Assembly: GCA_023257655.1 (NCBI GenBank)
Contig: JALRBQ010000039.1
Span: forward strand, 1 to 64,000
Length of the DNA stretch: 64,000 bases
Direction: 5' to 3'
From: Pseudomonadales bacterium
GTDB taxonomy: Bacteria; Pseudomonadota; Gammaproteobacteria; Pseudomonadales; Pseudohongiellaceae
The translations under genes and the position numbers were made by a program. This document shows positions 1 to 64,000 of the stretch, one piece after another (positions within the stretch are counted from its first letter, which is position 1; every line of letters starts with the position of its first letter). The notes beneath the pieces were generated by a model that saw nothing but the letters and a program-made list of their open reading frames with translations, was not told the origin of the DNA and ran no database searches.

Positions 1-54
1 CTGAGCACCCAAGGATGCCACACTGCGACCAAACAATAACGCAGGTGTCGTCTC

Positions 55-981
55 ATGAAACTCGCTCTCACCCCACTTCTACTCGCCGCTTCCCTTTCAC
101 TGAACACTGCCCTGGCTGAGACCAGTGTGCTGTTCATCGGCAACAGTTTCACGTTTGGCTACGGTTCTGCCGCCCGGTTTTACCGGGCAGATTCAGTTAC
201 CGATCTGAACAATGAAGGGATTGGTGGCGTACCGGCGCTCTTCAAGTCTTTCACGGACCAGGCTGGCCTCGACTACGACGTCTATCTGGAAACCCGTGGC
301 GGCAGTGGCATCGATTTTCACCTCGCCGAGAAGCTCGGAGTAATCGGACGTCGTCCCTGGGACCAGGTGGTCATGCATGGCTACAGCACGATGGATGCCG
401 AAGCGCCAGGCAACCCGGCCAAGCTGGTTGCAACGACAGCGCAGATGGCGGAGTTCCTGCGCGGCAAAAATCCCGCTGTGGAAATCTATCTCACCGCAAC
501 GTGGTCACGGGCAGACCAGACGTATGTGGCGGATCGGCCCTGGTACGGCAAGCCAATCGACCAGATGGCTCGCGACTTGCGCGGTGCCTACGATCTGGCG
601 GCGGTCGCTCCCGGAGTGACGGCGGTCAATGGCGTGGGAGAAGCCTGGCAGCGTGCTATCGATGCCGGGTTGGCAGATCCGAATCCCTATGATGGCATCG
701 ATGCTGACAAGATCGATCTGTGGACCTTCGATCACTATCACGCCAGCGTGTTCGGTTATTACCTCGAAGCGCTGGTAGTGTTTGGCAATCTCACCGGGCG
801 TGATCCTCGCTCGCTAGGGGATAATGAGTGTTCAGGCTACGAGTTGGGATTGTCACGCCAGCAGGTGGCAGGATTGCAGCAGGCAGCCTATGAGCAATTG
901 GCGGCTGACGAACGTGTGCGACCGAACCCACTGGAGATTCCGCGCCGGGTAAACCCGGAGCGTTGCAACGCGCCGAGATAG
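55..981 (+). CDS. Exported SGNH/GDSL-type hydrolase
   Basis: Probable periplasmic or secreted esterase/lipase-like hydrolase; the substrate cannot be told. The N-terminus is a signal peptide of about 21 residues ending ALA. It is followed at once by the block I motif FIGNSFTFG, with the presumed nucleophile Ser31. A D-x-x-H arrangement (Asp226/His229, in DHYHASVFGYYLEA) near the C-terminus fits block V, which supplies the Asp and His of the triad. At 308 residues the length is normal for single-domain SGNH hydrolases. It stands alone: the next gene is convergent, 17 bp away. Catalytic assignment rests on motif recognition only. Some GNSFT proteins are annotated as DUF4886 and have no tested activity. 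Confidence 0.8.
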   Translation: MKLALTPLLLAASLSLNTALAETSVLFIGNSFTFGYGSAARFYRADSVTDLNNEGIGGVPALFKSFTDQAGLDYDVYLETRGGSGIDFHLAEKLGVIGRRPWDQVVMHGYSTMDAEAPGNPAKLVATTAQMAEFLRGKNPAVEIYLTATWSRADQTYVADRPWYGKPIDQMARDLRGAYDLAAVAPGVTAVNGVGEAWQRAIDAGLADPNPYDGIDADKIDLWTFDHYHASVFGYYLEALVVFGNLTGRDPRSLGDNECSGYELGLSRQQVAGLQQAAYEQLAADERVRPNPLEIPRRVNPERCNAPR

Positions 982-998
982 ACTCGAACGTTGCTGCG

Positions 999-2711
999 CT
1001 AGGCCTGCGGTGCGTCGAGGTTAGCGAGTAGCAAGCGTACCTGGAGTGTCAGCTCGTCGAGACGCTCCGGGTCCAGGGAGAGGTCATACAGGGACCGGGC
1101 GGCAGACTCCAGCGCCTTCCCGGTTGCTGAGCCAGGTTCTTCGTAATACGTCAGTGCTCGCTCTTCGGTACGGGCCAATGCCGACAGGGTCTTCTCGTCG
1201 GCATCGCGAGACAGGATACGCAAGAGATCCTGCAAGTTGGCCTTCGCGCTCGATACCACTGCCTGCTGCCGCAGGAAATCCGCAATCACGAGTTCGTAGT
1301 CGGCGGCAGCTTGCTGCCACTGTGTCGCGCTCTGCAACAGTGCTGCGCGTTGCTCTGCCCCGGTATCAGCCGGAGGAAACGATAGCGCGCGTGCATTGCG
1401 CTGCATCTCGATATGTTCATATTGCACAAAATCAAAGTGCGCGACTTCGCCGGAGCGAATGCGGGCCATCTCGGCGGCGATGCGATCGGGTCCTTCCGCC
1501 GTCCGTTGCAAGGCATCCGTATAATCAGAGTGATGGCGTTGCGCAATTTCCCCTGTTGCAGGCAGTCTGGTTCGCGAAGAGAAGCGCGACTCATCAGCAC
1601 CCTCGCGAGTGACGCTGCACTCCATGGTGATGGTATAGCTGCCGCTCGCCGAACAGTTACCCATCATGCCGAGACTGTCGCCCAGCGAACGGAGGAAGGC
1701 GACGATGTCATCGATATCCTCGTTTTCGAGATATCGCCCCAACTCATGTCGGGCCATGCCATCGACAGCCTGCTGTAGCGAAGTGACACTGCCGTCATGC
1801 AGCCACGGGCCGGTAGTGGCAACATTGTGTAGCGTCGGCACCTTGAACACATGCCGGTCCTGTTCGCGACCGGTGCGGGCATACAGGCCATCGTCTGCAC
1901 TGTCTGCCGGGCGGCTGGCCGAATACCAGGGTTCCGCGACTCCAAGAGGCTGATAGGAATTGCCACCGAGGTTGATGCCGTTATGACAGCTGGCACAGCC
2001 AACTTCCAGAAAGCGCTGCTGGCCACGAAGCACCTGCCGGCTGAGTGGTTCCTTGTCCTCGCCAAATTGGCTCAGAAACGGCGACGGCAAGCCAGTGAAA
2101 TTCATGGTTTCGTAGTAGGCGATGGCGTCTGTGAGGTTGTAGGCGGTGATGCCATCCGCATAGAGCGCGTCAAAGGCGTCGACGTATTCGGGCAGGGTGG
2201 CGAGCAGGCTTACGACACTCTCGAGATCATGGCCCAGTTCTGCCGGGTTCTCGATGGGACCGCGCGCCTGCTCGTGCAGGTTGAAGGCGCGACCGTCCCA
2301 AAACTGGCGGAAGTTCAGCGCTGCATTAAAAATGGTGGGGGCATTGAGCGTGCCCTCGGCGCCACCAATGCCAAAAGGCACGGGGCGATGATCCACTCCA
2401 CCCATCAGGGCGATATGACAGGAGGCGCAGGAGACCGTACCATCCCGGGACAGGCGCCGCTCGTTGAATAGGGTCGAGCCGAGTTGCAGTTTAGCCGGAT
2501 CCAGAGCAGTGGGATCAACCGCGGGCATGGCCCGAAATACCGCGTTCGCGGACGGATGGTCCACGTCTCCGCGAATCAGGGAAGGCGCACCGCGGGCATT
2601 ACTGAACGCCAGCCAGGCCTGCTCGAGTTCGGACTGGGAAGTCGGAGCCGCGACGCCACAGGCAGGTAGCAGGACTGACAGTAAACCAGCGAGTAGGATT
2701 GGGTGTTTCAT
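999..2711 (-). CDS. MauG/cytochrome c peroxidase-like di-heme protein with C-terminal extension
   Basis: Exported di-heme protein of the bacterial cytochrome c peroxidase/MauG family. Two CxxCH heme sites are visible, CASCH at residues 95-99 and CASCH at 239-243, with the family spacing and typical text around them (GTLNAPTIFNAA, FWDGRA, VPTLHNVATTGPWLHDG). The N-terminus is hydrophobic and has a possible lipobox (LLPAC, Cys18), so it may be a lipoprotein facing the periplasm. Canonical family members are about 320-400 residues; this one has about 200 extra C-terminal residues of unclear fold. It could reduce peroxide or oxidise a protein or small substrate. No mau or partner gene is adjacent. 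Confidence 0.85.
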   Translation of the reverse strand: MKHPILLAGLLSVLLPACGVAAPTSQSELEQAWLAFSNARGAPSLIRGDVDHPSANAVFRAMPAVDPTALDPAKLQLGSTLFNERRLSRDGTVSCASCHIALMGGVDHRPVPFGIGGAEGTLNAPTIFNAALNFRQFWDGRAFNLHEQARGPIENPAELGHDLESVVSLLATLPEYVDAFDALYADGITAYNLTDAIAYYETMNFTGLPSPFLSQFGEDKEPLSRQVLRGQQRFLEVGCASCHNGINLGGNSYQPLGVAEPWYSASRPADSADDGLYARTGREQDRHVFKVPTLHNVATTGPWLHDGSVTSLQQAVDGMARHELGRYLENEDIDDIVAFLRSLGDSLGMMGNCSASGSYTITMECSVTREGADESRFSSRTRLPATGEIAQRHHSDYTDALQRTAEGPDRIAAEMARIRSGEVAHFDFVQYEHIEMQRNARALSFPPADTGAEQRAALLQSATQWQQAAADYELVIADFLRQQAVVSSAKANLQDLLRILSRDADEKTLSALARTEERALTYYEEPGSATGKALESAARSLYDLSLDPERLDELTLQVRLLLANLDAPQA

Positions 2712-2787
2712 TGCTTCAGGAGCGCCCGGTGAATTACACAGAGCGCATCATACCGTAAAAATTCGGCCTGGTGGCACTGCGGCACCG

Positions 2788-2809
2788 GTCGCGGAACCTG
2801 TTCCGCGAC
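2788..2809. terminator. Perfect 9-bp inverted repeat downstream of the OmpA gene
   Basis: GTCGCGGAA, loop CCTG, then TTCCGCGAC forms a stable GC-rich hairpin about 40 bp beyond the end of the OmpA-family gene. No T-run follows on either strand, so a role as an intrinsic terminator is uncertain. It could also stabilise the mRNA 3' end. Confidence 0.4.
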
Positions 2810-2847
2810 GGGCTGCCGAGAGCTTGACTTCGTGGCGCAGTCCGGCG

Positions 2848-3501
2848 CTAGGCGCCAACAGCCACAATCTGCAATTCAACGCGGCGGTTGGCAGCGCGTC
2901 CGGATTCAGTTCCGTTGGAGGCGATAGGCTGATCGGGGCCGTAGCCCTGGGTCAGGATGCGGGACTGGTCAATGCCCTGCGTGACCAGGAAATTCGCCAC
3001 GCTACGGGCGCGTCGATCCGAGAGGTTGTAGTTGTAATCGGCCGCTCCGGTCGAATCGGTGTGGCCGTTGATCTGCAACTTCGTGTCCGTGTACTTGTAG
3101 AGAATGGCAGCCACGGAATTCAGTGCCGGTTCGAACTCCTGTCGCAGCGTGTACTGGTTTGTTGCAAACGTGACATTGCCAGGCATGATCAAGTCCAAAC
3201 GATCGCCATTGCGTACCACCTGCACGCCAGTACCCTGCAATTGTTCGCGCAGTTCAGCTTCCTGAACATCCATGTAGGCGCCGATGCCGGCACCGATCGC
3301 GCCACAACCAGCGGCGGCGTTGCGGGCGCGCTTGCTGCTCTCGCCCGCACCTACCAGTCCACAGACAACCGCGCCCACTGCGCCATACTTGACGGCGTTG
3401 CTGGTCTGGCGTTCGCCTGTATACGGATTAATGGTGGTACAGCCGATGACCATTGAGGCCAGCACGCCGACACCGGCCAGGTTCAAAATTCCGCGTTTCA
3501 T
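2848..3501 (-). CDS. OmpA-family lipoprotein with glycine-zipper (YiaD-like)
   Basis: Outer-membrane lipoprotein that anchors to peptidoglycan. The start at 3501 gives a normal lipoprotein signal (MKRGILNLAG...VIGC). The longer in-frame reading back to 3714 has no signal peptide and is rejected. A Gly/Ala-rich glycine-zipper-like stretch follows (GAVGAVVCGLVGAGES, GCGAIGAGIGAYMD). The C-terminal half is an OmpA_C domain with the peptidoglycan-binding signature NGHTDSTG...NLSDRRARSVANFL and a final NRRVELQI. The 217-residue length matches the YiaD type. It probably helps envelope integrity. It is transcribed alone and convergent to nothing close. Confidence 0.9.
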   Translation of the reverse strand: MKRGILNLAGVGVLASMVIGCTTINPYTGERQTSNAVKYGAVGAVVCGLVGAGESSKRARNAAAGCGAIGAGIGAYMDVQEAELREQLQGTGVQVVRNGDRLDLIMPGNVTFATNQYTLRQEFEPALNSVAAILYKYTDTKLQINGHTDSTGAADYNYNLSDRRARSVANFLVTQGIDQSRILTQGYGPDQPIASNGTESGRAANRRVELQIVAVGA

Positions 3502-3839
3502 AAATGATAGTCTCACTGAGTAAATGTTTGTGAAAAGTCGGATTGCGAGTAGTGATTCTGTCTGACAGTCTACAAGGCGAGCGTGTCTGCGTCTGGCGCG
3601 TGAAACTGGAACTGTAACGGATTTCACATTTTTCCAGACTGACCTTCTTTTGTATCGTTTGGACATGGTCAGGTTAGCGGCGCGAGGGCTCGACAGTGAA
3701 CACCTGTGGGCCACTTTTTACAAGTTTTGAGATCCAGAAATGTTCAGCAGAAATTACGACATAATTCGCTCTGCCGAGGCACTCACGTCACTTGTCGATA
3801 GGCGTGAGTACCTCGGTTATTGCGAGGCTCTTGCAGGAC
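3502..3839. other. Intergenic region upstream of the OmpA gene
   Basis: About 340 bp between the OmpA-family gene and the end of the next gene upstream. Short reading frames here are shadows or have no start signals. It presumably carries the OmpA promoter. I see no convincing repeat, RNA gene or terminator. Confidence 0.4.
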
Positions 3840-4838
3840 TTACTGTTCATCCTCCAGCGCAGATACTGGAATGCCGTTTTCATCCAGGCCTTCCAGATCG
3901 TAGCGGCGCCATCCGGCGAGAATACCGGCCAGACCATGGTTGCCCTCGTGACAGGCGTACTCGTAGATCGGGTCGGAGATGCGACGCATCGGCAGTCGCG
4001 CTGACCAGCTGCTGTCCCAGGATTCGGGATCCTCGACCGTGAAGTCATAGTCCAGGGTATTCTCGTCGATCCAGGTGAAGCGCTCTTCCACCTTGGCACT
4101 GGGTGACATATTGCGCCAGCCATACCAGTAGTAATAGTTTTCGGTGTTGATGACGAGCGTATCGCCCTCCCAGTGCGCGATAGAATCCCCTTCCCATTTC
4201 AATTGCTTGGTGCTGTGTTCATCGGCGAACGGGATGATGCGGGCGGCGTGAATCATTTCGTTGAGAATCACCACATGGTCTTTGGTCTGCACCAGTTGCA
4301 TGTTGTTGTTATACGAGCCTGACACCATGGGCGGACCGGTACGGGCATTCATGATGCAGCGGTCATTGAGGGTGCGGGCTTCGGGGCCGGCGCTCTCTCT
4401 GCGCATCTGATTGATCTTGGCATTGCGTGCGCGACCGGCGGCGTTCAGTGGAGGCACGCGGCCGTTCTCGGGTTCGTAAATCATGGAGGTACGGCGGTCG
4501 GCCACGGTTTCCTTGCCGCGCTCATACCAGAATTCATTGTAGGAGATCACGCCGGGTGGATAGCCGGCACCGCCCACCGAATCGATGATCAGATCACGAT
4601 TCTGGCGTTCATTCTCATAGGCTTCCCATTCCGCCGCTTCCTCGGCTGTCAGTGTGGCCTTGTCGGCCAGTTCCACCGGGCGCTCGAGCGGGGTAATGGT
4701 GCGGAAGGTATAGGTGCCCTGCATGTCGGGTTGACCGTATTCGGTGCGGGGAATCGTGCCGTTCTGGGCGAGTAGCCCGGCACTCAGCAACAGGCTGCCT
4801 GGTGTAAGAGCGAGCGCGGCGAGAAGCGACTTTCTCAT
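3840..4838 (-). CDS. Secreted protein of unknown function, 'YACHEGN' family, copy 1
   Basis: Exported protein (signal peptide about residues 1-24, ending LLAQ) of 332 residues and unknown function. It shares a clear set of motifs with two other genes here (41462-42502 and 61528-62514): TEYGQPDMQGTY near the N-terminus, ITPLERP, DRC, YNN, a MIHAARIIP block, WEGDTLVI, ERF, TVEDP and a C-terminal YEYACHEGNHG. The invariant Cys and His residues could bind metal or form a disulfide (inference). A strong ribosome site, GGGAGGAA, lies 4 bp before the ATG. The gene is monocistronic. I know homologues as abundant unnamed exported proteins in environmental Proteobacteria and Acidobacteria, but no biochemical function. 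Confidence 0.8.
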   Translation of the reverse strand: MRKSLLAALALTPGSLLLSAGLLAQNGTIPRTEYGQPDMQGTYTFRTITPLERPVELADKATLTAEEAAEWEAYENERQNRDLIIDSVGGAGYPPGVISYNEFWYERGKETVADRRTSMIYEPENGRVPPLNAAGRARNAKINQMRRESAGPEARTLNDRCIMNARTGPPMVSGSYNNNMQLVQTKDHVVILNEMIHAARIIPFADEHSTKQLKWEGDSIAHWEGDTLVINTENYYYWYGWRNMSPSAKVEERFTWIDENTLDYDFTVEDPESWDSSWSARLPMRRISDPIYEYACHEGNHGLAGILAGWRRYDLEGLDENGIPVSALEDEQ

Positions 4839-4971
4839 GGGTTCCTCCCTTTATTTGTACTCGTGCGTGGATTTATCGGGACGGCTGCCGTGAAATTACT
4901 CCCATTTACTGCATTGATAAAGCAAAAATTCCCCCCAGGCTCTTCTGCACAAACGCGGCTTTCGCAGACCG

Positions 4972-6407
4972 TCAGTCGATGCCAATGAGCGTCAGATAGT
5001 AGGTATTGCCTGACTGGCTCAAGGCAAATTTCACATTGCTGTAGGTGCCGCTGCTACCAGTCACACGCAGAAGGGGAATTGTGATGACATTGCCGACGAA
5101 ACTTGCCACACCGGAGGAACTTCCGCTCCAGCCAGTTACTTCGTCGATGCGAAACACGATGCTCGGTGATTGGCTGATCAGACTGGTTTGCAGATAGAGC
5201 AAACCGCTGCTGCCGGCATTGACTGCAAAATTCAACGCCCCTGTCTGCAGGTTTATCTCGGCCGCCGACGTGGTCGCCGGTGCCGCCGAAGACCCATAGA
5301 GATTGTCAAAATTGCGATAATCCACAATGACGAAGTTATTGTTCCGGTATTCAGACAGAATGAGTGTCACATAATAGGAACGGCCCGACGGCGGAGGATC
5401 GAATCCTGTTACGCGTGACACACTGGTGTAATGGTAACCACCGGAGAGCGGGTTCAGGGTGCTCTCGCCAAGAATGTAGCCCGTTAGCTCGCCGCCGCTG
5501 TAACGCGAGGTGGTTGCCCATAGAGACAATTGCAGAGTGCCGGAAGTGCCATTGCCGGAATTGACAATGGAATCGACGGTCATTGTCAGGTTGGAGCCCG
5601 AGACCGAATAGCCGAGTGACCCGTCCATCGACATGCTGCTGCCCGAACTGGTGCTGCCGCCGGAACTCGATCCACCACCGCCTGAGTTGCTGTCCTGAAA
5701 TACGTACAGGGCATACACGAGCGCCTTTTTCTCGTTGTCGGGATTACGAAACGCCAGATAATAGTCACCCGGAGCGAGATTCAGGGTCGCCAGTCCGGGT
5801 TGATTGGGATCGGATTCCGCTGAGTAATCGGGGTAATGCGAGAATGTGCCGTTGCTGGTGAACGCATTGAGTGAACTGGCGGGGATGAGGAAGAAATCCA
5901 GACCAGTGTTGCAGCCCTCCATGACATAGGTGTAACCGGCCTGGATCGTGAATCCCTGCCAGAGTTTGCCATTTGCACTGACGCTGGTTGCTTTGCTGAA
6001 GTAGGTGTCGACTACGTGGCATCGTCTTTGGGTGGCCACAGCTCGAGCTCATAGGACACAGTGTTGGCGACGTTGGCCTTGTTACGCACTCCCAAAGAAT
6101 AACTGCCAGGACCTAGAGTGAAGGAATTAATGCCGTATTGGCCGTCAAAGCCGTCGTAATAGCTGACGGAGCCGCCATTGACGAAGGTTTGTGCATTGTT
6201 GCTGTTCATCACGATCAGGGTCGCGCTGTAGTCGGCGGCGAAATAGAGCGTGAAAGTGGTGTTTTGTTTGACTTCGAAAGAACCCTGAATAACAGATTGT
6301 CCGACCTGCAGCGTTCTGCCCTTGGAACCCATGAAATCTGCAGAGGCTGTTGAACAGAAGAGAGCGCCAAGCCAGGCCATTGATAGTGCAAGCAGAAGTT
6401 TACGCAT
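4972..6407 (-). pseudogene. Exported two-repeat beta-rich protein, frameshifted
   Basis: One gene appears split into two frames. The first part (6407 back to 6012) has a signal peptide starting MRKLLLALSMAW and a beta-rich domain ending LELWPPKDDAT-stop. The second (in frame from about 6030 back to 4972) continues in another frame with VVDTYFSKATSV. The two halves hold a duplicated domain: LGPGSYSLGVRNK in the first matches LAPGDYYLAFRNP in the second. A Gly/Ser linker (SNSGGGGSSSGGS) and a further beta-rich C-terminal region follow. Restoring one missing base near 6020 joins the frames and removes the stop. This could be a real null mutation, slippage or a sequence error. The repeats resemble pre-peptidase C-terminal-like beta-sandwiches, but I cannot assign a family. 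Confidence 0.65.
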
Positions 6408-6663
6408 TCGACTCTTCCGTTTCTGATGCGTGTGCGGTTCCGATCCATCCCGAAACCAATGCAATGAATTTCGACAAACAGTACACGCGTTCCAGAAATT
6501 CTGCCAGCGCTTATTGTTAGTTGCCCTGAGAATACAGCCAGATACATTCGTGATCTGGGTAGATAAGTTTGCAGTGTGAGCGGAGCGAATATGAACGCAG
6601 AAAAGGCGTTGAACTCGCCGGCCTTCGAGGTTACTTTGTGGCTATTTCAGCAGGAGAGAAACC

Positions 6664-7737
6664 ATGACACCCACCTTCCAACAAGCTGTACCGAAACGGC
6701 GTCCGACAACGGTTCTCGCCGGGTTGTTCCTATTGATGCCGTCACTGCTCCTGGCACAGCCGCCGGCACCCAATGCCGATCCTTATGCCAATAATGCTGC
6801 CCCGGGAACAGAAGAATTTCCGCTGGCTGCCCCGGCAGGCGTGGACAGCAACGCGTCGACCCGCGCGCCAGCAGGCGCCGCCAACACGGGTGTCTTTGAT
6901 CTGAACACCTGGCGCTATGGTGATGCCTTCGATAGCTCGGGCGACGCCACGATCTGGAATCCGGTGAAGGTCAAATTGACTGCGGGTGGTAAGGTGACTG
7001 GCGGCACAATCTTCGCAGCAACCGACCCCAGCACCTATTGCGCGATGGCGAATGCTGGCTACGATTTTATCTGGACAGAGATGCAGCACAGCCAGCGCGA
7101 TTGGGAGGCGGTTTCCCGCATGTGGCGGACCTGTCCCCATGCCGGCGCGGTGCCGGGTGTGCGCGTAGCCTATACAGATGAGCGCGAGATTCAACATGCA
7201 CTGGATGCCGGGGCGCTCGTGATTGTGGTGCCTACGATCGATACTGTCGAAGAGGCGCGCGAAGTGGTGAACTGGACCTTCTTCCCGCCGCTGGGTCGTC
7301 GCAGTAACGGCGGCGGTCAGGCCTTTGATCGTGCCATGTGGGGTGCAGTCCCCGGTGGTTACCGTGCTACCGCGAACGACAATATCGTCCTCATTCTGAT
7401 GATCGAAACGCTGGAAGGCGTTCAGAATGCCGCAGAGATCGCCAAGGTGCCTGGCGTCTCTGCCATCTTCGCAGCCAGTGGCGACCTCGGGAATTTCAGC
7501 GGTTATCGCCGCGGTCAACCCGATTACGAACGGGTGGTGAATATTGTCCACGACGCGGCACTCAACGCGGGTGTTCGCCTGTGCGGCCCGATGGCCTGGC
7601 GCGATCGCCCTGACTTCACTTGTTTTCAGGCGGGTAGTGAAACGGCGGCCATCGCCCGCGGTGCGGCACTGGAGTTGGGCGATCTTGCTAATACCCAGGG
7701 CCCGGTAGCCGCCGGACCGTTCGCCAATCGGCAATGA
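6664..7737 (+). CDS. Exported HpcH/HpaI-type aldolase-like protein
   Basis: Class II aldolase/citrate-lyase beta-like TIM barrel that would cleave or form C-C bonds of 2-oxo acids. Family blocks are in order: TIFAATDPSTY, YDFIWTEMQHSQRDWE, PGVRVAY, DAGALVIVVPTIDTVEEA, FFPPLGRRS, MIETLEGVQN and the metal-site-like ASGDLGNFSG. At 357 residues it is longer than the usual 250-270 because of an N-terminal extension. That extension holds a signal peptide (hydrophobic stretch ending LLLAQ) and a Pro/Ala/Asn-rich linker, so export to the periplasm is predicted, which is unusual for the family. AGGAG sits 8 bp before the ATG. It may be catalytic or may have lost aldolase activity. Confidence 0.8.
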   Translation: MTPTFQQAVPKRRPTTVLAGLFLLMPSLLLAQPPAPNADPYANNAAPGTEEFPLAAPAGVDSNASTRAPAGAANTGVFDLNTWRYGDAFDSSGDATIWNPVKVKLTAGGKVTGGTIFAATDPSTYCAMANAGYDFIWTEMQHSQRDWEAVSRMWRTCPHAGAVPGVRVAYTDEREIQHALDAGALVIVVPTIDTVEEAREVVNWTFFPPLGRRSNGGGQAFDRAMWGAVPGGYRATANDNIVLILMIETLEGVQNAAEIAKVPGVSAIFAASGDLGNFSGYRRGQPDYERVVNIVHDAALNAGVRLCGPMAWRDRPDFTCFQAGSETAAIARGAALELGDLANTQGPVAAGPFANRQ

Positions 7738-7755
7738 GGTTGGCGGTCTTTCGCG

Positions 7756-8748
7756 CTAGGCGATGTGCAGTGCGCGCCTGACCAGATTGTTCAGCAGGGG
7801 TACCTTGTACTGGTTATGGGCCAGGGTGCGAGCTCCGCGACTGGCGAGGTCACCCAGCGACTGAGCGGTGGCTGCGTCACGCGGTTTGCCGCGCACCGCC
7901 GCCTCCACGTCCAGCAGGCGGCGAGGTTTGCATTCCACCGCACCGGCGACAAAACGCGAATCGCTAATCGTATCGCCGTTTAATTTCATCGCGACGGCGA
8001 TGCTGACCAGCGCGAAATCCCAGACGTTCCTGTCGGCAACTTTCTCGAAATAGAAACTGGCATTGGCCCACGTAGATGGAATGCGCACGGCAGTGAGAAT
8101 CTCGCCGGTGCGCAAGGCGGTTGTATTGCGAATGTCGATGGCAGGTCCGACAAAATAGTCGGCCGCAGGCATCACGCGCTCGCCGTTCTCGCTGCGGATC
8201 ACCATGCTGGCGTCCAAAGCAACGAGGGCGGGCGCGGTATCCGATGGGCTTGCAGCGACACACCGACTCTGACCGAAGATCGCGTGCTCCCGATTCATTC
8301 CCTCCGGCGTGTCGGCATAACAGAGATTGCCGCCCGCTCGATAACAGTCGAGTCCGCGACGGTAATACCAGCAACGAACATCCTGACTGACATTGCCCCC
8401 CAGGGTGCCGGCATTGCGGATCTGGGGACTCGCTACCCGTCCTGCCGCCGCGGCGAGCACGCCGTAACGCTGGTTGATCAGGGGGCTTGTGGCAATCTCG
8501 GTCAGGGAGGTAAGTGCCCCGATCTCGATGCCGTCGGCAGTCTCGGAGATGCCACGCAGGGCGGCGATCCCGTTCAGGTCGATCAGCGCCTCCGCGCGTT
8601 TGGCGCGGTCCTTCAGCCAACCATAGGTGTCCTGGCCGCCGCCCAGCAACCAGCCGCGTTCGCCAAGGCGGGCCGCCAGAGCCAGGGCATCCTCAACTTG
8701 CACGGGTTGATACAACTCCATATCCGGCATGACGTCGTGTGATGGCAT
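7756..8748 (-). CDS. Molybdo-hydroxylase FAD subunit with four-Cys cluster loop (PaoB-like)
   Basis: FAD-binding middle subunit of a xanthine-dehydrogenase-family enzyme; it passes electrons from the 2Fe-2S subunit to an acceptor. FAD motifs include LLGGGQDTYGWLKD, IEIGALTSLTEI and NAGTLGGNVSQD. A loop with four cysteines (RCWYYRRGLDC, then NLC and SRC) matches the [4Fe-4S] insertion of PaoB and 4-hydroxybenzoyl-CoA reductase beta subunits. The start at 8748 is chosen because GAGGAA lies 6 bp upstream and it begins 10 bp after the preceding gene; an upstream in-frame start at 8811 would overlap that gene. Third gene of a three-gene operon. Confidence 0.88.
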   Translation of the reverse strand: MPSHDVMPDMELYQPVQVEDALALAARLGERGWLLGGGQDTYGWLKDRAKRAEALIDLNGIAALRGISETADGIEIGALTSLTEIATSPLINQRYGVLAAAAGRVASPQIRNAGTLGGNVSQDVRCWYYRRGLDCYRAGGNLCYADTPEGMNREHAIFGQSRCVAASPSDTAPALVALDASMVIRSENGERVMPAADYFVGPAIDIRNTTALRTGEILTAVRIPSTWANASFYFEKVADRNVWDFALVSIAVAMKLNGDTISDSRFVAGAVECKPRRLLDVEAAVRGKPRDAATAQSLGDLASRGARTLAHNQYKVPLLNNLVRRALHIA

Positions 8749-8758
8749 TGTGTCTTCC

Positions 8759-11191
8759 TCAGAAGGTGTTGAGTTTGAGTGGGCGCGGACCGAAGTCGTT
8801 TTGCGCGACATGATTCAGAATCATATCAGCCGTTACCGGGACACGATTGAACAGGTGACCCTCCAGCGCATCGGCGATGGCACTCGTCATGGCGGCGACC
8901 GCGCAACCCTGCGAGGGCTCGCCGATGCCGCGCCCACCCATGGGATTGAACGGATCCGGAATGTCTGCTGCAGCATTCGCCATCGTTGCCGGCACATCCA
9001 GCATTGTCGGCAACTTGCTCTGATACAGGCCGACATTGGCGGGCAGTCCATTCTGGGGATCGTAGACGTGGCGTTCGTAAGCTGCCATGCCAATACCCCA
9101 TACGCCTCCACCGTTCATCTGCTGCGAGAAACCTTTTGGATGCATGACCGTTCCGCAGTCGGCGACGGCGACGTAGTCCAGCACCGCAATCTTGCCGGTG
9201 TCGAGGTCAATCTCGATTTCGACGAAGCCGACGATCTCACCTGGCGGCGTGCCCTTGCGGGGCAGATTGTCTTTCGCGACGCCGATCAGGCCGGTGCCGG
9301 CGAGGCCGGCGACCGCACGCTGGGTGATGGGATCGATATCGTCCGGGTACTCACCGCCGCTGTAGCGACCGCCCAACTCGATCGCCTTCTGGGCGGCTGC
9401 ACCATAACTCATGCCCTTGGCAGGATCGCTGGTCAGGAAGACGCGTTCCTCACCGATACTGTAGTCATCGACAGCGCCGCCGAACTCGGCAGCGGCGATC
9501 TCCTTCAGCTTGGTGACGACGTCCATGGCAGCGACGTAATTGGTCCGGCTGTGAGTGAAGATTGTGTTGCTACCCCCCTGGGTCGAACTGTGGGGCAGGT
9601 GGCGGTCAGTGCGGGCACGGACGATCTCGCAATTGTCCCAGCTGCACTGCAGCACTTCGGCAACTGCCCGTGACGTGGCGGCAAAGGAGTAAGTACCGAG
9701 ATTGCCGACGCCGCTGTGAATATAAACCCTACCGGATGGGGCAATACGCACGAGGCCGTCATATCCGTATCCGCCTGCGCCGTGATAACCCTGGCCGACG
9801 CCGATACCGATTACCTTGTTGCCGCGGCGACGAGGTTGACTGATCTTGGCCTGCCAATCGAACATCTGCGCCCCTTTCTCGATGGCCTCGGCCATGAATG
9901 CGCTGGTTACAGGACTCTGGTCTTCGTAGATGCCGGAGTCGCTGTTGGCCGCGTTCATCTTGCGGAAGGCGACGCGATCGATGCCGACCTGCTTCGCCAC
10001 CTTGTCCATGATCGGCGCCAGCGCCGCCGCCATCTCATTCTGACCTGGTCCGCGTTGTGCACCGCGCGGTGCCGTGTTCGTGAAGATCGGAATATTGCGT
10101 AGTCGCATCGCATCGGGTTGGTACAGCACGGAGATATGACCGGCGGATGACGAAGCGCTGTTTTGTCCGGTCGGTCCGCCATCGCTGACGATGACCAGGT
10201 CCACGGCGGCGACCTTGCCGCCGTCCTTCACACCAATCTTGATCCAGCCCTGCATGCCCGGACGACCGACGCCGATGTAGAACTCTTCTTCGCGGGTGAT
10301 GCGTAACTGCACCGGTCGGTTCAGCAGGCGAGAGAGATTGCCGGCGATACCCATTGAGGGATAGCTCGTGCCCTTGGAGCCGAAGCCACCACCGGTGTTC
10401 TCGTTAATGAGGCAGAGGTTCTCCGGCCCAATACCGAGCATCGCGGCGAGGCCATTGTTGACCGAGCTCTGGCTCTGGGTGGAGGCGTGGAAATAACATT
10501 TGCCGTTTTCCCAGTACACCATGCTGGTGCGCGGCTCCATGCATTGATGGGGATACCCGGCGGTGACGAAAGACTCTTCGACGATGACATCGCATTGAGC
10601 GAACTGCGCGTCGAGGTCGCCGTATTCCCAGCCGGCGGTAAATTTGCCATTGGGTTCCTTGCCCATGCGCAGTTTTTCGACTTCGGCAGCGGGCCATTTT
10701 ACCGGCTGAATGCGGCCGACGAGGGCGGTATTTTCGTCCCCTTCCGGCGCAGTCAACACCATGGCGTTGCCTTCGGGATAGGCGTCAGGTCCGCCCTCGA
10801 TGAGGCTGTCCAACGGATCGACGACGAAGTCGCGGCGCTCGAACTGAACCTTGATCTGCTCCAGGGCATTCTCGGCGACATGTTCGGAGATGGCGGCGAC
10901 CGCCAATATCGGTTGGCCGATATACGTCACGTATTCGCTCGCCAGCATTGGATTGGCCGGCGGCGCGGAAGGGGGCAGGTCGTCGGCGGTGATGATGCCG
11001 AGAACACCATCCATGCGCAGTGCCGCGGAAGCATCGATGCTGACGATGCGGCCACTGGGCATTGGACTCGTTAGCAGTCGCGCGAAGACCATGCCTTCAC
11101 GACGAAAATCTTCGGCGTATTTCGCATCGCCAGTTACCTTGCCTTCCACATCGGGTGGGGTGAAATCTTTTCCTATATGCATAAAAGTCAT
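8759..11191 (-). CDS. Molybdopterin-binding catalytic subunit, xanthine dehydrogenase family (PaoC-like)
   Basis: Large Mo-cofactor subunit that hydroxylates aldehydes or N-heterocycles using water. Visible features: N-terminal KVTGDAKYAED, the GGGFGSKG loop, TAPRGAQRGPGQNEM, and the C-terminal GGRGIGEPSQG, whose Glu is the catalytic base in this family. It is 810 residues, somewhat longer than PaoC (about 730). No signal peptide is present; export would be by piggy-back on the Tat-targeted 2Fe-2S subunit. Its start codon overlaps the stop of that subunit's gene by 4 bp (ATGA), implying translational coupling. Substrate unknown. No xdhC/paoD maturation gene is nearby. Confidence 0.92.
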   Translation of the reverse strand: MTFMHIGKDFTPPDVEGKVTGDAKYAEDFRREGMVFARLLTSPMPSGRIVSIDASAALRMDGVLGIITADDLPPSAPPANPMLASEYVTYIGQPILAVAAISEHVAENALEQIKVQFERRDFVVDPLDSLIEGGPDAYPEGNAMVLTAPEGDENTALVGRIQPVKWPAAEVEKLRMGKEPNGKFTAGWEYGDLDAQFAQCDVIVEESFVTAGYPHQCMEPRTSMVYWENGKCYFHASTQSQSSVNNGLAAMLGIGPENLCLINENTGGGFGSKGTSYPSMGIAGNLSRLLNRPVQLRITREEEFYIGVGRPGMQGWIKIGVKDGGKVAAVDLVIVSDGGPTGQNSASSSAGHISVLYQPDAMRLRNIPIFTNTAPRGAQRGPGQNEMAAALAPIMDKVAKQVGIDRVAFRKMNAANSDSGIYEDQSPVTSAFMAEAIEKGAQMFDWQAKISQPRRRGNKVIGIGVGQGYHGAGGYGYDGLVRIAPSGRVYIHSGVGNLGTYSFAATSRAVAEVLQCSWDNCEIVRARTDRHLPHSSTQGGSNTIFTHSRTNYVAAMDVVTKLKEIAAAEFGGAVDDYSIGEERVFLTSDPAKGMSYGAAAQKAIELGGRYSGGEYPDDIDPITQRAVAGLAGTGLIGVAKDNLPRKGTPPGEIVGFVEIEIDLDTGKIAVLDYVAVADCGTVMHPKGFSQQMNGGGVWGIGMAAYERHVYDPQNGLPANVGLYQSKLPTMLDVPATMANAAADIPDPFNPMGGRGIGEPSQGCAVAAMTSAIADALEGHLFNRVPVTADMILNHVAQNDFGPRPLKLNTF

Positions 11192-11826
11192 GCCATCAAC
11201 TCCGCGGCGCGCATGACGCCGTTCAGGTAGTGATCATAAGCGCCACAACGACACAGATTGCCGGACAGGCCCTGCCGCGCCTCTTCCCGGGTTGGATTCG
11301 GATTGGCCCGCAGCAGTGCGGCGGCAGCCACCACCTGGCCAGGGGTACAGAAGCCACACTGCGGACTCAACTCCTCAATGAAGGCCTGTTGTACCGGATG
11401 CAGGGTGCCGTCTTCGGCACGCAGACCTTCTACGGTGATGACGGCCCGGTCCTTCACCTGATGCGTCAGCACCGAGCAGGAATAGTTGGCGATGTCGTCA
11501 AGCATCACCGTACACGCGCCGCACTCACCGCGATTACAGGCGAGTTTGGTGCCGGTAAGATTTAGGCGATAGCGCAAGGTGTGTGCGAGGGTTTCCTGCG
11601 GAAGCACATCGACGCGACGGACGCGGCCGTTAACATTGAGAGAGATCAGACGCTCCACCGCACCGGGAGAACGACTGGCTGCGCTCGCGATGTAGTAACC
11701 GGCGCCAGACGCGGCGGCTGAGGCGGAGAAGATCACACCCTTGATGAAGTGTCGGCGGGTAAGTTGAGGATTCACAGATCGAGCCTCCCTGATGGATTGA
11801 TTCAGGCGAGCGACTACAGACTGCAC
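11188..11826 (-). CDS. Tat-exported 2Fe-2S subunit of molybdo-hydroxylase (PaoA-like)
   Basis: Small iron-sulfur subunit carrying two [2Fe-2S] clusters. The plant-type ferredoxin domain has CNRGECGACTVML. The C-terminal helical domain has CGFCTPG and LCRCGAY, giving all eight cluster cysteines. The N-terminus has a twin-arginine signal, TRRHFIKGV, followed by a hydrophobic Ala/Gly-rich segment. The holoenzyme is therefore expected to be folded in the cytoplasm and exported as a complex, as for E. coli PaoABC. First gene of the operon; order here is FeS, Mo, FAD rather than the FeS, FAD, Mo of paoABC. Actual start could be slightly downstream. Confidence 0.9.
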   Translation of the reverse strand: MQSVVARLNQSIREARSVNPQLTRRHFIKGVIFSASAAASGAGYYIASAASRSPGAVERLISLNVNGRVRRVDVLPQETLAHTLRYRLNLTGTKLACNRGECGACTVMLDDIANYSCSVLTHQVKDRAVITVEGLRAEDGTLHPVQQAFIEELSPQCGFCTPGQVVAAAALLRANPNPTREEARQGLSGNLCRCGAYDHYLNGVMRAAELMA

Positions 11827-12008
11827 GCGAAGTTTTGGTAGATGACTTGTGACTGCCCGGGAGCACTCCGGAATGCGCCATTATTCTTGTGCGTAAACCG
11901 GGTTGGACTCAACTATGGCTTATGAGGAGGATAAAAGCTAGTTCGGGGTCAGTCAAACCCGAGCGCAGGATGCGCTGGCCTGGGGAGTGCACGGTGTACG
12001 AGCCAGTT

Positions 12009-13333
12009 TTACGGCAGCCCAGTTGTTGTGTCAGATTGGGATCGCGACAGCCTGTATTCCCTGGTACCGATTACGAGCCGAAGTTGTTTGGCGCCCTCGA
12101 AATAGGGCTTCCATAGCCTGATCGAGACCGGCACCGAGACGTTCAGCAGGAAGGCGGTCGCCATCAGGGTGTAGAACGCCTCGGTTGTGATGATGGAGTT
12201 CTGCACGTAGCCGATGTCCATCACGATAAACGCCAGCTCCGCACGGCCCAGCATACCGAGACCAATGAGAATGCTCTCATGCCAGGCGTAGTTACCGGTC
12301 ATTCGCGCCGCAAGAGTCGCGGAACCGATCTGGGCGATAATCAAGCCTGCGGTCAGCGCCAGCACCTGCGGTAAAACAGCAAACAGGACGCTTTGGTCAA
12401 ATACCAGTTGCGTGCCGAGCTCGACGAAGAACACCGGTCCGATCCATGAGAAAGCGACGTTATCGACGATCTTCTTGGTCTGGGCGTAGTGGTCTTCAGT
12501 GGCGTCTTCGGAGAAACGAAAATACTGCTGTTTGATGATGAGGCCAGCCATGTAAGCGCCGACTGCCGGATGGAATCCGAATTCATGGGAAACCAGGCTG
12601 ATCAGCAGCGCCACTAGCAGTACCGCGAGCGTGGCCTGATCTCCGCGCTTGAAGCCGATCAAATCGATAATGCCAAAGCGTGAGAGCACCGGTAGCTGCC
12701 TGAACAGCCAGGTGTCGCCTTCATGGGGAAATATGATGAGTTCAAGCATTGTGATGAACAGGAAGAAGGCGACGACTTTGATGAGCACGAGCGCGACACT
12801 CGCCAAAGTTAGATCGGCGGTACCCGTCGCGAGTGGCACCAGCACAGCCACTGCGGCGAGGGCGGCGATATCATCGAGGATGGCCGAAGTCATGATGCCG
12901 GTTGCTGCGGAGGTGTGCTAAAGGTTTTCACTCTTTAAGGAAACCATCGTGAGCGAGACGGCCGTGGCGGTCATCGCCAGGCCACACATGATCGACAGTC
13001 GTGGTTCGTTCCAGAAATACAGCGTGACATAGTAGGCGAGTGCGAATGGAGCGATGGCGCCGAACAACGCGATGCCCCAGCTGCGTTTGATACTTGCGAT
13101 AAAGAACTCGGTGTCCTCCTCGAAGCCGAGGGCGAACATAATCAGGATGATGCCGAGTTCTGAGAAGCCGCGAATGAATTCGCTACTCTCCTGAGGTAGC
13201 AGGCCCAGATTGACCATCAGCGAGCCGAAGGCGAGGAAATACAGGACGGGCGTCAGCTTTGTTCGATCGGCGAGGAAACAGGAGAGGAAAACGCCCCCCC
13301 CCAGATAAGTGCCAGAAACAGCATGTCCTGCAT
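12009..13333 (-). pseudogene. CPA2-family cation/proton antiporter, broken by frameshift and amber stop
   Basis: Membrane transporter of the Kef/NhaP-like monovalent cation:H+ antiporter family, in three pieces. From ATG 13333 the frame reads MQDMLFLALIWGG and then fails at a run of nine G (plus-strand C tract 13294-13302); ten G would join it to MVNLGLLPQESSEF at 13217. That frame continues through GFSELGIILIMFALGF to ENL, meets TAG at 12918-12920, and then goes on in the same frame as HTSAATGIMTSAILDDIAAL to 12009. Joined, the protein has about 12 membrane segments and normal family order. With two lesions it is probably inactive. A CAG-to-TAG change would explain the stop. Confidence 0.8.
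13294..13302. repeat. Nine-C homopolymer at the antiporter frameshift
   Basis: Nine consecutive C on the plus strand lie inside the antiporter coding region, exactly where the frame is lost. Such tracts slip during replication and are used for phase variation in some bacteria. They are also a common site of sequencing length error. Confidence 0.7.
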
Positions 13334-13418
13334 GGATTTAACCCAGCGCCATTGCGAAGCCTGACTTTAGCGCGATGGTTTCGCGCTGGCATTGATCTGG
13401 TCGATATTCGCTGGCGGT

Positions 13419-13483
13419 AGTCAGCGAAGGTACTCAGCGAAGGTGGTCAGCGAAGGTGGTCAGCGTAGGTAGTCAGCGTAAAA
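13419..13483. repeat. 13-bp tandem repeat, five degenerate copies
   Basis: Consecutive units are AGTCAGCGAAGGT, ACTCAGCGAAGGT, GGTCAGCGAAGGT, GGTCAGCGTAGGT and AGTCAGCGTAAAA. They lie in the gap between the VOC gene and the broken antiporter, both on the minus strand. Slipped-strand origin is likely. Regulatory meaning is unknown. Confidence 0.85.
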
Positions 13484-13538
13484 AGTCCGGGCCGCTCGTG
13501 ACGCTGGCGCCGTGCCAGACCGCGAGCGGTTTCCGAGT

Positions 13539-13973
13539 CTATTTCGCGAAAAGCTCTGATTCGATGTCGCGGAAGGCCTTGAATTCGAGCGAGTTTCCCG
13601 ATGGGTCGGAGAAGAACATTGTGCCCTGTTCGCCGGGCTGGCCCTTGAAACGGATATAGGGTTCGATGATGAAGTCATCGATGAAACCACGTGCCTTGTC
13701 AGCCAGGGCTTCCCACTCCGGGAAATTCAACACCACACCAAAATGAGGCACGGGCACGCCGTGTCCATCAACGCCATTGGCGATGCTGGGGACTCTGCCA
13801 GTCTTGCCGATCGCCGGATTCAAGTGAGTCACCAACTGGTGTCCGAACAGATTGAAATCGATCCACTCGGGTGCGCTGCGCCCTTCCGGCAGACCCATTT
13901 TCACCCCATAGAACTCACGTGCTTCGTCGATATCGCGAACCTGAATGGCAAGATGAAAGGGGGTGATAGTCAT
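13539..13973 (-). CDS. VOC-family (glyoxalase/dioxygenase-like) protein
   Basis: Small metalloenzyme-type protein of the vicinal oxygen chelate superfamily, 144 residues. Two beta-alpha-beta-beta-beta modules are recognisable: FHLAIQVRDIDEAREFYG at the N-terminus and VPHFGVVLNF followed by DPSGNSLEFKAF at the C-terminus. The candidate metal ligands are the N-terminal His, the central His and the Glu of NSLEF. The start at 13973 places the first beta strand directly after MTITP; an upstream frame to 14018 runs into the terminator region and adds nothing conserved. Substrate unknown; probably cytosolic. Confidence 0.85.
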   Translation of the reverse strand: MTITPFHLAIQVRDIDEAREFYGVKMGLPEGRSAPEWIDFNLFGHQLVTHLNPAIGKTGRVPSIANGVDGHGVPVPHFGVVLNFPEWEALADKARGFIDDFIIEPYIRFKGQPGEQGTMFFSDPSGNSLEFKAFRDIESELFAK

Positions 13974-14001
13974 GTGCGCTCCTGAAAATAAATCGCTCTC
14001 A

Positions 14002-14030
14002 TAAAAAAGGGAGCTCATCGCTCCCTTTTT
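14002..14030 (-). terminator. Intrinsic terminator of the PQQ dehydrogenase/YceI operon
   Basis: On the minus strand AAAAAGGGAGC, a short loop and GCTCCCTTTTTT form a hairpin followed by a T-run, 37 bp after the last YceI gene. The A-run on the other side means it could also work on the plus strand. Confidence 0.85.
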
Positions 14031-14066
14031 ATAACTTTATAACTAGCATGCTAGGCACTTTGAACT

Positions 14067-14708
14067 TTAATCGGCCGCCTGGAACTCGACGTTCACATCC
14101 AGGTTGATTTCGTCACCGACACCGAAGTTGGTGAAGCGGCTGACGCCGAAGTCAGAGCGCAGGAAGGTCGCGGTCGCTTCAAAGCCCATGGTGTAGCTGC
14201 GTGTCAGCACGTTGCGACCACCACCGTTGAAATCAACTACCAGGTTCACCGGGGCAGTGACACCGTGCAGAGTCAATTCGCCGGCGAAGACGAACGTGTT
14301 TTCGTCACGTGATTCGACGAAGGCAGTCGTGCGGTAGATGGCTTGCGGGAACTGTGCGACATCGAACCAGTTGGAACCCTTCAGCTCTTCTTCGAAGTCC
14401 GGCAGGTTTACATCGAGGCTGTTCATATCGACGATCACTTCCAGGCTGGAGTTCTCGATATTTTCTGCATCGAAATCCAGTGAGGCATCGAATTCATCGA
14501 AACTGCCGATGAAGGTGGAAAAGCCCAGGTGATTGATCTTGAACACCAGAGACGCGTGGTCAGGATCCAGCTTGTATCCGCCACCACGCAGCTCAGTCAC
14601 GTCGGTGTTGAAATCCGGGGCCAGCAAACGGTCGCAGGACACCAGCGCAGCGGAGCAGGCCAGCAGGATCAAGGGGCGACGGTATATTGTTACTAATCTG
14701 GAAAGCAT
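14067..14708 (-). CDS. YceI-family lipoprotein
   Basis: Lipocalin-like beta barrel of the YceI family, which binds polyisoprenoid or other long lipids in the periplasm. The N-terminus has a lipobox-like LVSC (Cys25), so it is probably membrane-anchored. Family blocks are YKLDPDHASLVFKINHLGFSTF, GSFDEFDASLDFD, GSNWFDVAQFPQAIYRTT, GELTLHGVTAPVNL and the closing GVGDEINLDVNVEF. The 213-residue length is normal for the family. Last gene of a three-gene operon, 31 bp after a second YceI gene and followed by a terminator. It may carry a lipid or quinone-like ligand for the PQQ enzyme encoded first in the operon (inference). Confidence 0.92.
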   Translation of the reverse strand: MLSRLVTIYRRPLILLACSAALVSCDRLLAPDFNTDVTELRGGGYKLDPDHASLVFKINHLGFSTFIGSFDEFDASLDFDAENIENSSLEVIVDMNSLDVNLPDFEEELKGSNWFDVAQFPQAIYRTTAFVESRDENTFVFAGELTLHGVTAPVNLVVDFNGGGRNVLTRSYTMGFEATATFLRSDFGVSRFTNFGVGDEINLDVNVEFQAAD

Positions 14709-14739
14709 TGAAATAACCTATATATGTGGTAGCCAAGTT

Positions 14740-15315
14740 TTACTTTTGAACGGCGTAGACGTCGATCTCGATGCCTACATCATTCGGAATTGTTGCAGTA
14801 TTGGCCCAATAACCCTGGCCAACGCCGTAATCCAGACGCTGGATTGTCACTTCGCTGGTCAGGTGAAAACGTACCTGGCCGTCGAGTGTCTCGATGTCGA
14901 GCTTGAACGGGAAGCTCATCGGATGAGTCTGGTCACGGATGGTGAGTGTGCCTTCTGACGTGAATGAATTCATGGAATCCAGTTTGCAGCTCTCAGCCTT
15001 GAAGGTCGCTGTCGGCCATTGGTCGACGTCGAACATCTCGAGATCAAGCAGATAGTCCAGAGTCTCAGGACTGTCGACGCTGATACCGTCGATCGGAATC
15101 GTGACATCAAATTTGCACGCAGTCGGGCGCATGATGTCGATATCGAAGGTCGCCTGTACATTTTTGAATTCACCCTGATACGGAGTGCCTTCATAGGAAT
15201 ACTTGAAGACTACCAGTGATTCGGCAGGCTCCAGTTGCCAGGTGGCCGCCTGGGCCGGCAGGGTAACGAGCATGAGTAACGGCGCAAAAGCCGCTCGGTT
15301 AAATAAAGTTCGCAT
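14740..15315 (-). CDS. YceI-family periplasmic protein
   Basis: Second YceI paralogue, 191 residues with a cleavable signal peptide (ends TLPAQA). Blocks: WQLEPAESLVVFKYSYEGT, GEFKNVQATFDID, MFDVDQWPTATFKAESC, GTLTIRDQTHPMSFPF and RLDYGVGQGYWANTATIPNDVGIEIDV, of which short pieces match the family. Two Cys residues (in TACKF and ESCKL) could form a disulfide. It follows the PQQ dehydrogenase by 23 bp and precedes the lipoprotein paralogue by 31 bp, so co-transcription is likely. Fold and export are clear; the ligand is not. Confidence 0.9.
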   Translation of the reverse strand: MRTLFNRAAFAPLLMLVTLPAQAATWQLEPAESLVVFKYSYEGTPYQGEFKNVQATFDIDIMRPTACKFDVTIPIDGISVDSPETLDYLLDLEMFDVDQWPTATFKAESCKLDSMNSFTSEGTLTIRDQTHPMSFPFKLDIETLDGQVRFHLTSEVTIQRLDYGVGQGYWANTATIPNDVGIEIDVYAVQK

Positions 15316-15338
15316 AGTAATAGTACTCCTTGGAAAGT

Positions 15339-17276
15339 TTAAGGCAGCGCGTACGCTACCAACTCGGCAGCTGAACCGGATCCGCCGACGAACATGGCGA
15401 TGTATTGTTTGCCATTGGCTTCGTAGGTGAAAGGCTGCCCGGTTTGGTTATTGGGCAATTCGATTTCGGCGAGAATCTCGCCAGTCATTTTGTCATGAGC
15501 GCGGAAGATTGGGCTCGCCCATGGACCGCCGCCGCCCTCACCGGAGAACAACAGTGTCTTGGTGACAAACACACCGGAGCGAGTGGGAACACCGGTACGC
15601 GGAATGTCGATGCCTTGCAGCAAGCGATTGCTGGAAATTTCGTTCGGGGTGTCGGCATTCGCAATCTGGAATACGTGGTCACCGCTATCCATGTTGATCG
15701 CGGTAATACGGCCGTAAGGCGGCTTCACGATAGGCAGGCCACCAACACGGGGGACGCGCACGCCAAACGCTTGGCTGTAGGCGAGGTCGGAACTCTCATC
15801 CTTGCCGACCGTCAGGACCGCGACGTCGGTGCGGGAGGGAATATAGATGATGCCAGTCTCGGGATCGAGGGCGGCACCTTCCCAGTTTGCACCACCGGTG
15901 GCAGAGGGCAGGCTCAGTACGCCTACGGTGCCATCAGGTGAGCCTTCGGCCAGCGACGGGGGTGTGTAAAGGTTCGGGCTCAGACGGAAGCCCTTGATGG
16001 CTTCCTTGGCCTGGGCCAGGATTTCCGGGGTGAAATCAACCAGATCGTCTTCGGTGAAACCCTGACGATCAAACGGAGCCGGTCGAGTCGGGAACGGCTG
16101 GGTCGGAGAGGTCCACTCGCCCGGGACGTCAGACATGGGCACAGAACGCTCTTCGATCGGCCATACCGGCTCACCAGTCAGGCGATCGAAGGTATACACC
16201 CAGGACTGCTTGGTGACTTGCATGACGACCTTCTTGCCGTTTGGCAGGTCGGCCAGAATCGGGGCGGCGGGGTTATCCCAGTCCCAGATGTCGTGATGGA
16301 TCAGCTGGAAGTGCCACTTGCGCTCGCCGGTTTTGATATCGAGAGCAACGAGGGCATTCGCGAACAGGTTGTCGCCCGGACGGTCGCCGCCGTAGCGGTC
16401 GCCGGTGGCAGATTCGACCGGCAGATAGACGATGCCGAGATCGGGATCACCAGACATCGGCGCCCACACACCGGCGTTGCCGGTAAATTCGACGCCATCA
16501 TCAAGCCAGGTTTCGAAACCGATTTCACCGCGCTCGGGAATGGTGTGGAAAGTCCACAGCAGCTTGCCGGTGCGCGCGTCGAAGCCGCGTACGTCACCCT
16601 TGACGTTGGACTTGGATCGAGGGCGCATGCCAACGCGGTGAGCCGGACCCACCACGACCACATCATTCATAACAAAAGGAGGTGCCGACGAACCGATGTC
16701 GATATCGTCAAAGCCGGTGGCATTTCGCAGGCCGGTGAACAAGTCTACGCGACCGTTGTCGCCGAAGTTCGGATCAGGAATACCGGTTTTGGCATCCAGT
16801 GACACGAGGAAGAAGCCGGGTGTGATGTCGATGACGCGTTGAGTATCACCGTCTGCCCAGAAGGCGACACCACGACCGGCACCTTTGCGTGGAGCAGAAT
16901 CGAAGCGCGCACCTTCCTGTGGTCGCCACAGCCAGAGCACCTGGCCAGTGGTGGCATCCAGTGCCGCGATGTTGCGAGTCGTGCCGATGTTGACGTAAAG
17001 AACCCCATCGATCTCCAGCGGAGTGGAGGGGTTGTTGAAATCTGCGGTAGGTCCGAAGTTTTGAGTGGAGAAACGCCACGCGATCTCCAGTGAGTCCACG
17101 TTATCTGCATTAATCTGGTCAAGCGGCGAATAGCGTTGTGCCGCCATGTTGCCGTTGTAATCTGGCCAATCTCCTGCGTAAACATCAGTTCCAGCCTGAC
17201 TCCAGGCAGACGGTGCGGCGATCAAGACACCGGCACTCATGATGAATGACGAAATCAACCGTTTTGGTCTTAGCAT
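15339..17276 (-). CDS. PQQ-dependent dehydrogenase (glucose-dehydrogenase-like propeller)
   Basis: Periplasmic quinoprotein of the PQQ beta-propeller family, 645 residues. The start at 17276 gives a signal peptide (MLRPKRLISSF... ending AWSQA). Propeller tryptophan-docking repeats are abundant (GDWPDYNGNMAAQRYSPL, LDATTGQVLWLWRP, LDIKTGERKWHFQLIHHDIW, FDRLTGEPVWPIEER). It resembles soluble-type homologues of membrane glucose dehydrogenase and lacks the N-terminal membrane helices of Gcd. It would oxidise a sugar, alcohol or polyol and pass electrons to a cytochrome or quinone. First gene of an operon with two YceI genes. It is paralogous to the gene at 54246-56282. Confidence 0.9.
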   Translation of the reverse strand: MLRPKRLISSFIMSAGVLIAAPSAWSQAGTDVYAGDWPDYNGNMAAQRYSPLDQINADNVDSLEIAWRFSTQNFGPTADFNNPSTPLEIDGVLYVNIGTTRNIAALDATTGQVLWLWRPQEGARFDSAPRKGAGRGVAFWADGDTQRVIDITPGFFLVSLDAKTGIPDPNFGDNGRVDLFTGLRNATGFDDIDIGSSAPPFVMNDVVVVGPAHRVGMRPRSKSNVKGDVRGFDARTGKLLWTFHTIPERGEIGFETWLDDGVEFTGNAGVWAPMSGDPDLGIVYLPVESATGDRYGGDRPGDNLFANALVALDIKTGERKWHFQLIHHDIWDWDNPAAPILADLPNGKKVVMQVTKQSWVYTFDRLTGEPVWPIEERSVPMSDVPGEWTSPTQPFPTRPAPFDRQGFTEDDLVDFTPEILAQAKEAIKGFRLSPNLYTPPSLAEGSPDGTVGVLSLPSATGGANWEGAALDPETGIIYIPSRTDVAVLTVGKDESSDLAYSQAFGVRVPRVGGLPIVKPPYGRITAINMDSGDHVFQIANADTPNEISSNRLLQGIDIPRTGVPTRSGVFVTKTLLFSGEGGGGPWASPIFRAHDKMTGEILAEIELPNNQTGQPFTYEANGKQYIAMFVGGSGSAAELVAYALP

Positions 17277-17538
17277 TTTTGGACTCTCCCGATAGCATGA
17301 CATTAGATCGTTCGCACCCCAAGGCCGCGAAATCCGTGGCGCCCGGCCACCGCAGCTACTCAACGATGTAGTATTTTGGGGGATATAAGGGTGCGCAAGT
17401 TCGGACAGGGGGCAAGAATAAGCAATCTGTATGCTGCTAGCAAGTTAAACGAGCCCGTAATTTCTGGTCTTGAACCCTTTTTTGATCTGCTTCGGTCGCG
17501 CGAATGCGGGGCGGTTTAAAGGACAATTTCAGTCGCTG

Positions 17539-18099
17539 TCACACCTCGTAACAAAGCCCCACCATACCGCTTGTATAGGCTTTGACTTCGGTCAGATGCA
17601 GCGGCACATCCTTGCCGAGTTTCTCGAAGAACTGGATGCCATCGCCAATCAGCACGGGCAGTATCGAGTAGCGCACTTCGTCGGCGAGACCGAGCCGGAG
17701 ACACTCGCCGGCGATCTCGCCACCGCCGACAATCCAGATGTTTTGAAAGCGCTGGCGCAGCACAGAATTTACAAATTGTGACAAATCGCCTGCATGAAAC
17801 TCGACCGTGTCGCGGGTTTTGGGCAGATCCCGTGTAGTCAGCACGAGGACGGGTTTGTCGCCATAGGCCCAACCAGCGCCACTGGTGTCATAGTTCAACG
17901 CCGTCTCATAGGTGCGCGAGCCCATCACATAGCAATCGATTCCTTTCAGAAACTCGGTGACGAACTCCGGGTCCAAGGTCTCACCGTCGGCATACTCATC
18001 GGATGTCTCCAGCCAGTCGACGCTGCCATCCTTGCGCGCGATGAAACCATCGAGGCTCGCTGCCATGTGAATCGTTACGCGGGAATCTTTAAGTGCCAT
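17539..18099 (-). CDS. Dihydrofolate reductase-like (RibD C-terminal domain) protein
   Basis: Cytosolic NAD(P)H-dependent reductase fold, RibD_C/DHFR-like. Start chosen at 18099 (MALKDSRVTIHMAASLDGFIA), since the frame upstream to 18174 holds no conserved sequence. Motifs: IHMAASLDGFIARKDGSVDW, YVMGSRTYE, VLTTRDLPKT, IWIVGGGEIAGE and YSILPVLIGDGIQFF, typical of the stand-alone YyaP/YwjB-type subgroup rather than true riboflavin RibD. Length 186 residues fits. Substrate unknown. A second, more divergent member lies at 19929-20591. Confidence 0.87.
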   Translation of the reverse strand: MALKDSRVTIHMAASLDGFIARKDGSVDWLETSDEYADGETLDPEFVTEFLKGIDCYVMGSRTYETALNYDTSGAGWAYGDKPVLVLTTRDLPKTRDTVEFHAGDLSQFVNSVLRQRFQNIWIVGGGEIAGECLRLGLADEVRYSILPVLIGDGIQFFEKLGKDVPLHLTEVKAYTSGMVGLCYEV

Positions 18100-18157
18100 G
18101 GTCGGTTCCTGAATGTGGGCTGCTCGACGATCATATTTATTTGCAAAATGGGAGTCC

Positions 18158-18184
18158 AGCCACGGTTCAGCCACGGTTCAGCCT
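18158..18184. repeat. Short 11-bp direct repeat upstream of the RibD-like gene
   Basis: The unit CAGCCACGGTT occurs twice in direct succession, followed by a partial third copy CAGCC. No function is evident. Confidence 0.6.
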
Positions 18185-18233
18185 CAAAGGTTGGCTAAGC
18201 AGTTATTGGCAAAGCTGTGCCCCGGGGGAGGTG

Positions 18234-18641
18234 TCAGTCGTCACGATGATTGACGGCGCTCCAATGGTAAGGCGTCAGTTCCTTAAGCGGTTTGAACAAC
18301 AGCGTGTTGTCGGGATTGGTGACAGCCGCCAGCACGCCGTCGCCCCAGCGCAACAGTCGTTCCTGACAGATGCCACAGGGCGTGAGGATCTGAAATGGCG
18401 CGTGTTCATTCTCGCGAAAAACACACAGGGAATGGGTGATGTCCTCGCCGAGTTTTTCAGCTTCAAGATAGGCCCCTACCTCCATGCACAGATGCAGGGC
18501 GGCGTTGTTGATCTCGGGTGAGATACTTGTGAGGATTGTGTCCGCCGCGGTACGGACAGCGGCGGCACCGGCCCATCCAGTCGGGTATTTGCGCGCCGCC
18601 AGCTCGCAGGCCGCCTTGTACAATTCTTCTTCAATGCGCAT
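18234..18641 (-). CDS. Cytidine deaminase-like zinc protein
   Basis: Cytosolic deaminase fold, 135 residues from the ATG at 18641 (a TTG at 18665 would add eight residues). The zinc site is visible: LHLCMEVGAYLEA supplies the first Cys and the proton-shuttling Glu (C-M-E instead of the usual C-A-E), and PCGICQERL supplies the PCxxC pair. Surrounding text (KYPTGWAGAAAV, SPEINNAALHLCMEVGA) is like a subgroup related to cytidine or blasticidin-S deaminases rather than the E. coli Cdd dimer type. It probably deaminates a cytidine-like base, but the substrate is not certain. Confidence 0.8.
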   Translation of the reverse strand: MRIEEELYKAACELAARKYPTGWAGAAAVRTAADTILTSISPEINNAALHLCMEVGAYLEAEKLGEDITHSLCVFRENEHAPFQILTPCGICQERLLRWGDGVLAAVTNPDNTLLFKPLKELTPYHWSAVNHRDD

Positions 18642-18691
18642 GGTTGCGTCGGTATTCCTGACCAAGCAAATGGGAATATTGTTTACACGGG

Positions 18692-19156
18692 CTAAGGCGA
18701 GACGATGTTGATTCTGTCCATGCCGTTGTTGGGATCCATCGTCCTGTTTCCCGCAGGGAAACCACTCTCCGACAGGATGTAGGCGATGACGTCGGTGTAT
18801 TCGTTGTCAGTCAGCGAACCCGGATTGTCGGCTGGCATCTGGCCGATGATTGAATACCAGAAATCCAGCACCGGCCGGTTTTCCCAAGCCCGCAAGGTGG
18901 TGTTGTAAAATCGCATGTCATGACAATTCTTGCAGCTGTTCTCATAGACAAGCGCGCCTGCATCAACCTGCGCCTGAGAGAACACGCCGTCGCGCACCGT
19001 CAACTGCGCAGGCGCACTCGCTGTTGGCGTGATTGGGCCAGAAGCGTTGATGGGTGGTGGCGGGGGTACAGATTCCGTTTCTGAGACACAACTTGTCACT
19101 GCCAACAGGATCGGGACCAAGACGATAAAACACTTTGCTCGGGAAGCCATCAGCAT
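18692..19156 (-). CDS. Mono-heme cytochrome c lipoprotein
   Basis: Periplasmic electron carrier, 154 residues. The N-terminus is a lipoprotein signal with VTSC (Cys23), then a Pro/Ser/Thr-rich tether. One heme site, CKNCH, lies in YENSCKNCHDMRFY, and a possible axial Met is in GQMPADNPGSL. The C-terminal helix (DNEYTDVIAYILSESGF) is typical for small cytochromes c that serve PQQ dehydrogenases. The gene is monocistronic, so its redox partner is unknown. A PQQ dehydrogenase operon lies 1.4 kb downstream in the same direction. Confidence 0.88.
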   Translation of the reverse strand: MLMASRAKCFIVLVPILLAVTSCVSETESVPPPPPINASGPITPTASAPAQLTVRDGVFSQAQVDAGALVYENSCKNCHDMRFYNTTLRAWENRPVLDFWYSIIGQMPADNPGSLTDNEYTDVIAYILSESGFPAGNRTMDPNNGMDRINIVSP

Positions 19157-19295
19157 ACTCTCGGTTCGGATTGAGCCGTTATTCTAGTGTGATCCGCCCG
19201 TGAAAAACACCGATTTAGACGAACCCGACGTGCCGACGTGAAGCTGCAACTTCTATTACCGAGATTGACGCAGACTTTGTGGCGGGAGCAGTCGC

Positions 19296-19679
19296 TTATT
19301 TCGATTCGTCGATCATCTGCTTAGTCTTGAGTTCGACTTCCTTTGCGACCTCACCAAGCTCGGCATTGTCCGAGAGCGAGGCCAACATCTGTGCCGGTTT
19401 GATCAGTCCGATTTTCGTATGGCCTTTTTCAGTGAAGACTGAGATACGGCAGGGCAGTGCCATATTGAGACGCATGTCGGTGGCGAGCACCTTCGCCGCC
19501 TGTTTCGGATTGCACACCTCGAAGATTCGGCATTCTTCGGTGAACGCGATGCCCTTGCTGCGGAGCGTCTCGCCGAGGTCATGGATATGCAGGACGCCGA
19601 ATCCATTTCTCGCAACGGCGGCATTCAGATCATCCGACGCCTGGGCGAAGGGCTTGCTGGATTCAACAATGTAATACAT
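19296..19679 (-). CDS. DUF302 domain protein
   Basis: Small protein of 127 residues matching the DUF302 fold throughout: SSKPFAQASDDLNAAVARNG, LHIHDLGETLRSKG, CRIFEVCNPKQAAKVL, MALPCRISVFTEKG and the C-terminal helix. No signal peptide, so probably cytosolic. Family function is unknown; members are often next to thiol or redox genes. Conserved Cys residues (EECRIFEVC, LPCRI) might bind metal. It stands alone, with a 249-bp gap to the next gene. Confidence 0.85.
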   Translation of the reverse strand: MYYIVESSKPFAQASDDLNAAVARNGFGVLHIHDLGETLRSKGIAFTEECRIFEVCNPKQAAKVLATDMRLNMALPCRISVFTEKGHTKIGLIKPAQMLASLSDNAELGEVAKEVELKTKQMIDESK

Positions 19680-19928
19680 GGGCTACTTCATAAACAGATT
19701 AATAACGATGTCGATTGTACCGGAAAATTCAGGCACTGATTTGATTTGGGTCGCCCTGCGAGCAATTCGTTCACTCACCGCGTGTTCAGCCAAAATCGCG
19801 CACCGACGTCAGGACAGGAATCCACTGCTCAGATACAGGGCCGGCAGCCAGAAAAGGCAGGCCAGGAACTCCGAACGGGTCAAGGCCATGATCAAGCTGC
19901 TGGCGAAGAGCTGGACTGATATCTTGTG

Positions 19929-20591
19929 TCAGGCGTTTCTGCATCGGCTATGTTGCAGGACGATATGCGTCGCGTTGGTTGTCGGCACGAACTCAGCCAC
20001 TGTATAACCCAATGCCGGCAGATCGACGTTTGCGAACAGACTTTCACCGCTACCGAGCAGGATGGGAGAAACGGCGATATGCAGTTCATCGATGAGGCTA
20101 TCGCGCAGATACTGCTGGATGGTGCTGGCTCCACCGCCGATGCGAACGTCCCTTTCTGCCGCCGCTTCCCGGGCTCGCTCCAGTGCTTCGTGAATGCCGC
20201 CCGTGACGAAATGGAACGTGGTGCCGCCGTCCATCTCGAGGTCAGGGCGTGGGTGGTGTGTCAGGACAAAGACCGGAAAATGATAGGGCGGGTTGTCTCC
20301 CCACCAGCCTTTCCAGTTGAGATCAGGCCAGGGCCCGCGAATCGGTCCGAACATGTTTCGGCCAAGAATCCATGCTCCCACGTTGTGAAAACCACGGGCG
20401 GCAAAATCGTCATCGATTCCGGTGGTCCCGCCGTCCTTGCCGAACAGATTCTTTTGAATCGTGCGTGTCGGGATAAACCACTGATGCAGGTTTGGGCCAC
20501 CGACTCCCAGCGGATTGTCGAGATCCTGATTCGGACCGGCACCGTAGCCATCGATCGAAATTGTGAAACTCTCTACGCGGACTCGTTGCAT
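19929..20591 (-). CDS. Dihydrofolate reductase-like (RibD C-terminal domain) protein, second copy
   Basis: RibD_C/DHFR-like reductase of 220 residues. Motifs: FTISIDGYGAGPNQDLDNPL at the N-terminus, ILGRNMFGPIRGPW, PVFVLTHHPRPDLEM, RIGGGASTIQQYL and HIAVSPILLGSGESLF. Longer N-terminal insertion than the copy at 17539-18099. Expected to be a cytosolic NADPH-dependent enzyme of unknown substrate. Monocistronic on the minus strand. Confidence 0.87.
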   Translation of the reverse strand: MQRVRVESFTISIDGYGAGPNQDLDNPLGVGGPNLHQWFIPTRTIQKNLFGKDGGTTGIDDDFAARGFHNVGAWILGRNMFGPIRGPWPDLNWKGWWGDNPPYHFPVFVLTHHPRPDLEMDGGTTFHFVTGGIHEALERAREAAAERDVRIGGGASTIQQYLRDSLIDELHIAVSPILLGSGESLFANVDLPALGYTVAEFVPTTNATHIVLQHSRCRNA

Positions 20592-20681
20592 ACTTGTTTA
20601 TCCCTGCCTTGATTCAGGGCCAGATTTCAGTCCTGTAGCCGTTCTCGCACCCGCTGCCAGGTAACTGTTGATGTATAAAAT

Positions 20682-21083
20682 TCAGTCGCGGTTGTCTTCA
20701 GTTTTCCCGGTTTTCGACCGCACGGGGCTGAAGTAAAAGATGGAGGCGACTGCGATCAGCGTGCCGAGTAAATAAGTCACCAAGCGGAAGAAGGGAGCAT
20801 AGAGACTGGGCTCTGGGTTTATGTGGCGCGCTGCGAGTGCGGGGCCAATCAGGCTGTCGATACGCATCACCTCTGTCCCCCAACGCGCCAGCAAGGCGAA
20901 GGCGGCAACGAGATAGGTGAATGCGACTATAGAGCGCAGCTTGAGGGAAAGGGTTTCCCGTGCGGAGTAGGAGGCGACAACAACAGCGAAGGTGATTGCC
21001 ATCCACGCCTGAAAATGCACATCGATGGACGCTTCGAGCATGAAGAGTAATTCGAGTAAATCCGCTGTTTCAACCGTTTCCAT
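20682..21083 (-). CDS. Small membrane protein of unknown function
   Basis: 133 residues with three predicted membrane segments (around AWMAITFAVVVASYSA, SIVAFTYLVAAFALLA and LVTYLLGTLIAVASIF) and charged ends. No domain recognised. It is 90 bp upstream of the RibD-like gene on the same strand and could be co-transcribed with it. No catalytic motif visible. Confidence 0.65.
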   Translation of the reverse strand: METVETADLLELLFMLEASIDVHFQAWMAITFAVVVASYSARETLSLKLRSIVAFTYLVAAFALLARWGTEVMRIDSLIGPALAARHINPEPSLYAPFFRLVTYLLGTLIAVASIFYFSPVRSKTGKTEDNRD

Positions 21084-21239
21084 CAGAGTGTCTATTTTTC
21101 CCTACGCCCCGGCGCTCCACGCATGGGCCATGGTACACCTGTTCACTCGAGAGCGACACCAGGGGCGGGCGAGTAACAGGAGATGAATTCGGAACGGCAG
21201 CAGAAGTTCAGGTTTGTCCCGCCGCGACGATTTTTTTCT

Positions 21240-21713
21240 TCAGACGCGTTCTACGCGACAATCGAAACAACCCGGACTGGCATTATGCACGTGAATGTAG
21301 GCGACTTTGGGATTGTCGAAGATCGCGATTACCCGGGACTCCAGGTTCTCACCCGCCACCACTTCAGCTTCGAGCATGTAACCATTGTGGTCATATCCCC
21401 GCAGTGACAGGTTGCGAATACGCAGCATGTGCGGGACTTCACCGGGGAGCCACACTTTCCTCCTTGCTTGTTCACGCACGAAGATCGGCCCTGAGCCATC
21501 ATAGGGAGAGCCCACATCCAGATGCTGGAAAGACAGCGCCAGCACCTTCTCTCCAACGCGGGCGTCTTCGAGCGAGACCCGGCAGGGAAAGCCGGGATTG
21601 GCATCGACGGTGAGCCAGGCAGTCTTGTGCTGCTTCAGCTCGTCGGCGGTCATCTGTCGATAAGCATCGAAGAGCGATTCGGACAGGGCAATAATCCGGA
21701 AACTCGAAGTCAT
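21240..21713 (-). CDS. DUF1203 domain protein
   Basis: 157-residue cytosolic protein. DUF1203 signature: NPGFPCRVSLEDARVGEKVL, SPYDGSGPIFVRE and the C-terminal YIHVHNASPGCFDCRVERV. The HVHN and CFDC residues are the family's most conserved and may form a metal or thiol site (inference). No biochemical role is known. Monocistronic. Confidence 0.88.
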   Translation of the reverse strand: MTSSFRIIALSESLFDAYRQMTADELKQHKTAWLTVDANPGFPCRVSLEDARVGEKVLALSFQHLDVGSPYDGSGPIFVREQARRKVWLPGEVPHMLRIRNLSLRGYDHNGYMLEAEVVAGENLESRVIAIFDNPKVAYIHVHNASPGCFDCRVERV

Positions 21714-21869
21714 AACATTTTCTCTATGATATTGCTGATGGCGGATCGACGGGCTGATTTTGATGCTGCTTCTTTATTCGTTTGACAACCAAAGCCGAGG
21801 GCGGTGCGCCGCGATATCTGCAGTCGCAGAGGCGGTAAAGCGGCAAAGCTTCGCCAAGATACTCTCTAT

Positions 21870-23189
21870 TCAGCCAACCGATTCTGCCAACGCCTCACCC
21901 ACAGCATTCACCAGAGCGTCGATCTGCTCCCGCGTCGAGATAAACGGTGGTGCCAGTTGCAGGGTGTCAGCACCCCAGCGGACGTAGAAGCCTTTCTCCA
22001 GGCATTTCAGGCCGATCTCGAACGGACGACGCAAGGGTTCGCCGGGGTAATGTTCCAGCGAGATGCCGGCGGCCAGACCGTAGTTGCGAATGTCGGTGAC
22101 GTGGGGACTGCCCTTGAGAGAATGCACGGCGTTCTCGAAGACCGGAGCCAGTTCCTGCACTCTCTCCACGAGATTGTCATTCACGAGCAGGCCCAGCGCC
22201 GCTATGCCGGCAGCGCAGGCGACGGGGTGGGCCGAGTAGGTGTAGCCGTGGGGGAATTCCACCATGTAGTTCGGGCCACCCTTGTCCATGAAGGCCTGAT
22301 AGATTTTAGGTTTGGCGACAACGGCGCCGAGGGGAATGGCGCCATTGGTAATCTGTTTGGCGAGTGTCATGAGGTCCGGCGTAACGCCAAAGGCCGCCGC
22401 ACCGGTGTTGGCGCCCATGCGCCCGAAGCCGGTGATGACCTCGTCGAAGATGAGCAGGATCTCGTGCTTGTCGCATATCTCCCGTAATCGGTTGAGATAG
22501 CCCTTGGGCGGCGGCAAAACACCGGCAGTGCCTGACAAGGGTTCTACGATCACCGCGGCGATGTTCGAGGCATCGTGCAGCAGGATCAGGTCTTCCACTT
22601 CGTTGGCCAGATGCGCGCCGATTTCCGGCTGACCGCGGCCGAAGCGGTTCTCAGGCAGCAAAGTAGCGGCGATGTGGTCAGCCTCTACCGTCTGGCCAAA
22701 CAGTTTGCGATTGAAGCCGATGCCGCCAACCCCGACGCCACCGTAGTTGACGCCATGGTAGCCTTTCACGCGGCCGATGAAGCGGGACTTGCCCGGCTTC
22801 CCCAAGGTGCGCCAGTAACCGCGCGCCATCTTCAGGGCGGTATCGACGGACTCGGATCCGGAGTCGGTGAAGAACACGTAGTCCAGGCCCGCCGGAGTGA
22901 GTTCGATAACTTTATTGGCGAGTTGGAAGGACAGTTCATGGCCGTATTGAAATCCCGGCGAATAGTCGAGCGTCGCGAGTTGTTGACTGACGGCGGCAGT
23001 GATTTCTTCGCGGGCATGGCCGGCGCCGCAGGTCCACAGGCCTGACAATCCATCGAAGACTTGTCGGCCATCGGCCGTCGTATAATAGGCGCCCTTGGCA
23101 CTGGCCATCAGCCGGGGATGATCTTTGAACTGGCGGTTGCCGGTAAAGGGCATCCAGTGCGCTTCAAGCTGTTGTCTACTCAATGTCAC
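21870..23189 (-). CDS. Class III omega-amino acid aminotransferase
   Basis: PLP-dependent transaminase of the omega-amino acid:pyruvate type, 439 residues. Motifs: DGLSGLWTCGAGHARE, FFTDSGSESVDTALKMARGYW, YHGVNYGGVGVGGI, ILLIFDEVITGFGRMG and TLAKQITNGAIPLGAVV with the PLP Lys. It would convert beta-alanine, taurine, putrescine-like or other terminal amines to semialdehydes. Starts at GTG 23189, preceded by GAGGA at 7 bp. It lies 24 bp after a sodium/solute symporter gene, so uptake and first catabolic step are probably co-expressed. No semialdehyde dehydrogenase is adjacent. Confidence 0.93.
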   Translation of the reverse strand: MTLSRQQLEAHWMPFTGNRQFKDHPRLMASAKGAYYTTADGRQVFDGLSGLWTCGAGHAREEITAAVSQQLATLDYSPGFQYGHELSFQLANKVIELTPAGLDYVFFTDSGSESVDTALKMARGYWRTLGKPGKSRFIGRVKGYHGVNYGGVGVGGIGFNRKLFGQTVEADHIAATLLPENRFGRGQPEIGAHLANEVEDLILLHDASNIAAVIVEPLSGTAGVLPPPKGYLNRLREICDKHEILLIFDEVITGFGRMGANTGAAAFGVTPDLMTLAKQITNGAIPLGAVVAKPKIYQAFMDKGGPNYMVEFPHGYTYSAHPVACAAGIAALGLLVNDNLVERVQELAPVFENAVHSLKGSPHVTDIRNYGLAAGISLEHYPGEPLRRPFEIGLKCLEKGFYVRWGADTLQLAPPFISTREQIDALVNAVGEALAESVG

Positions 23190-23213
23190 ACACGTGTCCT
23201 CATGCTCACATTA

Positions 23214-24809
23214 TTATTTTTTTTCGAAGTTCGTCCAGGAATTCGTTACGGTCTTGGCGTCCACAGGATTCGGTGTGGCTAAGACATCGAAATTGATGCT
23301 GTCCAGATCCCGCTTGTAGCGCACTTCCAACTCCGGATCCGGCCACAGGATCGTCACCACATAACCGATGATGAGCGCTGACAGGAAGGAGGGGGGCATC
23401 GTCTCCAGCGCGGTAAAATAAGGGCCTATAGATTCCATCTCCTGCAGGACAAACTTGCTGATCATCGTCATCGAGAAGCCGGTGATCATCGAGGCGATGG
23501 CGGCCTTCTCGGTGTAGCGGGTCCAGAACAGCGACATCAACATCATCGGGCAGAAGGTGGCGGCGATGCCGGCCCAGCCAAAGATAGCAAACCAGAAGAT
23601 TGTTCGGTCCGGTGACACGATAGACACGATGAGTGCCAGCCCAAGGGCCAGAGTTGCCAGAACGACTGTTATGCGGCGGCACAAGTAGGCAGCACGGGCA
23701 TCGGTCAGTCCCGGATTAACAATCTTCGCGTACAAGTCGTGCGTGATTGAACCTGCCACCATTACCAGCAGGGAGGAGACTGTCGACATGATGGCGGACA
23801 GCACCGCGGCGACGTAGAGGCCGACAAGTAGTGGGGGGAAGGTGTAGTGCACCATCTCCGACAGCACATTCTGCGACCCGTTGCCGAGGACCGTGTCCGG
23901 TTCAACGCCCTGTGTGGTGAAAATATACCGGCCCAATACGCCGATGCTGATCGCTGAGAAATCTACCAGCAGCGTGAACAGCATCGCCACCCAGCGTCCG
24001 CGTTCGATCTGGCCCTCATCGCGAATGGCAATCAATCGAGCAAACACCTGGGGTGATCCGAGGAAGCCGAGTCCAATCAGCATCATGCCGATGACTACCG
24101 AGGCGTTCATCAGCGTGAGTCCGCCAGCACCCCACGGTGTCACGAGGCCGGGGTCAATGGCGATGAGGCCGTCGATGATCGAGCCGCTGTTGCTAAGAGT
24201 GAGGAATGCCACGAGCGGTAACAGAACCAGACACAATACCATCACGGCCCCCTGGAACATGTCGGTCCAGGCGGCGGCGAGGAAGCCGCCGGCGATGCAA
24301 TAGATGGCGACGATGAGAAAGCCGGTAATGGCGCCGACGTGGTAATCCCAGTCGAGGAAACTCTCGAAAGCCGACCCGGTGGCGTCGATCTGCGCCGAGA
24401 TGTAGATCAGTACAAAGATAGAAAGGACGATGGCGGAGACGATGCGCAGGACATTTGTCTTCGACTTGAAGCGGCCCACCATGTAATCGATGCAGGTGAT
24501 GGCTTCATATTTGTCGGTCAGGCGCTTGAAGCGCTTCGCCATGATGAACCAGGCGACGCCGACACCGAACAATTCGCCGATGACCACCCAATAGGTGCTG
24601 AAGCCAAGCATCGCGCCCATGCCGGTCAGACCGAGCAGCAGCCAGGCCGATTCACCGGTGGCCTGGGCGGAAAAAGCAGCGACCCAGTAGCTGAGCGTCT
24701 TGCCGCCGATGACAAAGTCGTTCATGTTGCGAACGCGTTTGGATGCAATATAGCCCAGCACCATCAGGATGCTGAAGTAGATCACGATCATCGCGTATTT
24801 CTCGAACAT
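23214..24809 (-). CDS. Sodium/solute symporter (SSS family, PutP-like)
   Basis: Inner-membrane Na+-coupled uptake transporter of 531 residues with about 13 membrane helices. Family text: NDFVIGGKTLSYWVAAFSAQ, TGESAWLLLGLTG, GGFLAAAWTDMFQGAVM and LSAIMSTVSSLLVMVAGSI. The SSS signature and length match PutP-type proline symporters, but substrate specificity cannot be read. First gene of a likely two-gene operon with the class III aminotransferase; together they point to an amino acid or omega-amine as the substrate (inference). Confidence 0.92.
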   Translation of the reverse strand: MFEKYAMIVIYFSILMVLGYIASKRVRNMNDFVIGGKTLSYWVAAFSAQATGESAWLLLGLTGMGAMLGFSTYWVVIGELFGVGVAWFIMAKRFKRLTDKYEAITCIDYMVGRFKSKTNVLRIVSAIVLSIFVLIYISAQIDATGSAFESFLDWDYHVGAITGFLIVAIYCIAGGFLAAAWTDMFQGAVMVLCLVLLPLVAFLTLSNSGSIIDGLIAIDPGLVTPWGAGGLTLMNASVVIGMMLIGLGFLGSPQVFARLIAIRDEGQIERGRWVAMLFTLLVDFSAISIGVLGRYIFTTQGVEPDTVLGNGSQNVLSEMVHYTFPPLLVGLYVAAVLSAIMSTVSSLLVMVAGSITHDLYAKIVNPGLTDARAAYLCRRITVVLATLALGLALIVSIVSPDRTIFWFAIFGWAGIAATFCPMMLMSLFWTRYTEKAAIASMITGFSMTMISKFVLQEMESIGPYFTALETMPPSFLSALIIGYVVTILWPDPELEVRYKRDLDSINFDVLATPNPVDAKTVTNSWTNFEKK

Positions 24810-24962
24810 GATTCGGTCCGGTCAGGGGATGGCTTTCCGGATCATACCGCGCCGATCAGGTGATTACACGTCCCGGGCGCGGGGCGAAACTGGAATTCGT
24901 CTCGCAATGGGAGAGCGGGTTGTGCGGACAATTACCACGTCGGCACCGAACACAATACTGGC

Positions 24963-25580
24963 TTGCGCTGGGCTAACCCGTTCTATTTTCCGAAGCGCGC
25001 CATCTCACTGCGGATTCGCAACTTCGAGAGTAGCAAGCTGAAGGTGAATGATGCCCGCGGCAACCCCATCGAGATCGCGGCGGTGATCGTGTGGAAGGTC
25101 ATCGATTCCGCCGAGGCCTTCTTTGAAGTGGACGATTACGAGAGTTTTGTCACGATCCAGAGTGAGGCGGCACTGCGTAATCTCGCCAATATCTATCCCT
25201 ATGAGTCCCACGAGGACGGCGAACTGTCCTTGCGCGGGGATCCGCTGCAGATTGCCGAAAAGCTGCAACTGGAAGTGCAGGAGCGTTTACAGAAAGCTGG
25301 CGTGCAGGTAATTGAAGCCCGCATCAGCCATCTCGCCTATGCCCAGGAAATTGCGCAGGCGATGTTACGCAAACAGCAAGCGGGCGCGGTGCTGGCGGCG
25401 CGACAACTCATTGTGAAAGGCGCGGTGGAAATCTTTTCCGAAGCACTTACCACACTCACCGAACAGCACAATTTCGAGCTGGATGATGAGCGGCGGGCGA
25501 GTATGGTCAGCAATTTGCTGGTTGTCATTTGCAGTGAGCAGCATACGCAACCCGTTATTAATGCCGGGTCCCTGTACTGA
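24963..25580 (+). CDS. SPFH/stomatin-like protein, N-terminally truncated
   Basis: Band 7 (SPFH) domain protein that normally scaffolds membrane microdomains. Recognised blocks: [21 protein letters not shown] in part, [57 protein letters not shown] and the helical tail [20 protein letters not shown]. Homologues have an N-terminal membrane segment and about 60-80 more residues; here homology begins near 24936 ([11 protein letters not shown]) and no ATG or membrane helix lies upstream in frame. The listed start is a TTG without a good ribosome site. Probably a decayed gene. Its stop overlaps the start of the Arc-like gene (TGATG). Confidence 0.75.
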
Positions 25581-25780
25581 TGTCCAAAAAAGCCTTTCCG
25601 TTACGCATCAACGAACAGGTTCTGGCTGCATTGCAGCGCTGGGCGGACGATGATCTGCGCAGTCTGAATGCACAGATTGAATACGTGCTGCGGGAGGCTT
25701 TGGTAAAATCAGGCCGGGTCAAGCTCGTGCAGAAGGTTGTCACTGAACTGGAACCGCTTGACCCGGATGCGGCAGAATAG
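25580..25780 (+). CDS. Arc-type ribbon-helix-helix DNA-binding protein
   Basis: 66 residues. The N-terminus KKAFPLRINEQVLAALQRWA...LRSLNAQIEYVLREAL is the Arc/MetJ ribbon-helix-helix pattern (a beta strand, then two helices), so a dimeric DNA binder is expected. The start overlaps the stop of the SPFH gene by one base, implying coupling; this SPFH-Arc pairing is common in bacterial genomes. It may regulate its own operon. No toxin gene is adjacent. Confidence 0.85.
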   Translation: MSKKAFPLRINEQVLAALQRWADDDLRSLNAQIEYVLREALVKSGRVKLVQKVVTELEPLDPDAAE

Positions 25781-25792
25781 CGGCGCGTGGTA

Positions 25793-26335
25793 CTAACGAT
25801 CGATCTTTGTCATCTTTGAGCCTTCGAAGGTCAGGTTGTACATGAGGCCCTTGTTGGAAAAGATGAAACCGATGATTGGCTGCTGCGCGGAGTTGGAACT
25901 GATTTCCTCGGCGGCGCCGAATTCCACGATGGCGACGCTACCGTCGACACCCGCTTCCCAGCCATCACTGTTTCTGAACTTGTTCAGTGCTTCCTCAGTC
26001 ATGAACATGATGATCTGGGATTTGACCTGGGCGCCAAGCTGGAAGCCGATGGACGCGGAGGCGGTATTGTAATACGCCGCGGTACTGCCACCGACCAGCA
26101 GTGCACCTTCTCCGTATTCGCCACCAACCCCGATACCCGCCTTGATCACTCGTGGAAACACCAGCATGCCGGCTGCCTGACCTGCGAGTCGCTTGCCTGC
26201 TGCCGATTCGGCGTAGAATTTCGTGAGTGCATCAGCCACGTTGGCATCAATTTCGGCCTTGGATGCCGCAGCAGCGTGAGTGGCGAACATCAGACTGCAC
26301 AGTGTCAGCAGTATCAAGCGTGCCTGAATCTTCAT
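25793..26335 (-). CDS. Exported SYLF-domain (YSC84-like) protein
   Basis: Lipid-binding SYLF-domain protein with a signal peptide (ends HAAAA), 180 residues. Family text: FYAESAAGKRLAGQAAGMLV, FPRVIKAGIGVGGEYGEGAL, GSTAAYYNTASASIGFQLGA, QIIMFMTEEALNKF and the C-terminal FIFSNKGLMYNLTFEGSK. Members bind phosphoinositides in yeast; in bacteria they are periplasmic proteins of unknown role. Convergent with the Arc-like gene, 12 bp apart. Confidence 0.92.
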   Translation of the reverse strand: MKIQARLILLTLCSLMFATHAAAASKAEIDANVADALTKFYAESAAGKRLAGQAAGMLVFPRVIKAGIGVGGEYGEGALLVGGSTAAYYNTASASIGFQLGAQVKSQIIMFMTEEALNKFRNSDGWEAGVDGSVAIVEFGAAEEISSNSAQQPIIGFIFSNKGLMYNLTFEGSKMTKIDR

Positions 26336-26370
26336 AAATCACCTCGATCTCTTTGCGGATGGCGATGACG

Positions 26371-26418
26371 GTGTCATTGAGCGTGTCATTAAGTGTGTCA
26401 ATGAGTGGGTCAAGTATG
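26371..26418. repeat. 12-bp tandem repeat upstream of the HAD phosphatase gene
   Basis: Units GTGTCATTGAGC, GTGTCATTAAGT, GTGTCAATGAGT and a weaker GGGTCAAGTATG follow each other between the divergent SYLF and HAD genes. They may be binding sites or a slippage product. Confidence 0.75.
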
Positions 26419-26538
26419 AGTGAATTCGGGAAAAATTCAATGTCGGTCCCAGACTGGCAGAAATTCGGTAGGTCTGACCCTGACCATGCCTTATTATGGG
26501 TGCGCCAGAGTACGGATCGACGAATCGCAATCACAGGC

Positions 26539-27381
26539 ATGAGCACACTCTATATTTCCGATCTCGATGGCACGCTCGTCAACAACGATGCCGTGCTATC
26601 GCCCTACGCGCTGAAAGAGCTGAATGCCATGCTGGCCGAGGGCTTGCAATTGACGGTGGCGAGCGCGCGCAGCATCGTGTCAATGCAACAGATGCTGGCG
26701 GGTCTTGAGCTGCGACTGCCTGTAATCGGCTTCAACGGGGCGTTCCTGTCCGACCTGAAAACGGGGGCGCATCTGCACGTTAACAGCATGCCGCGCGAGA
26801 TCGCGGAATCCATTATTGCCTGCCTGCCCGCGTACGACTGTGCGCCCTATGTCTCAACCTATACGGGGGCAGAAGAGCGCGTCTATTACGACACAGTGAC
26901 GAACGCCGGCATGCAGTGGTACTGGCGGGACCGCATAGAGCGCCGCGATCCACGCTTCCGCCATCAACCCCGATATCTGCTGGCGCACAATGATGCGGTG
27001 ACCTGTATTACGATCATCCACCGCGGTGAGGTGCTGGATGCGCTGGAAGCTGACCTAATCAGCCGCTTCGGCACCGAGGTTGAAATACACCAGTATGAGA
27101 ACCAGTACTCGCCGGGCTGGTATTGGCTGACGGTGCACGATCGACGGGCCAGTAAGGATCAGGCCATAAAAGTGCTGCAGGCACACCAGGATCTAAAGGA
27201 TTCCCGCGTCGTTGTGTTCGGGGACAACAAGAATGACATCAAGATGTTCCAGGCTGCCGATCTTGCAGTGGCGGTGGAGAATGCGCAGGCACAGGTGAAA
27301 GCCCATGCCCATGAAGTCATTGGCAGCAACCTGAACGACGCCGTTGTGAACTACCTGCGTGCCAACTGGACACCGGTCTGA
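26539..27381 (+). CDS. Cof-type HAD-superfamily phosphatase
   Basis: Cytosolic haloacid dehalogenase-fold phosphatase, class IIB cap, 280 residues. Motif I is YISDLDGTLVNND with the nucleophile Asp; motif II is in LTVASARS; the Lys of motif III is in RRASKDQAI; motif IV is VVFGDNKNDIKMF. It would dephosphorylate sugar phosphates, nucleotides or flavin precursors. The start at 26539 puts the HAD motif at the very N-terminus as expected; the open frame back to 26353 covers the tandem repeat and is not conserved sequence. Confidence 0.92.
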   Translation: MSTLYISDLDGTLVNNDAVLSPYALKELNAMLAEGLQLTVASARSIVSMQQMLAGLELRLPVIGFNGAFLSDLKTGAHLHVNSMPREIAESIIACLPAYDCAPYVSTYTGAEERVYYDTVTNAGMQWYWRDRIERRDPRFRHQPRYLLAHNDAVTCITIIHRGEVLDALEADLISRFGTEVEIHQYENQYSPGWYWLTVHDRRASKDQAIKVLQAHQDLKDSRVVVFGDNKNDIKMFQAADLAVAVENAQAQVKAHAHEVIGSNLNDAVVNYLRANWTPV

Positions 27382-27495
27382 ACTGTCGCCAAGGCCCATC
27401 TGCCGTGAGTGATGGCGTTGACTATTGACACGATACTTACTACGCTTCGGACAAATTACAAGAACCCCATGCCGTCCCGGCAGCAGGAGAGAAAC

Positions 27496-27918
27496 ATGCC
27501 CATGCGTAACAGACTCGTCGCCGCTGCGGTTGCCATTTTGACCGGTGTTGCGGTACTGGCCACCCCGGCAATTGCCCACCATTCGAGTGCACCCTTCTAC
27601 GATTCATCTCAGAGTGTCGAACTTGAAGGGACCGTGTCCAAGTTTATTTTCAGAAACCCCCACGCCTTTCTCTATCTGAATGTCACTGAAGCCAGTGGCA
27701 CCACTGCCGAGTGGCAGGTGGAACTGGGCGCGCCGGTGAGTCTGCAGCGCACCGGATGGACTCCGGATACCCTGCCTGTGGGCATGGTTGTCAAGGTCAC
27801 AGGACCGCCCGCCCGCGGTGAAGGCGCCAAGGGAGTGCTTGGTCGGCGCATGACGCGTGCCGATGGCAGCCCGATAGTCGCCGGTGGTCGTGTCGAAGAA
27901 GTCACTCCGCCACGCTGA
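27496..27918 (+). CDS. DUF6152-family exported protein
   Basis: 140-residue secreted protein. Signal peptide ends PAIA, and mature sequence begins HHSSAPFYDSSQSVELEG, the hallmark of DUF6152. Then FIFRNPHAFLYLNV, a small beta-barrel with OB-like pattern, and VKVTGPPARG. The N-terminal His pair and PHA motif may bind metal (inference). AGGAG lies a few bases before the ATG. First gene of a plus-strand group with an exported unknown protein and cytochrome b561; the DUF6644-like pair follows on the opposite strand. This set recurs in environmental Proteobacteria, but its task is unknown. Confidence 0.87.
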   Translation: MPMRNRLVAAAVAILTGVAVLATPAIAHHSSAPFYDSSQSVELEGTVSKFIFRNPHAFLYLNVTEASGTTAEWQVELGAPVSLQRTGWTPDTLPVGMVVKVTGPPARGEGAKGVLGRRMTRADGSPIVAGGRVEEVTPPR

Positions 27919-28020
27919 GTTAGCCCCACCGACAGGTGCGTGCGGCTCCGGTCTCGCTGGCCAGAGCCGTCCGAGAACCTGGGTCGCGTCTTTTTAACCG
28001 GATCCGCAGCAGGAAAACCC

Positions 28021-28755
28021 ATGAAAACAATAACACCCGCTCGTCGCTTGAGAGAAATCAGTGTGAAGTCGTTTGTACTGGGCGTCATGGCCTGTGCCAT
28101 GACGACAGTGTTCGCCCAATCCAGTGTGCCGGACCTTGAAGGCGTGTGGGATGGTGGCGGGCGTGCGCGTCCGGTCAATGGGGAGACGATCCCCTGGGGC
28201 GAGGATAATTTTCCGAAGCTTAATGAGCGAGGTCTCGCCTATCAGCAGGTATGGGAAGAGATCATGGCTCCCAAGTACGATTGTCAGCCCGCGTCGTCTC
28301 CTGCTATCCAGTACGATCCTTATCACATGGAAGTGACGCAGTGGCCCGATCGGGTCCTGTTCCGTTACGAGAAAGATGATCAGCTGCGCACCGTCTGGTT
28401 AGACGGTCGCGAACCAACGGCTGTGGACTTCAGTATCCAGGGTTTTTCGGTGGGATATTACGAAGGTGACTCCCTGTATGTGACCACCACACATTTCGTG
28501 TTTGATATCGCTGGCTTCGACGACTATAACGGCATCCCGTCGTCTTCTCAGAAGAAGGTGACCGAGCGCTACTGGCGTGATGGTGAAGACTTGCGCGTGA
28601 CGGTGACTGTGGAAGATCCGATGTTCCTGCTGGAACCGACGTCATACACAACACGTTGGATTCCGGCGCGGGCAGGATACAAGATTGCCGCTTACGAATG
28701 TGACGCGGAATCTTCACGGGCCATGCTTCGCTTCTTCCCCTCCAAGTACAAATAG
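28021..28755 (+). CDS. Secreted protein of unknown function, shortened 'YACHEGN'-type relative
   Basis: 244 residues with signal peptide (ends TTVFAQ). The start at 28021 is chosen for this signal. It shares the plan of the larger secreted family in this window: VPDLEGVWDGGG at the N-terminus, GYYEGDSLYVTTTHF in place of WEGDTLVIETTNF, VTERYWRDGEDLRVTVTVED and a final YKIAAYECD, where the family has YEYACH. It lacks the N-terminal 90-100 residues and the last His-Gly-Asn. Located between DUF6152 and cytochrome b561, probably co-transcribed with both. Function unknown. Confidence 0.75.
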   Translation: MKTITPARRLREISVKSFVLGVMACAMTTVFAQSSVPDLEGVWDGGGRARPVNGETIPWGEDNFPKLNERGLAYQQVWEEIMAPKYDCQPASSPAIQYDPYHMEVTQWPDRVLFRYEKDDQLRTVWLDGREPTAVDFSIQGFSVGYYEGDSLYVTTTHFVFDIAGFDDYNGIPSSSQKKVTERYWRDGEDLRVTVTVEDPMFLLEPTSYTTRWIPARAGYKIAAYECDAESSRAMLRFFPSKYK

Positions 28756-28776
28756 CCGATCGGGGTTGGTGCTGCA

Positions 28777-29310
28777 TTGAATTCCGCTCCAGCCCCGCAT
28801 ACTCCGTTGCGCGAACTTCCCGCCTGGTACGACAAGTCGAATTCCTTCGGCTGGATTTCGATCGGTCTGCACTGGGGCACCGCCTTACTGATAATCGTTC
28901 TATGGTTCGTTGGCATGAGCATCATGTATCAGTCAGCCGACGCTATCGATGCCCGACGCAGTCTGCATATCACCCTCGGGCTGATGGCCTGGATTCCGCT
29001 GGCAATACGCATCGGCTGGCGGGTTGTCTCGGGGCATCCCCAGGTGAATGGTCAGTCTGCCGCGACTCATCGACTCGCCAAGTTCGCGCACTATGTGATG
29101 TTGGCAACCCTCACAATTTCGCTGTTGACTGGTCCCTTGATGGCCTGGTTGTTGCCGGAACGCACAGCAGTAGTCCAGATGGCGCTCCTGTTTCATTCGA
29201 CGGCGGCGAAAGTGCTGGCAGGTTTGGTGCTCTTGCACGTCGCGGCAGCGATGAAACACCTCATGTTTCATGATGATGAAACCATCGCCCGTATCTTCGT
29301 CCCCAAATAA
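28777..29310 (+). CDS. Cytochrome b561 family protein
   Basis: Four-helix inner-membrane di-heme b protein, 177 residues, that shuttles electrons between the quinone pool and periplasmic partners. Candidate heme ligands: His in SIGLHWGTA (helix 1), SLHITLGL (helix 2), FHSTAAKVLAG and LLHVAAAMKH (helices 3-4). The start is a TTG at 28777; no better ATG lies upstream. It directly follows an exported protein gene (21 bp), suggesting that the DUF6152/secreted protein/b561 group forms one redox unit. Confidence 0.87.
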   Translation: MNSAPAPHTPLRELPAWYDKSNSFGWISIGLHWGTALLIIVLWFVGMSIMYQSADAIDARRSLHITLGLMAWIPLAIRIGWRVVSGHPQVNGQSAATHRLAKFAHYVMLATLTISLLTGPLMAWLLPERTAVVQMALLFHSTAAKVLAGLVLLHVAAAMKHLMFHDDETIARIFVPK

Positions 29311-29401
29311 GCCCCGGCGCGTTTGCACACAATACCGGTCCTTACTGGCCCGCACAGATGCCGATCCTGTAAAACTCACTGGTACCTTACCTGTAATCCT
29401 T

Positions 29402-29416
29402 GCCGGAGAATCCGGC
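29402..29416. other. Small hairpin between convergent b561 and DUF6644-like genes
   Basis: GCCGGA, loop GAA, TCCGGC: a 6-bp perfect stem without T-run in the 195-bp gap between the convergent genes. It may help to end transcription from either side. Confidence 0.3.
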
Positions 29417-29505
29417 CGGTAAATCTCAACAGCGAGATACCGGCACGCTGGCCATTTGCAGGAGAGAATCCGTCATGAGAATTCGGAAGGGATAGAGGCT
29501 TGTGG

Positions 29506-29994
29506 CTAGCCTGTGCCCACGTAGGGAATCAGTCGGCCGCAAACCAATACGCCGGTCCATAGCGCGAGTGAAAGATACGCAACGGTGCGTGCCAACGGTG
29601 TGGCCGGAGCGGCCGGGCCCCACGCAGTGATTACCGGTGCGAGTTTCCAGTAGTAAAGCAGAGCATTGAGGCCGGCCAACAAGACCAGCAGCATCTTGAT
29701 TTGAAAACCGATGTTGATCGCATAGCGCATCGGGTCCCCGTAGAAGAACAGGATGCCCGTTGTGGCGTTCAGGCCAAAGCCGAGGAAGACCAGTGGTAAC
29801 AGCTGATGTGTCGCGACTGGGTCAAGGTTTCGGAAGTGACCCGCCATGCGCAGATCGATGACGATGAGGCCACCGAGTAGCAGTGACAGGCCGATGAAAT
29901 GCGTAATCTCCAGTACTGGCCAGACCCAGTACGTAGCCTGGATCCATGCATTGAGGGGAGAGCCGAGCAGGAATTCTGCGAGAGGGACGAGCAT
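29506..29994 (-). CDS. DUF6644-like membrane protein
   Basis: 162-residue inner-membrane protein with four or five helices. Text such as WVWPVLEITHFIGLSLLLGG, VIDLRMAGHFRN and GFGLNATTGILFFYGDP is like the DUF6644 family and like the gene immediately upstream (30007-30474), of which it is a divergent paralogue. The conserved His in ITHFIG sits in a helix and could be a heme or metal ligand (inference). Co-transcribed with that gene, 12 bp apart. Function unknown. Confidence 0.75.
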   Translation of the reverse strand: MLVPLAEFLLGSPLNAWIQATYWVWPVLEITHFIGLSLLLGGLIVIDLRMAGHFRNLDPVATHQLLPLVFLGFGLNATTGILFFYGDPMRYAINIGFQIKMLLVLLAGLNALLYYWKLAPVITAWGPAAPATPLARTVAYLSLALWTGVLVCGRLIPYVGTG

Positions 29995-30006
29995 CAGTAC
30001 TCCCCG

Positions 30007-30474
30007 CTACAAGTAGGCTATCAGGCGGCCGGCGATAATCGCTGCCGCCCAGACTGTAAGTGAACACAGGGCGATCAGTCGCGTGGAGCTACTGATCGAC
30101 ACTTGGTCTCGACTGGCGGCAAGTTCGCCCCGCAAGCGCGACTGGATAAGTCCCGCCAGCACCATGCCGACGACAATGCAGCTGATCTTTATCAGGAACG
30201 CCGTGTTATTGGCAAACGTGACAGCCTGGGACGTGAATAACAGGATGCCAGACAGGGCATTGATGATGAAGCCGATCCAGCCGAGTTTGCCCAACGGCAG
30301 GAACGCCGCCGGATGCAGGCCGGGAAACAGGCCTAAAAGGCGCAGATCTCGGGTGGCGAAGATGCCGACAACCACGGCAAGACCGATGACGTGCAGACTC
30401 AGGAGCAGCGGGTAGCCCCACAACGACACCCCCACCCAGATTGCCACCGGGGTATTTTCAAGCCATGTGAACAT
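30007..30474 (-). CDS. DUF6644-like membrane protein, second copy
   Basis: 155 residues, about four to five helices. Pattern parallels its neighbour: WGYPLLLSLHVIGLAVVVG, ATRDLRLLGLFPG, GWIGFIINALSGILLF. The intramembrane His of SLHVIG aligns with that of ITHFIG in the neighbour. These proteins are commonly found near DUF6152 genes, as here. The pair probably works as a heterodimer, which is inference from gene duplication and adjacency. Confidence 0.75.
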   Translation of the reverse strand: MFTWLENTPVAIWVGVSLWGYPLLLSLHVIGLAVVVGIFATRDLRLLGLFPGLHPAAFLPLGKLGWIGFIINALSGILLFTSQAVTFANNTAFLIKISCIVVGMVLAGLIQSRLRGELAASRDQVSISSSTRLIALCSLTVWAAAIIAGRLIAYL

Positions 30475-30501
30475 GCCGTTATCCGCGGCCCGCGAACGGG
30501 A

Positions 30502-33279
30502 CTAGTGCTCCCAGGAAAAATAGACTTTGACTTTCGCGCTGGGCGGCGCATCGGCGCCAGGTTCTGCCAGTGTGAAACTGAGGCCGGCTGCCGGCACGCT
30601 CGCACTGCCAAAGGGCAGATGCGGGTTCAAATAGCGGCTGGTATCGGCATCATCGAAGTGGTTGACTGCCTTGAACGGCCTGCCGTCAGTCGTGCGCATC
30701 TCTCCATCCTCGATACCCCAGAACTGGACGCCGTTGGGAAAGTCGTCCAACGCGAAGGGGGCGTCTGCGGAATGGGCGTTACGTAACATGCGATCGTAGA
30801 GCCGATACGTGATGCCTTCTCTGCCTAGTCGGAAGTCATACAGCGTGCTCATGGATTTGTACGGATCACGGGTGGCTCCGGGCAGCATTTCATTAATCAG
30901 TGTATAACCATAGATCAATTGTCGACCTTCGAAGGTAATGGATTCACCGGGAGGCGAATCGCTGTCTCCGCAGGCGGCACGATCGGCGTCGCTGAGGTCT
31001 ACCGGATAGTATTCCTTGCGGCGCTGGAAGCACATTACATCGAGGAAGCCTTGTCGCAACGTAGCCTGGGCATCTTCATTGAAGTCATAGAAGCGCCAAC
31101 CCTCATCGTCCTTGTAGTAAGTCTCGGGAATCTGCGGTAGCTCGAATTCCTGAGGAGTGGAGTCAACCAACAGCAGGAAGCCATTGCCGGGTCCAAACTG
31201 GCTGGGGTCATTCTGACTCCACATGTACGAGCCATTCGAGTACCACAGGAGTACACCAGGCCGGTAACGGAAGCTTACCGCTTTCATCTCGCCGGAGTCG
31301 GGGTCATTGAAAAATGACAGGCCCGGTTTGGAGATGTTCTCGTCGTAGTTATGGGAATTCGCAAACGCCTCGTACGGATCTCGATACTCTAGCAGGTAAT
31401 AATGGGGCACGACGATGTCGTGACTGCCGCTGCTGAGCGAGAAGCCTTCCACACTCCAGCCCTGGAATTCGCTGTTTTCAAAGTCATCCCGATAACCGAG
31501 AGCCTTGATCTCGACATTGTCTACGAGAGCGCCGTCTTCAACCGCTGCCAGATCGGTGAAGTAGTGAAAGCGCAACTCAATCTGCTGTCCGGCGTACGCA
31601 GACAGATCGAGCTCGGCGTGAATCCATTGTGAGTTCTCACACGGATCGACCTCTTCATTCCCGATACGGTCCTCGGCCAGCTCGCGGGCTCGATTCACGT
31701 CACAACCAGCGGCTGACTCGACGCGACCATCGCCGTCACGGTCACCGCTGCGTCCGGTGAATCCAGGAATGGTACCGGGACCATCGTGCCCACGTTGGGA
31801 GGGCATGATGCTATCGGTGTCCGACGGTGCGTTTTTGTCGGTCGGCATGAGACGCGTGTAGTTTTCGCCATCGGTGGAAACCTCCACATATAGGTAGTCC
31901 CAGTCGGTCTCGATTTTGAACCACGTATCGAATTCAAGGGTAACCGGGCCTGTTCCTGCGCCGCGCAAGTCGAAATGCCGCGACAACAAGTTGTTCATGT
32001 CATTGCCCTGGCCGGTATATGCCGCCTGCAGCCCGTTGATTGCAGTCAAGGGTCCCATCCGCAGTTCTTTGATCTTCGGAGGCAGGATGACCATGGCGCT
32101 GTCGCAGACCCCGGCTTCGGTCGCGCCACCCGGTGTCCAGTCGTTCATCGTCTTCAGGTAGACTGATTGCACCTTGGTGCCGCCGGCGCTACGGGGTGTG
32201 ATCATGCAGGGTTCCAGCCAGCCGAGCTGCATCCGCGACCACGAGCTGAGTTCCTGGGGAACTGGGCTGGCAGTGGAGCTCATCGCCTCCCAGGAGGCAG
32301 TCGAATTATTCGTGTTGGCCGCATAGATGTCCGGTAAGCCGAGGGAATGTCCAAACTCGTGAATGAACGTCGACAGTTCGGTGTATTCCTCCTGCATATT
32401 ATAGTCCAGCACCCAAAGCCCCTCGCGCAGTGGTACGCCACCACGACGATTCATAAAGCCTTCCACCATCGGTCCCTTGCCGTTGTTTGCAGTGTGATAA
32501 GAGCGGTGCGCCCAGATGCGCTGCGCGCATTCCTGTTCCTGCGCTTGCAGCAGTTCGTACTGATTAGAGGGGGCGTCAACAGTGAACTTTAGTCCCAGGT
32601 TGTACAGCCCCTGACAGGAAGACTGACCATTGCCGGCATACATCAGCACAAAATGGTCGATGTATCCGTCGGGTTCGGCAAATACCTTGTCGCCATCGTA
32701 ATCGAGTGGATCCCACACATCGAATTCGGCCCAGGGGAAATCCGGTTGCAGGGCATAGGCGGCGGCGAGTGCATCTTCTACCAGTTCTTCGGAACGGACG
32801 TCATTACGCCAGGTGCCGTCAGAGTTCTGGATGGGCTCGCCATAATATTCAGAGGGTTTGTCGACGGTGACAAGCGGGAATACTTCGCCGGTTACGAGGT
32901 AGCGTCCTCTTGATTGATGGTAGTAATAGTGAGTCAGGGTATCCGTTTTGGGATTGTCCAAATCATCGGAAAACAGCAGGTCCTGTATATATTCCTGGTT
33001 CTTGCGATCGGCATCGGCTTCGCCACTGAAGCGATCGAAACGTCGATTGGAATACTGTACGGGAATAATGAGTATGCGGTGTGGCTTGTCGATTGTGCTC
33101 TTGACGGGTGTCAGTGAATTCGATTGGATCTGGGGATTGCCGAGTTGATCGAAACGCAGGTTCTGCAGATTCTCGATCATCTTCAGGCTCGCAGGAGATT
33201 GAGCCAGTGCGGTAGTCATGCCGAAGACGACGCAGGCGGCGAAACATGCAATCCTGCCACTGTGAACTGTAATACCCAT
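30502..33279 (-). CDS. Secreted M6-type (immune inhibitor A-like) metalloprotease
   Basis: 925-residue exported zinc protease. Signal peptide ends TTALAQ. The catalytic motif FIHEFGHSLGLPD (HExxHxxGxxD type) lies about residue 310, following RIWAHRSYH and a conserved pro/catalytic domain as in M6 family enzymes. Downstream are beta-sandwich domains, one with the MAM/LamG-like EFDTWFKIETDWDYLYVEVS and another with IELRFHYFTD. It probably degrades extracellular protein for nutrition. No inhibitor or secretion gene is adjacent; export beyond the outer membrane cannot be inferred. Confidence 0.87.
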   Translation of the reverse strand: MGITVHSGRIACFAACVVFGMTTALAQSPASLKMIENLQNLRFDQLGNPQIQSNSLTPVKSTIDKPHRILIIPVQYSNRRFDRFSGEADADRKNQEYIQDLLFSDDLDNPKTDTLTHYYYHQSRGRYLVTGEVFPLVTVDKPSEYYGEPIQNSDGTWRNDVRSEELVEDALAAAYALQPDFPWAEFDVWDPLDYDGDKVFAEPDGYIDHFVLMYAGNGQSSCQGLYNLGLKFTVDAPSNQYELLQAQEQECAQRIWAHRSYHTANNGKGPMVEGFMNRRGGVPLREGLWVLDYNMQEEYTELSTFIHEFGHSLGLPDIYAANTNNSTASWEAMSSTASPVPQELSSWSRMQLGWLEPCMITPRSAGGTKVQSVYLKTMNDWTPGGATEAGVCDSAMVILPPKIKELRMGPLTAINGLQAAYTGQGNDMNNLLSRHFDLRGAGTGPVTLEFDTWFKIETDWDYLYVEVSTDGENYTRLMPTDKNAPSDTDSIMPSQRGHDGPGTIPGFTGRSGDRDGDGRVESAAGCDVNRARELAEDRIGNEEVDPCENSQWIHAELDLSAYAGQQIELRFHYFTDLAAVEDGALVDNVEIKALGYRDDFENSEFQGWSVEGFSLSSGSHDIVVPHYYLLEYRDPYEAFANSHNYDENISKPGLSFFNDPDSGEMKAVSFRYRPGVLLWYSNGSYMWSQNDPSQFGPGNGFLLLVDSTPQEFELPQIPETYYKDDEGWRFYDFNEDAQATLRQGFLDVMCFQRRKEYYPVDLSDADRAACGDSDSPPGESITFEGRQLIYGYTLINEMLPGATRDPYKSMSTLYDFRLGREGITYRLYDRMLRNAHSADAPFALDDFPNGVQFWGIEDGEMRTTDGRPFKAVNHFDDADTSRYLNPHLPFGSASVPAAGLSFTLAEPGADAPPSAKVKVYFSWEH

Positions 33280-33702
33280 AACGTACCCTCGTTAATGCTG
33301 GCAAGAGACTACCAAAGCTACTCGCAAGACACTAGCACTGTTGGCGATAGCGTGACCCGGCAAGCGCCAGTCAGTCGCAACGGCAGACAGTCGGCCAGAG
33401 TATCCTGGTACCAGGCGGCGGGCTTCCAAAAGCAGTACAAGTAATGTGCTCAACTCCCGCTGAGGCAATCCTCGATTCGTAGACACAGTGAGAGAATTTG
33501 ACTATTCTGCGGGCTGAGCAAGTAGCCGTTTCGTCGGCGACGGGTGAATCGCTTTGCGACTTCGCAGCGTGCTTGCAATCCGGGTGCAACCTCGTTTCGT
33601 TTGCATCACCCCGAACGGGTAGTGAGCACTCGTGCTACATTGCTAGCACCCAAATTGCATTGCATACATCAAGTTTTGGAGTCCTTGCAAGAGAGTCCTT
33701 GC
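33280..33702. other. Divergent intergenic region between protease and kinase genes
   Basis: About 420 bp that should hold both promoters. A direct repeat GAGTCCTTGCA occurs twice immediately before the kinase start (about 33680-33703). Short frames here show no conserved protein. No RNA gene seen. Confidence 0.4.
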
Positions 33703-35517
33703 ATGGCCATTGGAGTGATTCGCAAATATCTGCCGGTTTTGCTCACCTTCGTGGTCGTGGCAGCGTTCTCGTTCACGGCCTTTCTGATTTCTCTCAACTC
33801 CCAGCACAATAGCGTCAAGATTCGATTTGACCAAACTGCTGCATTGCAAGCATCGATACTGCAACGCGCGCTCACCAACCATCGGCTCATCCTGCAATCG
33901 ATGGAGTCACTCTACGCCCGTTCGGCCGCAAGTTCGCGCTCCGGTTTCGGTGGGTTCGTGCAACCCTTCGAATCAGAGTTGGCCGGTGTGTAGGCATTGC
34001 AATGGGTGCAACTGGTGCGTGATGAAGAGCGCGACGAATTCGAACAGGCGCGACGCGCCGAGGGAGTGACCGGTTACGAGATTCGGGAGCGGGCCGCGGA
34101 CGGCACCATGGTGCGCGCCTCGCGTCGAGCGATCTACTATCCGATTTATCCTGTACAGCCTCTGGACTCAGGTGAGGCCACCATTGGCTATGATCTGGGA
34201 TCAGACCCGGTCAGGCACATGGCGGTGCAACAGGCGATTGCCAGTGGCGAAGCCACCGCCACCGATTGGGTGAATCTGATACAGGGGCACGGAGAAGTGG
34301 ATCCGGGTTTTCTGATTATCAGCCCGCTGTACGCCAATTCTGTTGACGCCGCTACAGCGTCAGGAGATCTGGTAGGTCTGGTTGTGGGCGTGTTTCGGAT
34401 ACCCGCCATCATTGAAGCAGGTCAGCGTCTGCTGAGTGAGCCAGGTATCGAGCTGACAATCGCCGAGACAATTCCGTCGGGTCGCAGTCTCAGCTTTCCC
34501 GAGTTGTCTGGGCCTGGTAAAGGCGCTTCGCGCAGCATGCTGGCGATGGCGCCACCCGCAGCCTACTAAGCGGAGATTCCCATTGCGGGCAAGCGCTGGC
34601 ACTTTGTGGCGAGCCCGGCGGCCGGCTACATGAATGACAAGTTGCCCTATACCTCCTGGCTGATACTTCTGAGTGGGGTGTTGTTTACCTGTCTGCTCTC
34701 CGGATTCCTGTGGCTGTATACGCGGCAGTCGATCCGGCGTGAACAGTCTGTCAGTGAGAAACATGCGCTCGAGATGCAGCTCATGCGCGCGCAGAAAATG
34801 GAGACGATGGGGTTGTTGGTCACGGGTATCACCCATGATTTCAATAATATCCTCGGCAGCCTGATGGGCTTCAATGATCTCGCGCGCCTGCATAATCGCA
34901 AGACGGCGCAAGATCCGAAGCTCGAGGACTTTCTGGTAAAGGTGGGCACGAGTGCGTCGCGCGGCAAGGAACTCATCGACAAGATGCTCAGGTTCTCTCG
35001 CGAGAAGCCCTCGCACATCGAACCGATTTTCCTGCATTCCGCCGTGGAAAATACGCTGGCTCTCATCGGACCACTGATGCCGTCCAGAATTCGGATTGAA
35101 TTCTTCGCCGATAATGGGCTGCCGGCTGTGATGGCGGATTCGGTAGGCCTCGGGCAGGCATTGGCCAATCTGCTCATCAACGCGCGCGACGCCATCGAAG
35201 GTGAGGGAAAGATCAAACTCGACCTGAGTTACTGAGAATTTAATGCAGCCCACTGCAGCGCCTGCAAAGGACCGTTCAGCGGCGACTATGTCCAGCTCTC
35301 GGTCAGTGATACCGGTACCGGCATGAGTGCCGAGGTGCAGCGTGACATCTTCGAGCCGTTCTATTCCACCAAGGAAGCCGACAAGGGTACTGGCATGGGG
35401 CTGGCAATTCTCCAAAGTATCGTGCATCGCTATAACGGCCACATAATCGTCGCCTCCCGTCCAGGACAGGGCACCAGCTTCCTGCTGCTCTTTCCCGTGC
35501 CCAGAAGGCGCGCCTAG
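33703..35517 (+). pseudogene. CHASE-domain hybrid-type sensor histidine kinase interrupted by three in-frame stops
   Basis: Membrane sensor kinase whose single reading frame contains TAG (33991-33993, codon 97), TAA (34567-34569, codon 289) and TGA (35233-35235, codon 511), with conserved sequence continuing across each. Order: helix 1 (YLPVLLTFVVVAAFSF), CHASE domain (ELAGV-stop-ALQWVQLVRDE, where homologues have GIQALEW), helix 2 (LILLSGVLFTCLLSGFLWL), dimerisation/phosphoacceptor helix (VTGITHDFNNILGSL with the His), and ATPase (NLLINARDAI, VSDTGTGMS, KGTGMGLAIL). One C-to-T change explains each stop (CAG, CAA, CGA). No response regulator is adjacent. Almost certainly non-functional unless all three are read through. 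Confidence 0.85.
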
Positions 35518-35619
35518 CACGCCATCAATTGTTGGCTCACGCTTGCCGATATACGCATTGTCGGATGTGAGTGTGCAATCCGTATTTCCAACCGAATCCT
35601 GTCAGGGGCTCGGCGACGC

Positions 35620-37254
35620 GTGCATAAGGTAAAATCAGTGATCGACAAGTCGGTGCTGCGGGGCGATGTACTCGGGGGTATCACGGCGGCCGCCGTGGCA
35701 CTGCCACTGGCACTGGCCTTTGGTATTGCTTCCGGATTGGGCGCGCTTGCCGGTGTGTACGGGGCGATTCTGGTTGGATTCTTCGCCTCAGTATTTGGAG
35801 GAACGGCTTCCCAGATTTCCGGTCCTACCGGTCCCATGACCGTTGTTGTCGCCAGCGTCGTAGGCTATTTCTCTGGCAATCTTACCCTGATCTGCACCGT
35901 TATTATCCTTGCCGGGTTGGTCCAGATTGCCTTCGGGCTCGCCGGATTTGGTCGTTACATCAAGCTGGTGCCGCAGCCGGTTGTCTCTGGCTTCATGTCA
36001 GGAATCGGGGTCATTGTGATCATTCTGCAACTGGCTGCTCTCCTTGGGTATGACTCACCCGATGGCAGTAACCTGGCCAAACTCATCGCCACCTGGTCGA
36101 TGGTGCAGCATCCCAATTCCCAGGCGCTAGCGTTGGGTGCCTTCAGTTTTTTTATAGTCAGCTTTATGCCCAGGCGATTCAACCGCATTGTGCCTGCGTC
36201 GCTACTGGCCGTGATCCTGGGTACGATAGTGGGCGTCTGGTTGTTTCCCGGAGCCCCGGTCATCGGTACTTTACCGAGTGGACTTCCGGAATTACATCTA
36301 CCCGGTCTGCAAGTTGCCGATGTGCCGCAACTCCTTCGATTTGCCCTGATGCTGGCCTTTCTCGGATCTATCGATACCTTGTTGACCTCATTGGCAGCCG
36401 ACAGCCTGACCCACACACACCACGACTCAAACCGTGAATTGATCGGCCAAGGCATCGGCAATCTGGCTGCAGGATTTGTTGGGGCAACCCCCGGTGCGGG
36501 TGCGACGATGCGCACCTTCGTCAATATCCGATCCGGAGGAACGACACGTCTGTCAGGCGCGGCGCATTCGATTACACTGTTGCTGGTGATATTGGTCTTC
36601 GCGCCTGTGGTCAGCCATGTGCCGCTTGCAGTACTTGGAGGCATCCTGCTGCGCGTGGGCATCGAGATCATCGACTGGCGCAACTTGCGCCGGGTGATGA
36701 CCTCTCCACGACCCGGCGTCGTCATCATGCTCACGACGCTGTTAATTACCGTCTTCCTAGATCTTATTACGGCAGTCGCTGTCGGGATTGTAATGGCGTC
36801 CGTATTGTCGGTGGCCAAAATGGCGGACACCCAGATGGCGAGTGTGAAGTTTCACTTTGGCGCCGGACAGGACCTGGATCTGGACGAAGAGGAGCAGGAG
36901 ATACTGGCGGCGATGGGAGACAGGATTTACCTGTTCCAGATGGAAGGCCCACTCAGTTTTGCGACGGCTCGCGATATCACGCGCACCATGCAGCAAACTC
37001 CCAGCAACGAGGTGCTGTTGATTGACTTGTCAAAGGTGCCTTTTGTCGACAGCAGCGCGGCGGCAACGCTCGAAGAAGCCACGATCAACCTGCTGCGCAA
37101 TGGCGACGATATCGTGATTTTCGGAGCAAGTGAGAAGGTGATGCAAACACTCCGCAAAGCGGATGTCATCAAGTTGATTGGCAGCGAGCATGTCGTGGAC
37201 AGTCGCGTCACGGCGATGCGTCTCGCGCGGCACCTGCTGGCCCGCACTGCTTAG
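35620..37254 (+). CDS. SulP-family anion transporter with STAS domain
   Basis: Inner-membrane anion permease, 544 residues. Ten or more helices in the N-terminal part include the family signature (GDVLGGITAAAVALPLALAF, SQISGPTGPMTVVV). The C-terminal STAS domain (about 430-540) has LLIDLSKVPFVDSSAAATLE. Likely substrates are sulfate or bicarbonate, which sequence alone does not separate. Start is GTG at 35620. It lies 102 bp after the interrupted kinase and may have its own promoter. Confidence 0.9.
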   Translation: MHKVKSVIDKSVLRGDVLGGITAAAVALPLALAFGIASGLGALAGVYGAILVGFFASVFGGTASQISGPTGPMTVVVASVVGYFSGNLTLICTVIILAGLVQIAFGLAGFGRYIKLVPQPVVSGFMSGIGVIVIILQLAALLGYDSPDGSNLAKLIATWSMVQHPNSQALALGAFSFFIVSFMPRRFNRIVPASLLAVILGTIVGVWLFPGAPVIGTLPSGLPELHLPGLQVADVPQLLRFALMLAFLGSIDTLLTSLAADSLTHTHHDSNRELIGQGIGNLAAGFVGATPGAGATMRTFVNIRSGGTTRLSGAAHSITLLLVILVFAPVVSHVPLAVLGGILLRVGIEIIDWRNLRRVMTSPRPGVVIMLTTLLITVFLDLITAVAVGIVMASVLSVAKMADTQMASVKFHFGAGQDLDLDEEEQEILAAMGDRIYLFQMEGPLSFATARDITRTMQQTPSNEVLLIDLSKVPFVDSSAAATLEEATINLLRNGDDIVIFGASEKVMQTLRKADVIKLIGSEHVVDSRVTAMRLARHLLARTA

Positions 37255-37358
37255 GAGTGGTTAGTCTGAAGTTGTTCAGAGGAGGTGCCTCGATTCGCGA
37301 GCAAAGTGCCGCGAATCGAAGCGCCAGGGCATAGTGTTCAGAGCGTGCTGAAGAGAGC

Positions 37359-38396
37359 TCAGGGAAGCAGAGTCACCTTCTGCACTCGCCAGTTGCCCAG
37401 TTCTCCCACCAGCAATTCTTCCGGGTTGCTGCAATCGATCGCATTGACAGTACCAAACTGGCCGATGGGTTTGCCGGCCTTGCCGAATTTACCGACGATC
37501 GTGCCATCGAGTCGCAGCTTGTAGATTTCACCGCCAACATCCATATTGTCCGGTGGGTTGGAATTCGACACAAACAGTGACGGGTTGTTGCCGGGCGAAA
37601 TGCAGATAGCCATCGGAGCGCCAAACCCGGCCAGCGCGCGCTTGTAATTGCCCATGGTGTCAAACACCTGAATGCGGTGGTTCTCGTAGTCGGCGACATA
37701 GATGTTGTCGTTGGCGTCGATTGCGATGCCCTGAATGACATTGAATTCACCATCGCCACTGCCCTGACTTCCCCAGTTCATCAGCCAACGGCCGCTCGGG
37801 TTGTACTTCGCAATGCGGGCATTGCGGATGCCGTCGGCCACGTAGATGTTCCCCTGAGAATCCCAGGCAACGTCGGCCGGGCCCGAGAAGGACTCGCCTT
37901 CGACTCCGCGTCCTTCGTTGCGTGGTGCAGTAAATTCCGGGGCCGGGACTGTCATCGCTTCCGGTTTGCGGCTCAGTACCATGGTGATCTGGCCGTCGGG
38001 GTTGTATCGCACAACCTGTCCGGACATCTGATCGACAGTCCAGATGTTGTTATTACGGTCGATGCGGACCTGCTGAGCGTATAACGATCCGTAGGTGTCC
38101 TGGCCCAGCTCGCGCTGATAGCTCCCGTTACGATCGAACTGGAACAGTCTCGCGCCGCCGTGGGAAACCGCGCGCGATGTGCCTAGTGTGATAGTCGGGT
38201 TGCCGGTGCGGGTATAGACGTAAATATTGCCTTCGGAATTGCGGGCTACACCTGCGGCCTCGCCCATATGGATGTTTGCCGGAAATCCGCTTAATGCATC
38301 TTCTGCCCGGAATTGAATGTTAGGAACTTGTGCCTGGAGAGTTGACGCGGCGAAGAGGCCGGCAACAAGAGTAAGTTGTTTTAATGTTGTTTTCAT
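37359..38396 (-). CDS. Exported NHL-repeat six-bladed propeller protein
   Basis: 345 residues, signal peptide ending LQAQ. NHL repeats are visible as GNIYVADGIRNARIAKYNP, NDNIYVADYENHRIQVFD and WTVDQMSGQVVRYNP. The closest known fold is the lyase half (PAL) of peptidylglycine alpha-amidating enzyme, which cleaves alpha-hydroxyglycine, but a substrate cannot be assigned. Tandem paralogue of 38447-39490, 50 bp downstream of it. Confidence 0.85.
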   Translation of the reverse strand: MKTTLKQLTLVAGLFAASTLQAQVPNIQFRAEDALSGFPANIHMGEAAGVARNSEGNIYVYTRTGNPTITLGTSRAVSHGGARLFQFDRNGSYQRELGQDTYGSLYAQQVRIDRNNNIWTVDQMSGQVVRYNPDGQITMVLSRKPEAMTVPAPEFTAPRNEGRGVEGESFSGPADVAWDSQGNIYVADGIRNARIAKYNPSGRWLMNWGSQGSGDGEFNVIQGIAIDANDNIYVADYENHRIQVFDTMGNYKRALAGFGAPMAICISPGNNPSLFVSNSNPPDNMDVGGEIYKLRLDGTIVGKFGKAGKPIGQFGTVNAIDCSNPEELLVGELGNWRVQKVTLLP

Positions 38397-38446
38397 GTGT
38401 GATGTCCTGAGCGCTGTCTGGTTGAATGGTTTCGTGGAGGCCGGAG

Positions 38447-39490
38447 CTACTCTGACCCCAATCGGATCTTCTGCACTCGCCAGGCAGAAATTTCAGCCAC
38501 GAACAGTTCATTCGGATTGCGGCAGTCCATCCCGTGAATCGTCTGGAACTGGCCTGGATCTTTGCCAGCTTCACCAAATTTTCCGAGGATCGTGCCATCC
38601 AGTTCCATCTTGTAGACTTCGCCAGTCACATCCCAGGAAGCGGCGGGGTTGCTGTCTGGATTGGAGTTGGAAACAAACAGGTACTGATGAGGTCCAGGTG
38701 AAATGCAAATCTCCCAGGGGTTGCCCACGTTCTCATACATCGCAAGTAATTCGAGGTCGCTGTTGTAGACCTTGACGCGCGCATTGCCGCGATCGCCGAC
38801 ATAGATGTTGCCGAGGTCATCGGAAGCAATCGTGTGTGGAGTGTTGAATTGATCGACGCCATCGCCACGTTCACCGGTGCCGACCTGGGCGACATAGTGG
38901 CCATCAGGGGTGTATTTCACGACGCGGTGGTTGATGTAGCCGTCGGAGACGAAGATGTTACCCTGTGTATCCCATGTAACGTCTGTTGGTCTGCCAAACA
39001 GATACGGATGATCCTGACCGGCGCCGCGATCAGTAGCGAGCACGCCATCAGCGGCAGGTGGACGATATCCGAGCACCATCTCGACGCGACCTTCGGGGTT
39101 GAATTTGATTACCTGGTTCGAGCCTTCGTCGACGGCCCAGATGTTGTCGTCTTTGTCGACCCTTACCTTGTGGGCAAACTCAAAGCCGTAGAGACCGACA
39201 CCGATCTCGCGTACGTAATTGCCATTCTCGTCAAACTCGAACATGCGGGTGTCACCGCTGCGAGTGTAGGCGAAGATGTGTCCCTTGGAATTGGTTGCAA
39301 CCCCGAGGGCCTCCCCGAAATAGAGGCCTTCCGGCAGTTTGATGAAGCCCTCTATGGCCCGCATCGGAATCTCGGGCACGTTCTCGGCCTTGGCCTTGCT
39401 TTGTGCCTGCAGCGCAGGAGTCCAGGAGGTGAGTGCGAGGGTGGATATGGCAGTAATCAGGGCAAGGATATTATTCTTGGATTGCCTCAT
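38447..39490 (-). CDS. Exported NHL-repeat propeller protein, second copy
   Basis: 347 residues from the start at 39490, which gives a signal peptide ending LQAQ; a longer frame to 39553 adds only unconserved residues. NHL repeats: GNIFVSDGYINHRVVKYTP, LGNIYVGDRGNARVKVYN, NIWAVDEGSNQVIKFNP. Its blades align with those of the neighbouring gene, showing tandem duplication. Periplasmic or secreted. A PAL-like or scaffold function are both possible. Confidence 0.85.
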   Translation of the reverse strand: MRQSKNNILALITAISTLALTSWTPALQAQSKAKAENVPEIPMRAIEGFIKLPEGLYFGEALGVATNSKGHIFAYTRSGDTRMFEFDENGNYVREIGVGLYGFEFAHKVRVDKDDNIWAVDEGSNQVIKFNPEGRVEMVLGYRPPAADGVLATDRGAGQDHPYLFGRPTDVTWDTQGNIFVSDGYINHRVVKYTPDGHYVAQVGTGERGDGVDQFNTPHTIASDDLGNIYVGDRGNARVKVYNSDLELLAMYENVGNPWEICISPGPHQYLFVSNSNPDSNPAASWDVTGEVYKMELDGTILGKFGEAGKDPGQFQTIHGMDCRNPNELFVAEISAWRVQKIRLGSE

Positions 39491-39717
39491 GGGGTACTCC
39501 GATGGCGATGGTATTGAGGCGTCAAGTGTCAGTCCAGTGTGCACCGAAGTCAATGCCCGGTCCTGGCCAATTCCGAGCGCCGCCCAAATCGCATCGGCTG
39601 ATGCGAAATGGTACGCGTGCTGCTACTCGCAGGCCCTTCATTGCGCAAGCATCAGCGTTGAGTGAACGGTCGATCGATGAACGGAATTGAATGGGAATGT
39701 GATGTGTTTTGAATTAG

Positions 39718-39843
39718 ATTAGGTCTCTGAAATCGGGATACTAGGATTGGGACACTTGGATTGAGTTAGTGAGATCAGGTCACTGATATCAGGTCACCTG
39801 GATCAGGGCACCTGGACTCGGTCTCTTGGCTCAGGATACTCCG
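39718..39843. repeat. 14-bp degenerate tandem repeat, nine copies
   Basis: Nine successive 14-bp units with consensus ATCAGGTCACTTGG, for example ATCGGGATACTAGG, ATTGGGACACTTGG, ATCAGGTCACCTGG, ATCAGGGCACCTGG and ACTCGGTCTCTTGG. It fills most of the 383-bp gap (39491-39873) between the divergent NHL and LEH-like genes and ends about 30 bp before the latter start. The rest of the gap shows no gene. Confidence 0.85.
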
Positions 39844-39873
39844 ATCAAGTGGCGCGTTCACAGGGTGGGCAAT

Positions 39874-40377
39874 ATGGAAAAGACCAATCAGCGCGTGTGG
39901 CGAATGCTGTGCGGGGGTTTGCTGGCGAGCCTGTTGTGTTTTTCTGGTGTGGCGGCGGGGCAGACAGCGGGAGTAAGAACAATGACAGACAATGAGACGA
40001 GCGTACGCAATTTTATCGCGGCCTGGTCGCGACTGGATGCAGCCGAACTGGCAGGCTGGTTCACCGAGGACGGCACCTATTTCAATATTCCCGGTACGCC
40101 GGTGACTGGACGCGACAACATCGAGCGTTTTATTGCCGGTTTCATTCGACCCTGGCAATCAACCGATTGGGAAATTGTGAATCTGTTTGGTGATGGCGAT
40201 CTGGTGGTAGCGGAGCGCGTCGATCACACGGTGGTGAATGGTGCCCCGATCGATTTGCCAGTGACCGGCATCTTTGAGATGCGTGGGGGCAAGATTCGGG
40301 AGTGGCGCGACTATTTCGACATGCCAACCTATACCGAGGCACTCACACGTGCCTTACAGTCTGGCAAGTCGGATTGA
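39874..40377 (+). CDS. Exported limonene-epoxide-hydrolase/NTF2-like protein
   Basis: 167 residues; alpha+beta barrel of the SnoaL/LEH type. Start at 39874 gives a signal peptide (ends GVAAGQ); an inner ATG at 39981 would give a cytosolic form. Conserved text: VRNFIAAWSRLDAAELAGWF, GTPVTGRDNIERFI, VVAERVDHTVVNG and GIFEMRGGKIREWRDYFD, matching limonene-1,2-epoxide hydrolase including the Arg and Asp of its Asp-Arg-Asp triad. Probably co-transcribed with the cyclase gene downstream (53 bp). Confidence 0.82.
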   Translation: MEKTNQRVWRMLCGGLLASLLCFSGVAAGQTAGVRTMTDNETSVRNFIAAWSRLDAAELAGWFTEDGTYFNIPGTPVTGRDNIERFIAGFIRPWQSTDWEIVNLFGDGDLVVAERVDHTVVNGAPIDLPVTGIFEMRGGKIREWRDYFDMPTYTEALTRALQSGKSD

Positions 40378-40430
40378 GAGCAATAAACGCCTGCGCCCGT
40401 GTATTCGAATTCAACGTAAGGGAGAACACG

Positions 40431-41438
40431 ATGACAATAAAGAGACTGTATTCACGCCTGCTCATAGGTGGTCTGCTGACAGCCCTGATGCCCGGTGCTC
40501 TCGCCCAGTCGCCGCCATCGATGACCACCGAGGCCGACTTCAGGCGAGCGATGAGTGAGTTGTCGAACTGGGGACGCTGGGGCGATGAGGATGAACTGGG
40601 AGCCGCCAACCTGATCACTCCCCGTAAACGCCTCGAAGCAGTCGCCCTGGTTACCGAGGGCCTCAGCATCTCGCTAGCCCATGACGTCAATCAGGAACCG
40701 GCGGTGGATGCCTCCGCAGTGCTTAATCGCGAGGTCCTGCGCGTGAGTCCGACCGGTGCCTCGGATCGTTATCAGTACACCGGCAGCTACCATGGCACGA
40801 TCCACAGTCACCTCGATGCCGTGGACTGTCACATCATGTACGAGGGCAAGGGCTACAACGGCCTCACTTATCAGGAAGTTGAGGCGGCTGCGGGTTGCCC
40901 GCGTGGCAGCATCAATACTCACAAGGATGGCATTCTCACCCGCGGCATCCTGTTCGACGCGACTTTGCTGCCTGGCAAGGCCACCGCCGAGGGCTGGCTG
41001 GAGCCTGGCACGAAGATCGACTATGACGATCTGCTGGCGCTGGAGAAGATCCAGGGAGTGACCGTCGAACCTGGTGACGTAATCCTGCTCTATACCGGAC
41101 GCTGGCGCCGTCGTGCGGCGCTCGGGGCCTGGCCAACTTCGGAAGGGGTCGCCGGCTACCACGCCAATGTCGCTTATTTTCTGAAGGAACGAGGTGTCGC
41201 GATGATCGGCCACGACATGTGGAATGACGTCGCTCCCAGCGGCATTCCCGGTGTCAACCTGCCCCTGCACAGTCTGGCACTGGTGTCGCTAGGGGTCTCG
41301 ATATTCGACAATCTGGATTTTGAACGTGTCGCCGTCGAGGCGAAGCGGCTCGGTCGCTACAGCTTCATGTTTACGGCGGCGCCATTGCGAATCGAGAAGG
41401 GCATGGGTTCGCCGCTGAATCCTATCGCTACCTTCTGA
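40431..41438 (+). CDS. Exported cyclase-family (kynurenine-formamidase-like) metal hydrolase
   Basis: 335 residues, signal peptide ending GALAQ. The metal-binding motif of the cyclase family is YHGTIHSHLDAVDCH (H-x-x-x-H-x-x-x-D type). Further conserved text: NWGRWGDEDELGAANLI, VEPGDVILLYTGRW and GHDMWNDV. Relatives hydrolyse formamides, isatin or similar lactams. Here export is unusual for KynB and suggests another substrate. GGAG lies before the ATG. The LEH-like gene is upstream in the same direction. Confidence 0.87.
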   Translation: MTIKRLYSRLLIGGLLTALMPGALAQSPPSMTTEADFRRAMSELSNWGRWGDEDELGAANLITPRKRLEAVALVTEGLSISLAHDVNQEPAVDASAVLNREVLRVSPTGASDRYQYTGSYHGTIHSHLDAVDCHIMYEGKGYNGLTYQEVEAAAGCPRGSINTHKDGILTRGILFDATLLPGKATAEGWLEPGTKIDYDDLLALEKIQGVTVEPGDVILLYTGRWRRRAALGAWPTSEGVAGYHANVAYFLKERGVAMIGHDMWNDVAPSGIPGVNLPLHSLALVSLGVSIFDNLDFERVAVEAKRLGRYSFMFTAAPLRIEKGMGSPLNPIATF

Positions 41439-41461
41439 CCTGTGGCAGCGAATGCCATCCT

Positions 41462-42502
41462 TCAGGGTGTGGCGTTCGCGGCTTCTTCCATGCGCGCACC
41501 CTTGAGAATGTTGCGAATCGCATAGTTACCGGCGTGGCAAGCGTATTCGTACAGCTGCGCATCGATGCGTGTCATCGGCATGCGTGCGACGATGCGATCC
41601 TGAAAGGTGTCCGGGTCATCGATCGTAAATTCATAATCCAGTTTGCCCTCTGCAGTCGGCGTAAAGCGCTCGATCAACAAGCGGTTGCGCGCTGTGCCAT
41701 AGGCGTCTTCACGCAGACCCAGGCTAGCGATAGCGTCGGTGAAATTGCGGGACTCGACGACAAGCGTGTCGCCGTCAAAATACCCGCGTGCATCGCCTGA
41801 CCACGACGTGATCGCCGGATCGACGTGGGTCGATTTGTTGAGGGGGATGATGCGGGCGTCGAAACCCATCTCGGCCAGCAGCACGACGTGATCGCGATTC
41901 TGGAAAATTTGCAGCAGGTTGTTATAGGGTCCGCTCATCAGGGGCGGGCCGGAATTGAAGACCAGACAACGCTCGGAGAGGCCGCGATCTTCCGGGCCAT
42001 CGCGACCAATGCCGCCGTGGGTGTAACGCACGGGTCGCGTTCCGGGAATGATAGTATCGCCGGTGTCATCGCCGTGCTGGACAACGACTCCGGGCTGCAC
42101 CGGTGGCAAGCGCCCATTGGCCGGATGGACGATGAGCGAAGTGCGACCGGTTTCCTCGAGCGTGTCACGATCCATCCAGAAGCTGTTCACTGAACCCACT
42201 GTGCTCGCGTCGGTCGACGCCAGCAGCCGCTCGCTTACCGTGGCTTCCCGCTCGGCACTGGCTTGCGCTGCTGTGCGGCGACGTGCGATGAGTGCCTGAA
42301 CTTCTTCCGCGCTCAGAACTTCCTGATTGGCGTATTGCGCAGGCCGCTCAAAGGGCGTCTGTGAGGAAAAATTCCAGACCCCTCTCAGGTCGGGATGACC
42401 GTATTCGGTGCGCGGGGCGACGTAAGTCTGGGTGTGAACGAGGCCGGGAATCAGCAGCAGGGCGAGGCTCGCATACAGACGCGAGTTATTCTGGAGTCTC
42501 AT
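41462..42502 (-). CDS. Secreted protein of unknown function, 'YACHEGN' family, copy 2
   Basis: 346 residues from 42502, which yields a signal peptide ending VHTQ. Motifs shared with 3840-4838 and 61528-62514: TEYGHPDLRGVWNFSSQTPF, SERC, PYNN, EMGFDARIIPL, FDGDTLVVE, ERF, IDDP and YEYACHAGNYA. The Glu of CHEGN is Ala here, so that residue is unlikely to be catalytic, whereas Cys and His are kept. Convergent with the cyclase gene, 23 bp apart. Function unknown. Confidence 0.8.
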   Translation of the reverse strand: MRLQNNSRLYASLALLLIPGLVHTQTYVAPRTEYGHPDLRGVWNFSSQTPFERPAQYANQEVLSAEEVQALIARRRTAAQASAEREATVSERLLASTDASTVGSVNSFWMDRDTLEETGRTSLIVHPANGRLPPVQPGVVVQHGDDTGDTIIPGTRPVRYTHGGIGRDGPEDRGLSERCLVFNSGPPLMSGPYNNLLQIFQNRDHVVLLAEMGFDARIIPLNKSTHVDPAITSWSGDARGYFDGDTLVVESRNFTDAIASLGLREDAYGTARNRLLIERFTPTAEGKLDYEFTIDDPDTFQDRIVARMPMTRIDAQLYEYACHAGNYAIRNILKGARMEEAANATP

Positions 42503-42573
42503 GCCAATTATCCGGTGAGGCGAACGACAGCCGCCATCATTGCACAATTGGCAAGTCGGGTATAGCCGGCCGG

Positions 42574-44772
42574 CTAGTGCAGTCGCAACACGTAGCTCAC
42601 CAGGAGCAGGTGTCCGTTATAGGCAGGACTGGAATTTCCCGGCAACAACACATTGGACAGCGTGTTGGTAGTGACCCCGTCCAGCGCCCAATCACTGGAA
42701 TTGAGATCTTCGTAATAATAGTTGAGCTGCAATTCCCGGTCGCTCCCCAAGTCATAGTTGGCGGTGAGGCTGACGTTTTTGATCAGGGTGCTGACCGCGG
42801 GCAGGGGAGCCCGGTTGAGTCCGCTGCTGGCCGATTCCGTGGTGGTGACAGCGTCGGCATCGCTGAGGTCGAGGCCGAGCTGCAGGCGGCTGTCGAGCAG
42901 GTCCCAGTCGATGCCCAGGCCGGTGGTAGACACCTGATCCGTACTCTTCACGCGCCAGGCATTGCCCGGCAGGCGCACCGACGCAGGGTAGAACGGCGTC
43001 GGGTTGCCGCCACCGCTACGGGCGTAACCTGCCTGCCGATTGAGGTAGTCATCAAGCGCGTAATAGATACTGGCCTGCCATCCAGTGCCGGGATTCAGGG
43101 AGAGGTCGAAGGCGAGATTGCGGCGCCGGGAATCGAGCAGGCCTACTGTCGAATCGGGATAGTCGTCTGCGCTGCGTTTGGCGAGAACACTGAAGGCGAG
43201 CGCGTCTGTGGGAAAGAAATTGACGCTGCTGCTTAACTCGTCGCGATCACGGTCGGTCAGATGGTAGCGACGCAGGAACGGATCATTCTCAAACAGTTCA
43301 TCCCCGATGAGTGTGGCGATGAAATCAGGGTTGTGGCCGGCACGCAGGGGAATCGTGCTGTCGTAGGCAGTCGCATCCCGCTCTGCATGGCTGAGCTTGA
43401 GCCAGCCATTGGCTCGGCTGCCAGCGGTGAAGTTGTACTTGAGGTAACCGGTGTCTTCGCGCGTGCGTGCGACATCCACACTGCTGCGATCCTTGCTCTC
43501 ATGCCCGAGGCCGAAGGCCAGGCGGCGGGCACCACCCAGCCGCAGGCTCAGGTCGGCCTCGATACGGGAGGTTTGCAAGTCATACAACCGGTTGCGACGG
43601 GCGTTGATACTGAGCGGATCGGCCTGGTTGGCGGCATCGCCGGCGACGCGCAGGTTCAGAGCTTGTGGAGTCTTGTTGTCGCAATCGGTGTAGTTGCCGC
43701 GCAGACGTAACAGCAAGCGACGCGACAGGGTGCGGGAATAATTGAGACTGGCGACAAGAGTATCGACCCGCCCTGCAAGATCGGTGCGCGGCAACGGCAC
43801 CGGGGCTGCCAGTGCGCTGCTATAGGGCAGAAAGCGATCATCCTGCTCGAGCCGGGTCGTGCTCAGAGATCCACTCAGTCGACCGCCGTCATCGAAGGTA
43901 TGGGCGCCGCTAAATTGCAATTGCGAGGAGCGCGTATCGGGTTCCAGTGCCATTTGGCCGAAGGCGCCATCACGGTAACTGGCCCCGCTCGGCCACTGCG
44001 GGTTATTGAAAGGGTTCTGCCAGCTCAAGCTGGCATCATGATTGCTGAACAGCATCGCATTATAGCTAAAGCTGTACTGAGAGCGGGCGCCGGTACGATT
44101 GAGTCCGAGCTCGATGGTGTCGGTCTCGAAATCGATAGGTCGTGCGAGCAGGGCGCCGCGTGGATTCCCTCCCGTTGAGCCGAAAATAGCGCCAAGTGTC
44201 TCTTCTCCCTGCTTGGTTTCATGGCGATACTCGCCAGCGAATTGCCAGGCATCGCTTAACTGCATGGTCAGGCCGGTGGTGAGTCGCTGGCGTTGTTTGT
44301 CCACCTGCATCGGTAGCAAAGAGGCATCGAGAGTGCTCAGGCCAGCGCTCGAATTGGCGCCAACCCAGTTGGCCGGCAAGGTCTGAAGCGCGCTGCCGCT
44401 GCCCCGGAAGGGAGTTTTGCCATCCTCGAACCGATAGTGGGGTAGCTGGTCGCCACGGAGAAAAAAGCGGAAGCGCCCGCTGCGCCCATAGTCCAGTGTG
44501 AAGCCGCCTGTGTCGAGACCGAGGTTGCGCCCCGTGACAGACCAATAGCCGGCATCGCTGGCAGTGGGGGTGGAGCGCCAGTCCAATTGCACGGCGGCAA
44601 AGGGCCCGTCGTCGGTGATGCCGGTAAAGCGCCCGAAGCGGTAGGAGTCGAGGCTGTTAAGACCCAGCCCGATAGCAAGGCTGTTCTCGGGAATGGTGAC
44701 AGTCTGAGCCAGCACCGGCGCGGTGAGCACGGCGGTGAACAAGGGCAAGGCGTGCGAGTAACGGCGAGTCAT
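42574..44772 (-). CDS. MtrB/PioB-family outer-membrane beta-barrel
   Basis: 732-residue barrel that sheathes a decaheme cytochrome through the outer membrane so electrons can cross. Signal peptide ends APVLAQ. The protein is built of alternating short amphipathic strands; family features include the N-terminal GLGLNSLDSYRFGRFTGI and a series of extracellular turns, and the last strand is LLLVSYVLRLH. MtrB-type length is normal (about 650-750). It follows the decaheme cytochrome gene by 10 bp, so the two are co-transcribed. No outer-surface MtrC-type cytochrome or DMSO reductase gene is present. Confidence 0.87.
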   Translation of the reverse strand: MTRRYSHALPLFTAVLTAPVLAQTVTIPENSLAIGLGLNSLDSYRFGRFTGITDDGPFAAVQLDWRSTPTASDAGYWSVTGRNLGLDTGGFTLDYGRSGRFRFFLRGDQLPHYRFEDGKTPFRGSGSALQTLPANWVGANSSAGLSTLDASLLPMQVDKQRQRLTTGLTMQLSDAWQFAGEYRHETKQGEETLGAIFGSTGGNPRGALLARPIDFETDTIELGLNRTGARSQYSFSYNAMLFSNHDASLSWQNPFNNPQWPSGASYRDGAFGQMALEPDTRSSQLQFSGAHTFDDGGRLSGSLSTTRLEQDDRFLPYSSALAAPVPLPRTDLAGRVDTLVASLNYSRTLSRRLLLRLRGNYTDCDNKTPQALNLRVAGDAANQADPLSINARRNRLYDLQTSRIEADLSLRLGGARRLAFGLGHESKDRSSVDVARTREDTGYLKYNFTAGSRANGWLKLSHAERDATAYDSTIPLRAGHNPDFIATLIGDELFENDPFLRRYHLTDRDRDELSSSVNFFPTDALAFSVLAKRSADDYPDSTVGLLDSRRRNLAFDLSLNPGTGWQASIYYALDDYLNRQAGYARSGGGNPTPFYPASVRLPGNAWRVKSTDQVSTTGLGIDWDLLDSRLQLGLDLSDADAVTTTESASSGLNRAPLPAVSTLIKNVSLTANYDLGSDRELQLNYYYEDLNSSDWALDGVTTNTLSNVLLPGNSSPAYNGHLLLVSYVLRLH

Positions 44773-44782
44773 CGCGAAGTCC

Positions 44783-45733
44783 TCAGCGCGTCAGGCGCGA
44801 GCCTGAGGGATGGTTGGAACCGTGCACTTGCGAGTGGCAGTTGGTGCAGGATGATCCGAGCATCTGCTGGGCAGCACCTGCAGGAGGAATGCCGGTGCCG
44901 CTGTACAGAGTGCTGGGATGGAACGCATCGGAGTGGCAGGTCTGACACAGAAACGGTGGCCGTGCGCTCAATAATCTACTCTGGGTCGATCCGTGGGGAT
45001 TATGACAGTTGGTACACCCATCAGTAACCGGTTCGTGCTCCCACAGGAATGGCCCGCGCTTCTCGCTGTGACATTCTGTACACGTGTCGTTGATCGAGGC
45101 CTTCGCCAGCAGGGACTGGGTGTCGGAGCCATGGGGATTATGACAGTTGGTACAGGTCATCAGGCCCTCGAGCAGAGGGTGGTGGCTGCGCAGATTGAGC
45201 TGCGAGCGTTTCTCCAGATGGCAGCCCATGCACAATTCAATACTGGCCTGTCCCTGTGGTACCAGATCGCCGGACTAGTGAATCTGGTGACAGCTGGCGC
45301 AGGCGAGGCCGGCGAATTCGTGTTCGCTGCTAGCCCAGTGCAGGCGTTGGCCGGACTCGTGGCAGCTCAGGCATTGGGCGTTCTGCGTCGCAATGTCACT
45401 GGCCGGGATCAGCCCGCCCTTGAAGACGACTCCGGGGGATTGCATCGACCGATAATGTGTGGGACTCGCCCCATGGCAGCTCTCACATTGATGTTGGGCG
45501 AATGGTGTCCCGGGATTGGACTGCAGCGCATGGATAGAATCCAGTACCGGTGTGACGGCCGGATTTGTGTGACAGGTGAGGCAGGTGGCCGCACCTTGCG
45601 GGGCATACTGCGGCTCGGAGTCGATTGCATCGGGGGTCTGTGCGGCACTGCCAGACAGGAAGATTCCCGCGAGCATGCCGACGCATGCCAATGGCAGTAG
45701 TGCACGCAGCGCGTATCGGAGTGATGTCCGCAT
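44783..45733 (-). pseudogene. Decaheme MtrA/DmsE/PioA-type cytochrome c with in-frame amber codon
   Basis: Periplasmic side electron conduit, 316 residues if read through. Signal peptide about 1-31. CxxCH motifs before the stop: CLTCH, CESCH, CLSCH, CASCH; after it: CMGCH, CTNCH, CTECH, CTNCH, CQTCH, CTNCH. That is exactly the ten hemes of MtrA/DmsE. A TAG at 45275-45277 (codon 153) lies in CHQIH-stop-SGDLVPQG, in the same frame on both sides; CAG would restore Gln. The gene is followed by an intact MtrB-like gene. It is either a recent null allele, a sequence error, or read through. If stopped, a four-heme fragment would result. Confidence 0.85.
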
Positions 45734-45976
45734 CTTCTGGGTCTCTTGAGAAGTCAGCCTGACTGAAATCCAGACTAGCCGGTTTGCCCGCGCCCAGTTT
45801 GATGCAAATCAAGCATCCGGTGGAGTCAGGTCGCATCGGTCTGTGTGTGAGCCGCGAGTCAACGTGTCAGCCAGGCAGGCTAACGATTCCGGGCGGTTTC
45901 GCGTGCAGACAGTATGCCATGTGAATTCAATTTCCCGTATAGTTCAAAGTCCATTTATCACGGAGCAGTACAAGCG

Positions 45977-46894
45977 ATGCAGTTATCTACAAAAATCCTC
46001 GTTGGCCCAGCCTTGCTGGGAATCATCAGCCTTACCGCGCAGGCGCAGGAATTCAGCGCCGGTTTACCCATTGGTTCCGTCAACGAGTCCGGCACTCGCG
46101 TCGCGATGTCCGACAACGTCAAGGTATATGGCAGTTTTCACTCCGCCGAAAGCTGCACGTTTGACCCCGCCAGGAATCTGATTCTGGCGATGAACAATGG
46201 CGAGCGGGGTGACGGCACGGAGAATGATGGCTATGTGTCCCTGATCAATCCTGATGGCAGTGTGCACACGCCGAAATGGATTGGCGAGACCCGCACCGGT
46301 CTGGAACTGCACCATCCACTCGGCAGTGCGATCAGCAACGGTGTGCTGTACACCGTCGATGTCGGCCATGTCCGCAGTTTTGACCTGGCATCCGGTCGAC
46401 CGTTGCGTGCGGTGGCAATTCCCGGTTCGACGATTCTTAACGGCATCGCCGTCACAGCCGATGGTACGGTCTACGCCTCCAACACGCGCTCACCAGAAGT
46501 CATTTACAAGGTCACGGCGGCGGGCGAGGTATCCACCTTTGCCGCGGGCGCTCCCTTGTCGGCGCCTAACGGGGTGGCGATCGACAATGACGGCAACATC
46601 GTCGTCGTCAATGTCAATGACAATGCAGTCATCACCTACAATCCCGCCGGCGACGTTATCCGCACCGAACACTCGATAGAAGGCGGTAATGACGGCGTGG
46701 TCGTGACCGAAGATGGCTCCAAATACACCAGCAGCGTCCGCTTCGGCAGTGTCTCGCGCATCCGTCCCGGACAGGCGGCCGAACTCGTCGCTGCCGGCAT
46801 CCCCAGTGCGGCATCGATGTGTTACGACTCAGTTCAGAAACAGCTCGTGATACCGATGAACGGCAATTACGCCCTGGCGTTTATCAAGCTCTGA
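45977..46894 (+). CDS. Exported SMP-30/NHL-like propeller protein
   Basis: 305 residues from ATG 45977 (upstream frame to 45914 rejected, no signal there). Signal peptide ends TAQAQ. Propeller strands: NGVLYTVDVGHVRSFDLASG, LNGIAVTADGTVYASNTR, PNGVAIDNDGNIVVVNVNDN and GGNDGVVVTEDGSKY, like SMP-30/gluconolactonase-type propellers. Metal-binding residues of true gluconolactonase are not clearly preserved. Divergent from the MtrAB pair; followed by a terminator. Confidence 0.82.
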   Translation: MQLSTKILVGPALLGIISLTAQAQEFSAGLPIGSVNESGTRVAMSDNVKVYGSFHSAESCTFDPARNLILAMNNGERGDGTENDGYVSLINPDGSVHTPKWIGETRTGLELHHPLGSAISNGVLYTVDVGHVRSFDLASGRPLRAVAIPGSTILNGIAVTADGTVYASNTRSPEVIYKVTAAGEVSTFAAGAPLSAPNGVAIDNDGNIVVVNVNDNAVITYNPAGDVIRTEHSIEGGNDGVVVTEDGSKYTSSVRFGSVSRIRPGQAAELVAAGIPSAASMCYDSVQKQLVIPMNGNYALAFIKL

Positions 46895-46971
46895 TGAAAC
46901 GCCGGCGTGCAGCCGGTCCCAATGGGCGCGCGTTTCCAGCTTGTGCGCCTTAACCAGAGAAACTATCCTGC

Positions 46972-47003
46972 AAGCAGTCCGTCGTCACTGGCTGCTTTTT
47001 TTT
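46972..47003 (+). terminator. Intrinsic terminator after the SMP-30/NHL-like gene
   Basis: AAGCAG, an imperfect CC/GG extension, loop, then CTGCTT followed by eight T. It ends just before the start of the glutathionylspermidine synthase gene, separating the two transcripts. Confidence 0.75.
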
Positions 47004-47019
47004 GCAAGTGAGAATCTTC

Positions 47020-48891
47020 GTGACTGACTCTAACGAACCCAAGCCTGAAAAATTCGGTACCTTGCTGGGCATCGCCGCCGGCGGCGTGCCCGCCTATTCC
47101 TCTGATTACCGCACTGCCGATCCCAAGGAACTGCCCAATCGGAGTTCCTATCGCAGTCACCTCGACGGCCTCTATCTCGGCTACAAATGGCAGTGCGTGG
47201 AATTTGCCCGGCGCTGGTTATATCTGAACAAGGGCTACATCTTCGATGACGTGGCCATGGCGTATGAGATCTTCAGGCTGCGCTGCGTACGCCGAGTGAG
47301 TGATCGCCACGAATTGCCGTTGCACGCATTTGCCAATGGCTCACGGCGACACCCGGAACCCGGTTGCCTCATCATCTGGGCCGAGGGAGGTGAATTCGAG
47401 AACACCGGCCATGTCGCCGTCGCAACTGAGGTCACGAATGACTATGTGCGCGTGGCAGAACAGAATGTGGGTCATCAGAAATGGGGCGAGGGCCGGGACT
47501 GGGCACGGGAAATTGGCGCCGAGATTACCGAGGATGGCGAATTCTGGCTCGAATGTTCTTTCGGCGACGCCGAGATTCTCGGCTGGGTGATTCAGACTGA
47601 CGATGCCACCGATGCCGAGGAACTGGATGTTCCCGAACCGGCGCTGCTCAACCTGGTGGAACGCGAAGCGCCGTCGCGCGCCGTCGCGCGTTCCTGGCTC
47701 AACATTGCCAATGAGGATGAGAAGGCTTACGTGGCGATGATGGGGGGGCACAAACTCAGCAGCAATGAGGCGGACCAGCGTCGCTATTACGTGATCTCGG
47801 AATCCGCACATGAGGAATTGCAGCTGGCTACCAACCAGTTGCATTCCATGTTCATGCATGCCACAGACCACGTGTTGCAGGACGACCGGCTGCTACAGTA
47901 TTTCAATCTGCCAGAAGTGTTATGGCACAAAATACATCAGTCCTGGGACAACCGCCTGAATCAGACGATCACCGGCCGCTTTGACTTTTCCCTGTCGGAC
48001 CGTGGCATCAAGGTCTACGAGTACAATTGCGACTCGGCTTCCTGTCACATGGAGTGCGGCAAGGTGCAGGGCAAGTGGGCCGACTATTACGAGTGTGAGG
48101 ACGGCGACGATCCCGGTGCGGAGCTGCATAACGAGTTGCGAGATGCGTGGAAGCGCAGTGACGTCGATGGCGTACTGCACATCATGCAGGATGACGATCC
48201 GGAAGAGACCTATCACGCCCTGTTCATGAAAGACGCGCTGGATGAAGCCGATATCCAGTGCAAGATCATTCATGGGTTACGGGGGCTCAGCTGGGCGGAT
48301 GACGGCAGCATACTCGATGCGGATGGAGAGCCGATTCGCTGGGTTTGGAAGACCTGGGCCTGGGAGACCGCCCTGGATCAGTTGCGGGACGAACTGGAGG
48401 CGGGCGCCATTTCGGCAAATGCCCGCCGTCAATCGCCTCCACGTCTGGTTGATGTGCTGCTGCGGGATGAAGTCATGGTGTATGAGCCGCTGTGGACTCT
48501 GATTCCGAGCAACAAGGCCATCCTGCCGATCCTGTGGGAGATGTTTCCCGACCATCCGTGGTTGCTCGACGGCGCATTCGAACTCTCCGACTCGTTGCGC
48601 AGGAGTGGGTACGCGGCGAAGCCGATCGTCGGCCGCTGTGGCTCCAACATCAGCATGTTCGACGCCTCACAGAATCTCATTGAAGCCAGTGCCGGCAAGT
48701 TCACGAAGCAGGCGCAAATCTTCCAGCAGTGGTTTCCTCTGCCTCAAGTCGGGAAATACAACGTGCAGGTGTCCACGTTTACTGCCGGCGGCTCCTGGGC
48801 CGGAACCTGTCTGCGCGTGGACGAGTCCCGCATCATAAACAACCGCAGTGACAATCTGGCGCTGCGTGTGGTTCCCGATCGCGAGTTGTAA
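47020..48891 (+). CDS. gss: Bifunctional glutathionylspermidine synthetase/amidase
   Basis: Cytosolic enzyme joining glutathione and spermidine with ATP, and hydrolysing the product. The N-terminal CHAP amidase domain contains YKWQCVEFARRW and GHVAVA; the C-terminal ATP-grasp synthetase has VYEYNCDSASCHMECG, VWKTWAWETA, FEPLW-like VYEPLWTLIPSNKAILPILW, and GRCGSNI. Choosing GTG at 47020 makes the catalytic Cys residue 59, the same as in E. coli Gss, and the 623-residue length matches (619 in E. coli). A GTGAGA ribosome-site-like sequence precedes it. TTG 47002 is an alternative. Confidence 0.95.
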   Translation: MTDSNEPKPEKFGTLLGIAAGGVPAYSSDYRTADPKELPNRSSYRSHLDGLYLGYKWQCVEFARRWLYLNKGYIFDDVAMAYEIFRLRCVRRVSDRHELPLHAFANGSRRHPEPGCLIIWAEGGEFENTGHVAVATEVTNDYVRVAEQNVGHQKWGEGRDWAREIGAEITEDGEFWLECSFGDAEILGWVIQTDDATDAEELDVPEPALLNLVEREAPSRAVARSWLNIANEDEKAYVAMMGGHKLSSNEADQRRYYVISESAHEELQLATNQLHSMFMHATDHVLQDDRLLQYFNLPEVLWHKIHQSWDNRLNQTITGRFDFSLSDRGIKVYEYNCDSASCHMECGKVQGKWADYYECEDGDDPGAELHNELRDAWKRSDVDGVLHIMQDDDPEETYHALFMKDALDEADIQCKIIHGLRGLSWADDGSILDADGEPIRWVWKTWAWETALDQLRDELEAGAISANARRQSPPRLVDVLLRDEVMVYEPLWTLIPSNKAILPILWEMFPDHPWLLDGAFELSDSLRRSGYAAKPIVGRCGSNISMFDASQNLIEASAGKFTKQAQIFQQWFPLPQVGKYNVQVSTFTAGGSWAGTCLRVDESRIINNRSDNLALRVVPDREL

Positions 48892-48923
48892 TAGGGCGGC
48901 GGAGTTTCCAACAGGAGAGGCAG

Positions 48924-49361
48924 ATGATGAGTGCAGCGTGGCGCCGCAGAGTGACGCGCCTTCTGACAGGGAGTTTTCTCACACTGGTATTGGTGATCCT
49001 GGTGTTGGTGATTGCCCAGCGGGTGGCGGCAGAGCGCGTCGAAGTCGTGGAATTGCACACGCTCGATAGCGGTGGAGAGTCCCATACGACTCGTCTCTGG
49101 ATTGTCGACGACGAGGGGCTGCCTTATCTGCGCGTGGGCAGTGGGAGTTCCGGCTGGTCAGATCGTTTGCTGTCCCGGCCGACATTTGAGCTCACACGGG
49201 GAGGTGAACGGGCGGTGTACGCCGCGGTGCCACGCGCCGAGAAGCGCGACAGAATCAATGCCCTGATGCGCGACAAGTATACCTGGGGCGATCGCCTGAT
49301 CGACCTGATGGTGGGCTATGAGAAGGCGGCGATTCCGCTCGAGCTGCACCGCATCGAGTAG
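48924..49361 (+). CDS. Split-barrel flavin/deazaflavin-type oxidoreductase-like protein
   Basis: 145 residues with an N-terminal membrane anchor (LVLVILVLVIAQ). The rest fits the PNPOx-like split barrel used by DUF385/deazaflavin-dependent nitroreductases: HTTRLWIVDDEGLPYLRVG, SGWSDRLLSRPTFEL and DRINALMRDKYTWGDRLIDL. It is short for a catalytic member, and cofactor binding (FMN or F420-like) cannot be confirmed. AACAGGAG lies before the ATG. It starts 32 bp after gss and may be co-transcribed. Confidence 0.75.
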   Translation: MMSAAWRRRVTRLLTGSFLTLVLVILVLVIAQRVAAERVEVVELHTLDSGGESHTTRLWIVDDEGLPYLRVGSGSSGWSDRLLSRPTFELTRGGERAVYAAVPRAEKRDRINALMRDKYTWGDRLIDLMVGYEKAAIPLELHRIE

Positions 49362-49886
49362 CCAGTTCAACGCACGCCAACCCGCCTCAGACTGGCTTCC
49401 CGGCATTCACTCCCGGCCCCCGGGTTTACAGGCTCCCCGGACCCCCGAAAATATTTTGGCCAAACCTCAAAAAAAACTTTTACTTTCGGAAATTTGTACT
49501 ACCATAAGCGCGCCACTGGACGGAACCTCAACCCCTCTCGCCCTCGTGGTTGGTTCGTCTTCCACTCCGTGAGGAAGACAACGGACTTGATCGAATTCTG
49601 GGCGCGAGATCGTACAGAGGGTTAGGCAGATGAATACATTCGCTGTCTACAAAACAGGTTACCTGACGGGTAGGTTGTGCGAAGGCTATGAGCTCTTGCG
49701 AGAGGTCATGACTATCCCACCACCTCGCACCCCCGCTCGCCTGTCGTCCTCTTCTGCATCATCTTCTCTCCGCATTCTGTCAGTTCTAGCCATCAGTGAA
49801 ATTCTGATCACGATAAGTTTTAAACTCGAGGCACTGCTATTGCCTCTTTTTTTTTACTGCTAATCTTTCAGGAGATACCAAGCGAG
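49362..49886. other. Gap with possible leader transcript upstream of the SET-domain genes
   Basis: 525 bp without a convincing gene. A 77-codon frame (49630-49863, starting MNTFAVYKTGYLTG) has only a weak ribosome site and an Arg/Ser/Leu-biased tail. It runs through the strong hairpin at 49828-49855, which argues against coding. The segment could be an untranslated leader or a small RNA ending at that terminator. I found no clear sigma-70 promoter. Confidence 0.4.
49828..49855 (+). terminator. Intrinsic terminator just upstream of the 49887 gene
   Basis: GAGGCA, seven-base loop, TGCCTC, then ten uninterrupted T. A textbook rho-independent terminator 30 bp before the next start, so either a small RNA ends here or the following genes are under attenuation. 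Confidence 0.85.
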
Positions 49887-50177
49887 ATGAATCAACTTTT
49901 CACGCCAACTACAAGTCAAGCAGAATGCGCCCGCATTCTCGTAGATGGGAATCAAGACCACCGCAAGCAGTTGCCTGCGAATGCGAAGGGGTTTAATGAG
50001 AGGTTGCTGGAACTAAACGCCAGTTCGTTGTCCGATCATGTCATGGTTGAAAACAGTGACCTGCGCGCGTATGGAGATTCGCTGATCGCGAACCTTTGCT
50101 CAGGTACTGAAGAGAGAACAACCGCGTCGTCAGCGCGCTTTTCGGCACTGACGTTTTCAACTCGCAGATTCAGTTGA
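49887..50177 (+). CDS. Small protein of unknown function preceding the SET gene
   Basis: 96 residues, no known domain, polar with a central Leu/Asn/Ser-rich part (FNERLLELNASSLSD). GGAGA lies 11 bp before the ATG. Its stop TGA overlaps the ribosome site (TTGAGGAG) of the SET-domain gene, typical of translational coupling and an argument that it is real. It could be a substrate, leader or partner of the SET protein (inference only). It has one or more plausible alternatives, including a chance frame. Confidence 0.5.
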   Translation: MNQLFTPTTSQAECARILVDGNQDHRKQLPANAKGFNERLLELNASSLSDHVMVENSDLRAYGDSLIANLCSGTEERTTASSARFSALTFSTRRFS

Positions 50178-50186
50178 GGAGCCATC

Positions 50187-50756
50187 ATGAAATCAAATGG
50201 TAATAATGCGGATCTTGTCATCGAACACACGATCAATGGCGCGTCGATTCAGACGCACGGTGCTCCTTTTCACGGCACGATAGACAGCATCATGGGAAAT
50301 CCTAACCGGTTCTATCCCGAGCAGATGCCGCCGATCCCCAATGAGCCGACGCGGGACCGTTTCAATATCTCGTTTATCGACAATGGTGTCGGCGAAGGAG
50401 TGACGAGCCTGGTTGCATTCAATCCGGGCGATATCGTCTTCGGGATCACTGGATTTTTCAGCAGTGAGGTAACGCTGTTCTCATTGCAGATTGCTCCTGG
50501 ACTGCATCTGCATGACCCGTATTTTTACGGGAAGCTGCTGCACAGCTGTGACCCCAATACCTATGTCGATCTGAAGACGCGCTCCTTCATCGCGCTGAAG
50601 TCGATCGAGCCGGGTGAGTTCGTCACACTCGATTATGCGCGCACGGAAGATTATCTGTTCCGCACCTTCCCGTGTGGGTGCGGCGCCACCAATTGCCGCG
50701 GCTATGTCGCCGGACGCAAACAGCAGCGCAAGGCGGCGAAAGCCATCAACGGCTGA
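50187..50756 (+). CDS. SET-domain protein methyltransferase-like
   Basis: 189 residues. A SET domain fold: LLHSCDPNTYVDLKTRSF (cf. NHSCDPN), ALKSIEPGEFVTLDYART and a post-SET zinc-like CGCGATNCRGYV (CxC-x4-C). The expected S-adenosylmethionine and substrate Tyr positions (LDY) are present. Bacterial SET proteins methylate lysines of ribosomal or DNA-associated proteins; here the target is unknown. A 45-residue N-terminal part is less conserved. GAGGAG is 5 bp before the ATG. Follows the small gene at 49887. Confidence 0.85.
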   Translation: MKSNGNNADLVIEHTINGASIQTHGAPFHGTIDSIMGNPNRFYPEQMPPIPNEPTRDRFNISFIDNGVGEGVTSLVAFNPGDIVFGITGFFSSEVTLFSLQIAPGLHLHDPYFYGKLLHSCDPNTYVDLKTRSFIALKSIEPGEFVTLDYARTEDYLFRTFPCGCGATNCRGYVAGRKQQRKAAKAING

Positions 50757-50785
50757 GAGCCAGCAGCAAGCGCTGGCTGAGATTA

Positions 50786-50813
50786 AATCGGGGCAGACTT
50801 TTCTGCCCCGATT
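50786..50813. terminator. Perfect 12-bp inverted repeat between convergent SET and response-regulator genes
   Basis: AATCGGGGCAGA, loop CTTT, TCTGCCCCGATT. The stem is very stable but there is only a weak T-rich tail on either strand. Likely a bidirectional transcript end. Confidence 0.65.
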
Positions 50814-50851
50814 CATTTCTGGTGCGGGAAATTAATGTCGAAGGTGAGCGA

Positions 50852-51298
50852 TCAATCGAGGCTGGAACCGGCCGGCTTCATCTGCATGAGGAGTTGTTCG
50901 ATCTTGCCTATCGAGAACGGTTTCGGAATGCTGCCGATGACGCTGAGTCCCATCTCTCGACCGATATTGCGCGTGACGCGGCGTTTTTCCTGGTCCATGC
51001 CACTGATCAGCACGATGCGCGCATCCGAACCTTGCTCGTGCAAAAATTTGAACACAGTCAGTCCGTCATAGCCCCGTTCCGACATATCCATATCGTCGTC
51101 GAGCCCTAGGTCGAGGTCGAGAAAAATTACATGGGGTTCAAAGCCGAGATACGTGGATCGAATGAGCTTGTGGTCGTTCACGCAACGCACTTCGAAACCT
51201 ACTTCCTGCGCCACTGTTTCGATGATTTCAGTGATGTCAGGATTATCATCGATTACAAAGAGTCGCGGCAGACGCTTGTCTGCAGGGTTCTCGCTCAT
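50852..51298 (-). CDS. Single-domain response regulator
   Basis: CheY-like receiver of 148 residues from ATG 51298; no output domain. Acidic pair in LFVIDDNPD, the phosphoacceptor Asp in VIFLDLDLG, Ser in VLISGMD and the conserved Lys in SIPKPFS are all present, so it should be phosphorylatable. An orphan: no kinase is next to it, and the only kinase gene in this window (33703-35517) is interrupted. Convergent with the SET gene. Confidence 0.9.
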   Translation of the reverse strand: MSENPADKRLPRLFVIDDNPDITEIIETVAQEVGFEVRCVNDHKLIRSTYLGFEPHVIFLDLDLGLDDDMDMSERGYDGLTVFKFLHEQGSDARIVLISGMDQEKRRVTRNIGREMGLSVIGSIPKPFSIGKIEQLLMQMKPAGSSLD

Positions 51299-51627
51299 GA
51301 TCCGTGCCTTCTTGTGTTGCATTGCATCGTGATTTGAACCGTGCTGTATATCAGAGGTTCTCGCAGCGACCCAGCGTCCGCACCCCCGGGCAGTAAATAC
51401 CTGTTCCTGTATTCGACTGTAACTCAGGAATACTTGAGCTGGTCATGAACCCGGGGTAATCGCACAAATAATCTTACAGTCATCGTGTGCATCGACAGCG
51501 ACAACGCACCTGGATTGAAGGGATTCCCGGAGAAATGCCGAACCCGCAATGGCATAGACCTGAATGCCGTTTATGATTATTCTTCGTTGCTGACGTTTTC
51601 TCAGGCTTTCTGACTGCGAGTAAACCC
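51299..51627. other. Divergent promoter gap before cytochrome/PQQ operon
   Basis: About 330 bp between the divergent response-regulator and cytochrome c genes. It should hold both promoters. No conserved reading frame, repeat or RNA structure was evident to me. Confidence 0.4.
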
Positions 51628-52413
51628 ATGACCAACTATGATACACCAGATACGAAAATTCGCTGGATTTGCTTTGTAGCAGTGTGTTTCACCCACACGC
51701 TGATGGCGCAGGATACCAGTGATCATCAATACACAAGTGAGGCAATCGCCGCTGGTGGCAGGGTCTATGTCCAGCAATGTGCGTTGTGTCACGGTCCCCA
51801 GGGCGATACGGTTGACGGTATCAATCTGCGTCGGGGTGTGTTTCGCACAGCGACGTCGGACGACGATCTGCGGCAGATTATCAGTTCGGGCGCTGCCGGT
51901 GGTCGCATGCCTGCATTCGATCTGCGAGAAGAAGAGCTGAATGGAGTGATTGCCTATATTCGCGCCGGTTTTGATCCCAGTGGTGTCGCCGTCAAGATTG
52001 GCGATCCCGCGCGGGGCAAGGCGCTGTTCGAAGGCAAGGGTGAGTGTGCCAATTGTCATCGGGTCAACGGCATTGGTCCGCGTACGGCGCCGGATCTGAG
52101 CGAGATCGGTCTGCTGCGCACACCGGCTAGCCTGCAAATGAATTTGCTCGATCCCGCCTCCGCGCTGCTGCCGATCAATCGACCCGTTCGTATCGTCACG
52201 CGCAATGAGGAGACGATCGTCGGTCGTCGTCTGAATGAAGACACCTATACTGTGCAGGTTATCGATTCCCGGGAGCGTCTACGCTCTCTGCTCAAGACCG
52301 ACATCGTTACTTATGAAATCAGCGAGTCACCATCCAAACAACCCACAACACTGAACAGTGACGAAGTCGCCGATGTCATCGGCTATTTGCTCACCCTGCG
52401 AGGCCTGCAATGA
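51628..52413 (+). CDS. Exported di-heme cytochrome c, partner of PQQ dehydrogenase
   Basis: 261 residues with an N-terminal export signal (ICFVAVCFTHTLMAQ). Two heme sites: CALCHGPQGD and CANCHRVNG. The first domain resembles the small cytochrome c of PQQ alcohol dehydrogenases. The second is followed by a beta-rich part (RIVTRNEETIVGRRLNEDTY) found in cytochromes fused to heme-containing dehydrogenases. Its stop overlaps the ATG of the PQQ dehydrogenase by 4 bp (ATGA), so they are coupled; it is the likely electron acceptor of that enzyme. Confidence 0.9.
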   Translation: MTNYDTPDTKIRWICFVAVCFTHTLMAQDTSDHQYTSEAIAAGGRVYVQQCALCHGPQGDTVDGINLRRGVFRTATSDDDLRQIISSGAAGGRMPAFDLREEELNGVIAYIRAGFDPSGVAVKIGDPARGKALFEGKGECANCHRVNGIGPRTAPDLSEIGLLRTPASLQMNLLDPASALLPINRPVRIVTRNEETIVGRRLNEDTYTVQVIDSRERLRSLLKTDIVTYEISESPSKQPTTLNSDEVADVIGYLLTLRGLQ

Positions 52414-54068
52414 ACCTTATCAAGAAGATGCTGGTCGGGGCGGCGCTCTGCGTTGGCTGCTCCGTGATGATGACAACCACAGCGCAGGTGAGTTATGAGC
52501 AACTGTTGAATGCCGCCGATCAGCCAGAAAACTGGATGACTTATAACGGTGGTTATATGAGTCAAAGGTACAGTCTGCTGGACCAGATCACTCGAGACAA
52601 TGTCGCGAATCTCGAACTGAAGTGGATGTTGCAGAATCAGGTCTTCGGTGCCTGGCAATCCAATCCCATCATCGTGGATGGCATCATGTATGTCACCGAG
52701 CGACCGAATAGCGTGATGGCAGTTGATGCCATTACTGGACGGGTGTTCTGGAAATATCGCCATGTTCCCGCCGAGAATGCTCGCGTGTGCTGTGGGGCCA
52801 ACAATCGCGGTGTCGCCGTACTCGGAGATCGCGTATTTATGGGCACGCTGGATGCCCGATTGGTGGCGCTCGACCGCGTCAACGGCGAACCGTTGTGGAA
52901 TGTCGCCGTGGGAGATGTGAATCAGGCCTACTCGGTGACGATGGCACCGCTGGTGGTGAAAGACAAGGTGATCGTCGGTGTCGGCGGTGGTGAGTTCGGA
53001 ATTCGCGGCTTCGTTGCCGCCTTCGATGCTGCCACCGGTGAACAGGCCTGGAAGACATACACGATTCCGGGTCCTGGCGAGCCCAATCACGATAGCTGGG
53101 AAGGGGATGACTGGGAACACGGCGGAGCGCCGGTGTGGATTACCGGTTCCTTCGATCCGGATCTCAACCTGACCTATTGGGGGGTAGGCAATCCGGGTCC
53201 GGACTGGAACGCCGGGCAACGCCCCGGTGATAACCTGTACAGTGACTCCGTGATTGCGCTTGATGCCGATACCGGAGAGCTGAAGTGGTACTTCCAGTTC
53301 ACTCCCAATGACGGTTATGACTATGACTCGGTGCAGGTGCCTGTGCTGGCCGACATGGTGTGGCGTGGCACACCGTCCAAGGTGATGATGTGGGCGAATC
53401 GCAATGGCTACTTCTATGTGCTGGACCGGGTCACCGGCAAGTTTCTTGAAGGCAAGCCCTATGTCCGCGTGAACTGGTCGAGCGGGCTCGATGCGAATGG
53501 CCGTCCCATCCCGACGCCACAGCCGGAAGGCATGCCAACCTATCCCGGAAATCAGGGTGGCACCAACTGGTATCCGCCATCCTACAGTCCACGCACGGGC
53601 CTGTTCTATTTCAGCGCCTGGAAAGACTATGCAACGATTTACCGTGCTGAGGAATCCGAATACGAACCTGGTCGCGCCTTCCTCGGCGGCGGCTTCTCGG
53701 TGCTGGCGCCGGCACCCGGAGCGCCGACGATTGGCATCGGTCGCACCAATCCAATCAACAACTGGACGAACGAAGTCGGCCACGCCTCGTTGAAGGCGAT
53801 GGATCCCCAGACCGGCGAAGCCGTGTGGGAATACGACCAGTTCGATGTAAGTGACAGCGGCATGCTGACCACGGCTTCGGATCTGCTGTTCACAGGCGGC
53901 CGCGAGGGCTATGTCCATGCCATCGATGCCCGCAACGGCGAATTGCTGTGGCATCTCAACCTCGGGGGGCAGATCGTGATGGCTCCCGTCACTTATATGG
54001 TCGATGGCGTGCAATACCTGTCGGTAATTTCCGGCAACTCGCTGGCCACCTTCGCCTTGCGCCGTTAA
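52410..54068 (+). CDS. PQQ-dependent alcohol dehydrogenase-like propeller
   Basis: 552 residues, exported (signal peptide ends TTTAQ). Eight-bladed propeller repeats, e.g. VDAITGRVFWKYRH, LDRVNGEPLWNVAVG, LDADTGELKWYFQFTPND and IDARNGELLWHLNLGG. The adjacent pair in ARVCCGANNRG is the vicinal disulfide characteristic of methanol/ethanol-type dehydrogenases, and QRPGDNLY is the region with the active-site Asp. It should oxidise an alcohol or related substrate and reduce the cytochrome encoded immediately upstream. Metal preference (Ca or lanthanide) was not resolved by me. Confidence 0.92.
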   Translation: MNLIKKMLVGAALCVGCSVMMTTTAQVSYEQLLNAADQPENWMTYNGGYMSQRYSLLDQITRDNVANLELKWMLQNQVFGAWQSNPIIVDGIMYVTERPNSVMAVDAITGRVFWKYRHVPAENARVCCGANNRGVAVLGDRVFMGTLDARLVALDRVNGEPLWNVAVGDVNQAYSVTMAPLVVKDKVIVGVGGGEFGIRGFVAAFDAATGEQAWKTYTIPGPGEPNHDSWEGDDWEHGGAPVWITGSFDPDLNLTYWGVGNPGPDWNAGQRPGDNLYSDSVIALDADTGELKWYFQFTPNDGYDYDSVQVPVLADMVWRGTPSKVMMWANRNGYFYVLDRVTGKFLEGKPYVRVNWSSGLDANGRPIPTPQPEGMPTYPGNQGGTNWYPPSYSPRTGLFYFSAWKDYATIYRAEESEYEPGRAFLGGGFSVLAPAPGAPTIGIGRTNPINNWTNEVGHASLKAMDPQTGEAVWEYDQFDVSDSGMLTTASDLLFTGGREGYVHAIDARNGELLWHLNLGGQIVMAPVTYMVDGVQYLSVISGNSLATFALRR

Positions 54069-54245
54069 CCGGCTCCAGATCTGTCTCCTGCTGTTTGCCC
54101 GGGGCCCTCGCCACGGCAGACGCAGGCGACATTCTGCGGCGAATACCCCCGCTGGCGGTGCCGGATGCATGGAGTGGCAGATCAATATCTGGTACTTTAG
54201 CCGCAGCCAATCACGGTTTACTCAACAAAAACACTGGAGACAAGC

Positions 54246-56282
54246 ATGCGAGCTCTACTCATGGAGAGATCGGCACTGCGACTCGAGCGTGTACTGGCGG
54301 CCACACTGGCGCTGCTGGTATCGGGACTCGGATTCGCGCAGGACACGATCGAATGGACCACCCTGGGAGGTGACTACGCGCATACTCGCTACACCCCCGC
54401 AGATGAAATCACCGCTGAAAACTTCAGTGAACTGGAGCCAGTCTGGGAATGGGATGGGGCCAGCTTTGGTGCGGTCAGCGGCCGTTCCACTCCCTCGTTC
54501 ATCGACGGCAAATTGTTCACGGTGGCCGGCAACCGCCGCTACGTGATCGCCATCGATCCGAAAACCGGTGAGACCCTCTGGTCCTATCGTGAACCGAATA
54601 CTCCGCGCGGTGAATACTCCATGCGTGCCGACTACGGCAAGGGCGTGGCTTATGCTGAAGTCGATGGCCGTGGTGTCATCTACATCGTATCGCCCGCCTT
54701 CTTCCTGACCGCGCTCGATGCCGATACCGGTATCCCTCTGGAAGGGTTCGGCAAGCCTGTACCGATCGACGGCTTCCCGCGCACAGGAGTTGTCGATCTG
54801 CTGGCGGATCTCGGACACCCTTATGATCCTTATGAGGGCTTGCCACTCGGCACCGGCTACATCACCTCATCTTCACCGCCGATCGTCGTCAATGACACCA
54901 TCGTGGTCGGCAACTCGGCGGAACAAGGCTATCACCAGTCGCGCATCGAGAACGTACCGGGAGATATTCTGGCGTACGACAAGCGCACCGGGGCCTTCAA
55001 GTGGAAATTCAATGTCATTCCCAAGCCTGGTGAATACGGCCATGAAACCTGGGAGAACGACGCCTGGGAATGGACTGGCGATGTATCCTCCTGGGCACCG
55101 CTGTCAGCCGATCCGGCCAATAACCTCGTCTATATTCCGACGAACAGCGCGACGATCGATTACTTCGGCGGCTTCCGCCCGGGTGACAATCTTTACGGAG
55201 CCAGCCTGATTGCTCTCGATACCCGCACGGGCGAGCGCAAGTGGCATTTCCAGATGGTGAAGCACGAAATCTGGAACTTCGATAACCCCACTGCACCTGT
55301 GTTGCTGGACCTGAACATGCCGGGCCGGGGTCGTGTACCCGCCGTCATGCAGGTGACGAAGCAGGCGTGGGTCTATGCGTTCGACCGAATCACCGGCGAA
55401 CCATTGTGGCCGATCGTGGACCGCCCCGTACCGCCCTCGATCGTTCCTGGAGAGCGTCTGTCACCAACGCAGCCACACGTGACGAAACCGGCTCCGTTTG
55501 ACATGCAGGGTATCACCGAGGATGACCTCGCCGACTTCACACCGGAGATTCGTCGTCAGGCGATCGAGGCGATGTCGGATTACGTGATGGGTCCGCTGTT
55601 CAATCCACCCATTCATGCCGACAACGAGCTCGGAAAATACGCGGCAATGAATTGCCCGGGGGGTTCTGGCGGTGCCAATATCACCGCACCGGCCGTGGCT
55701 GATCCCACTACAGGCATGCTGTATGTCTCCTCCCATAAGGCCTGCTTTGCCCTGCGACTGATTCCGGGAGAGGAAGCCGATTTGCTGTATCCGAATACTA
55801 CCGGGGTCACCCTGTCACAATGGGCCAACGCCGGTCCAGGCGCCACCGCGCGTCCGCCGCGGCACCCCACCGGCATTCCGGTCTGGAAACCACCGTATAG
55901 CCGCATCACGGCTATCGACATGAACACCGGTGAACATGCCTGGATGATTCCGACCGGTGAGACGCCGGATCGCATCAAGAACAACCCGGCACTGGCAGGG
56001 ATTGATATCGGCAATACCGGTACCGGTGCGCTCGTGCCGATGGTGGTAACTGCGAATATGCTGATTTACTCCGATGCGGCCAGCGATGGCACGCCGATGC
56101 TGTACGGCATCGACAAGAAGACGGGTGCAATCATTGGCGAAATTGAAGCCCCCGCGAGCAGCAGTTATGGCATGAGCTCCTGGGTACTCGATGGCCACCA
56201 GTATGTGATCCTGCAGACAGGCTCCAAACTGACCGCGATGGCTCTGCCGGCTGCGGCAGTCCCAGCAGGTGCTGCACACTGA
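54246..56282 (+). CDS. PQQ-dependent dehydrogenase (glucose-dehydrogenase-like propeller)
   Basis: 678 residues, signal peptide ends LGFAQ. Propeller repeats: IDPKTGETLWSYREP, LDADTGIPLEGFG, YDKRTGAFKWKFNVIPKP, LDTRTGERKWHFQMVKHEIW and FDRITGEPLWPI. It is a close paralogue of 15339-17276 and lacks the membrane helices of Gcd. Acts in the periplasm on a sugar, polyol or alcohol; substrate unresolved. GGAG lies 8 bp before the ATG. It has its own short gap (177 bp) from the previous gene and ends at a strong terminator. Confidence 0.92.
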   Translation: MRALLMERSALRLERVLAATLALLVSGLGFAQDTIEWTTLGGDYAHTRYTPADEITAENFSELEPVWEWDGASFGAVSGRSTPSFIDGKLFTVAGNRRYVIAIDPKTGETLWSYREPNTPRGEYSMRADYGKGVAYAEVDGRGVIYIVSPAFFLTALDADTGIPLEGFGKPVPIDGFPRTGVVDLLADLGHPYDPYEGLPLGTGYITSSSPPIVVNDTIVVGNSAEQGYHQSRIENVPGDILAYDKRTGAFKWKFNVIPKPGEYGHETWENDAWEWTGDVSSWAPLSADPANNLVYIPTNSATIDYFGGFRPGDNLYGASLIALDTRTGERKWHFQMVKHEIWNFDNPTAPVLLDLNMPGRGRVPAVMQVTKQAWVYAFDRITGEPLWPIVDRPVPPSIVPGERLSPTQPHVTKPAPFDMQGITEDDLADFTPEIRRQAIEAMSDYVMGPLFNPPIHADNELGKYAAMNCPGGSGGANITAPAVADPTTGMLYVSSHKACFALRLIPGEEADLLYPNTTGVTLSQWANAGPGATARPPRHPTGIPVWKPPYSRITAIDMNTGEHAWMIPTGETPDRIKNNPALAGIDIGNTGTGALVPMVVTANMLIYSDAASDGTPMLYGIDKKTGAIIGEIEAPASSSYGMSSWVLDGHQYVILQTGSKLTAMALPAAAVPAGAAH

Positions 56283-56302
56283 TCCAGCACTAACGTGTTA
56301 TG

Positions 56303-56337
56303 AAAAAGCGGAAGGGGAGACCCTTCCGCTTTTTTTG
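56303..56337 (+). terminator. Intrinsic terminator after the PQQ dehydrogenase
   Basis: AAAAGCGGAAGGG, loop GAGA, CCCTTCCGCTTTTTTT: a 13-bp stem including flanking A/T, then a T-run. It ends the cytochrome/PQQ transcript. Confidence 0.92.
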
Positions 56338-56387
56338 TGTTTCGTAAAATGCTTCGTAATATGGTTCGCGAACAGGTCGCGAGCGCA

Positions 56388-56945
56388 TTACAGCACCTGA
56401 TCGACGCCAACGATAATTGCGCCGAGTGCCAGAGACCACAGCAAGCAGGCGAGCAGATCGAACAGGGAGTAGTGCAGGCGGTTGAAGCCACTGGTGCCGA
56501 TGAGCGCGGGCAACAGGCTGCGGATAGCCGGGATGAAACGCCCTATAAATATGGCCAGTGCTCCGTAGCGTCGCAACAGGTCTTCGCAGGAGTTGAGGGA
56601 TTTCTGATAGCGGGCGAGGGCTGACCAGGCAAGCAGTCGTGGACCATAGACACGACCCACATAGAAGCCGGTGTGATCACCCAGCAACGCGCCCAACAGG
56701 GCAAGCGGCACCAAAGCCTCGAGACTTATCAGTCCATTTGTGAAGAGCAGCGACCCTACACTGACAAGCACAATGCCCGAGACAAACAGGCCTATGCCGA
56801 TGCAGGCCTCGGCGAAGGCGATGAATGCAATGCATGGCGCCGCCAATGCTGCATGCAGCTGCAACCAGTTTGCAAATTCGGTGCTCAGAGTGTTTTCTCC
56901 CAATGCCTTCGGTATCAATACGCAAGGGCTCAAAGCGTAGATCAT
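56388..56945 (-). CDS. DedA-family (SNARE-associated, VTT) membrane protein
   Basis: 185 residues, five hydrophobic segments. VTT-domain signature: LLGALLGDHTGFYVGRVYGP, followed by FIGRFIPAIRSLLPALIGTS. DedA proteins are involved in membrane homeostasis, with roles in polyprenyl-phosphate lipid flipping. The start at 56945 gives an N-terminus that looks partly non-coding; an internal start near residue 20 is possible. Convergent with the PQQ gene, with a terminator between them. Confidence 0.88.
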   Translation of the reverse strand: MIYALSPCVLIPKALGENTLSTEFANWLQLHAALAAPCIAFIAFAEACIGIGLFVSGIVLVSVGSLLFTNGLISLEALVPLALLGALLGDHTGFYVGRVYGPRLLAWSALARYQKSLNSCEDLLRRYGALAIFIGRFIPAIRSLLPALIGTSGFNRLHYSLFDLLACLLWSLALGAIIVGVDQVL

Positions 56946-57121
56946 CCGGCTTGTCCAGCGCGGTGGTCTTGAGTATATTTTATGCTCAGGCGCGGGAGTA
57001 AAGCCCAGCTGCTGCAGTTTGCCGCCGTGTCATGGGAATTGGCGAGTGACCCGTTCGCTCTTGGCCAGATCCTGTTTTATAACAAGCACCGCGAAGATTC
57101 GCAGCGAGATCGGAGACGCGT

Positions 57122-57859
57122 TTGTCAAGTTCACAATGGAGTTCCAAACTCAGGGATTCTGAATATCAGGCCGCGCCTCTGATTCTTAGCTGCGCCTTTT
57201 CGATCTTGCTGCTGTCGATTTCCCGCGACTATATCGTCAATGGCTTCATGCCTGTGGCGCTCGCAAATGTAAATCTCGTCACTGTGCTGATCTTTATCGG
57301 TATCCTGACCTGGGCTTTTCGCCGCCGGACTGACTCACGTCATACGAGACATGTGATGTTCCTGGCGGCGAGTCTGTTGGGAACAAAAGCCATCGCCATG
57401 GTCGCAATTGAATCCGAACCCTATCCATTTGTGCTGACCGTGCTGGTCTTCGCCTTCAGCTTGTTCTCCTTGTCGCGCCCATTCTACGTGGTCGCGACCG
57501 CGCTGGTGATCGGGAGCTGGTCAGTCGTGGCATTCCCGATCTTGAGTGCCTTGCAGTTCGTCGCCACGCTGTTCGCACTCGTGCTCGCAGCTGGACTTCG
57601 AATCGCCATTCTCGATCGCCGCATCGCCGCCAGAATCAATTTGTTCCAGCTCGAGGATCGAATAGGAAAGCTGGAGACCCTGCTGCCCATGTGTGCCGGC
57701 TGCAAGAAAACGCGAGACGAGCAGGGGAGGTGGCAGAGTGTCGAGGAATACCTCGAAGCGCAGGGTGGCACCCGAGTGTCGCATGGCATCTGTCCTGAGT
57801 GTACGAAATCGCTTTACGGTGACTACTACAAGAACCGTTCCGATCCCGGTTCGACGTAA
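57122..57859 (+). CDS. Multi-pass membrane protein with Cys-rich signalling-type tail
   Basis: 245 residues; TTG start at 57122 with GGAG six bases before it. N-terminal 160 residues contain about six membrane helices with no known family. A short helix (NLFQLEDRIGKLETLLP) connects to a C-terminal zinc-ribbon-like tail: LPMCAGCKKTRDEQGRWQ, VEEYLEAQGGTRVSHGICPE. The CxxC...CPxC tail is the same motif found at the ends of many PAS/GAF/histidine kinase and diguanylate cyclase proteins, where it is of unknown use. Without a catalytic domain, this may be a sensor lacking output. Monocistronic, ends at a terminator. Confidence 0.75.
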   Translation: MSSSQWSSKLRDSEYQAAPLILSCAFSILLLSISRDYIVNGFMPVALANVNLVTVLIFIGILTWAFRRRTDSRHTRHVMFLAASLLGTKAIAMVAIESEPYPFVLTVLVFAFSLFSLSRPFYVVATALVIGSWSVVAFPILSALQFVATLFALVLAAGLRIAILDRRIAARINLFQLEDRIGKLETLLPMCAGCKKTRDEQGRWQSVEEYLEAQGGTRVSHGICPECTKSLYGDYYKNRSDPGST

Positions 57860-57954
57860 ACCCGGTCGCGACCGCCGCCGTGACCTCGATCTCGAGCTTG
57901 ACCCCAGGGTGGGGCATCGCACAGCATGGCGAAAGTTTATTGAAACGACAGCAG

Positions 57955-57987
57955 GCCCTCGACTCCTCAGGAGCGGGGGCTTTTTTA
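57955..57987 (+). terminator. Intrinsic terminator after the Cys-tail membrane protein gene
   Basis: GCCCTCGACTCCT and AGGAGCGGGGGC pair with one bulge and one mismatch, followed by TTTTTT. It is about 95 bp after the gene and 36 bp before the next start. Confidence 0.75.
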
Positions 57988-58023
57988 TTTGTCTTCACCC
58001 GTTAACTCATCAGGAGACAAACC

Positions 58024-58809
58024 ATGTCACAGTCTGACAATGCATCAAATGCCCTGTTTTCAACACCAGTTGTTCTGGATCTGCCGTGGCAAGGCAGGCA
58101 CCTGCCGGAGCAGTCCTACGGTGAATCGGGACAGGGTTTCGATATCCACTATCCGACATCGGAGCAGGCGCGACTGCCGGTAGTCATCCTCGTCACTGGC
58201 TATTCCGATACGGGCTACCTCAAGGTGACCGGAATGCGCATCAAGGATACCGCACAAACGCGTTCCTGGGCCCGTCTCCTGGCTGCCAGTGGCATTGCAG
58301 CAATCACCTATGCCTCGTTGGATCCGGTGCAAGATGTTATGAAATTGCACCGGTTCCTCACATCTCGCAGTGCCGAGCTGGGACTGGACATGACCCGGCT
58401 CGGCATTCTTTCCCTTTCGGGCAATGTGCCGAATGCCCTGCATTTTTTGGGTGAGGTGGAAACTGTTCGCTGCGCAGCACTCTGTTATGGTTTTATGCGC
58501 GATGGCGCTGATGATCCGGGGGTGAGCGAGGCTTCCTCGCAATTTCGCTTTGCCATGCCAGCTGACAGCAAGCCGGTACCGGCAGGGTCGGCCCTGTTGC
58601 TGGTACGGGCTGGACAGGATCAGTTTGCGGCGCTCAATCGCTCCATCGACCGTGAGGTGGCTGATGCTCTGGCGAACAACCGGGAGCTGGAATTCATCAA
58701 TTATGCCGCCGGCGTGCACGCCTTCGATATCCTCGATGATTCTCCACGGTCACGGCAGATTGTAAGGCGGATTCTGGGATACTTCAGCGAGCGCCTGGCG
58801 GAGGTTTAA
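58024..58809 (+). CDS. Alpha/beta hydrolase (dienelactone hydrolase-like)
   Basis: 261 residues, cytosolic (no signal). Core fold: PVVILVTGYSDTGYLK in the oxyanion strand, LGILSLSGNVPNALHF as nucleophile elbow (S-x-S-G-N, Ser nucleophile but not canonical G-x-S-x-G), LLLVRAGQDQF with the Asp and NYAAGVHAFDI with the His. These residues are where a triad would be expected. Substrate unknown. CAGGAG lies 7 bp upstream of the ATG. The next gene is convergent and its stop overlaps this one. Confidence 0.78.
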   Translation: MSQSDNASNALFSTPVVLDLPWQGRHLPEQSYGESGQGFDIHYPTSEQARLPVVILVTGYSDTGYLKVTGMRIKDTAQTRSWARLLAASGIAAITYASLDPVQDVMKLHRFLTSRSAELGLDMTRLGILSLSGNVPNALHFLGEVETVRCAALCYGFMRDGADDPGVSEASSQFRFAMPADSKPVPAGSALLLVRAGQDQFAALNRSIDREVADALANNRELEFINYAAGVHAFDILDDSPRSRQIVRRILGYFSERLAEV

Positions 58810-59282
58810 CGCGCGCCAGTGCCGGACTCGATCTCAGCCACAATGGCGTCGACTTGGGCGCGGAAGGCCGGGGCATACCAGTCCCGGTCGGCGCGCCATA
58901 GTACCCGTGCCGACGAGGTTTGCATCTGGGCGCGCCAGCGCACCATACGGGGCTCAAATTCGTTGGGATCGAACAGGCCTTGCTCGTATTGATAATACGA
59001 ATTCTCCCATTCCCGCCAGACGCCAGCGAGGAATTAGCCATACATCACGGCATGCTGGGGACTCATCTTGTCGAGCCCCTGTGCGGCGGCCGCCACGGCC
59101 AGCGCCATCTCCGGTTCCGTCGTCACCCACTCTGAAAACATCATCTGTTTCTCGGTGATTGCATCTCGGGCCTGAGAACGCATCATCTCTGTGTTCTGGC
59201 GGATTTCCAGACCCAGGAACAGAATGCCCAGCAGCACGCTCATGCTGGTCGCGATGTTGACCCATTTTTCGAAGTTTTTCAT
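58806..59282 (-). pseudogene. Small membrane-anchored protein with in-frame ochre codon
   Basis: One frame of 159 codons, interrupted by TAA at 59034-59036 (codon 83). Before the stop: an N-terminal helix (WVNIATSMSVLLGILFLGLEI) followed by RQNTEMMRSQARDAITEKQM. After it, in the same frame: FLAGVWREWENSYYQYEQGL, FDPNEFEPRMVRWRAQM and a Cys-free helical tail. The two parts together match a common unnamed gammaproteobacterial exported protein pattern (RxxWENxxYQYxxGLxD). A CAA-to-TAA change would explain the stop. Function unknown. The end overlaps the stop of the hydrolase gene on the other strand. Confidence 0.7.
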
Positions 59283-59446
59283 ACGGATAACCCATGGATG
59301 GACTCGGCTAATAATACCGGATCGCTCACAATTTGCTGCAATTTATTGTTTGTGTATCGGACGGAGTCAATGCTAATTTACGCCTCGACCCCACTCCGGT
59401 TACGCAGAGAAATTCGGCAGGAATAATAACAATACGGAATTAGTGC

Positions 59447-61483
59447 ATGTTGTACCGCAGTTTGCTCTCCCTCAACCGACCTCTGCCGCTCAACGCCCTC
59501 CCGCAACCACCGCGTGTTATCGCCTTCGTACTCGGCCTGTTGTTGGCTGTCAGCGCGACCAGTCCGGTGCTGGCGCAGTCCGGACTCTCACTCAAGCCTG
59601 AACAGTTGGAGTCGGTGATGCCGGCTGCTGATAAATTCTCGGACAAGGCCGGCACGCCACCGGTAATCAGCGCCTATCACACGAACGAATCCGGAGAGGA
59701 AGAACTCATTGGCTATCTGTTTGTCACGCCCGATTTGCCTCCGGAGGAGATCGGCTACAGTGCACCGATCGAAGTATTGGTCGGCATGGACATGACCGGC
59801 ACGCTCACCGGAATTGAGGTGCTGTACTACCGTGAGTCCTACAAGAGCATCCGCGGTGATTTTCTCGCCACTGAACGCTTTCCTTATCAATTCGAGGACA
59901 AGAATATCGTCGATGATTTCCGGGTAGGCCGGGATATCGATGGCGTCTCTCGCGCCACCATCACGAGCTGGGCAGTTTCGCGAGGCATTCGCAATGCGGC
60001 ACGCCGCGTCGCCGAGGTGTATCTGCCGGATTCAGACTATGTGGTCAATACCAATACCGGTGCGACTGCCTTGCAAATCCTGCAAGACCAGTCCTGGGAG
60101 GAGATGCAGGACAGCGGACTCGTCAAGCAGCTTTCCGTGACTCAGGCTGACGGCAGTGTGCTCGACATGACTTTTGCCTTCATGGGGCATGATGGTCTCG
60201 GCGCAATCCTGGTCGGCGATGACGACTACTCCCGGGCCGATCGCGAGGCCAGCAATCGTGTGAGCAAAGGTGCCATGGTACTGGTCGGCATTGATGGCGA
60301 CACGACTATCCCGTTCCGACAGGAGCGGTTGGCGGTAGAACAGGATGACGAAATATTCCCGATCGAGCGCCGTCGCTTCGTGTATGTGGGCAGTGCCGAT
60401 TACGGCAAGATTGCCAACCGCGTGCGTTTTGCAGGAGCTATGGTGCTCGACGGCAGCATTGATTTTGCGCGTCCCTTCCGCATTCTCTATGACACTAGCA
60501 CCGACCTCGGTAATTTCGGCAGCATGGCAACTCTGGACTACCAGGTGCCACCGGTAGCGCTCGCGCTGGCGCAGGGTACGCCGGTTCTGCCGGAGTATCT
60601 GCCGTACTCTGAGGATGAGGACGATGAATATAACGAGGACAATGTATTCGCCTCGCTGATCGACAATGCGCCCTGGCCAGAAACGTTCGCCCTGTTATTG
60701 TTGCTCACGATGGTAATGACCTCGTTCCTGCGCAAGAGTGCGAAGCTGCGTTGGGCAACACTCGCCTATACGCTGCTCTATCTCGGTTTCTTCGATGGTG
60801 GCTTCGTTTCCGTGTCGCACATCACCAACGGCATCAAACTGGGACCGTCTATGTTCATGACGGATCTGCCGATGTTGATCATTATCGTGTTTACTATCAT
60901 AACAACCTTGTTCTGGGGTCGTGTGTTCTGTTCGTCGCTGTGCCCATTCGGGGCCTTGCAGGATTTCATGACACGTTTCGTGCCGAAGCGCTTCCAGAAA
61001 GAGCTGCCCCAGGCCTGGCATGACAAGGCCTTATATATCAAATACGGTGTGCTGGCTTTCCTGGTGTTCATGGCGCTGGCCTATAGCGATGTCAGCGTGT
61101 TCCAATATTTCGAGCCCTTTGGCACGTTGTTCTACCAGAGTCAGTCGGTGTTGCTGTGGATTATTTTGTTGGGCTTCCTGATCGGCTCCACGTTTATCAG
61201 CCGCTTCTATTGTCGCTATGCCTGTCCGCTCGGTGCTGCACTGGGTGTGACCTCTTTCCTGTCGCCGTTCCGCATCAAGCGTGTGACACAGTGCCAGGTG
61301 TGCAAGGTGTGCGAGCATGCCTGTCCCACAGGCGCGATCCGCGGCCCGACGATCGATTTCAAGGAATGTGTGCGCTGCGATGTGTGCGAGACGAAACTGA
61401 TCGCCAAGGCCGGAGTATGCAAGCATTCCGTCGAGGATCTGCAATCCCGTATCAAGGATTGGACTCCGATCACCGTCTCCTGA
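59447..61483 (+). CDS. NosR/NirI-like iron-sulfur flavoprotein
   Basis: 678 residues. Signal peptide (ends SPVLAQ), periplasmic FMN-binding domain with a flavinylation-type motif (GVSRATITSWAVSRG), then about six membrane helices with cytoplasmic Cys motifs: CSSLCPFGALQDF, CRYACPLGAALG, and two ferredoxin-type clusters, CQVCKVCEHACPTG and CVRCDVCETKLIAKAGVC. This is the NosR plan: electrons move between a periplasmic flavin and cytoplasmic side clusters. No nosZ or nos maturation gene is here, so a role in another periplasmic reduction is possible. It starts with weak ribosome site; ATG at 59447. Confidence 0.85.
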   Translation: MLYRSLLSLNRPLPLNALPQPPRVIAFVLGLLLAVSATSPVLAQSGLSLKPEQLESVMPAADKFSDKAGTPPVISAYHTNESGEEELIGYLFVTPDLPPEEIGYSAPIEVLVGMDMTGTLTGIEVLYYRESYKSIRGDFLATERFPYQFEDKNIVDDFRVGRDIDGVSRATITSWAVSRGIRNAARRVAEVYLPDSDYVVNTNTGATALQILQDQSWEEMQDSGLVKQLSVTQADGSVLDMTFAFMGHDGLGAILVGDDDYSRADREASNRVSKGAMVLVGIDGDTTIPFRQERLAVEQDDEIFPIERRRFVYVGSADYGKIANRVRFAGAMVLDGSIDFARPFRILYDTSTDLGNFGSMATLDYQVPPVALALAQGTPVLPEYLPYSEDEDDEYNEDNVFASLIDNAPWPETFALLLLLTMVMTSFLRKSAKLRWATLAYTLLYLGFFDGGFVSVSHITNGIKLGPSMFMTDLPMLIIIVFTIITTLFWGRVFCSSLCPFGALQDFMTRFVPKRFQKELPQAWHDKALYIKYGVLAFLVFMALAYSDVSVFQYFEPFGTLFYQSQSVLLWIILLGFLIGSTFISRFYCRYACPLGAALGVTSFLSPFRIKRVTQCQVCKVCEHACPTGAIRGPTIDFKECVRCDVCETKLIAKAGVCKHSVEDLQSRIKDWTPITVS

Positions 61484-61489
61484 TCTGAC

Positions 61490-61508
61490 GCGCGGCGTTC
61501 CGCCGCGC
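61490..61508. terminator. Perfect 8-bp GC hairpin between convergent genes
   Basis: GCGCGGCG, loop TTC, CGCCGCGC. It sits between the convergent NosR-like gene and the secreted-family gene; there is no T-run, so it may be a bidirectional stop or just an inverted repeat. Confidence 0.5.
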
Positions 61509-61527
61509 GCTTACCGTCAATTACGCT

Positions 61528-62514
61528 CTACTGCTGTGCCTGCAAGTGTTCGGCCGCGCGTCCGGCGCTCAGAATATTGAAGATGGCATGATTGCCTTCA
61601 TGACAGGCGTACTCGTACATCACGTATTCCGGGTCGTGAGTCAGCGGCATGGAGATGGTGAAGGGCTGGGTATAGATCTCGGGATCAGTAACAGTGGCCT
61701 CCCAGATGATCGTATCCTGGCTGACGCGGGTGAAGCGTTCCATGACGTGCAATTCCTCAGTGACCGGCACGCCTTTCAATCGCCCCCCGGCCATGCTGGA
61801 CGCGATCATGCCGCGGTCATTGAAATTCGTCGTCTCGATTACAAGCGTCTCGCCTTCCCAGTACGCCACCGAGTCTCCCATCCACAGCTTGATTTTCGGA
61901 TCGATGTGGGTGCGCTTTTTCAGGGGTATCACACGGACATCGTGGATCATTTCGTAAATGATCGTCACAGTGTCTGGCGTTTGTACGATGCGGTAGGCGT
62001 TATTGTAACCAGCCGGCAGCATGGAGCCCGGGACGCCGCGGGTAATGCAGCGATCCCAGACGGAGTGATAGATGTAGTTGTCCTCGATGTGGGCGAAGCC
62101 ATAGTCCCGTACAGCCTCCGCACTGGCACGAATCGGCGCACGTCCGTTTGGTGGGTCGACGATCAGTGAGGTCTGGCCAGTAGAGAGCACCGTATCACCA
62201 GAATCGAGCCAGAACTGATTGTAGCCACCAATATTCCCTCCCGCTGCCACATTGATGTTGGCTTCTGCGCGCGCCCGATTGGCTGCCGTGCGTGCCTCCA
62301 TCGCGGCAATCTCGTCGTCTGTCAGGAATTCCTTCTCGGCCAGTGCAGCAGGACGTTCGATGGGGGTGATTGTAGGGTTAATCCAGACGCCCTGAAGATC
62401 GGGTTGGCCGTCGGCGGTGCGTGCGTTGACCCAGCCGCTATCCGGCTGGGCATTCACGCCACCTGAGAGGCCCACAACGAGGAACGACAGCGTGAACAGG
62501 TTCTGTCGCGGCAT
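61528..62514 (-). CDS. Secreted protein of unknown function, 'YACHEGN' family, copy 3
   Basis: 328 residues with signal peptide (ends GGVNAQ). Motifs shared with copies 1 and 2: GQPDLQGVWINPTITPIERP, WDRC, GYNN, YEMIHDVRVIPL, YWEGETLVIETTNF, ERF, VTDP and YEYACHEGNHA. It lies 36 bp after the cytochrome/monooxygenase-like gene on the same strand, so they are probably co-transcribed; this is the only copy with a plausible redox partner in an operon. Confidence 0.82.
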   Translation of the reverse strand: MPRQNLFTLSFLVVGLSGGVNAQPDSGWVNARTADGQPDLQGVWINPTITPIERPAALAEKEFLTDDEIAAMEARTAANRARAEANINVAAGGNIGGYNQFWLDSGDTVLSTGQTSLIVDPPNGRAPIRASAEAVRDYGFAHIEDNYIYHSVWDRCITRGVPGSMLPAGYNNAYRIVQTPDTVTIIYEMIHDVRVIPLKKRTHIDPKIKLWMGDSVAYWEGETLVIETTNFNDRGMIASSMAGGRLKGVPVTEELHVMERFTRVSQDTIIWEATVTDPEIYTQPFTISMPLTHDPEYVMYEYACHEGNHAIFNILSAGRAAEHLQAQQ

Positions 62515-62550
62515 CGGTCGTTCCTCCGTTATGGTCTCGTGGGGCGTGGT

Positions 62551-63936
62551 TTAGTGGCCGTCCTCATGCATCTTGCCGGCTTCACTGAGCCAGTCCAGAT
62601 CGTCTTTGCTCAGATCCAGCGTGTCAGAACGTTCCCGCCGCATCTGTTCTTCGCTGCGGGCACGAGCGAGGATGTCGGCCGGGATCTCGCCCCCGACCAC
62701 GATGTGCTGGGGCTTCGTCGGCGCGTAATAGATGCGGGCATTCGCCATCTCATCCGTGGTCGCCGGTCCGTACTCTACCGAAGCTGTTGGGTCGGGATTG
62801 AAGCGGTTGGCCTCGGAATTATCGAACCACCAGCTCAGGTGCATGGTGGAGCCAGCCGGTATGAATTTGGGCTTCTCATACTCGTACAGGAACTGCCAGT
62901 TGAAATCATATTTTGGTACCCACAGCAGCGTTTCCATTTCGCCGTCCGGATATTCCAGGTCGTAGCGCATGGCCTTGCCGCGGTAGTGCATGTGGGGACC
63001 CATCGACAGCAGATAGATGTCTTCCTCGATCTTATGGGTGTTGGTGACTTTGAAATTCGGGTCACCGGGCGGGATGGTCCAGCCACGATGGGGCAGCAGA
63101 TTGGTCTCAACGACGTGGTCGATGATGTCGCCATCCTCGTAGAATTTGAAGCCGGCGCGCGTCATGTCAGTGACGGCAGTGCCCGCTCCGGGTGTCTTGT
63201 GATAGTGCATGTTCACTGTGATGAACGGGTCTTCCGGCATCAGCACACCCCAGCCCTCGGGATACGTGAAGGGTCCACGGCCCGGTACGCCAACCCCCAT
63301 GTGACTGGAGACGATGTGGTGCACCCAGGGTCCACCGGGATCGAGCTCGGCTTTCGAGACCCACTTCGGAGACGTGTGGGCGCCTTCGGGAATCGGCATC
63401 TGGATCGTCGGCTGCCAGTCTTCGACCTCATCTGGAACAGTGACCGGGCGTTCAAATTGCACGACGAGATCGGGGTCGCCAATCCACCAGCCCGACTCGG
63501 GCATGGCGGTGCCGCCACCACTCGCAATCAGGCCGTCGCTGTTGGCCGCATCGGCCGGGTTGCCTTCCAGAGCGCCGCCTTCGACCCAGCGGATGAGCAG
63601 TTGCTTCTCTTTCTCATCGATATAACGCTCACCCTTGAACTCGCCGCGATGACGTTCGTGTGCGCCCCATGGCGGCATATAGCCCGTGGCGAGTGCGTTC
63701 TTGATCAGCGGGGCCCAGATCTTCGCGGTGTCGTAGTCCATCAGAGACATCGGCGCGGTAATGCCACCCACGTCGGGGCCATCGGGCTGATGGCAGATGA
63801 CACAGTTTTTCTGGAATACCGGCAGCGCATCGGCATAAAAAGTGGGGGGTGTGTTCTGGGCGTGGGCAATGCTGAAACTCAGTGCAGTAGAGAGACCCAG
63901 CAATGCAGACGGAACGTTCAGAAATCGAGGTTTCAT
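62551..63936 (-). CDS. Cytochrome c / copper type II monooxygenase-like fusion
   Basis: 461 residues from 63936, which gives a signal peptide (ends SIAHAQ). N-terminal cytochrome c domain with one heme site CVICH and WAPLIKNALATGYMPPW. The following domain has features of the two-copper ascorbate-dependent monooxygenase (PHM/DBH) fold: WVHHIVSSH, NMHYHKT, MGPHMHYRGKAM and a Met in GSTMHLSWWFDNS, in positions corresponding to CuH and CuM sites. It could hydroxylate or oxidise small substrates with electrons arriving through its own heme, in the periplasm. Not proven catalytic. Promoter side is at the window edge. Confidence 0.85.
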   Translation of the reverse strand: MKPRFLNVPSALLGLSTALSFSIAHAQNTPPTFYADALPVFQKNCVICHQPDGPDVGGITAPMSLMDYDTAKIWAPLIKNALATGYMPPWGAHERHRGEFKGERYIDEKEKQLLIRWVEGGALEGNPADAANSDGLIASGGGTAMPESGWWIGDPDLVVQFERPVTVPDEVEDWQPTIQMPIPEGAHTSPKWVSKAELDPGGPWVHHIVSSHMGVGVPGRGPFTYPEGWGVLMPEDPFITVNMHYHKTPGAGTAVTDMTRAGFKFYEDGDIIDHVVETNLLPHRGWTIPPGDPNFKVTNTHKIEEDIYLLSMGPHMHYRGKAMRYDLEYPDGEMETLLWVPKYDFNWQFLYEYEKPKFIPAGSTMHLSWWFDNSEANRFNPDPTASVEYGPATTDEMANARIYYAPTKPQHIVVGGEIPADILARARSEEQMRRERSDTLDLSKDDLDWLSEAGKMHEDGH

Positions 63937-64000
63937 GAGGTTTCCTTTATTATTGGTAAACTCCCGAAAGCCTAATGTCATTCCTGAAAAAAGTCTATTG

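Follow-up and report, generated by a model that had tools for sequence, protein, structure and literature searches.

What does a single in-frame TAG codon mean in a gene that otherwise has every appearance of encoding a decaheme c-type cytochrome of an extracellular electron conduit: recent loss of the gene, decoding of the codon, a division into two useful proteins, or a wrong base in the assembly? The gene in question lies in a 64,000-nucleotide stretch of DNA from a Pseudomonadales bacterium, the whole of which is referred to here as the window.

A Decaheme Cytochrome Frame Divided by One TAG Codon

The original prediction gave the gene its correct coordinates and left its strand unstated; the strand is minus (Table 1), and translation of the plus strand over 44783–45733 yielded stops and no series of CxxCH motifs. 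On the minus strand the motifs CLTCH, CESCH, CLSCH, and CASCH precede the TAG and the motifs CMGCH, CTNCH, CTECH, CTNCH, CQTCH, and CTNCH follow it, in agreement with the ten hemes, four and six around the stop, that had been counted before. Ten motifs within one conserved frame that spans a single stop are not a chance arrangement. By inspection, the hydrophobic N terminus of the pre-stop part looks like a signal peptide, and the product of a restart within the post-stop part would be without one.

Table 1. Location of the decaheme gene, its mtrB neighbor, and other interrupted genes (window coordinates unless a locus is named)
Feature	Position	Strand	Remarks
mtrA/dmsE-like decaheme cytochrome frame	44783..45733	-	316 codons + TGA; TAG at codon 153
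Start codon ATG	45733..45731	-	
In-frame TAG (amber)	45275..45277	-	codon 153; next base T
Terminal TGA	44785..44783	-	
Pre-stop part	45278..45733	-	152 codons; four CxxCH; hydrophobic N terminus
Post-stop part	44783..45274	-	163 codons + TGA; six CxxCH; conservation kept
mtrB/pioB-like outer-membrane barrel gene, intact	42574..44772	-	732 aa; PF11854 402.4 bits, TIGR03509 366.3 bits
Na/H exchanger	12012-13337	-	TAG at 12920; apparent N-terminal frameshift
CHASE/HisKA/HATPase sensor kinase	33526-35514	+	TAG 33991, TAA 34567, TGA 35233; domains otherwise coherent
Small ORF, seemingly continued across the stop	58809-59342	-	TAA at 59036; no Pfam match; unconfirmed
KAS III-like gene	L044:13905-14555		TAA (C17:78270); frameshift ~260 bp upstream of TAA
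MscS-type channel	L091:13846-14688		TAA (C15:54208) within beta-domain
COX1-family oxidase subunit	L093:14218-15666		single TAA (C15:94874); frame otherwise full-length
DUF1631 gene	L134:15774-17339		TAG (C19:37064) within match

The family to which the gene belongs is clear when the frame is translated through the TAG. The read-through frame matched TIGR03508 ("DmsE family decaheme c-type cytochrome") over the whole of the model (positions 1–258 of 258) with a score of 282.9 bits, the cut-off being 192.2, and residues 33–315 of the read-through protein matched chain A of PDB entry 6r2q with an E value of 2.1e-77. The molecule name displayed for the latter match, "Cystathionine beta-synthase," is odd; we take the chain to be MtrA of the Shewanella complex. 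This identification fits the account in PMC7198977. The gene shares with the decaheme cytochromes of the DmsE/MtrA family a full-length match, ten CxxCH motifs in one frame (which the TAG separates into four and six), all 63 of 63 strongly conserved columns, and an mtrB gene directly downstream, and it differs from them by one in-frame TAG at codon 153. An intact paralog that might cover for the loss of the gene was considered and rejected: a search of the genome of origin with the read-through protein, at an E value of 0.001, returned no match besides the protein itself, and the Paired_CXXCH_1 family was found at three places only, all of them within this decaheme gene.

An Intact mtrB Gene and a Two-Gene Conduit

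The start of the MtrB-like gene lies 10 bp past the TGA of the decaheme gene, and its frame contains no internal stop, just as had been claimed when the downstream gene was described as free of lesions. The pair looks like a two-gene MtrAB-type porin-cytochrome conduit. Conduits of two genes that are named in PMC8805035 are MtoAB, PioAB, and DmsEF; they consist of the same mtrA–mtrB pair, and the window conduit is likewise without a detected partner of the MtrC type. In this respect it differs from MtrCAB, in that the extracellular MtrC/OmcA cytochrome was not found for the window pair. TIGR03507 (OmcA/MtrC family) had no match in the genome of origin, which is 93.4% complete, and none of 14 control genomes scored above the cut-off for this model either. 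The flanks of mtrAB in three other genomes (G010, G024, and G318), to the extent that they were fetched, contained no neighboring open reading frame of at least 100 aa with a CxxCH motif.

The Stop in Comparison with Relatives

We searched two sets of genomes for relatives of the gene. In the set of the 58 nearest genomes, which included that of the window and was searched at an E value of 1e-3, five genomes had a match: the genome of origin, two members of the same genus with full-length copies (G010 and G024), and two genomes outside the genus with short partial matches. The copies in G010 and G024 are about 60% identical to the window protein and have no stop. Within the genus the gene is patchy, being found in two of 36 other genomes; several of these are only 65%–89% complete, and so the true share of carriers may be higher. 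In the second set, which consisted of 390 genomes of the order drawn from a larger group and was searched at a threshold of 1e-20, 28 genomes had a match. Leaving aside that of the genome of origin, we obtained 28 matches from 27 genomes, and no stop lay inside any of these matches. The scan of genome contigs gave 15 loci.

For a comparison at the level of individual positions we used 41 relative loci (L002, L003, L006–L017, and L048–L074), with BLASTP deciding which frame to use; L004, L005, and L018–L020, whose matches were weak and partial, had been excluded beforehand. In 35 of the 41, residues 60–300 of the query are spanned by a single open frame, which has ten CxxCH motifs in 34 cases and eleven in one. 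Five of the other six loci are stop-free within the match, and the sixth, L017, is a partial match. The column that holds the stop in the window is variable among the 35 relatives (threonine in seven, alanine and valine in six each, lysine in four, serine in three, glycine, glutamine, and asparagine in two each, and leucine, glutamate, and proline in one each), and so no particular residue, and no stop, is kept there. A TAG or a split at that position was seen in none of the 35, and the stop appears, as far as seen, to be private to this genome or assembly.

Two features of the relative loci may be recorded here. At L052, L053, L057, and L058 a second open frame of about 455–473 aa with eight CxxCH motifs is present in addition to the decaheme gene, and at L061 the decaheme domain lies within an open frame of 641 aa, about double the usual length, which is possibly a fusion or a long extension.

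The comparison also bears on the proposal that the stop divides the gene into two useful proteins, such as a four-heme periplasmic carrier and a remainder. The N-terminal half does resemble the pentaheme protein NrfB, as seen in a match of residues 36–182 to PDB entry 2ozy and a match of residues 83–171 of the read-through protein to PF22678, and PMC7198977 reports that the chain of hemes in NrfB can be superposed on hemes A1–A5 of MtrA. The cut, however, comes after four hemes and falls within the NrfB-like match. Moreover, hemes are attached in the periplasm, which the six-heme part would not reach, being by inspection without a signal peptide of its own. Finally, a conserved stop with two separate functional proteins in relatives, which the original prediction had named as the finding that would speak against it, was looked for and not found, as none of the 35 relatives is divided. 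On this last ground we reject a two-protein split, which we consider the least probable of all the readings that were weighed.

Constraint on Both Sides of the Stop

How long could the stop have been present? At columns that are at least 90% identical among the 35 relatives, the window protein departs from the consensus at none of 19 before the stop and at none of 44 after it, whereas other uninterrupted members, in a leave-one-out comparison, depart at up to two and up to 11, respectively. All ten motifs are likewise retained, and relaxed constraint past the stop was not detected by this measure. In comparisons of the post-stop part with G010, G024, and G318, dN was 0.22–0.26 and dS was above 2, and the differences from G010 fall mostly at the third codon position (41, 27, and 85 at the three positions). 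The dN/dS and identity figures use only the window sequence, G010, G024, and G318; the underlying alignment also took in the eight-CxxCH frames of L052, L053, L057, and L058 (13 relatives). The post-stop half is the better conserved of the two, and the same holds between G010 and G024, which are 82.8% identical after the stop column and 60.7% identical before it.

An old pseudogene is rejected on the strength of the unaltered conserved columns. Given that these columns and the ten motifs are untouched, the stop is either very recent or an error, an alternative that had been put forward at the outset and that is now borne out by the codon-position pattern, by the retention of 44 of 44 conserved post-stop columns, and by the open frame at 35 of 41 loci. 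Many relatives are also without departures, and so the conserved-column test excludes a long period of decay but not a young null allele. With nonsense-interrupted pseudogenes in general the gene has in common a single stop, intact relatives, and a genome in which there are other lesions; it differs from them in having no detectable relaxation of constraint, and so it would have to be either very young or an artifact.

TAG as a Terminator in This Genome

A further possibility, also mentioned in the original prediction, is that the TAG is decoded by readthrough or suppression, such that a full-length decaheme protein is made. The undiminished conservation past the stop is in keeping with this possibility, as is the fact that the genome has the machinery for selenocysteine incorporation at UGA, and so recoding as such likely occurs in it. 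TAG is nonetheless an ordinary terminator here. It ends 94 of 288 nonoverlapping open reading frames of at least 200 aa in four sampled contigs, and the genome encodes an intact release factor 1 (prfA, 546.7 bits, cut-off 423.25). The search for a suppressor tRNA that had been recommended was carried out: Rfam models detected 29 tRNAs and a tRNA-Sec, and of the 29, ARAGORN reads 27, none with a CTA anticodon, the other two having the anticodons TGT and TTC as judged by eye. No amber-decoding tRNA was therefore seen in the detected set, which is incomplete and to that extent has room for a suppressor. The only match to PylS scored 21.9 bits, far under the cut-off of 178.15. Also contrary to readthrough, the stop is found in none of the 35 relatives, and other genes of the genome are broken in like manner by TAA and TGA.

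The gene thus shares with pyrrolysine and amber-suppressor systems a TAG within a conserved frame and differs from them in that no decoding tRNA was seen, no PylS scored above the cut-off, and TAG is a common terminator. We reject amber recoding on the combined grounds of stop usage, release factor 1, tRNAs, PylS, and the nonconservation of the stop, and consider readthrough very improbable. An elaboration of it, in which an undetected suppressor tRNA or leaky termination would yield a mix of a four-heme carrier and a ten-heme wire and thereby throttle extracellular electron transfer, strikes us as more improbable still. Neither readthrough nor a functional split has positive support.

A case of probable recoding elsewhere in the genome offers a standard of comparison. 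A gene for a peroxiredoxin of the AhpC/TSA family (L120:5173–5985; C14:85662) contains an in-frame TGA in the context TGGU-TMQC, at a codon that by eye seems to be that of the catalytic cysteine. A TxxU motif is listed for Prx selenoproteins in PMC2398784, and the TGGU setting fits it. The genome contains both SelB (contig C43, 366.2 bits, cut-off 242.25) and tRNA-Sec (contig C70, 66.9 bits, gathering threshold 47, anticodon TCA), and the peroxiredoxin is therefore a probable selenoprotein. Real recoding would thus leave recognizable marks in this genome, and the mtrA amber codon is without them; whether the stop is real or an error, it is no evidence of recoding. At L028:107–194 we also observed a second copy of tRNA-Thr(TGT) with a disrupted T-arm, the intact copy being located about 80 bp downstream of it.

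Other Interrupted Genes and the Quality of the Assembly

The genome of origin is a draft of 101 contigs with an estimated completeness of 93.4% and an estimated contamination of 2.5%; it is likely metagenomic, and the assignment to it of C17, the contig that holds mtrA, rests on similar G+C content. We scanned for interrupting stops the whole of C17 (137,686 bases) and pieces of ten other contigs, which together amount to 817,686 bases or about 26% of the genome. Candidates were first assessed by eye and then compared with Pfam, a match across the stop or domains on either side of it being taken as evidence of an interrupted gene, and most of the flagged stops were dismissed by eye as the ordinary ends of neighboring genes. 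The count of broken genes is therefore a reading by eye and not a calibrated rate, and since the tally is of genes interrupted by stops, with genes that have a frameshift only being left out, it gives no ratio of stops to frameshifts.

Six more genes recognized by Pfam were found to be interrupted in the 817,686 bases, by TAG, TAA, or TGA (Table 1). Lesions that involve all three stop codons point to ordinary mutation or to base errors and to nothing that is specific to amber. Counting mtrA and the small open reading frame without a Pfam match, five of the eight broken genes have a single stop and no second recognized lesion. For the DUF1631 gene the profile match breaks off at position 480 of 741, close to where the frame ends, and this gene may have a second lesion. 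A candidate CcmB gene was rejected, its stop being the natural end of the gene.

In sampled pieces of the same-genus genomes G010 and G024 (280 kb) no convincing nonsense-broken gene was found; of two candidates in G024, one (L114:11741) is without a Pfam match and the other (L086:6463) was rejected as a natural gene end, as judged by eye. The share of sequence covered by open reading frames of at least 100 aa was 0.889–0.909 in four sampled contigs, as compared with 0.902 and 0.860 in the same-genus pieces, and so the genome is not grossly decayed.

Recent Inactivation or a Wrong Consensus Base

A real null allele and a wrong consensus base look identical in a single draft assembly and cannot be told apart there. 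The reading that we prefer, and consider reasonably probable, is that the gene is an ordinary MtrA/DmsE gene of an MtrAB-type conduit and that one nonsense change has very recently abolished its function. Its main rival, which we regard as possible though on the whole unlikely, is that the TAG is a base error in the consensus of the draft and that the organism itself has an intact gene. An error is in keeping with the fragmented, incomplete, and slightly contaminated state of the assembly, with the finding that apart from its stop the decaheme gene shows no decay, and with the prevalence of clean single stops among the broken genes. The latter include the MscS-type channel and the COX1-family subunit, whose loss would be unlikely to be natural if it is the only copy. 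The sampled pieces of G010 and G024, with no convincing case, likewise count against a null allele and for an error.

On the other side, the lesions are unevenly distributed. Five of the broken genes (mtrA and the unconfirmed open reading frame included) lie on the 137,686 bases of C17, which was chosen because it holds mtrA, whereas none was recognized across the 200,000 bases sampled from C40 and C88. In addition, the three stops of the histidine kinase gene and the stop together with a frameshift in the KAS III-like gene are poorly explained by uniform single-base errors, and all 23 of the 23 short-chain dehydrogenase hits in the genome are uninterrupted. The uneven spread, with the proviso as to the choice of C17, and the multiply broken genes favor real mutation; the clean single stops, among them the one in the oxidase subunit, are compatible with base error and leave it open.

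If the gene was indeed inactivated by a nonsense change, termination at UAG would release an N-terminal fragment of 152 residues with four hemes. Such a fragment would be unable to bridge MtrB, because in the solved homologous complex, as described in PMC7198977, MtrA extends its N terminus into the periplasm, and it is the C-terminal half that points outward within the barrel and contacts MtrB more extensively. The intact MtrB would thus be left without a working partner. MtrB was not detected in mtrA deletion mutants of Shewanella, according to PMC12175506, and by analogy the intact mtrB gene here probably yields little working barrel. The loss would be tolerable, in that the gene is patchy in the genus and no MtrC-type partner was found.

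Provided that the stop is real, loss of the electron conduit would be a sound expectation, and the locus would capture an accessory conduit for electrons at the point of being lost, while its barrel partner is still intact. If the stop is an error, the locus is instead a warning against inferring a capability, or the loss of one, from a single base of an assembly. Among the literature matches listed, none, as judged by title, dealt with a nonsense codon in mtrA.

Finally, we note that another genome of the same genus (G003), in which there was no MtrA match, contains only a C-terminal piece of MtrB (L088:7092–7754), an open frame of 224 aa near the end of a contig. This piece possibly represents a second loss of the pair or else the edge of an assembly.
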